Shown here: positions 1-25,602 of the stretch, piece by piece
How positions within the stretch are numbered: the first letter of the stretch is position 1
Layout: every line of letters begins with the position of its first letter
Source: a virus
Strand: one strand, 5' to 3'
DNA: 25,602 nucleotides
Virus record (IMG/VR): IMGVR_UViG_3300046009_001930
Span: 1-25,602 of that record
Notes under the pieces: model-generated
The model's input: the letters and a program-made list of their open reading frames with translations, nothing else
Databases searched by the model: none
Told to the model about the DNA's origin: nothing
Made by a program: the position numbers and the translations under genes

Positions 1-65
1 AGGAGACCAGTCCCATCCCATCGTGCGTGGTCGCGAAATTCGAGATTTTTTGAAACGGAGATTTT
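1..65. other. Left window edge, no gene assigned
   Basis: These bases lie before the first clear start codon. Short open stretches run in from the left edge in more than one frame, so the tail of an upstream gene may be present, but none is long enough to recognise. The segment looks richer in G and C than what follows. An ACGGAG Shine-Dalgarno sequence at about 55-60 serves the next gene. Confidence 0.4.
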
Positions 66-707
66 GTGGAATTAAACGTAAAAACTTTTTTAATTGCTGA
101 TCTTGAACTTGACCAAGAGAACGTGAGAAAACACTCACCTAAAAACCTTGAATCCATTAAAGCCTCCCTAAGAAAGTTCGGACAAGTAAAGCCTATAGTG
201 CTCCACCGACAAAAAGTCGTAGCCGGTAACGGAACTTTGCGCGCCGCAAAAGATCTTGGCTGGAATCAAATCGACGCTGTCTCTCTTCCCGAAGATTGGG
301 ATTATCAAAAAGTAAAAGCCTATGCGATCGCCGATAACCGAACTGCCGAACTTGCAGATTGGGATATTGAACTTCTATCTTCTCAACTTGAAGAACTAAA
401 AGAATATGGTTTCGATTTAGAGGACACAGGGTTCGATGATTTCTCTTTAAATAACATGGTGCGTGTTTCTGAATCAAAAGAAAAAGGATCTACTGATCCT
501 TATAAAGAGTGGATTGGTATGCCCGATTTTGAATCGGAAGATAAGAACGCCGCATTTAGAGTTGTCGTTAGATTTAAAAGTGAGGTAGATGCCGATGACT
601 TTTTTAAAATAATTGATCGACCTAAAAAGTCTGCTTTATGGTGGCCGGAAGATGATGGTTTTGTAGGATCAACTGTTAAAGAACAATACATTAATGTAGA
701 GGAATAA
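66..707 (+). CDS. ParB-like nuclease-fold protein
   Basis: 213-residue protein starting at GTG, chosen because ACGGAG lies five bases upstream. Residues 10-70 carry the ParB/Srx fold: NVRKHSPKNLESI, then GQVKPIVL, then the nucleotide-pocket motif VVAGNGTLRAA (51-61), close to the usual GxGxxR. Residues 145-213 form a second module (WIGMPDF at 149-155 and SALWWPE further on) of a type I associate with phage ParB proteins next to terminases and glycosyltransferases. It overlaps the next gene by one base (TAATG), implying coupled translation. Phage ParB-like proteins of this kind are not partition proteins; they are usually found in DNA-modification or packaging neighbourhoods and may bind or nick DNA. 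The ParB fold is secure; the exact role is inference. Confidence 0.8.
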   Translation: MELNVKTFLIADLELDQENVRKHSPKNLESIKASLRKFGQVKPIVLHRQKVVAGNGTLRAAKDLGWNQIDAVSLPEDWDYQKVKAYAIADNRTAELADWDIELLSSQLEELKEYGFDLEDTGFDDFSLNNMVRVSESKEKGSTDPYKEWIGMPDFESEDKNAAFRVVVRFKSEVDADDFFKIIDRPKKSALWWPEDDGFVGSTVKEQYINVEE

Positions 708-1588
708 TGGTTAATCCAAGATTCCCTATTTATATTCCGTCTAAGAGTCGAGCCGATACGGCAACCACTCCTAGATTTTTAGATTCTATTAATGTTCCTT
801 ACAGGTTAGTTATAGAAGAACAACAATACGATTCTTATGCACAATTCTTTCCTAAAGAAAAACTTTTAATCCTAGATCCTATTTACCAAAAAGATTATGA
901 CACTTTTGATGATTTAGAAGATTTAAAATCTAAAGGTCCAGGACCAGCACGAAACTTTATTTGGGATCACTCTATAAAAGAGGGTCACGATTGGCATTGG
1001 GTTATGGATGACAACATAACTTTATTTGCTCGCTTTCATCAAAACCAGAGAATCCCTGTAGGTGACGGAACTTGTTTTTACGCTATGGAAGATTTTGTTT
1101 TACGTTACGAAAATATTGGTATGGCTGGACCCGACTATTGGATGTTCACTCCGTCAAGATCTAAACTTCCTCCTTATCTAATTAACACTCGCATTTATTC
1201 TTGTAACTTGATCCGAAACGATTTACCTTATAGGTGGCGTGGAAGATACAACGAGGACACAGATTTAAGTTTGCGTATGTTAAAAGATGGTTGGGCAACT
1301 GTACAATTTTATGCTTTCTTGCAATATAAATTAACAACTCAAACTTTAAAGGGTGGTAATACTGAAGCGTTCTACGCCGAAGAGGGAACTTTACCTAAAT
1401 CTAAAATGCTTGTAAAAATGCACCCCGATGTAACTAAACTTGTTTGGAAGTTCGGGAGATGGCATCACTATGTTGATTACAAGCCTTTTAAAAATTTAGG
1501 GCTAATTCGTAAAAAGAATTTCGTTCTTCCAACTGATAATGTTTATAAGATGAAAAAGGTTTCAAGACCTAAGAACGCAAAGAGTTAA
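707..1588 (+). CDS. TET-associated-type glycosyltransferase (TAGT-like)
   Basis: 293-residue GT-A-like glycosyltransferase. The start IPSKSRA (10-16) matches the opening strand and loop of the TET-associated glycosyltransferase family. A metal/nucleotide site is suggested by WHWVMDDN (96-103), and RYNEDTDLSLRML (180-192) resembles the acidic catalytic loop of GT-A enzymes. Family members act on hydroxymethylated pyrimidines in phage DNA made by TET/JBP oxygenases, adding sugars that block host nucleases. The gene is coupled to the ParB-like gene and followed two bases later by the small terminase, a setting known for this family. No TET/JBP, hydroxymethylase or methylase is in the window, so the modified base must come from genes outside it. 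Family assignment is fairly sure from memory of the motifs; the substrate is not shown. Confidence 0.72.
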   Translation: MVNPRFPIYIPSKSRADTATTPRFLDSINVPYRLVIEEQQYDSYAQFFPKEKLLILDPIYQKDYDTFDDLEDLKSKGPGPARNFIWDHSIKEGHDWHWVMDDNITLFARFHQNQRIPVGDGTCFYAMEDFVLRYENIGMAGPDYWMFTPSRSKLPPYLINTRIYSCNLIRNDLPYRWRGRYNEDTDLSLRMLKDGWATVQFYAFLQYKLTTQTLKGGNTEAFYAEEGTLPKSKMLVKMHPDVTKLVWKFGRWHHYVDYKPFKNLGLIRKKNFVLPTDNVYKMKKVSRPKNAKS

Positions 1589-1590
1589 AT

Positions 1591-2040
1591 ATGGCACCGA
1601 GAGGTAGACCACCTAAACCTGTAGAGCAGAAACGTTTAATCGGTAATCCAGGAAAAAGACCTTTACCGGAAACTTCTAATCTTATTCTTCTTCCGGCTGT
1701 TAATGAAATACCTAAACCTAGTAGAAAACTTTTTCAATATGGGCAGGAACTTTGGGATCGTGTATGGACAATGGGTCATACTTGGATAAGTTATTCCACC
1801 GATCTTGATCTTCTTCTAATAGTTTGCGAGCAGTTAGATGAACGCGCTAAACTTAGAACCCTTGTTTGGAATAGTGGTCGTAACGATGAAAGAAAAGCGT
1901 TAAGGCAATTAGAAAAACAAATTGTAGAAAACCTGAGTTTATTAGGGTTCACTCCTACCGATCGCAGTAGACTTGGGATCGCTGAAGTTAAAAAACTATC
2001 TAAACTAGAGGCGTTGCGTGCAAAATACCAAGAAGATTAA
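1591..2040 (+). CDS. terS: Terminase small subunit, P27 family
   Basis: 149 residues. The N-terminal basic segment GRPPKPVEQKRLIGNPGKRP is the hallmark of P27-type small terminases, which recognise phage DNA and hand it to the large subunit. The middle (about 45-140) is helical, and the end (FTPTDRSRLGIAE, then a Lys-rich helix) is also typical of the family. It starts two bases after the upstream stop and overlaps the large terminase by 23 bases in another frame. Length and position fit the family well. Confidence 0.9.
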   Translation: MAPRGRPPKPVEQKRLIGNPGKRPLPETSNLILLPAVNEIPKPSRKLFQYGQELWDRVWTMGHTWISYSTDLDLLLIVCEQLDERAKLRTLVWNSGRNDERKALRQLEKQIVENLSLLGFTPTDRSRLGIAEVKKLSKLEALRAKYQED

Positions 2041-3541
2041 AGGTTTCCCTCCAGCGTGGCTTTCCGAAGTTGCTAAGAAAAATTTAAACGCCGGTAAAGG
2101 TGAGCAGATAAGTGATTTCGTAAATACATTTTGTATTCAAACTAAAGACACAGTTGCAGGTCGAGCCGGAAACAAAATCGTATTGCGTGATTGGCAAAAA
2201 GAACTTTTAAATCATATTTTTGCTATAGAAAAAGATAAATTAAAACATAGAACTGCCCTTGTAGGCATGGCTCGAAAAAATGGAAAATCGGCTTTATCTT
2301 CCGGTATTGCTTTATGGGGTTTATTCATGGGAGAGAACGGAGGCGAAGTTTATTCTTGCGCCGCAGATAAAGATCAAGCGCGAATTGTTTTCGGTGATGC
2401 AAAAAAGATGATCGAAGCCGAACCAGATTTATTTAATCAAGTGAAACTTTATAGAGATGCAATAGAAGTTCCGGCAACCGGATCAATCTATAGAGCGCTT
2501 TCTTCTGAAGCATTTACTAAAGAGGGTTTAAGTCCATCGTTAGTTATTTATGACGAACTACATGCCGCACCTAATCGAGAACTTTTCGATGTTATGCAAC
2601 TTGGTATGGCCGCAAGAAAATCACCAATGCTTTTAGCAATAACAACAGCAGGAGTAAAAGCCGACAACTCCGGTCAAGATTCGATTGCTTATAACCTTTA
2701 TCAGTACGGACAAAAAGTTATTAGAGGAGAAGTAGAAGATCCAACATTTTTTATGGCATGGTGGGAAGCCGAAGCAGAAGCCGATCACCATTTAACTGAA
2801 ACGTGGATAAAAGCAAATCCAGGGTTCGGTGATTTAAACGATCCGGCAGATTTTGAATCAATGGTTAAAAAAACTCCCGAATCAGAATTCAGAACTAAGA
2901 GATGTAATCAATGGGTTTCAAGTCAGCAAGCGTGGCTTCCTAACGGCGCTTGGGATCAGTTAGCCGAAAAGAAAATGGTTACCTCAGAAACGGAAATAGT
3001 TTTAGGCTTCGATGGTTCTTTCTCCGGTGATGCTTCAGTAATTATGGGAGTTACTTTAGAAGAAACTCCTCACATATTTGTAGTTAAAGCGTGGGAAAAA
3101 CAACCGGAAGATTTAGACAATTGGCGCGTAGACACCTTAGATGTTGAAAATACAATTCTAGAATTTTGTGGAAAACATAAAGTCAGGGAAGTTGCTTGCG
3201 ATCCTTTCAGGTGGCAAAGATCTATGCAAGTTTTACAAGAAGCAGGAATTCCTATAGTCGAGTGGCCATCAACTTCTGCTGCACGCATGATTCCGGCGTG
3301 TGCAAAGTTTTATGATGCAGTTGTAAATAAACGAATAACTCACGACGGAAACCCTTTACTAACTCGCCATATTTCAAACGCAGTTGTTAAAACCGATCGA
3401 CTAGGACCAAGAATCGTAAAAGAACACAGAGGGTCACCACGCAAGATAGATGCCGCAGTTGCGAGTATCATTGCATTAGATAGAGCAACTGTTTCGAGAA
3501 ACGATGAAAATGTTTCTCTTCCTGCTTTTTATGTGGTTTAG
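2018..3541 (+). CDS. terL: Terminase large subunit
   Basis: 507-residue packaging motor and nuclease. The GTG start at 2018 is used because GAGG at 2007-2010 is well spaced; it lies inside terS. The ATPase half has a Walker A-type loop GMARKNGKS (83-91) and Walker B LVIYDE (175-180), followed by the coupling motif ITTAG (208-212). The RNase H-like nuclease half has GFDGSFSGD with Asp332, VACDPFRW with Asp395, and KIDAAVA with Asp478, giving three metal-binding acids. HISNAVVK (451-458) is typical of Terminase_1 proteins. The protein threads DNA into the prohead and cuts it; which end type it makes cannot be read from this alone. No truncation is seen. Confidence 0.95.
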   Translation: MQNTKKIKGFPPAWLSEVAKKNLNAGKGEQISDFVNTFCIQTKDTVAGRAGNKIVLRDWQKELLNHIFAIEKDKLKHRTALVGMARKNGKSALSSGIALWGLFMGENGGEVYSCAADKDQARIVFGDAKKMIEAEPDLFNQVKLYRDAIEVPATGSIYRALSSEAFTKEGLSPSLVIYDELHAAPNRELFDVMQLGMAARKSPMLLAITTAGVKADNSGQDSIAYNLYQYGQKVIRGEVEDPTFFMAWWEAEAEADHHLTETWIKANPGFGDLNDPADFESMVKKTPESEFRTKRCNQWVSSQQAWLPNGAWDQLAEKKMVTSETEIVLGFDGSFSGDASVIMGVTLEETPHIFVVKAWEKQPEDLDNWRVDTLDVENTILEFCGKHKVREVACDPFRWQRSMQVLQEAGIPIVEWPSTSAARMIPACAKFYDAVVNKRITHDGNPLLTRHISNAVVKTDRLGPRIVKEHRGSPRKIDAAVASIIALDRATVSRNDENVSLPAFYVV

Positions 3542-3548
3542 GAGTTAG

Positions 3549-3683
3549 ATGGCAATAATTTTACAAATCGTAGGTGCAACAATTTTAACAATCGGGGTCG
3601 GGACAATTTCGATTCCTGCTGGCATAATATTAAGTGGTGTTAGTTTAATTTTATTCGGCTTGGCTTATGAGAGACGTGGTTAA
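3549..3683 (+). CDS. Small membrane protein between terminase and portal
   Basis: 44-residue ORF (starts MAIILQIVGA, ends YERRG). GGAG at 3541-3544 lies five bases before the ATG. The protein is almost entirely hydrophobic and Gly-rich through residues 3-40, enough for one long or two short membrane segments, with a charged ERR tail. Its stop overlaps the portal start as TAATG, so it looks coupled to the portal. Small hydrophobic proteins occur at this place in other actinophages; the role is unknown to me. Confidence 0.7.
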   Translation: MAIILQIVGATILTIGVGTISIPAGIILSGVSLILFGLAYERRG

Positions 3684-5038
3684 TGTTAGGTAACTTATTC
3701 AGTAAAACAGAACAACGTTCTATAAGTTTTCAATCAATCTGGGGATCAGGCGACACGTTGGCCATGACCACAGTTGCCGGAACAAACATAGATGAAAACA
3801 CGGCCATGCAAATTACGGCTTTTTATTCTTGCGTACTTTTAATTTCTGACACGATTTCAACTCTTCCGATGGATGCCTTTGTTAGAAGAGACGGAACTCG
3901 TGTTCCTTATCGTCCACGCCCAGAGTGGGTTATGCAACCAGATGTAGAACTTGCCCGATCAGAACATTATCAACAACTTCTTGTTTCTCTTCTCCTTGAT
4001 GGAAACGCTTTTGTAAGAATCTTTAGAGATAACCGAGGAGATGTAATTAACTTAGTTGTTCTTGATCCTTTAAAAGTTGAAGTAACAAGAAATCCTGTAA
4101 CAAGAGAAATTGCGTATCGTTACGAAAACGAAAGAGATAATTTAATTTCAAAAGACGAAATGTTGCATCTTACTGAATTAAGGAAACCTGGAGATGCTAG
4201 AGGACTTTCAAGAGTTACAGAATTAAAACAAAATCTAGGATTATCTAGCGCACTTCAAGAATTCGCCGCAAGATTTTTCGGATCAGGCGCGAACCTTGGT
4301 GGTTTAATCGAACACCCTGCACAATTAACTCGTGAACAATCTAAAGATCTAGCCGATTCTTTTAGAGGACTTCATAAAGGATTAAGAAAATCACATAAAG
4401 TCGGTGTTCTTTCCGGAGGCGCTAAGTTCACAAAAACAGAAGCCGCACCAGACGAAGCACAAATGCTTGAATCTAGAAGATTAGCAATCGAAGAAGTAGC
4501 AAGAATATTTAGAGTTCCACCTCACATGATTGGAATAACTACCCCTGGAGCGATGTCTTACGCATCAGTGGAACAAAACAATATTAACTTTGTTACACAC
4601 ACGTTAAGACCTTACATAACAAAGATAGAAGAATTTTATTCAAGACTTCTTCCTAACGATGCGTTCCTAAGAATAAACGTCGATGGTTTATTGCGTGGCG
4701 ATTTTGCTACACGCATGCAAGGTTATTCAATCGGTTCACAAGCAGGATTCCTTTCAATAAATGACATTAGAAGATTCGAAGATTTAACTCCGGTAGATTC
4801 CGGAGATGTTTACAGAGTGCCATTAGCAAACGTAAATCTTGCCGCAGCAGATTTAGTAGAAACCGATAAAAAAGTTGCTATGGCACAAAAACTTGTAATC
4901 TCCGGTTTCGATCCTACGGAAACTTTAAAGGCTCTAAATCTTCCAGCAATTATGCACACCGGAGTTCCATCTACACAACTTCAACCGGTTGCACAAATTG
5001 ATCCTAATGCGCCTACAAGTGTTTATAAGGTAGATTAA
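3683..5038 (+). CDS. Portal protein, HK97 family
   Basis: 451 residues, normal for the HK97-type portal (Phage_portal family). Signs are AMQITAFYSCVLLISDTIS near the N-terminus, LLLDGNAFVRIFRD in the first third, ARFFGSGANLGGLIEH in the middle, and RRLAIEEVARIFRVPPHMIG followed by SYASVEQNNINFV in the crown/wing part. The portal is the dodecameric ring at one head vertex through which the terminase pumps DNA and to which the connectors bind. It is coupled upstream to the small membrane protein and abuts the next gene directly (stop at 5036-5038, ATG at 5039). Confidence 0.95.
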   Translation: MLGNLFSKTEQRSISFQSIWGSGDTLAMTTVAGTNIDENTAMQITAFYSCVLLISDTISTLPMDAFVRRDGTRVPYRPRPEWVMQPDVELARSEHYQQLLVSLLLDGNAFVRIFRDNRGDVINLVVLDPLKVEVTRNPVTREIAYRYENERDNLISKDEMLHLTELRKPGDARGLSRVTELKQNLGLSSALQEFAARFFGSGANLGGLIEHPAQLTREQSKDLADSFRGLHKGLRKSHKVGVLSGGAKFTKTEAAPDEAQMLESRRLAIEEVARIFRVPPHMIGITTPGAMSYASVEQNNINFVTHTLRPYITKIEEFYSRLLPNDAFLRINVDGLLRGDFATRMQGYSIGSQAGFLSINDIRRFEDLTPVDSGDVYRVPLANVNLAAADLVETDKKVAMAQKLVISGFDPTETLKALNLPAIMHTGVPSTQLQPVAQIDPNAPTSVYKVD

Positions 5039-5305
5039 ATGAGTTTATTTTCAGGACAAACTTCAGTAGGAACTGCCGCAACTCTAATCGATGGGATCGC
5101 TTACAATAATCCTGTTTTATTACATATTCACAATAACGATAATACGGATGCTGTTTATATTGGTGGACCAGACGTAACAACTTCTAATGGTTTAAAGTTA
5201 GTAAAAGAAGAGTCTTTAGAAATAACTTTGCATCAAGCAAATACAATTTATTGTGTATCTACCAAATCAGGACATACTGTTTCGTGGATTGCGCAGAAAC
5301 TCTAA
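5039..5305 (+). CDS. Small beta-rich structural-type protein
   Basis: 88 residues, starting directly after the portal stop. The sequence is rich in beta-forming residues with a pattern (HIHNNDNTDAVYIGG, ESLEITL, YCVSTKSGHTVSWIAQ) that I associate with small head-decoration or fibre modules of actinophages, where such a domain occurs alone or at protein ends. No catalytic motif is visible. The stop overlaps the next start as TAATG. Position between portal and protease suggests a head protein. The role is inference. Confidence 0.6.
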   Translation: MSLFSGQTSVGTAATLIDGIAYNNPVLLHIHNNDNTDAVYIGGPDVTTSNGLKLVKEESLEITLHQANTIYCVSTKSGHTVSWIAQKL

Positions 5306-7539
5306 TGCCATATTTTATAACAGATGAATCAGCAGATTGCTCAGGATGGGCAACTATTAAAGATGACGGCGAAGTTATCGGTTGTCATCAAACTAAACAA
5401 GATGCAATAGATCAGATGGTTGCCGTCTCTATTTCTGAGGATATTGAACCTGGTGGCGAAAGATTAAAATACAATAAATTAAAAAAAATAAAGTATCGTG
5501 TTTTGCCTGACAATTACAGACCATCTTTAAGTGAAGATGTTCCAGAGGGTCGCGCGTGTGGTAATTGTATTTTTTACAAAGAAGATGATGTTAAAGAATT
5601 TGCTAATGGTGAACTTCGTGCTTGGTGTGAAAAATGGGACGATTATGTTAATGGTGCATTTTATTGTAATGCTTGGCAGATGGATGAGGAATCACGCGCA
5701 CCTGCACCAAAGAAAGATCAGATTACAGGAAGCGATGAGAATAAACCCGATAGCGCTAAAGGTGCTGGAGGCAACATAGATTTTGATGCAGCCACAGAAA
5801 CTTCTTTAAGAAATAAAGTAAAAGATCATAATGACAAAATGTCGGAACTTGGAAAACCTGATTACACTCGTGCAACATTAGGTCAATTAAAAGCAGTTTA
5901 TAGAAGAGGTGCTGGTGCTTTTTCGGTTTCTCATCGTCCTGGTATGACAAGAGGGCAGTGGGCTATGGCTCGCGTTAATGCTTATTTATATTTACTCAGA
6001 AACGGCAGACCTGAGAATAAAAATTATGTAAACGACAACGATCTTCTTCCAAAAGGGCATCCTAAATCTTCTAGAAATGTTAACATTACAAATGAATCAA
6101 ACAATAGAGCGTTACCTGAAGAGTTAAACGTTGGCGATTATGCTATGTGGTTTAATGGCAATAATCTTTTACAAGGTGAAATTGTTGAAATACAATTCGA
6201 TGGTGAACTAAGAGTTCCGAATAGTGATGTAATTCTTTTAGGGACACCTTTTAATCCTGCTGCATTAATTCAAGTTTATGAAGAGATCGGTAATGTTTGG
6301 AAAGATACTAATGTTTTTGTTGGTGTTAGTTTTGATCAATTAAGAAAAGCCGAAGATTTAGATTTAGAAGAAGATGTAAAAGAAGATATGGAAGAAGAAT
6401 TTTCAGAAGAAGAAGAAGATATGCGCGCAATTAATCAAGAACCTCCAGCCTACATGCGTGCTGCAGCAAGAAGAGGATTAGAACTTAATGCCGATGGTAA
6501 AGGTGGAGATGGATTAACTGAAAAAACTATTAGAGAAGCAAGACTTATGGCCGATGGTCAAGTTTCAGACGATAAGTGGATTCGTATTGCCGCATGGATA
6601 GCAAGACACATGCCTGATTTAGATGCACCACAAAATAATGATCCTAACGATTCAGGTTATCCTGGAGCCGGACTTGTTGCACATTTACTTTGGGGATCAG
6701 GACCAAGCAAACGTGCCGCACAAAGAACTATGGAATATGCGCAAGGAGTTGTAGAAAGAATTAGAAGAGAAGAAGAGCAAGCGCGTTGGGCTAGTGTAAA
6801 TGTACAATTAAGAGAAAAGAAAGAAGAAAAAATGCCAAGTACAGTTGAACGTCGTATTAATGATGTAACTTTTGAAATTCGCCAAGGCGAAGTTGATGCA
6901 AACAAAATGACTTTCACCGGTTACGCCGCAGTTTTTAATTCACCAAGTGAACCTTTACCTTTCACCGAATTTATTATGCCTGGGGCTTTTAAGCGTTCTC
7001 TTAAATCGCGTAACGAAGTAAAACTATTTATGAATCACAACATGGATATTGTTTTAGGTTCAACAAGAGCAAAGACTTTAAGATTAACCGAAGATTCTAA
7101 AGGTTTATTAGCAGAAGCCGTTTTGCCTGATACAACAGCCGGTCGTGATCTTTCAGTTCTAATGCAACGTGGTGATGTTAATTCAATGTCTTTTGGTTTC
7201 TCAGTACCAGCAAAAGGCGATAGATGGACAAATGAGGGCATGACTCGTGAACTTCATCAAATAAGATTGCATGAAGTTTCAATAGTTACCGGATTTCCAG
7301 CCTATGAAGCAACAACGGCATCAGTAAGATCTATAGATGCTCTTGCAACTCGTACCGGCATGAGTGCTGATGTTTTAGCCGATGCTTTAACAAGATTAGA
7401 AGCCGGCGAAAACCTTTCCTTAGATCACGCTTCAACCATTAACGAAGCCGTTGCTAAATTGAAAGAATCAGTTCCTAACGAAGCCGAACTTGTAGCGATA
7501 AAACAAAAACAACTCGATCTAATGTTAAAGGCGATCTAA
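5305..7539 (+). CDS. Prohead protease with long multidomain N-terminal extension
   Basis: 744 residues from the ATG at 5305, preferred over an ATG at 5251 because it couples to the previous stop (TAATG). Residues 1-50 hold a small module (CSGWATIKDDGEVIGCH). Residues 85-121 have four Cys (85, 88, 108, 121) that could bind metal or an Fe-S cluster. Residues 160-255 hold AGAFSVSHRPGM and DNDLLPKGHP. An acidic linker (350-373) leads to a second helical module (378-490, AAARRGLELN, GAGLVAHLLWGS). The protease (about 512-744) is of the HK97/U35 type, with His578 in FMNHNMDIVLGS and Ser627/Ser629 in NSMSFGF. It would cleave the capsid scaffolding segment. Typical U35 proteases are about 200-250 residues. 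An in-frame ATG at 6832 would give a 235-residue stand-alone protease, but its upstream sequence is a purine run rather than a clear ribosome site. Confidence 0.88.
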   Translation: MPYFITDESADCSGWATIKDDGEVIGCHQTKQDAIDQMVAVSISEDIEPGGERLKYNKLKKIKYRVLPDNYRPSLSEDVPEGRACGNCIFYKEDDVKEFANGELRAWCEKWDDYVNGAFYCNAWQMDEESRAPAPKKDQITGSDENKPDSAKGAGGNIDFDAATETSLRNKVKDHNDKMSELGKPDYTRATLGQLKAVYRRGAGAFSVSHRPGMTRGQWAMARVNAYLYLLRNGRPENKNYVNDNDLLPKGHPKSSRNVNITNESNNRALPEELNVGDYAMWFNGNNLLQGEIVEIQFDGELRVPNSDVILLGTPFNPAALIQVYEEIGNVWKDTNVFVGVSFDQLRKAEDLDLEEDVKEDMEEEFSEEEEDMRAINQEPPAYMRAAARRGLELNADGKGGDGLTEKTIREARLMADGQVSDDKWIRIAAWIARHMPDLDAPQNNDPNDSGYPGAGLVAHLLWGSGPSKRAAQRTMEYAQGVVERIRREEEQARWASVNVQLREKKEEKMPSTVERRINDVTFEIRQGEVDANKMTFTGYAAVFNSPSEPLPFTEFIMPGAFKRSLKSRNEVKLFMNHNMDIVLGSTRAKTLRLTEDSKGLLAEAVLPDTTAGRDLSVLMQRGDVNSMSFGFSVPAKGDRWTNEGMTRELHQIRLHEVSIVTGFPAYEATTASVRSIDALATRTGMSADVLADALTRLEAGENLSLDHASTINEAVAKLKESVPNEAELVAIKQKQLDLMLKAI

Positions 7540-7715
7540 TGAATAAAGAAGAAGTTAAACAAGCAATTCTTAAAGTTGCAGGTTATCCAGAATCAGGTGC
7601 GATTGCTGAAATGGCTGAAGCGATGGCCGAAGAAATTTGTGGAACTAAAAAAGAAACTAAAAAATTTGATCCTGTAACCGAAACAAGAATTATCGGAGTT
7701 CAAGAAACCCGATAA
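7539..7715 (+). CDS. Small conserved-type protein before the capsid gene
   Basis: 58 residues, starts MNKEEVKQAI and ends GVQETR. It is coupled to the protease by TAATG. An N-terminal helical segment (AGYPESGAIAEMAEAMAEEI, 14-33) is followed by a Lys/Thr-rich stretch and the ending VTETRIIGVQETR. Small proteins ending in an ETR-like motif occur between protease and capsid in other actinophages as I recall. No function is known to me; a scaffold or capsid partner is possible. Confidence 0.6.
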   Translation: MNKEEVKQAILKVAGYPESGAIAEMAEAMAEEICGTKKETKKFDPVTETRIIGVQETR

Positions 7716-7736
7716 GATTTGTGCAATAATAAATCT

Positions 7737-7819
7737 AACAGGTTTGCGTGTAGCCACCAACCTTGTTACTTTACTGCTTGTGAGTGAGCCTCCAGCAGGT
7801 TATCCAATCAAGTAGTAAA
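7737..7819 (+). promoter_or_regulatory. Structured leader upstream of major capsid gene
   Basis: Two adjacent inverted repeats fill the only sizeable gap in the head operon. Hairpin 1 pairs AACAGGTT (7737-7744) with AACCTTGTT (7759-7767), one bulged base. Hairpin 2 pairs TTTACTGCTTG (7770-7780) with CAAGTAGTAAA (7809-7819), 11 pairs with one G-U, around a 28-base loop that contains a small CCT/AGG hairpin. They end 25 bases before the capsid ATG, and the Shine-Dalgarno AAGGAAAA follows. No T-run follows either hairpin, so they are not terminators. A cis-acting RNA controlling capsid translation or mRNA stability is the inference. Confidence 0.55.
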
Positions 7820-7844
7820 ACCATTTCAAAAAAAAAGGAAAACA

Positions 7845-9017
7845 ATGTCTGAATATATTAAACTTCAGCATGAAGCACGCCAAAAAGCATGGCACTCTGC
7901 AAAAGAAATTTTGGATAGAGCCGCAGCAGAAAAGCGTGATCTTACTGCAGAAGAAAATCAATCATACGAAAAAATTTCTGCTGAATTAGACGAACGCGCA
8001 CGCGTTATCGAAACTATTTCAAAAGACGAACAAAGAGCAAAAGCCGCAGCCGAAGCAATGCAAAACGTTGAACTTTCAGTTGCACCACAATCCGGAAAAT
8101 CTGATGCAGATGTTATTAGATCAATGGCGCGTGGAGAAGTACGTTCTTACAACTTCGAAAAAAGAGATGTATTAAAAAGTTCAACTGGTTCACCGGTTCC
8201 AACTTCTTTCTACGATCGAATTCTTATGTTGGCAAGATACGTTGGTGGACCACTAGAAACTTCAACCATCATCAATACTGCTGGTGGAGAGAATCTACAA
8301 ATTCCATCACAAGCAACTTACTCAACTGCTGCAGTTAGCCCAGAGGGTTCAGCAATTTCAGAATCCGACCCAACATTTAACAGTTTTGTGACTCTTGGTG
8401 CATTTAAGTATTCTTTCTTAACCCAAATTTCTCGTGAACTTGTTGAAGATGCTGGTGTCGATATTCTTGGATTCCTTGCAGAACAAACTGGTAACGAACT
8501 TGGTTATAGAGTGAACGCCGCATTAACAACCGGAACTGGTACAACCCAACCAACAGGTATCGTAACTGTTGCTGGTTCTGCCGTAACCGGAACTGCATTA
8601 AATCCAACAGCAGACAACTTGATCGACCTTGTATATTCAATCGATACAGCCGGTCGTCGTCTACCTGGTGCAGGATTTATGATGAACGCAACATCAGTAG
8701 CAAACGTGCGTAAATTGAAAGATAGCGCTGGACAATATCTATTTAGTCCATCTCTATCTGCCGATGCTCGCGACTTGCTATTGGGTTATCCAATATTCGA
8801 AAACCCAGCGATGGCAACTGCAGCATCAGCAGTTAAACCAGTGTTATTTGGTCACTTACCAAGTTACATGGTCCGTCAAGTTGGTGGAATTAAGTTAGAT
8901 CGTTCAGATGATTTTGCATTTAGCAACGATTTAATCACTTTCCGTGCAACTTTCCGAGTTGATGGAAATCTTCCACAAACTAGCCACGTTAAATACTTTA
9001 AGAGTGCAAACTCCTAA
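7845..9017 (+). CDS. Major capsid protein, HK97 fold
   Basis: 390 residues, usual for this family. Residues 1-75 are charged and helical (coiled-coil-like, with many Glu/Lys/Ala), matching the N-terminal scaffolding delta domain of HK97-type capsids that the prohead protease removes; the mature part probably starts around 90-115. The shell part shows VPTSFYDRILMLARYVGGPLE (119-139, in parts) and later GFLAEQTGNELGYRVNAALTTGTG and RRLPGAGFMMNATS, all characteristic of HK97-fold capsids. The Shine-Dalgarno AAGGAAAA lies before the ATG. It has its own structured leader and a strong terminator behind it, fitting high, separately controlled expression. Confidence 0.95.
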   Translation: MSEYIKLQHEARQKAWHSAKEILDRAAAEKRDLTAEENQSYEKISAELDERARVIETISKDEQRAKAAAEAMQNVELSVAPQSGKSDADVIRSMARGEVRSYNFEKRDVLKSSTGSPVPTSFYDRILMLARYVGGPLETSTIINTAGGENLQIPSQATYSTAAVSPEGSAISESDPTFNSFVTLGAFKYSFLTQISRELVEDAGVDILGFLAEQTGNELGYRVNAALTTGTGTTQPTGIVTVAGSAVTGTALNPTADNLIDLVYSIDTAGRRLPGAGFMMNATSVANVRKLKDSAGQYLFSPSLSADARDLLLGYPIFENPAMATAASAVKPVLFGHLPSYMVRQVGGIKLDRSDDFAFSNDLITFRATFRVDGNLPQTSHVKYFKSANS

Positions 9018-9037
9018 TAGTAATTAATCCCTAGACC

Positions 9038-9080
9038 AGAAACCCCGACGGAGCGCAGGCTGTCGGGGTTTCTGCTTTTT
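9038..9080 (+). terminator. Intrinsic terminator after the capsid gene
   Basis: A perfect 12-base stem AGAAACCCCGAC (9038-9049) pairs with GTCGGGGTTTCT (9062-9073) around a 12-base loop and is followed by GCTTTTT. It lies 20 bases after the capsid stop. It should end or strongly reduce transcription from the head operon, so downstream tail and sugar genes rely on read-through or a separate promoter. Confidence 0.92.
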
Positions 9081-9121
9081 ATGTGTAGGATTTGTTGTAC
9101 CTGCGAACAAAGGATTAAAAG

Positions 9122-10387
9122 GTGAATCGTGCCGATCGTCGTAATAAAAAATACACCGGTGAACATGTCTCCGGAACTAGCGCAAGTATTCGAAATGTTG
9201 GGATTCCCAGTAGAGGAAGAATCCTTTGGACCTCAAACGCCCCTTGGGCATCAACCGGATACGGACAACAAACGGCGCAAGTTACAAAAAGACTTAAAAA
9301 AGATAATTACGAAATAGCGATCGCTTCTAACTATGGTTTAGAAGCATCTTCAACTATTTGGGGAACTGAATATGGTGAAATTCCTGTTTATCCACGAGGC
9401 ATGGATTTGTATTCAAACGATGTTGTTCCGGCGCACATGTACGATTGGGTTAATAGAGATAAAGATGCTCCGAACGCTTTAATTACTTTGTACGATGTTT
9501 GGGTTTTCAAAGGTAAAAAATGGGATGATTGGAACGTTGCTTCTTGGGTTCCTATTGACCATCTTCCTTGTCCACCTGAAGTTCGTGATTGGTGTAAAAA
9601 AGATAACGTAACTCCTTTAGCGATGTCTAAGTTTGGTAAAGAAATGCTAGAAAGAGTAGATATCCAATCCGAATATATTCCACACGCTATTGAAAAAGTT
9701 TTTAAACCAACTAACTTTATTTATACAGCAGACAACGATAAAATTACGGCTAGAGAGTTTATTAAGATTCCGGAAGATAAATTTGTTGTCGGGATGAACG
9801 CCGCAAATAAAGGGATCGTTCCTAACAGAAAAGCCTTTGGCGAAAATCTTTTAGCCTTTTCAATGTTTGCACAAAAGCATAAAGATGCAGTTCTTTACTT
9901 GCATACAGATTTTATGGGTTCCGGTGGAATAAATCTTATGGATTTAATTAACGCCGTCGGTATCCCTAAAGAGCAAGTTAAATTCATCGATCCTTATCTT
10001 TATCGTTCAGGATTAGCCCCCGAAGTTGTTGCCGCAACTTATACGGCTATGGATGTTTTATTAGCCGTCTCAATGGGTGAGGGATTCGGAATTCCAACTT
10101 TAGAAGCCCAAGCATGCGGAACTAGAGTTATAGTTTCAGATTTCGCCGCAAGTACAGAATTAGTTGGAGAGGGATGGTTAGTCGGAGGGCAACCTTTTTG
10201 GGATGCGCAACAAAGATCTTTCTTTCATAGTCCAAGCGTTCCTGAAATAGTTGAAGCCTTAGAGAACGCTTATAACAAAGGTAGGTCGAGATCAGATCAG
10301 GCAATAGAGTTCGCTAAGTTATACGAAGCCGATACTGTATTCGAAACCTATTGGAAGCCGGTTCTAAACAAACTACTTACCAGATAG
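9122..10387 (+). CDS. Glycosyltransferase, GT4/GT-B type
   Basis: 421 residues starting at GTG (9122); MNRADRRNKK is a common phage N-terminus. The enzyme proper begins near residue 33 with ILWTSNAPWASTGYGQQT, a donor/acceptor-site loop of GT-B enzymes. The C-terminal half has VVGMNAANKG, then the nucleotide-sugar motif MGEGFGIPTLEAQACGTRVI with the paired Glu seen in GT4 enzymes, and FAASTELVGEGWLV. It would transfer a sugar from a nucleotide-sugar donor. With the next three genes it forms a sugar cassette between capsid and connector genes, where actinophage glycosyltransferases modify virion proteins. The acceptor is inferred. Confidence 0.85.
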   Translation: MNRADRRNKKYTGEHVSGTSASIRNVGIPSRGRILWTSNAPWASTGYGQQTAQVTKRLKKDNYEIAIASNYGLEASSTIWGTEYGEIPVYPRGMDLYSNDVVPAHMYDWVNRDKDAPNALITLYDVWVFKGKKWDDWNVASWVPIDHLPCPPEVRDWCKKDNVTPLAMSKFGKEMLERVDIQSEYIPHAIEKVFKPTNFIYTADNDKITAREFIKIPEDKFVVGMNAANKGIVPNRKAFGENLLAFSMFAQKHKDAVLYLHTDFMGSGGINLMDLINAVGIPKEQVKFIDPYLYRSGLAPEVVAATYTAMDVLLAVSMGEGFGIPTLEAQACGTRVIVSDFAASTELVGEGWLVGGQPFWDAQQRSFFHSPSVPEIVEALENAYNKGRSRSDQAIEFAKLYEADTVFETYWKPVLNKLLTR

Positions 10388-10444
10388 GCTTTAAACACAA
10401 AATAAAGGCAAAATTAGCGACTTTTAGGAAGAGGTAGAGCAAAG

Positions 10445-11095
10445 ATGTTGCCAGTTATGATAGTTCCGGTTTTAAGTAGACACGATATTTTAGATCGGAT
10501 GATTAAATCAATTAATTACCCTATTCGCGAATTAGTCATTATCGATAACGGCGCTAAGACTCATAGTTGGGAACCGACTTGGAATCAATGGATTAGTAAA
10601 ATTTGGCATCTCAAAATGCCGAACAATTTAGGCGTAGCCGGATCATGGAATCTTGGAATTAAATCAACCCCGATGGCCGATTACTGGGTTATCTCTAATT
10701 TTGATGTCGAGTGGGGAGGAGATAGTTTAAAAATGTTTAGTGAACTTTCTCATCCCGAAAAACTTGTTTTGTCTAATGGAACTCCGGAGTGGTGCGCTTT
10801 TTCAATCGGTTGGCAAATCGTAGACAAAGTTGGATTATTCGATGAGGCTTTTCATCCTGCCTATTTTGAAGATAACGATATGCAACGAAGAATAGAAAAG
10901 AAAGGGATGGAAGTTGTTAAATCTTTTATCCCTATCGCGCACGATAACTCTTCAACTCTAAAAGCAGGGTTTCAACAATTAAACGAACATACTTATATAA
11001 ACAATTATGATCATTACAGGTGCAAGCAAAACTATGATGATTTTTCCGAGGGTGGATGGCAAATACGTCGGAGGAGACAAAACTCATGGGATTAA
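10445..11095 (+). CDS. Glycosyltransferase, GT2/GT-A type
   Basis: 216 residues, short but complete for a single GT-A domain. Visible are the N-terminal strand MIVPVLSRHD, the nucleotide-binding VIIDNGAK (31-38), NNLGVAGSWNLGI (60-72), a DxD-like ISNFDVEW (83-90, Asn in the first acidic place) and the catalytic-loop candidate YFEDNDMQRRI (140-150). AGGAAGAGG at 10426-10433 could serve as ribosome site. The 3' end overlaps the cytidylyltransferase start by ten bases. It likely adds a sugar to a virion or DNA acceptor in concert with neighbours. The Asn in the metal motif makes donor binding less certain. Confidence 0.8.
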   Translation: MLPVMIVPVLSRHDILDRMIKSINYPIRELVIIDNGAKTHSWEPTWNQWISKIWHLKMPNNLGVAGSWNLGIKSTPMADYWVISNFDVEWGGDSLKMFSELSHPEKLVLSNGTPEWCAFSIGWQIVDKVGLFDEAFHPAYFEDNDMQRRIEKKGMEVVKSFIPIAHDNSSTLKAGFQQLNEHTYINNYDHYRCKQNYDDFSEGGWQIRRRRQNSWD

Positions 11096-11514
11096 GAGTT
11101 TATACAGGTGGTACTTTTGATTTGTTTCATGCCGGACATTTAAATCTTTTAAAGCGTTGTCGTGAAATTGCTGGTGTTAAAGGTCAAGTAATTGTTTCAT
11201 TAAACACAGATCAGTTTATTGAAAAATATAAAGGTAAAAAACCTTTAATCTCTTACGAGGATCGAAAAGCGATTCTTGAATCATGTCGTTATGTTGATTC
11301 AGTTATGGAAAACTACGGAGGAGAGGATTCTAAAGAATCAATAATTCTTGCGCAACTAATAGATGTTGTTGCAATCGGATCAGATTGGGCAAGAAAAGAT
11401 TACTATAAACAAATGAACTTCACACAAGATTGGTTAGATGAACAAGGAATAAGTTTAATATATATTCCTTACACGAAAGGAATATCTAGTACAAGTATTA
11501 AACAAAAATTATGA
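11086..11514 (+). CDS. TagD-like cytidylyltransferase
   Basis: 142 residues from the ATG at 11086, chosen because GGAGGAG at 11070-11076 is a near-ideal ribosome site; an upstream ATG at 11056 lacks one. It has the nucleotidyltransferase signature GTFDLFHAGH (9-18, HxGH), YEDRKAIL (58-65) and the closing KGISSTSIK (131-139), matching CTP:glycerol-3-phosphate cytidylyltransferases in length and motif order. Such enzymes make CDP-glycerol or similar activated alcohols; ADP-activating relatives exist, so the exact substrate is open. Placed among glycosyltransferases, it probably makes an activated building block for them. It overlaps both neighbours (the downstream one as ATGA). Confidence 0.83.
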   Translation: MGLRVYTGGTFDLFHAGHLNLLKRCREIAGVKGQVIVSLNTDQFIEKYKGKKPLISYEDRKAILESCRYVDSVMENYGGEDSKESIILAQLIDVVAIGSDWARKDYYKQMNFTQDWLDEQGISLIYIPYTKGISSTSIKQKL

Positions 11515-12023
11515 TTATTATCGGAACAACCCCAGATAGATCTCACTGGTTAAAAGATTGCATTAACTCACTCAAACAACCCTGCGTAGTTATTAGCGAT
11601 TTTGATTTTGAATTAGGTAAATTAAAATGGGCAAGCAAACAACTAAACGAAAGATTTTTCTTTTTTCAAGATTCTATAGTTTTTAAACAAACAGATTGGG
11701 TTTTTGATCTATTAAATAACTACGAACATGTTTCTTTAACAAGTGATCCGGTTGTTTATGGAACTTATATGGGGATTTATGATCCTAAGATTTTAAGGGA
11801 ACTTGAAATCCCTATCCCTATATCTAAAAAGGAATCTATAGAATATGAACTTTCTTGGACAAAAACCTATGTTGAAAAAGTTGGATCAGTACATGTCGCT
11901 TTCCCTGATCTAACTGACTCAAAAGCAACGCGAAAAGAAATAAAACATGGTCGAGAAAACTTAGTCTTGGAGAACGATTACCTAATCAAATTTAAAGGTG
12001 ATTGGGGTCAAATTGTGCATTAG
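11511..12023 (+). CDS. Shortened GT-A-like protein of the sugar cassette
   Basis: 170 residues, coupled to the cytidylyltransferase by ATGA. The opening MIIIGTTPDRSHWLKDCINS looks like the first strand and helix of a GT-A fold, and RFFFFQDSIVFKQTDWVF resembles the metal-site strand (QDS in place of DxD). GTYMGIYDPKIL follows, as in a GT2 acceptor region. The usual C-terminal catalytic acidic loop is not obvious. It may be a small GT2-like enzyme, an inactive partner, or an acceptor-binding protein. The assignment rests on pattern only. Confidence 0.5.
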   Translation: MIIIGTTPDRSHWLKDCINSLKQPCVVISDFDFELGKLKWASKQLNERFFFFQDSIVFKQTDWVFDLLNNYEHVSLTSDPVVYGTYMGIYDPKILRELEIPIPISKKESIEYELSWTKTYVEKVGSVHVAFPDLTDSKATRKEIKHGRENLVLENDYLIKFKGDWGQIVH

Positions 12024-12053
12024 ACTATATGTAAGACTTATTACGGAGAACCT

Positions 12054-12659
12054 ATGGCAATAACAAACGGCTACGCAACTTTAAATCAAGTTAAAGCCGC
12101 ACTTAGAATTACCGATTCAACCGAAGATGCTTTATTAGAAATTGCGATCGAGGCGGCATCTAGAGCGATCGACGGCAACACCGGTAGAAATTTTTATAAC
12201 GCAGGAACGGCAACAAGATACTTCGCGCCCGATGATGATTTTGTTTTATTAATAGATGATCTAGCCGGAACTGCTATAACTTTACAAACAGCAAATAACG
12301 CTGATGGTGTGTACGACGTAACTTGGGCAACTGACGATTACCAATTAGAACCTTTAAACGGAAACTCAGATGGAATTGCTTGGCCATATACAAGAATTCG
12401 TGCAATCGGAGATTACCTATGGCCGATCTTAAATGGTGAAGCACTAGCAAAAATAACCGGAGTTTGGGGCTGGACTTCAGTTCCTATTGCCGTAACTCAA
12501 GCATGTGTAATTCAATCTTCAAGAATTTATAAACGTTTAGATTCACCTCTTGGTGTTGCCGGTTTCGGCGATATGGGAGTTATGCGCGTAACTCGTGATC
12601 TTGATCCCGATGTTGCACAACTTATCGGAACTTACAGAAAAGTTCGAAACGTTGGCTAG
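12054..12659 (+). CDS. Head-tail connector, HK97 gp6-like
   Basis: 201 residues. The N-terminus YATLNQVKAALRITDSTEDALLEIAIEAASRAIDGNTGRNFY (read in parts) is the standard helical repeat of the gp6-like connector family, followed by a beta-rich part and C-terminal VTQACVIQSSRIYKR. These proteins form a ring under the portal to which the tail docks. GGAG at 12045-12048 precedes the ATG. This gene resumes the usual head-tail order after the sugar cassette. Confidence 0.88.
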   Translation: MAITNGYATLNQVKAALRITDSTEDALLEIAIEAASRAIDGNTGRNFYNAGTATRYFAPDDDFVLLIDDLAGTAITLQTANNADGVYDVTWATDDYQLEPLNGNSDGIAWPYTRIRAIGDYLWPILNGEALAKITGVWGWTSVPIAVTQACVIQSSRIYKRLDSPLGVAGFGDMGVMRVTRDLDPDVAQLIGTYRKVRNVG

Positions 12660-13056
12660 CATAACGAATATTCGCGCCGGATTAGCAACGCGATTAGCAA
12701 CAATTTCAGGATTAAGAACTTCTTCTACACAACCAGATAACCCTAATCCACCAATAGCCGTAATAATTCCAGACAACACAAGATACGATGACACTTTCGG
12801 TCGAGGTATGGATACAACAACTTTTAGAATTATTCTTATCGTTTCAAGAGTTGCCGAAAAACAAGCACAGAACGCTTTAGATGCTTATTGCGCAACAACA
12901 GGTTCTTCAAGTATCAAAGCCGCAATAGAGGGTGATAAAACACTTGGAGGAAGCGTTTTCGATTGTCGCGTAATCGAAATGCGGAACTATGGACAAATTC
13001 CTATCGGAGATGTGACATACTTAGGTTGTGAGTTCGTAGTTCTCACTTACGCGTAA
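12652..13056 (+). CDS. Head-tail joining / tail terminator-type protein
   Basis: 134 residues from TTG at 12652, which gives the start MASITNIRAGLATRL, the form I expect for this actinophage neck family. A GTG at 12595 in frame would add 19 residues that do not fit, and it would overlap gp6 far more. Middle and end: PNPPIAVIIPD, FRIILIVSRVAEKQAQNALDAY, then YLGCEFVVLTYA, a mixed alpha/beta fold as in tail terminator and neck proteins. It sits between the gp6-like connector and the tail tube, the normal place. No strong ribosome site is seen; coupling to gp6 by an 8-base overlap is likely. Confidence 0.75.
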   Translation: MASITNIRAGLATRLATISGLRTSSTQPDNPNPPIAVIIPDNTRYDDTFGRGMDTTTFRIILIVSRVAEKQAQNALDAYCATTGSSSIKAAIEGDKTLGGSVFDCRVIEMRNYGQIPIGDVTYLGCEFVVLTYA

Positions 13057-13079
13057 GAAAGAGAAAGAGAAAAAACATT

Positions 13080-13490
13080 ATGCCGAAATTCGCAGCAACC
13101 GATTATGCGATTACCATTAATGGAAGTTCTTTTGCTACAAGTCTTAATTCTGTAGAATTAGCACTTACAGCAGATGATCTCGAAACCACTGCTTTCGGTG
13201 GCGAGTGGAGAACCAGAATTGCTGGTTTAAAGTCCGGATCTTTAACTTTAAACTTTATGCAAGACTTTGGTGCTTCTTCCGTTGATGCAACTTTATATCC
13301 CCTATTTGGATCAAATGCAACTGTCGTTATTAAACCAACTTCAAGTGCTATTGGTACAACTAATCCTGCTTACACAGCAGTTTGTTTAGTAACACAATAT
13401 TCTCCGTTCGCTTCCAGCGTTGGCGATATTGCAACCCTTTCTGTAACTTGGCCAACTTCCGGTACAGTTACAAGAGGAACTTCTGCTTAA
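13080..13490 (+). CDS. Major tail (tube) protein
   Basis: 136 residues, all-beta and small, rich in Thr, Ser and Gly. The features are DYAITINGSSFATSLNSVEL at the start, LETTAFGGEWRTRIAGLKSGSLTLNF in the middle and ATLSVTWPTSGTVTRG at the end, matching the tail-tube proteins of actino-siphophages. It would form the hexameric rings of the tail tube around the tape measure. It directly precedes the tail assembly chaperone, as expected. A purine-rich site (AAAGAGAAAGAG) precedes the ATG. Confidence 0.85.
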   Translation: MPKFAATDYAITINGSSFATSLNSVELALTADDLETTAFGGEWRTRIAGLKSGSLTLNFMQDFGASSVDATLYPLFGSNATVVIKPTSSAIGTTNPAYTAVCLVTQYSPFASSVGDIATLSVTWPTSGTVTRGTSA

Positions 13491-13506
13491 TAACAAAGGA
13501 TAAAAA

Positions 13507-13806
13507 GTGTTTCTTAACCTGCGCATCACTTCAAAAAATAAATCTACTCGCGATGTTAAAGCAGAGTGGGCAGATTTTATTGCTTTTGAAGATGAATTCG
13601 ATCAAGCATTTACAATAGTTTTAGACCCTAAAAAATCAAGATTAAAACATTTAACTTGGTTATCTTGGCACGCCGAATCAAGAGATCAGAAAACAAAACT
13701 TTCTTTCGAAGATTGGTGCAAAGATATTGCTCAATGTGGATTTGTTGTAGGCAATGAGGTCGAAGATATAGACCCCCTGGAGAGCAAAGCGCCCACTGGC
13801 GCTTAA
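13507..13806 (+). CDS. Tail assembly chaperone, short (G-type) product
   Basis: 99 residues from GTG at 13507 with AAAGGA upstream. It is acidic and helical (KAEWADFIAFEDEFDQAF, LSWHAESRDQKTKLSFEDW) and ends EDIDPLESKAPTGA. Position after the tail tube and before the tape measure, plus a downstream frame that continues the protein, identify it as the G-like chaperone that coats the tape measure during tail assembly. It is followed by a -1 frame continuation described separately. Confidence 0.82.
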   Translation: MFLNLRITSKNKSTRDVKAEWADFIAFEDEFDQAFTIVLDPKKSRLKHLTWLSWHAESRDQKTKLSFEDWCKDIAQCGFVVGNEVEDIDPLESKAPTGA

Positions 13807-13931
13807 TTCATCTTGCTTACGAGTTTCACATTAGTCCAGAACAAATTATTTCTTTATCGCCTAGAATTGTAAGAACAATGGAACGCTATTTGCGCTGGCG
13901 TGTTACCGAAATCAATAAACCTAGAAAGTAA
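13507..13931 (+). CDS. Tail assembly chaperone, frameshifted (G-T-type) product
   Basis: The -1 frame opens at 13758 and stays open to a TAA at 13929-13931, while the zero frame ends at 13806. The best slip site is the run of five C at 13773-13777 (GAC CCC CTG in zero frame): Pro-tRNA on CCC can shift back one base and still pair. The product would have 90 + 51 = 141 residues; the added part (HWRLIHLAYEFHIS, then RTMERYLRWRVTE) resembles the T part of other phage chaperones. No usable start serves this second frame on its own, which supports frameshifting. Exact slip position is inference. Confidence 0.7.
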
Positions 13932-13938
13932 AAAGTTA

Positions 13939-14547
13939 ATGGCAATTAAAGAAGTCGGATCAGATGCCAACGGAAATATTAAATTAGAGGGTGTATTCGA
14001 GTTATTAGAGGATTTAAAAAAATATGAACAAGTCGATTTAAAGAAAAGTCTTTTTAGAGAGATGACTAAAATTGCGCAACCTATTGTCAAAGATGCACAG
14101 TTTTTTCTTCCTACACAAACAAGTACGCTCTCAGGTTGGGGTGGAAAAAATACTTCTAGTGGGGTCAATGTCGGACCAAACGAAAGATGGAAACCTAAGC
14201 AATCAGGATCTTGGGGTTTCCCTGTTTATCACGAAGCCTCTGCTAAGAAAGGTGTTCGCGCTCAGGTAGGACCAAAAGGAAAAAATAAAGGTAAAAACTT
14301 TTACACGAATTTGCTATCCGTTATTCAATCTAATGGTGCGGCAATGGTTTTCGAGTACGCTGGAACTAAATCTAATAACAAGTTTGCTAAAGCATTAGAA
14401 TCTAAAGGATTCGGTAGACCGATGAGATCTTTATTTAAAGCCGTAGATAAGAATTTAAAAGAAGTTCAAGATGGTGTCAAAGATGCGATAATAAGAACAG
14501 AAGAAGAATTTAACACTCGACAAGCAAAAGTGAGAGGTGATAAATAA
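13939..14547 (+). CDS. HK97 gp10-like tail completion protein
   Basis: 202 residues from ATG at 13939; an in-frame ATG at 13900 would overlap the chaperone's second frame. Pattern: FELLEDLKKYEQVDLKKSLF, then MTKIAQPIVKDAQFFLP with a TQTSTLSGWGG turn, basic middle (KPKQSGSWGF, GPKGKNKGKNF), then FEYAGTKSN and a long C-terminal helix. This is the layout of the HK97 gp10-like family, which joins heads to tails. Such genes normally sit before the tail tube; here it lies between chaperone and tape measure. It is coupled to the tape measure by TAATG. Confidence 0.65.
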   Translation: MAIKEVGSDANGNIKLEGVFELLEDLKKYEQVDLKKSLFREMTKIAQPIVKDAQFFLPTQTSTLSGWGGKNTSSGVNVGPNERWKPKQSGSWGFPVYHEASAKKGVRAQVGPKGKNKGKNFYTNLLSVIQSNGAAMVFEYAGTKSNNKFAKALESKGFGRPMRSLFKAVDKNLKEVQDGVKDAIIRTEEEFNTRQAKVRGDK

Positions 14548-16799
14548 TGGCCATTATTGCCAGTATTATCTCTACGTTCGATCCTAGAGGTTTAAATAAT
14601 GCTAAGAAATCTTTTTCTGCTTTAACCGACTCAAACGTTTCAGGTGCTAAAAAACAACAAATAGCAATGAAACTTTTAGGTGGTGCTTTTGCTACTGCCG
14701 GAGTTGCCGCAGGTGGTTTTGCAATAAAACTTGGAGTGGATGCAGTTAGGGCTGCAATAGCCGAAGAAAAAACTATTGCTAATTTAAATAGAACTTTACA
14801 AAATCTAGGTGTTGGTTTTCAACAAACGCAGGTAGAAAATTTTATAACACAAATGCAGTTTGCTACTGGCGTTTCAGATATGCAACTACGACCTGCAATG
14901 AATCAACTTGTTCTTGCAACTAACGATGTTGCGCAAGCACAAAGAATTTTAGAACTCTCTTTAAATATTTCAGCATCAACCGGAAGAGATTTAGAATCAG
15001 TAACAATGGCTATGAGCAAGGCAGCGATCGGAAATTTTACTGCTTTAACTCGTCTTGGTGTTCCTTTAGATAAAACAATAATTAAAAATAAAGATTTAGA
15101 TGCTGCATTAACAAGTTTAGAAGATAAATTTCAAGGAGCATCTGCAGCAGCAGCCGGAACTATGGCTGGAAAGATTTCTATCCTAACCGAACGCGTAGGA
15201 GAAGCACAAGAGGCAATAGGTTATGACTTAATTCTTGCTTTACAACTTGCTGCAAATAAAATGGATGGAGTAGGTGGAGTTGCTGATTCGATTACAAATA
15301 TGGGTGATCGATTAGGTGATTTTATTGTTGGTCTTGGATATTACATTGGAGAAATTGATTTATCGATTGATGGAACAAATCGATTTACCAAGGCAATAGA
15401 AAAAACTGGGCAACAAATTGTTTTCAGTATCCTTGGACCTTTAGGTGCCGCGATTCCTGCAATAGGTGATTTGTTTGGTTCAGTTGCAGATAAAGGCGAT
15501 GAATTAAAAACTTCTAACGAAAATAATGCCCTTGTCGCTCAACTTGCTGGAGATCGATATACAGCATTAGCAAAATCTTTAGGTTATCTAACAAACTCTA
15601 CTGAAGAAGTTATAGATGTAGAAAAAGAAGAAGCCGAAGCATTAAAGGCTGCAGAAAAAGCGGCAAAAGAAAAAGAAAAAGCATTACAAGATTTACAAAG
15701 AGCACAAGAACGTATTAAAAAAACTTCACAAGACTTTGCTTCTTTTGTTGCAGGAACTAGCCCTAAAACAATACAGGGATCTCTAGATGCCGCCAAAGTC
15801 GCTGTTGATGATATGCGAAAAGAATTTAACGGAATAAGATCAGTAACAGAACAAACAGCAGATAGGTTTTCCGATCTTTCCGGAGTTGTTAAGGATGAAT
15901 TAGGTTCTGCTTTCTCATCTGCTGAAGATCAACTTCAAAGCGCTAAAGAAGCCTTTAACGAATTTAGAGATGCTATTTCCGGATCTATTACTGGAACTAT
16001 AGATTTTGCTTCTGCTATTGAAGATCAAGACTTTGTAACAGGTTTAGAAGCGCAAGCAAATACGGCGATTAAGTTTTCAGAAAAAGTTGGAAAACTTTTA
16101 GAACTTGGTTTATCAGAAAGAGCATTAAGGGAAGTTCTAGAAGCAGGTGCAGAAACCGGAACTGCGATTGCTGATCAGATTATTGCCGGTGGTTCAACAG
16201 TTGTACAAAAAGTGAATACCTTAGTTGCTTCAGTTGATAATGTTGCAAGTATCGTCGGACAAAAAGGTGCAGAAGCATTTAAGTCTGCCGGAGTTGCTCA
16301 AGGTCAAGCACTTGTAGACGGAATTAAAGAAAGTATTGTTAATGCTGCAGCAGAAATCGCTGCACTTGCTTCATCTTTAGGGTCAGTAACTATTGTTCCT
16401 CCGGTTACAAACACATTAGTTCAAGAACCAAAACCTTTACAGACTATAAAAGAACCAACTCCTACAGAATTAACTCGTACAGAAAAAATTGTTAAAGCAG
16501 CCGGAGGCGCTGGATCAACTCCTGCAAGTAGACATTACACAGCGATGGCCGCAGCGATGGGAAAAATTCGTCTTGCTGACGGAGGAATTGTTATGGGACC
16601 AACTAACGCTCTTATCGGGGAAGCCGGACCAGAAGCAGTTATTCCTTTATCAGGAACTAATTCAGTAAAAATGGGAACAACTTACAACATAACTGTTAAT
16701 GCCGGAATAGGAACTAATGGTGCTCAAGTCGGAAGAGAAATTGTAGACGCAATTAAGAAATTCGAAAGAACTTCCGGACCAGTTTTTGCGAGCGCGTAA
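14547..16799 (+). CDS. Tail tape measure protein
   Basis: 750 residues, the longest tail gene, largely helical. A hydrophobic segment near the start (LLGGAFATAGVAAGGFAIKLG, about 42-62) is followed by a helical middle with a Glu/Lys/Ala coiled coil (EKEEAEALKAAEKAAKEKEK, about 358-377). The C-terminal part has the conserved tape-measure motif LADGGIVMGPTNALIGEAGP followed by EAVIPL. It sets tail length: at roughly 0.15 nm per residue the tail would be about 110 nm. No peptidase or transglycosylase domain is obvious. It abuts the minor tail gene (stop 16797-16799, next ATG 16800). Confidence 0.92.
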   Translation: MAIIASIISTFDPRGLNNAKKSFSALTDSNVSGAKKQQIAMKLLGGAFATAGVAAGGFAIKLGVDAVRAAIAEEKTIANLNRTLQNLGVGFQQTQVENFITQMQFATGVSDMQLRPAMNQLVLATNDVAQAQRILELSLNISASTGRDLESVTMAMSKAAIGNFTALTRLGVPLDKTIIKNKDLDAALTSLEDKFQGASAAAAGTMAGKISILTERVGEAQEAIGYDLILALQLAANKMDGVGGVADSITNMGDRLGDFIVGLGYYIGEIDLSIDGTNRFTKAIEKTGQQIVFSILGPLGAAIPAIGDLFGSVADKGDELKTSNENNALVAQLAGDRYTALAKSLGYLTNSTEEVIDVEKEEAEALKAAEKAAKEKEKALQDLQRAQERIKKTSQDFASFVAGTSPKTIQGSLDAAKVAVDDMRKEFNGIRSVTEQTADRFSDLSGVVKDELGSAFSSAEDQLQSAKEAFNEFRDAISGSITGTIDFASAIEDQDFVTGLEAQANTAIKFSEKVGKLLELGLSERALREVLEAGAETGTAIADQIIAGGSTVVQKVNTLVASVDNVASIVGQKGAEAFKSAGVAQGQALVDGIKESIVNAAAEIAALASSLGSVTIVPPVTNTLVQEPKPLQTIKEPTPTELTRTEKIVKAAGGAGSTPASRHYTAMAAAMGKIRLADGGIVMGPTNALIGEAGPEAVIPLSGTNSVKMGTTYNITVNAGIGTNGAQVGREIVDAIKKFERTSGPVFASA

Positions 16800-18023
16800 A
16801 TGTCTGTACCAAATACAACTGTAGAAATTGGTTTCGATTTATCTTCTCAAGGTGGACCATTTTTTACTTTAGACGATTCTGTGCAAGGTGTTTTAGATAA
16901 CACAGATTTTACTTTAGGTGGAACTCTTTTTTACGATATTTCAGAATTTTTGTTAGGAGTTCAAGTAGCGCGTGGAAGAAGTCGAGAACTTGACCGATTT
17001 AACGCAGGACAACTCGATGTTCTTTTAGATAATCGCGCAAGAACTTTTGATCCTCTTTATTCCTCAAGCCCTTTTGCCGGACAAATAATTCCGCATAGAG
17101 AGATAAGAGTTAAATCTAATAACGAAGAAGTTTTTTTCGGGGTAATAGACGATTGGAATTTAGATTACACACCAACCGGCGACAATACGGCAACAGCGAT
17201 CGCTTCGGATGGTTTTACTCTTCTAGCAACTCAAGCGCTGTCAGCACATACAGCAACTTCACAATTAACTGGCGCTAGAGTTAATGCTGTTTTAGATAGA
17301 TCAGAAGTCGATTGGCCGGAAACGCTTAGAACAGTTGAAACCGGATTAACAACTTTACAAAATGATGTTGTTGATTTAGGAACTAACGTCTTAGATTATT
17401 TACAAACTGTTGCCCTTTCTGAACCTGGGTTTATTTTTATCGGTAAAGATGGTTATTTCAACTTTCAACAAAGAACACAAGATATTTCCTCTACGGCTGT
17501 AAAAACTTTTGCCGATGACGGAACAGGAATCTCTTTTAATACCTTACAAGTTATTTACGGATCAGAACAGTTGTATAACAGAATTACTATAACTTCGCCT
17601 AACCTGACCCCTAAAACAGCAAACGATACTGATTCACAAAACCAATACGGCATTTCCACGTTAGAACAAAATCTTCTATTAAATTCAGATGACGATGCAC
17701 AAGATCTTGCAGATTATCTATTATCAAGATATTCAGAACCAGAATATAGGTTCGAGGCACTAGAAATTGAACTAGCAAATCTTTCAACAGCGCAACAAAA
17801 TGAGGTTTTATCCCTTGAATTAACCGATATTGTTAGAGTTAAATTTACCCCTAATGCGATCGGTTCGGCTATAGATAAATATGCGCAAATAACCGGAATT
17901 CAGCATCGAACAAATTCTATCTCGCATAGGGTTACAATAGGATTAAGCACTTTAGATTATGCAAATTTCGTTCTAGATGATAGCATTTTCGGAGTACTTG
18001 ATTCTAGCCAATTAGGTTTTTAA
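16800..18023 (+). CDS. Minor tail protein (tail-tip)
   Basis: 407 residues, directly after the tape measure where the distal-tail and tail-tip genes lie. Mostly beta: VQVARGRSRELDRFNAGQLDVLLDNRARTFDP (in parts) and FFGVIDDWNLDY look like the ring domain of tail-tip hub proteins, with SEPGFIFIGKDGYFNFQQR later. A motif FTLDDSVQGVLD (22-33) recurs at the very end as FVLDDSIFGVLD (390-401). It may combine Dit and hub roles, since no separate pair is found. The assignment as a minor tail protein is firm; the exact part is not. Confidence 0.8.
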   Translation: MSVPNTTVEIGFDLSSQGGPFFTLDDSVQGVLDNTDFTLGGTLFYDISEFLLGVQVARGRSRELDRFNAGQLDVLLDNRARTFDPLYSSSPFAGQIIPHREIRVKSNNEEVFFGVIDDWNLDYTPTGDNTATAIASDGFTLLATQALSAHTATSQLTGARVNAVLDRSEVDWPETLRTVETGLTTLQNDVVDLGTNVLDYLQTVALSEPGFIFIGKDGYFNFQQRTQDISSTAVKTFADDGTGISFNTLQVIYGSEQLYNRITITSPNLTPKTANDTDSQNQYGISTLEQNLLLNSDDDAQDLADYLLSRYSEPEYRFEALEIELANLSTAQQNEVLSLELTDIVRVKFTPNAIGSAIDKYAQITGIQHRTNSISHRVTIGLSTLDYANFVLDDSIFGVLDSSQLGF

Positions 18024-18033
18024 GGAGTTATTC

Positions 18034-18762
18034 GTGGGTTCAGGATTTAAAACCTTTACAGCAGGTTCGGTTTTAACGGCCAGCGATGTTCAGAATTATT
18101 TGCAAGATCAAGCCGTTATGGTTTTTGGTGGTACTGCCGCAAGATCTTCAGCAATAGGCACAGCAAATTTCGAAGAGGGCATGCTTACATATTTAACAGA
18201 TGTAGATAAGTTACAAGTTTATACAGGATCATCTTTTCAAGATGTGTATCCACCTGCCGCAACAAGTCAAGGCATGACTTTAATTAATACAACTAGTTTT
18301 AGTGGAGTAACTCAACAAATAGTACCTAATGTATTTAGCACAACTTATACAAATTATCGAATTCTAGTTAATATAACTTCATCTGCTGCAACTTTTACAA
18401 ATTTACAATTTAGATATGGTTCTAGCAGTACACCCAATAGCAATACAAATTACAATAATAAAGGTTTATTTGTTGATGCAACAGTTTCAGCATTAGACCA
18501 AGCAGGTGCAGGAAAAATTTCATTTGGGTATCTGAATTTCCCACCTGCTGCTAATAGTGGCAGTCGTGTTGCAGTAATGGACGTTTTTAATCCTTTTGAA
18601 ACTTTACAAACTTTATCAATAGGTTTTGGCTATGATACCAGTGACCGATACTGTACTCAAATGGTTAGATTTGACCAAACAACAAGTTTTACTGATTTTG
18701 TAATTTTACCAGCCAGTTCAAATATAACTGGGTCAATTTCAATTTATGGTTACAACAAATAG
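18034..18762 (+). CDS. Probable tail fibre / receptor-binding protein
   Basis: 242 residues from GTG at 18034 with AAGGAG at 18022-18027. The N-terminal 70 residues (FKTFTAGSVLTASDVQNYL, GTANFEEGMLTYLTD, KLQVYTGSSF) form a module found at the start of many actinophage fibre or tip proteins. Residues 80-242 are beta-rich, Asn/Ser/Thr-rich and low in charge, ending TGSISIYGYNK, like a carbohydrate-binding or trimeric head domain. The last gene of a tail module commonly binds the host. Host receptor is unknown. Confidence 0.7.
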   Translation: MGSGFKTFTAGSVLTASDVQNYLQDQAVMVFGGTAARSSAIGTANFEEGMLTYLTDVDKLQVYTGSSFQDVYPPAATSQGMTLINTTSFSGVTQQIVPNVFSTTYTNYRILVNITSSAATFTNLQFRYGSSSTPNSNTNYNNKGLFVDATVSALDQAGAGKISFGYLNFPPAANSGSRVAVMDVFNPFETLQTLSIGFGYDTSDRYCTQMVRFDQTTSFTDFVILPASSNITGSISIYGYNK

Positions 18763-18771
18763 GAGTTAGAA

Positions 18772-18999
18772 ATGTCTAAATTAAAAGATGAACAAATTTT
18801 TGTAGGTATAGGTAATGAAATTTTTGAACTTACTGGTGCAGATAAAGAAGCGTTTTTAGAAGATAGAAATGCACGCGCTCAAGAAGTCGTATTACTTGAA
18901 GCCGAGCAGTTAGCAAAACAAACTGCGCGTGCTAATGCAATACAAAAACTTGCTGAGATCGCCGGATTAACAGAAGAAGAGATTAACTCAATTCTTTAA
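18772..18999 (+). CDS. Small helical tail-region protein
   Basis: 75 residues with AGGAG before the ATG. A short N-terminal part (QIFVGIGNEIFELTGADKEAF) leads to a Glu/Ala-rich helix with a likely coiled coil (LLEAEQLAKQTARANAIQKL) and ends AGLTEEEINSIL. Short proteins ending this way often follow fibre genes and may chaperone or cap the fibre. I do not recognise a named family. Confidence 0.6.
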   Translation: MSKLKDEQIFVGIGNEIFELTGADKEAFLEDRNARAQEVVLLEAEQLAKQTARANAIQKLAEIAGLTEEEINSIL

Positions 19000-19000
19000 A

Positions 19001-19081
19001 TGTATATACATTGTGTATACAAATAATTAAACTAAATTACATTATAATTAATTAAGTTCTTGCGCCCAAATAGCGCAGGAG
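19001..19081 (+). promoter_or_regulatory. Candidate promoter with paired palindromes and leader hairpin
   Basis: This AT-rich gap holds two perfect palindromes: TGTATATACA (19001-19010) and TGTATACA (19014-19021), centres 12 bases apart, as in operators bound by dimeric repressors. TATAAT at 19043-19048 matches a -10 box; no good -35 is seen at 17 bases (TTGTGT at 19011-19016 pairs better with TAAATT at 19033). A small hairpin TGCGC/GCGCA (19061-19077) sits against the AGGAG ribosome site of the next gene. Together they suggest a controlled start for the integrase-lysis section. Confidence 0.45.
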
Positions 19082-19087
19082 AAAAAT

Positions 19088-19564
19088 ATGCGTTTCAAGA
19101 TAACTACATTAGCAATAACATTTTCATTAATAACTTCACCAGTGATCGCTTTTACTGAACCTTTTCCTGGAAGTTATCGTGAAAATACAGATATAACTTG
19201 TCCGGCACAATATCCTATAAAAACAGGTGAGGGCGTTATGGGTGGAGGTTATATTACAACTTGTTGGACTCAACAGGCTTGGAATCTTCAGATGGCCGGA
19301 GGAGATGATTGGACTAGATGGTTAGCCGGAACTTACACTCCTGCTCCTACACCTACACCTACAGTTACAGTTACAGCCGAACCAATTATTACTGAAAGAG
19401 TTGTAGAAAGAGTTGTTTCGGGAGGAACTCAAGTTCTTGTAAAAGAAGTTCCTGCACCAGCACCGGATCTTTCAACTATGAAAAAAATAAAAGATCATAT
19501 AAAGAAATTAAAGAAAGAAATTAAGTCACTCGAAAAGAAACTAAAAACAAAATCGAACAAATAG
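19088..19564 (+). CDS. Secreted Pro/Thr-stalk protein with C-terminal coiled coil
   Basis: 158 residues. A signal peptide (MRFKITTLAITFSLITSPVIA) fits cleavage after Ala21. A small domain with two Cys (38 and 59, possibly bridged) and TGEGVMGGGYITTCW follows, then a Pro/Thr stalk (TPAPTPTPTVTVTAEP, 84-99, coded by short tandem hexamers near 19337-19377), a basic/acidic stretch, and a Lys-rich coiled coil (MKKIKDHIKKLKKEIKSLEK, 131-150). No membrane anchor or sorting motif ends it. It would act outside the membrane in the host wall. It could be a moron that alters the cell surface, or a lysis helper. No family is recognised. Confidence 0.65.
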   Translation: MRFKITTLAITFSLITSPVIAFTEPFPGSYRENTDITCPAQYPIKTGEGVMGGGYITTCWTQQAWNLQMAGGDDWTRWLAGTYTPAPTPTPTVTVTAEPIITERVVERVVSGGTQVLVKEVPAPAPDLSTMKKIKDHIKKLKKEIKSLEKKLKTKSNK

Positions 19565-19734
19565 AAGAAAAACCTTGGTTCACGATTGAAGAAATTTTAG
19601 ATGCTTATCAGAAACGTTTTGTTGTTTTAGGTCACAAAAGACAACTTTGGCTAACTGATAAGCATCTGATTAATCGTTTAAATAAGTTCTCTCATCCTCA
19701 ATTTGCTACAACGGCAGATTTAGAGAACGCCGTT
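19525..19734 (+). other. Upstream open frame of the integrase without usual start codon
   Basis: The integrase frame is open from 19525, after a TAA at 19522-19524, to the ATG at 19735, yet holds no in-frame ATG, GTG or TTG. The translation (PWFTIEEILDAYQ, LWLTDKHLINRLNKF, ATTADLENAV) looks like the helical core-binding domain that tyrosine recombinases need. Only rare starts exist (ATC 19552, ATA 19561, ATT 19588). It overlaps the 3' end of the secreted protein gene in the -1 frame, next to an A-run at 19543-19547. Confidence 0.6.
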
Positions 19735-20397
19735 ATGCTTTCGCCGTCTCAATCAACTAGAAAAGCAAACATTAATCGTTACAAAATGATCTACAGGCAT
19801 CTTATTTATTTAAAACTTATTCCGGAAATAGAATCACCTGCAGAGAAACTTCCTAAATTAAGAAAACCTAAATCAAGCCCTAGACCTTTTACGCATAATG
19901 AAGTCGCTTTAATTATGAAAGAAGCGAAAGAGCCTCAGAAGCATTGGTTTATTTTGTCGTGCTTTGCCGGTTTAAGGGCTGCAGAGATTTCGTTATGTGC
20001 CGGCGCTGATCTTGAAGAGCAACAAGATGGTTATATGTTACGAATTCCAGCAGGTAAAGGTGGAACTGATCTTGCTTTACCGGCGCATCCGATCGTTGTA
20101 GAAATGATCAAATCGTATAAAACTTTTGCAAGATTATGGCCAACTATGAAACCTCACTCTTTGTCAGTTGCCGCATGTAAAGAACTTAGACGATTAGGGA
20201 TAAATAAAAAACTTCACTCAGGCAGACATTATTTTGCAACTAACGCTTATTCGGTTTCCGGTGGGGATATTTTAGCCGTTTCTAAACTTATGCGTCACGC
20301 TTCACCGGCTACTACAGCGATTTATGCAGAATTGGCTTCGCCTGTAGCAAAAAAAGTTATAAATTCTTTAACGATTCCTACTGTAGAATTAGATTAA
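19735..20397 (+). CDS. int: Tyrosine recombinase / phage integrase
   Basis: 220 residues from the first usual start (ATG 19735), but coding similarity seems to continue about 57-60 residues upstream, so the true protein is probably near 275-280. The catalytic domain is intact: Arg81 (FAGLRAAE), Lys108 (AGKGG), His161 and Arg164 (LHSGRHYF), His188 (LMRHAS) and nucleophile Tyr197 (AIYAEL). It joins attP to a host site, implying a temperate phage or prophage. It is codirectional with late genes and lies between tail and lysis genes, with no repressor or excisionase gene seen next to it. AGAGAAC before the ATG is only a fair ribosome site. Confidence 0.9.
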   Translation: MLSPSQSTRKANINRYKMIYRHLIYLKLIPEIESPAEKLPKLRKPKSSPRPFTHNEVALIMKEAKEPQKHWFILSCFAGLRAAEISLCAGADLEEQQDGYMLRIPAGKGGTDLALPAHPIVVEMIKSYKTFARLWPTMKPHSLSVAACKELRRLGINKKLHSGRHYFATNAYSVSGGDILAVSKLMRHASPATTAIYAELASPVAKKVINSLTIPTVELD

Positions 20398-20411
20398 CGA
20401 AAGGTTTATAA

Positions 20412-20663
20412 ATGAATATTAAAATTATGAAAGATGTTGTTTTCCGTTCCGTTGCACTATTTTTAGTTACAGCCTTACCGGCTATTGGTGCTGGTTCTTT
20501 TATAGGTGTAGAACCTGTTAATTCTGCTGTAATTGCTGGAGCGTTAGCAGTTTCTCGCATTATTACTGATCTTGCTAAAGCATTTTTAGATGACGGAAAA
20601 CTTACCCAAGAAGAAGTCGATGCAATATTTAAAAAGGCTAATAAGAAAGAAGAATCAAAATAA
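20412..20663 (+). CDS. Holin-like membrane protein
   Basis: 83 residues with AAAGG before the ATG. Hydrophobic segments at about 11-30 (VFRSVALFLVTALPAIGAGS) and 35-52 (VNSAVIAGALAVSRIITD in part) give one to two membrane helices, followed by a soluble tail DDGKLTQEEVDAIFKKANKK. This length and build suit phage holins, and the endolysin gene follows without a gap. The DGKLTQEEVD tail is seen in other phage holin-like proteins as I recall. Confidence 0.7.
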   Translation: MNIKIMKDVVFRSVALFLVTALPAIGAGSFIGVEPVNSAVIAGALAVSRIITDLAKAFLDDGKLTQEEVDAIFKKANKKEESK

Positions 20664-21065
20664 ATGGGATTACCGATTCAAGATGGAAAGATTACAACTC
20701 CTTATAAGAAAAAAGGAAAAATGTGGTCTAAGGGTTACCATACAGGAATTGATTTTGCTGTTCCTGTTGGAACTAACATTATTGCTGTCGCTGATGGTGT
20801 TATCGCTAACGCCAACTGGGGCAAATCCTACGGCGTACAAATTGTTCAAGAAGTTGTACAAAACGATAAAAAATCTTGGGTTATTTATGCACACTTGTCG
20901 AAATCATTAGTTAAAGCCGGAGATAAAGTTACAAAGGGTCAGCATATAGGCGAATCCGGTAATACCGGTAATTCAAGTGGTCCACACTTACATTTCGAGA
21001 ATAGAAATAATATTCGTTGGAGTGCCGGACAAGATTTAGATCCGAAAGCGATCCTAGAAGCATAA
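20664..21065 (+). CDS. M23-family peptidase, probable endolysin
   Basis: 133 residues, one complete M23 (LytM/lysostaphin) domain and nothing else. The zinc ligands and catalytic His are present: His26 and Asp30 (YHTGIDFAVPVGT), His77 (IYAHLS), His108 and His110 (GPHLHFE). The enzyme should cut peptide cross-links of peptidoglycan. No signal peptide is seen, so export through the holin next door is likely. It starts directly after the holin stop and directly precedes a secreted protein gene. There is no separate wall-binding domain. Confidence 0.9.
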   Translation: MGLPIQDGKITTPYKKKGKMWSKGYHTGIDFAVPVGTNIIAVADGVIANANWGKSYGVQIVQEVVQNDKKSWVIYAHLSKSLVKAGDKVTKGQHIGESGNTGNSSGPHLHFENRNNIRWSAGQDLDPKAILEA

Positions 21066-22031
21066 ATGAATAGGCGCAATAACCTGCGCTTACTTTTAAT
21101 TTTTATCCTCATTGGATTTGTTATTTCACCTGCTTTTGCTGACGAGCAAGAAATAAATTTAACTCCTGAACAAACCTATGTTGATGTGCCGGTTGTAACC
21201 GAAGAGCAAACAACTATTCATATAGAAACTATTTCGGGAACTCCTCAGACTAACCCATCGTTTATTGATTCTTGGGTTTATTTATTAGATTCAACTTATA
21301 ACGTGTTATTTGCTGATGATGATTCAAACCATAGTGCTAGCAACGTGTTAGCATCTAAAATTAATCGAGTTATCGAAGCAGGGCAATATTATATTCGCGC
21401 AACTTCTTACGCTTTTGTTTGTTGCAACAATCCTGTAACCGGATCTTATCTTTTAACTTGGAACGGCGTAACAACTATTACCCCTACACCTACGCCGTCA
21501 ATCGAACCGACTCCAAGTTTAGAACCTACTATTTCACCAAGTCCAACTTTAGAACCTGAATTGCCTACACCAACTCCGACGATAGAACCAACATTACAAC
21601 CAGAGATAAACCAAAACACAGATAACTCAGAAAGCGAACCGATTTTAATTTCGGAAACTCCAACGCCACTACCAGACATAACCCCCCAAGAGATAGTAAC
21701 GATAGAGCAAGAAATAGAAGAACAAATAGTTGTAGAAGAAACATTAGAAACACCAATCGAAGAAGTTCCACTAAGTATAGAAGAATTACAAGAACAAATA
21801 AATGCTGAATATATAGAAGAAAACACTATACAATTAGAGTTACCAACTGCGCTAGTTGATATTCCTGGCGCTGAATTAATATTTGCTAGTGCTGAAGCAG
21901 TTTTAAATGTTGGTTCCGACATGACGGAAGAAGAAAGAGAAGAAGCGCAATCGGTTGTTGTTAGCGCAATCGTATTAACACAAATAGCGCAAATGGCTAG
22001 CGTAGGAATTAGTAATAGGAGACTTAAATAA
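21066..22031 (+). CDS. Secreted beta-sandwich protein with Pro/Thr and acidic stalk
   Basis: 321 residues. A signal peptide (hydrophobic 8-22, SPAFA then cleavage after Ala25) leads to a beta domain at about 28-133. Its pattern (IDSWVYLLDSTYNVLFADDD, then AGQYYIRATSY and GSYLLTWNG) resembles pre-peptidase C-terminal (PPC) type sandwiches. A Pro/Thr/Ser/Glu stalk (138-205) and an acidic helical segment (205-255) follow; the C-terminus has a mildly hydrophobic helix (VVVSAIVLTQIAQMASVGIS, 297-316) and a basic end. It could be anchored or exported into the wall. Position directly behind the endolysin suggests a part in lysis or surface change. No function is known to me. Confidence 0.65.
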   Translation: MNRRNNLRLLLIFILIGFVISPAFADEQEINLTPEQTYVDVPVVTEEQTTIHIETISGTPQTNPSFIDSWVYLLDSTYNVLFADDDSNHSASNVLASKINRVIEAGQYYIRATSYAFVCCNNPVTGSYLLTWNGVTTITPTPTPSIEPTPSLEPTISPSPTLEPELPTPTPTIEPTLQPEINQNTDNSESEPILISETPTPLPDITPQEIVTIEQEIEEQIVVEETLETPIEEVPLSIEELQEQINAEYIEENTIQLELPTALVDIPGAELIFASAEAVLNVGSDMTEEEREEAQSVVVSAIVLTQIAQMASVGISNRRLK

Positions 22032-22205
22032 ATGAACTGGGTTAAAAAATATTTACTGGCTTTTGCTTCAGACACTTGGACTTATGTTGGATTATTAATC
22101 GCATTTTTCACTTTAGAGGGTTCTGCTAAAATTGTCACAGGTTATTTAATTCTAGGTGGATTAGCGATTTGGTTAATCTCTTTACCTTGGAGAGAAGATT
22201 CTTAA
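22032..22205 (+). CDS. Small membrane protein with two helices
   Basis: 57 residues (begins MNWVKKYLLAF, ends PWREDS), starting directly after the preceding stop. Two hydrophobic stretches (about 17-28 YVGLLIAFF and 35-51 VTGYLILGGLAIWLISL) separated by a short charged turn suggest a membrane hairpin. It lies between lysis-type genes and abuts another membrane protein gene. A second holin or antiholin is possible but unproven. Confidence 0.6.
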   Translation: MNWVKKYLLAFASDTWTYVGLLIAFFTLEGSAKIVTGYLILGGLAIWLISLPWREDS

Positions 22206-22463
22206 ATGTTAATTCTTGAAGCCGGTCAATATGCCGGTGCTATTACAGCGATCTTGATTTTAGCCGGAATAATAATAAAGTGGGGGATCTTGAAGCCTAT
22301 AAAAATTTATATAGATCAAGCGACTTACCCTATTCATCCAGAGAGCAACGGAGGCAGATCCTTGCCCGATGCTATAGAGGGAATTAAAAGGATCGAAAAT
22401 AGAGTAATAGATATAGACACAAGATTAACTAAACTAGAGGATAAAAAGCGCTCTAAATCCTGA
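22206..22463 (+). CDS. Membrane protein with coiled coil, holin-like
   Basis: 85 residues, starting directly after the previous stop. One membrane helix (about 9-27, YAGAITAILILAGIIIKW) is followed by a soluble part with NGGRSLPDAIEGIKRIENRV and a Lys/Glu/Leu coiled coil to the end. Actinophage lysis regions commonly hold proteins of this build, with a membrane helix and a GGxSLxDAI-type helix. It may be a holin or a holin partner. Confidence 0.62.
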   Translation: MLILEAGQYAGAITAILILAGIIIKWGILKPIKIYIDQATYPIHPESNGGRSLPDAIEGIKRIENRVIDIDTRLTKLEDKKRSKS

Positions 22464-22466
22464 CTT

Positions 22467-22504
22467 TGTCGGTGCGACACTATAGGCTTTTTAAAGCCCT
22501 ATAG
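22467..22504 (+). other. Two tandem hairpins between genes
   Basis: TGTCG/CGACA closes on a three-base loop (22467-22479). It is directly followed by CTATAGGCTTT (22480-22490) pairing with AAAGCCCTATAG (22493-22504), one bulge. No T-run follows, so a simple terminator is unlikely. They mark the border between the lysis-type and the next gene group and may be an RNA processing or stability site. Confidence 0.5.
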
Positions 22505-22517
22505 AGAGGATAAATAA

Positions 22518-22643
22518 ATGGGTGAAACTGATCTATTAGATAAATTAATTCAAGAAGCAGACGAAACCGAATTCAAATGCTCTTGTTGTAATTTAGGAAC
22601 TTGTGTTTCTATTGACGAAATGGTGGAGCCTTATGGGTTTTGA
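22518..22643 (+). CDS. Cys-rich miniprotein
   Basis: 41 residues (begins MGETDLLDKL) with AGAGGA upstream. Four Cys in CSCCNLGTC (21-29) could bind zinc. The N-terminal half is an acidic helix. Its 3' end overlaps the next gene by 11 bases in another frame, which suggests coupling. No family is recognised. Confidence 0.5.
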   Translation: MGETDLLDKLIQEADETEFKCSCCNLGTCVSIDEMVEPYGF

Positions 22644-23280
22644 TCTTTCGCAATATGAAACTGTAGACGAACGTTTGCATAAATTTTATGAAACGAATCC
22701 GAACGCGCGTGTATTTACCGAATTAGTTTCTTTCACTAATGAGCAATACATTGTAAAAGCGTTTATATTTCGCGACGCAAACGATACTCAACCACTTGCA
22801 ACTGGTTACGCTGAAGAAAGAATCGGATCTTCTCCGGTGAATCGTAACTCTGCTTTAGAGAACTGTGAAACATCGGCTCTCGGCAGGGCTTTAGCAAATG
22901 CGGCAGTTAGCGCTAAAGGTAAAAGACCAAGTGCGTTAGAGATGGCTAAATCAGAAAGGCAAGAGGGATCAACTTACAAACATGTAGGAGGAGCACCTTT
23001 TCCAACTGAAGCGTCAGAAAAGCAAGTTGCTTTTGTAAAAACTATCTGCGAGGATGCTTTTACAAATTCGGGTTGGTTAAATAATCCGGAAGCCTTAACT
23101 CATGTTACAGAGTGGTTAGGAAATAAAAGAACAATAAAATCGTTTAATGAATTCTCTAAAAAAGAAGCAAGCAGAATCATTAACGACAAGATGGGAACTC
23201 AAGGAGTCACGAACCTTGTAAAGTTCTTGCAATCAAAACAACCTGCAGATCGTGATCCTTGGGAAACCCCTAAAGATTAA
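22633..23280 (+). CDS. Probable ssDNA-binding / annealing protein
   Basis: 215 residues from ATG at 22633, with GGAG at 22623-22626; an in-frame ATG at 22603 has no such site. N-terminal FDLSQYETVDERLHKFYETN and PNARVFTELVSF lead to a beta part, then the signature SALENCETSALGRALANAA, which recalls the SALE..ETSAxGRAL motif of phage recombination (Erf/Sak-like) proteins. The C-terminal half is helical and less clear. A role in phage DNA annealing or replication is likely. The family call is from memory of the motif and could be wrong in detail. Confidence 0.6.
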   Translation: MGFDLSQYETVDERLHKFYETNPNARVFTELVSFTNEQYIVKAFIFRDANDTQPLATGYAEERIGSSPVNRNSALENCETSALGRALANAAVSAKGKRPSALEMAKSERQEGSTYKHVGGAPFPTEASEKQVAFVKTICEDAFTNSGWLNNPEALTHVTEWLGNKRTIKSFNEFSKKEASRIINDKMGTQGVTNLVKFLQSKQPADRDPWETPKD

Positions 23281-23296
23281 TACCGAAAGGTGTTAC

Positions 23297-23698
23297 ATGC
23301 TGGAAGAACTATTATTGGCTCTGTTCGGAATTAGAACAGAACCTCCTGTGCAGGAGTATCCGAATAGAGTCGTAGTAGTGCAAGAAAGTAGATCTAGAGA
23401 TTTTGTAGATTACGCAAGAAAAAAGATAGATAACGAAACAGAATTTAAATGTTTTGATGAATTAATGCACCGAGAATCTTCTTGGAGAACAAGAAAAGAT
23501 CCTCAGTTCGCCGATAATCCAAATTCAAGTGCTTACGGAATTCCACAGGCGCTTCCTGGACATAAAATGAGTTCGGCAGGACACGATTGGGCAACTAACC
23601 CAATTACTCAGATTCGGTGGGCAATCGGATATATTGAAGAACGTTATAAAACGCCTTGTAAAGCGTTAAAGTTTCACGACGAAAGAGGTTATTACTAG
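23297..23698 (+). CDS. Lysozyme-like transglycosylase-type protein
   Basis: 133 residues from ATG at 23297 (GAAAGG upstream); the in-frame ATG at 23252 lies inside the previous gene. Residues 50-133 form a lysozyme-fold domain: ELMHRESSW with likely catalytic Glu60, NPNSSAYGIPQALPG (74-88), TNPITQIRWAIGYIEERY (100-117) and Cys52 and Cys121, which may bridge. Such domains occur in actinobacterial muralytic proteins. No signal peptide is evident. It would cleave glycan strands and complement the M23 endopeptidase, or act at infection. Confidence 0.8.
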   Translation: MLEELLLALFGIRTEPPVQEYPNRVVVVQESRSRDFVDYARKKIDNETEFKCFDELMHRESSWRTRKDPQFADNPNSSAYGIPQALPGHKMSSAGHDWATNPITQIRWAIGYIEERYKTPCKALKFHDERGYY

Positions 23699-23842
23699 AT
23701 GATCGATATTTTGATAATGCTTTTCTTTATGAGTTTTGCAACTATTTGTTTAATTGTCCTTTTAGTGATCAGTTTGTACGCCATTTGGGCAAACTTAAAA
23801 TCTGAACCGGAAGATAAACTAGATTCGAGGATTTTTAAATAA
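23699..23842 (+). CDS. Small single-helix membrane protein
   Basis: 47 residues (begins MIDILIMLFF). One long hydrophobic stretch (3-32) and a charged tail KSEPEDKLDSRIFK. It starts right after the lysozyme-like gene's stop and overlaps the next as TAATG. It could be a holin-like partner of the upstream transglycosylase. No family is recognised. Confidence 0.6.
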   Translation: MIDILIMLFFMSFATICLIVLLVISLYAIWANLKSEPEDKLDSRIFK

Positions 23843-24084
23843 TGGGATTAAAAGAGGCTTTAGATCAAGAACCCGAAGTTATTAATCAAGTTTGCCGAAT
23901 CTATGCGATTAAGAAAAAAATGTCTGCCGAGGATAAAAAGGTTTTAGAGGAATCTTTAATAGATCCGGAAGTTTCTACAGCAGGATTGTGTCGCGCACTT
24001 AAAAAAGAGGGATTCTCCATTAGTATTCATGCAATAGGCAGACATCGCAGAGGAGATTGCATTTGTCACTCAAGGACTCACTAG
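23842..24084 (+). CDS. Small helix-turn-helix-like protein
   Basis: 80 residues. The C-terminal half, LCRALKKEGFSISIHAIGRHRRGDCIC, looks like a DNA-binding helix-turn-helix with a basic end and a CxC tail. Proteins with such an RHRRGxCxC end precede phosphoesterase genes in other actinophages as I recall. It is coupled to the previous gene (TAATG) and overlaps the phosphoesterase start. A regulator or terminase-like DNA binder are both possible. Confidence 0.6.
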   Translation: MGLKEALDQEPEVINQVCRIYAIKKKMSAEDKKVLEESLIDPEVSTAGLCRALKKEGFSISIHAIGRHRRGDCICHSRTH

Positions 24085-25247
24085 AAGATTTAGATAATCA
24101 AAAGTCACCGGATCAAAAGCCTTGGGCAGAGATCGGACTCGATGGAGGCCAAATTTACACCGGTGTGCTCGATACACCTATAGCCGATGATTGGACTCCG
24201 ATCCTTAGATCTTTCGGTTTAGATCCTGACGTATTTATGGTTGTAGATGATAAAGTTAAAATGTCCAAGTGGCAACAATCAAAAAGAACAGAATCCGGCG
24301 ATCGTGACGTAATCTGGTTGTACGCCTATAAAGCAGTTTTTAAACGCAAAGCCGGATTAGTTTTAGCCGATTCAGAATTTGAAAAGTACCGAAAAGAAGT
24401 TAAAAACTTTAAACCTAGAAAACCTATTAAAACTTCAGATGAGCAACCTACGACTTTTGTTGTTAATTGGGCAGATTGGCAGTTAGGTAAATCTGCAGGA
24501 GGAGGAATCAAATCAACAGTTAAAAGAATCGAGGAATCTTTTCAAAAAACTGTAGATCGAATTCATGATTTAAGAAAACTTGGAAGAAATATTAACGAAA
24601 TAGCGATAGTAAACATGGGTGATCCTGTGGAGGCTTGCACGGGACATTACGCATCTCAAGAGTTTTCAGTTCAGGCAACGCAAAGGCAACAACTCTTACT
24701 CGCTTTAGATCTTTGGACTATTGGATTAAAAACTCTTTCCGATTATTCCGACAACATCACTTTTATTGGAACTTTATCTAATCATGGGGAGTGGCAACGT
24801 AGGAACGGAAAACAATTTACAACTGATTCTGATTCTGCTGATGGTTTTCTTGCTGATGCTATAAAAAGAATTTTTAGCGAATCTGCTTATAAAATTAATT
24901 GGGTTATTCCTCATGATGAAATGTGTGTACAAACTGAACTAAGTGGAGTTCCTATTGCTTTTACACATGGTCATAAAATATCTGGAAAAGAAATAGATTG
25001 GTTAAGAGGTCAATCTATAAAACTATTAAGAGATCATGGTAAAGAACCTAAACTTTGGGTTACAGCACACAAACACCATGTAAAAGTTGATGACTTTGGA
25101 CCTTGGTGGAGATTTCAATGCCCTAGTTTAGATGGGGGATCAAAATGGTACGAAGATTTAGCCGGCGCTTGGAGTACTCCAGGAACTTTAACTTTTCTTG
25201 TAGGTCAGCATGACAAAAACTACTGGTCAGATATTGCCGTTCTATGA
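24063..25247 (+). CDS. Calcineurin-like metallophosphoesterase
   Basis: 394 residues from TTG at 24063, favoured over TTG at 24057 because GGAG (24052-24055) is seven bases before it. Metal-site motifs run in order: NWADWQLGK (Asp138, with Gln140 where His is usual), NMGDPVE (Gly-Asp 186-187), LSNHGEW (Asn240, His241), FTHGHK (His302, His304) and TAHKHH (336-339). The enzyme should hydrolyse phosphodiesters, likely as a nuclease in phage DNA metabolism; SbcD/Mre11-like proteins share the fold. The N-terminal 125 residues are a separate module of unknown use. Confidence 0.82.
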   Translation: MSLKDSLEDLDNQKSPDQKPWAEIGLDGGQIYTGVLDTPIADDWTPILRSFGLDPDVFMVVDDKVKMSKWQQSKRTESGDRDVIWLYAYKAVFKRKAGLVLADSEFEKYRKEVKNFKPRKPIKTSDEQPTTFVVNWADWQLGKSAGGGIKSTVKRIEESFQKTVDRIHDLRKLGRNINEIAIVNMGDPVEACTGHYASQEFSVQATQRQQLLLALDLWTIGLKTLSDYSDNITFIGTLSNHGEWQRRNGKQFTTDSDSADGFLADAIKRIFSESAYKINWVIPHDEMCVQTELSGVPIAFTHGHKISGKEIDWLRGQSIKLLRDHGKEPKLWVTAHKHHVKVDDFGPWWRFQCPSLDGGSKWYEDLAGAWSTPGTLTFLVGQHDKNYWSDIAVL

Positions 25248-25489
25248 CTAGCGAAGAATTAGCAAAAGCAATCGGGCATACGATTGCAAATGTACAATCA
25301 AGAATTCTAAACATAGGTGCGCAACAATATGATTTAGGGGATAAACAAAAAATTGAATCTAAAAATATTCCACAAGTTTTAGATGACGCTCTAGAAGAGT
25401 TAGATGATCTTTTGGCGTATATTAGTTTTACAAGAATTCGGGTAGCACGTCTGCGTGCGTTGTTATCCGAACATGATCCGGTCGATTAG
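25244..25489 (+). CDS. Small helical protein
   Basis: 81 residues, coupled to the phosphoesterase by ATGA. Almost wholly helical: AKAIGHTIANVQSRI, then VLDDALEELDDLLAYISFTRIRVARLRALL. It has no Cys and no membrane segment. A partner of the phosphoesterase is plausible from coupling. No family is recognised. Its stop codon lies inside the hairpin at 25479-25510. Confidence 0.6.
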   Translation: MTSEELAKAIGHTIANVQSRILNIGAQQYDLGDKQKIESKNIPQVLDDALEELDDLLAYISFTRIRVARLRALLSEHDPVD

Positions 25490-25510
25490 GTCGCCTCTAC
25501 CAATCGACCG
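25479..25510 (+). other. Hairpin over the stop codon of the last gene
   Basis: CGGTCGATT (25479-25487) pairs perfectly with AATCGACCG (25502-25510), and GGT/ACC extends it inside. The stem covers the TAG stop (25487-25489). GGTCGC (25489-25494) could instead pair with GCGACC (25516-25521), part of the next stem, so alternative folds are possible. Confidence 0.6.
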
Positions 25511-25515
25511 ATGAT

Positions 25516-25555
25516 GCGACCCTCCACGAATCCCTACGTGGGGGGTTCGCTTTTT
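25516..25555 (+). terminator. Intrinsic terminator at the end of the gene run
   Basis: GCGACCCTCCACG (25516-25528) pairs with ACGTGGGGGGTTCGC (25536-25550 with one bulge and a G-T pair), followed by TTTTT (25551-25555). It ends the codirectional run at 25489. Confidence 0.85.
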
Positions 25556-25585
25556 CCCTCACGAAACGCCGGACACCTACCCCTA

Positions 25586-25591
25586 TTGACT
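25586..25591 (+). promoter_or_regulatory. Possible -35 box at the window edge
   Basis: TTGACT lies just past the terminator and matches a -35 hexamer. A -10 at 17 bases would fall outside the window, so this is only a hint that a new transcription unit begins to the right. Confidence 0.25.
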
Positions 25592-25602
25592 TTTGTTATA
25601 CC

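Follow-up and report, generated by a model that had tools for sequence, protein, structure and literature searches.

Some mycobacteriophages encode glycosyltransferases (GTs) that act on their own particles. Che8 and Corndog, for example, use GTs of their own to glycosylate virion proteins (PMC12363180, citing Freeman 2023). For Che8, Corndog and Myrna, modification of capsid and tail tube proteins by these actinophage-encoded GTs has been demonstrated; the passages drawn on mention no cytidylyltransferase, exchange slot or RNA element (PMC12363180). GT genes within the head module are also found in phages S-CBS4, Mae-JY09 and phiPsal1. The last of these, Pontimonas phage phiPsal1 (MG835450), was found with a marine Microbacteriaceae strain (PMC6106888) and is the nearest cultured phage to the DNA analyzed here. 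The Streptomyces Stanwilliamsviridae phages Comrade and Warpy carry overlapping GT-GT-nucleotidyltransferase genes, the nucleotidyltransferase being 54–59% identical to the cytidylyltransferase described below. Their module differs in lying outside the head module and in having different GTs, and no homologue of the 170-aa gene described below was found for it.

We analyzed the whole of IMG/VR virus record IMGVR_UViG_3300046009_001930 (25,602 nt, hereafter the window), a 25.6 kb record with a siphovirus late module. Its genes run in the order ParB-like, TAGT, TerS, TerL, portal, protease, capsid, GT4, GT2, cytidylyltransferase, 170-aa gene, connector and tail genes. The left neighbor of the cassette encodes an HK97-type major capsid protein (7845..9017, + strand; PF05065, E = 2.6e-54), which we predict to be the likely acceptor, and to the right lies the head-tail connector gene (12054..12659, + strand; PF05135, phrog_442). 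An unlisted 58-aa ORF is seen at 7539–7715 between the protease and capsid genes, separated from the capsid start by ∼130 non-coding bases. The first-pass annotation had placed four genes between capsid and connector, and we found all four where it put them, in a conserved arrangement. Its statement that they interrupt the usual head gene order holds relative to a generic HK97-type module, whereas in this phage group it is the normal order.

The order capsid gene, GT4, GT2, neck is shared with phiPsal1, to which the window is 57% identical in the terminase, 44% in the capsid protein, 45% in GT4 and 43% in GT2. phiPsal1 differs in that a reverse-strand methyltransferase gene separates GT4 from GT2, both the cytidylyltransferase and the 170-aa gene are missing, and a plain terminator stands where the window has a conserved RNA hairpin. 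WhiB, an actinobacterial regulator, is encoded on four contigs of at least 32 kb from the same lineage (L073, L085, L076, L120) and on two relatives of 23–25 kb (L143, L198), and is absent from the more distant 31 kb contig of L168. As phiPsal1 is the nearest cultured phage and the longer relatives carry WhiB, the host is probably an aquatic actinobacterium.

For comparison, we collected contigs carrying kin of the capsid gene, the cytidylyltransferase or the 170-aa gene; apart from phiPsal1, every relative is a metagenome fragment. The capsid scan covered the best 80 of 274. The 85 loci with both capsid and connector were reduced to 26 non-redundant ones at 95% capsid identity; simple counts are inflated by relatedness. 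The 421-aa GT4-type glycosyltransferase (9122..10387, + strand) passes the cut-offs of PF00534 (33.1 bits) and PF13692 (36.7 bits) and matches phrog_2170 (E = 7e-32). Among the 26 non-redundant relatives (from the best 80 of 274) it is the first or second gene behind the capsid gene in every case, and the GT2 gene is present in 25. The 216-aa GT2-type glycosyltransferase (10445..11095, + strand) matches phrog_29879 (E = 1e-41) and scores 19.6 bits (E = 9e-4) against PF00535, under the cut-off of 23.3, which its phiPsal1 homologue clears at 24.6 bits. These two genes are the constant core of the cassette. Conservation of the site across all relatives rules out a stray insertion by chance. Purifying selection acts on all four genes (dN/dS about 0.04–0.17), indicating that they are in use, and no membrane segment was predicted in any of the four proteins. 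In one relative (L054:3086-4354) GT4 is broken over two frames, representing either an assembly error or a broken gene.

Alignments of related contigs show that the DNA between the GT2 stop and the connector is a slot, with contents that have been swapped among close relatives. Over 6099–11095, contig L049 and the window are 95.8% identical, and the identity ends at the last base of GT2. Beyond this point, L049 carries an MptE-like gene in place of the slot genes of the window; the left border alone lies on this contig. In five further contig pairs, which are 80–96% identical, homology is lost at or near the GT2 stop and regained 15–30 bp before the connector. These breaks in DNA identity show that the change of slot content is replacement. 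A capsid tree of 39 rows needs at least 12 changes in whether the cytidylyltransferase is present. The slot holds either the cytidylyltransferase and 170-aa genes, sometimes accompanied by a GT17 or radical-SAM/SPASM gene, or two extra GTs and a methyltransferase, a single methyltransferase, or a methyltransferase with an MptE-like gene. Other cassette variants have an epimerase and a methyltransferase ahead of GT2, or other genes with GT2 missing. The contents are glycan-type enzymes (GT2, GT17, epimerase, methyltransferase, MptE-like, radical SAM).

Modification of the host surface is a known role of some phage GTs, and swapping of sugar genes would suit a host surface that itself changes. 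In this reading the enzymes would alter a glycan of the wall or capsule and thereby exclude superinfection or free particles from receptors. Such a role has been proposed for the GTs of acI phages (PMC10202952), and P. salivibrio has a polyrhamnose wall together with 28 GTs thought to act on the wall (PMC6106888). We nevertheless consider the host surface an unlikely target. The four proteins are devoid of predicted membrane segments, no PF04464 transferase was found in 22 records, and both the place in the head module and the recurrence behind unrelated capsid genes described below fit the virion better.

The first slot gene encodes a TagD/Fom1-like cytidylyltransferase (11086..11514, + strand; PF01467, E = 6e-20). 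The first-pass annotation had its ORF positions right except here: the ORF was listed as 11056–11514, but close relatives carry in-frame stop codons upstream of the Met at 11086, and the ATG at 11086 is therefore the true start. The protein belongs to PF01467 (72.3 bits vs. a cut-off of 21) with HAGH as its HxGH motif, of which H15, G17 and H18 are invariant in our alignment. The predicted model is nearest to TagD (1coz; E 6e-12, target TM 0.84) and the CyTase domain of Fom1 (5x3d; E 6e-11, target TM 0.88), and resembles them in fold and in the CTP-site motifs HxGH, KxK and GxDW. The protein differs from both in an insert, KDYYKQMNFTQDWLDEQGI, that is near-invariant in the phage family. PF01467 and the fold comparison group it with CTP-dependent enzymes for glycerol-3-phosphate, hydroxyethylphosphonate, and choline- and ethanolamine-phosphate.

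The protein does not qualify as TagD by the curated cut-off. The score against the TagD equivalog TIGR01518 is 92.7 bits, below the curated cut-off of 165.4, and in place of the RTxGISTT motif of TagD the window has YIPYTKGISST and most phage members have PYTxxISST. This C-terminal PYTxGISST fits the Fom1 domain, which acts on hydroxyethylphosphonate, and not the RTEGISTT of TagD, the R being replaced by Y. A CDP-activated alcohol, as suggested before, is the likely product. With a score below the TagD cut-off, a Fom1-type motif and a replaceable slot, however, the product is not necessarily CDP-glycerol, which becomes one candidate among others. A search of 84,980 species genomes for the source of the gene gave nine loci; as several of these are phage-like or of ambiguous context, no bacterial pathway names the substrate. 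Members of the family also occur on other large-phage contigs (L028, L029, L030, L033, L036), where the neighbors resemble, by eye, purine nucleoside phosphorylase, carbamoyltransferase and sugar C-methyltransferase, possibly a nucleotide-sugar island.

tagD genes of Arctic marine viruses have been proposed to serve cold protection (PMC11515562), and the window gene could likewise be an auxiliary metabolic gene feeding host teichoic acid. Besides the TagD-like sequence (TIGR01518, 92.7 bits), it would agree with this that tagD was found in 16 Central Arctic vOTUs and that Aquiluna sp. is among the bacteria there (PMC11515562). We regard this as highly improbable given the score below the TagD cut-off of 165.4 and the exchanged R of RTEGISTT. 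Moreover, the gene occupies a slot in which the alternative alleles have no evident link to teichoic acid, and a polymerase is missing. We searched for a host teichoic-acid polymerase as PF04464 (CDP-glycerol transferase), which is absent from 22 records.

The second slot gene encodes a compact protein of 170 aa (11511..12023, + strand) that gave no family match. Its AlphaFold model has a pLDDT of 93. In a fold search with this model the top 50 PDB matches were almost all GT-A enzymes or related nucleotidyltransferases, at a TM of about 0.5 and none under E = 0.001 (best E 0.002). The predicted structure makes a GT-like assignment plausible but distant. The gene is present in 16 of the 17 non-redundant cassettes with the cytidylyltransferase and in none of the nine without it (from the best 80 of 274 in the capsid scan; Fisher p = 3e-6, relatedness ignored). 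As the two genes travel together, they fit a donor maker and its transferase, and the 170-aa protein is the likely partner of the cytidylyltransferase. The two observations that suggest transfer by this protein are its co-occurrence and the remote fold match of the model, and the remoteness of that match counts against the proposed role.

The pair is also found among head genes of other lineages, on the phage-like contigs L127, L130 and L131, and in L042 the cytidylyltransferase family stands with other GTs beside the head genes of an unrelated phage. Upstream of the cytidylyltransferase there is a major head protein in L127 (phrog_9953), L042 (phrog_1328) and L039 (phrog_1357), while virion or connector proteins follow downstream in L127, L130, L131 and L042. 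On the other hand, the pair lies away from head genes in other actinophage-like contigs (L172, L180–L191), and Streptomyces phages have the cytidylyltransferase in non-head regions. Nor have GT4 and GT2 any detectable sequence similarity to the mycobacteriophage records. These observations count against the virion as target.

A further alternative is that the bases of the phage DNA are the target of these enzymes, acting jointly with the products of the ParB-like gene (66–707) and the TAGT gene upstream of the terminase. The product of 707–1588 is a TAGT family glycosyltransferase (PF20691, E = 3e-42), 53% identical to proteins of T4-like Aeromonas phages annotated as HMC glucosyltransferases. 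The TAGT gene, however, is found in only one of 22 records, the window itself, whereas the capsid-side cassette is found in all relatives, and TET/JBP scores above the cut-off in none of the 22. We know of no use of a CDP-alcohol in base glycosylation, and we consider a role of the cassette in DNA modification very unlikely. The TAGT gene of the window is possibly a separate DNA-modification gene. A weak TET/JBP match is seen in the L168 record (G017; 15138–15575, minus strand) at 34.4 bits vs. the cut-off of 34.9.

Between the capsid stop and GT4 we detected a conserved RNA hairpin, HP1 (9037..9074, + strand), with a 15-bp stem and an 8-nt loop, AGCGCAGG (9052–9059), followed by CTTTTT. It is found at this place in nearly all relatives (from the best 80 of 274 in the capsid scan). 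In 26 distinct sequences, 12 of 12 core pairs are altered on both sides, and pairing is kept in 99.7% of cells, vs. 55.9% in shuffles and at most 45% when slid. The loop GCGCAGG is invariant in these 26, partly by construction since the sequences were chosen by their loop, which does not apply to the stem pairing. Folding of the window hairpin region gave z = −3.6. One clade has a second hairpin (HP2), the stem of which varies too with pairing kept.

The complement of the loop, CCTGCG, lies just upstream of the GT4 ribosome-binding site (in the window as ACCTGCG, 9099..9105, + strand), predicting a pseudoknot, and a second copy is often seen at the start codon. Three contigs, L022, L168 and L170, show a joint change, with GTAGGTT in the loop and AACCTAC at the start of GT4. 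In L168 and L170 the two are about 500 nt apart. GT4 may there have its own promoter and a leaderless start (about 4370–4400), in which case the capsid-end loop would have to pair in trans.

No Rfam family scored above its gathering score at the hairpin site (best 24 bits vs. 114), and the RNA element appears to be new. A scan of all viral contigs for loop and complement found real hairpins behind this capsid family only; other hits have stems of at most 3 bp, and L231 is of the same family with the capsid gene cut off. We also considered a plain terminator. The T-run is missing in most of the HP2 clade, yet stem pairing and loop are kept, and we rejected this explanation. A T-run does follow the hairpin in the window lineage and some others, and the window hairpin may act also as a terminator. 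Judged from these sequence patterns, the element would most likely control how strongly GT4 is translated relative to capsid; action in trans or a role at the DNA level is possible. The exchange slot and the RNA element are additions to what the first-pass annotation contained.

Taken together, we think it on balance probable that this locus in the head gene module of an aquatic actinophage is a cassette for virion modification. Several features favor decoration of the virion: the cassette lies in the head module, its cytidylyltransferase family recurs beside unrelated capsid genes, the enzymes are soluble, no teichoic-acid polymerase (PF04464) was found in 22 records, and enzymes of the outer-sugar type are rapidly exchanged. 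Of the earlier suggestion of a decorated virion, the glycosylation-type cassette fixed beside the capsid gene is observed; the virion as its target is favored, with the pair found away from capsid genes as well. In the proposed mechanism GT4 and GT2 would act in the cytoplasm and assemble a short sugar on the capsid protein or on some other protein of the virion. From the cytidylyltransferase would come a CDP-activated alcohol or a similar phosphate (CDP-glycerol or a related compound), whose activated group the 170-aa protein would transfer as an outer cap. A swap of the slot would give a different cap, and recognition of the particle could change. By base-pairing at the start of GT4 translation, the RNA element would probably limit production of the enzymes compared with that of capsid. 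A more specific version, which we hold to be doubtful, is that the pair puts a CDP-derived group of the alcohol-phosphate or phosphonate type on the capsid, as a polyol-phosphate-like exchangeable coat, and that a dedicated RNA pseudoknot between capsid gene and GT4 determines how much coat enzyme is made per coat protein.

As virion glycosylation has been published for mycobacteriophages, decoration of this kind would be of a known type (PMC12363180); the exchange slot and the cytidylyltransferase pair make the cassette a variant of it. Near-identical phages that differ in the slot are a natural experiment on coat function and make virion decoration in aquatic actinophages testable. The cassette also suggests an alternative reading of the marine viral "tagD" genes to which cold protection has been ascribed, and its RNA element adds a strongly covarying structure without Rfam entry at the boundary between capsid and enzyme genes.
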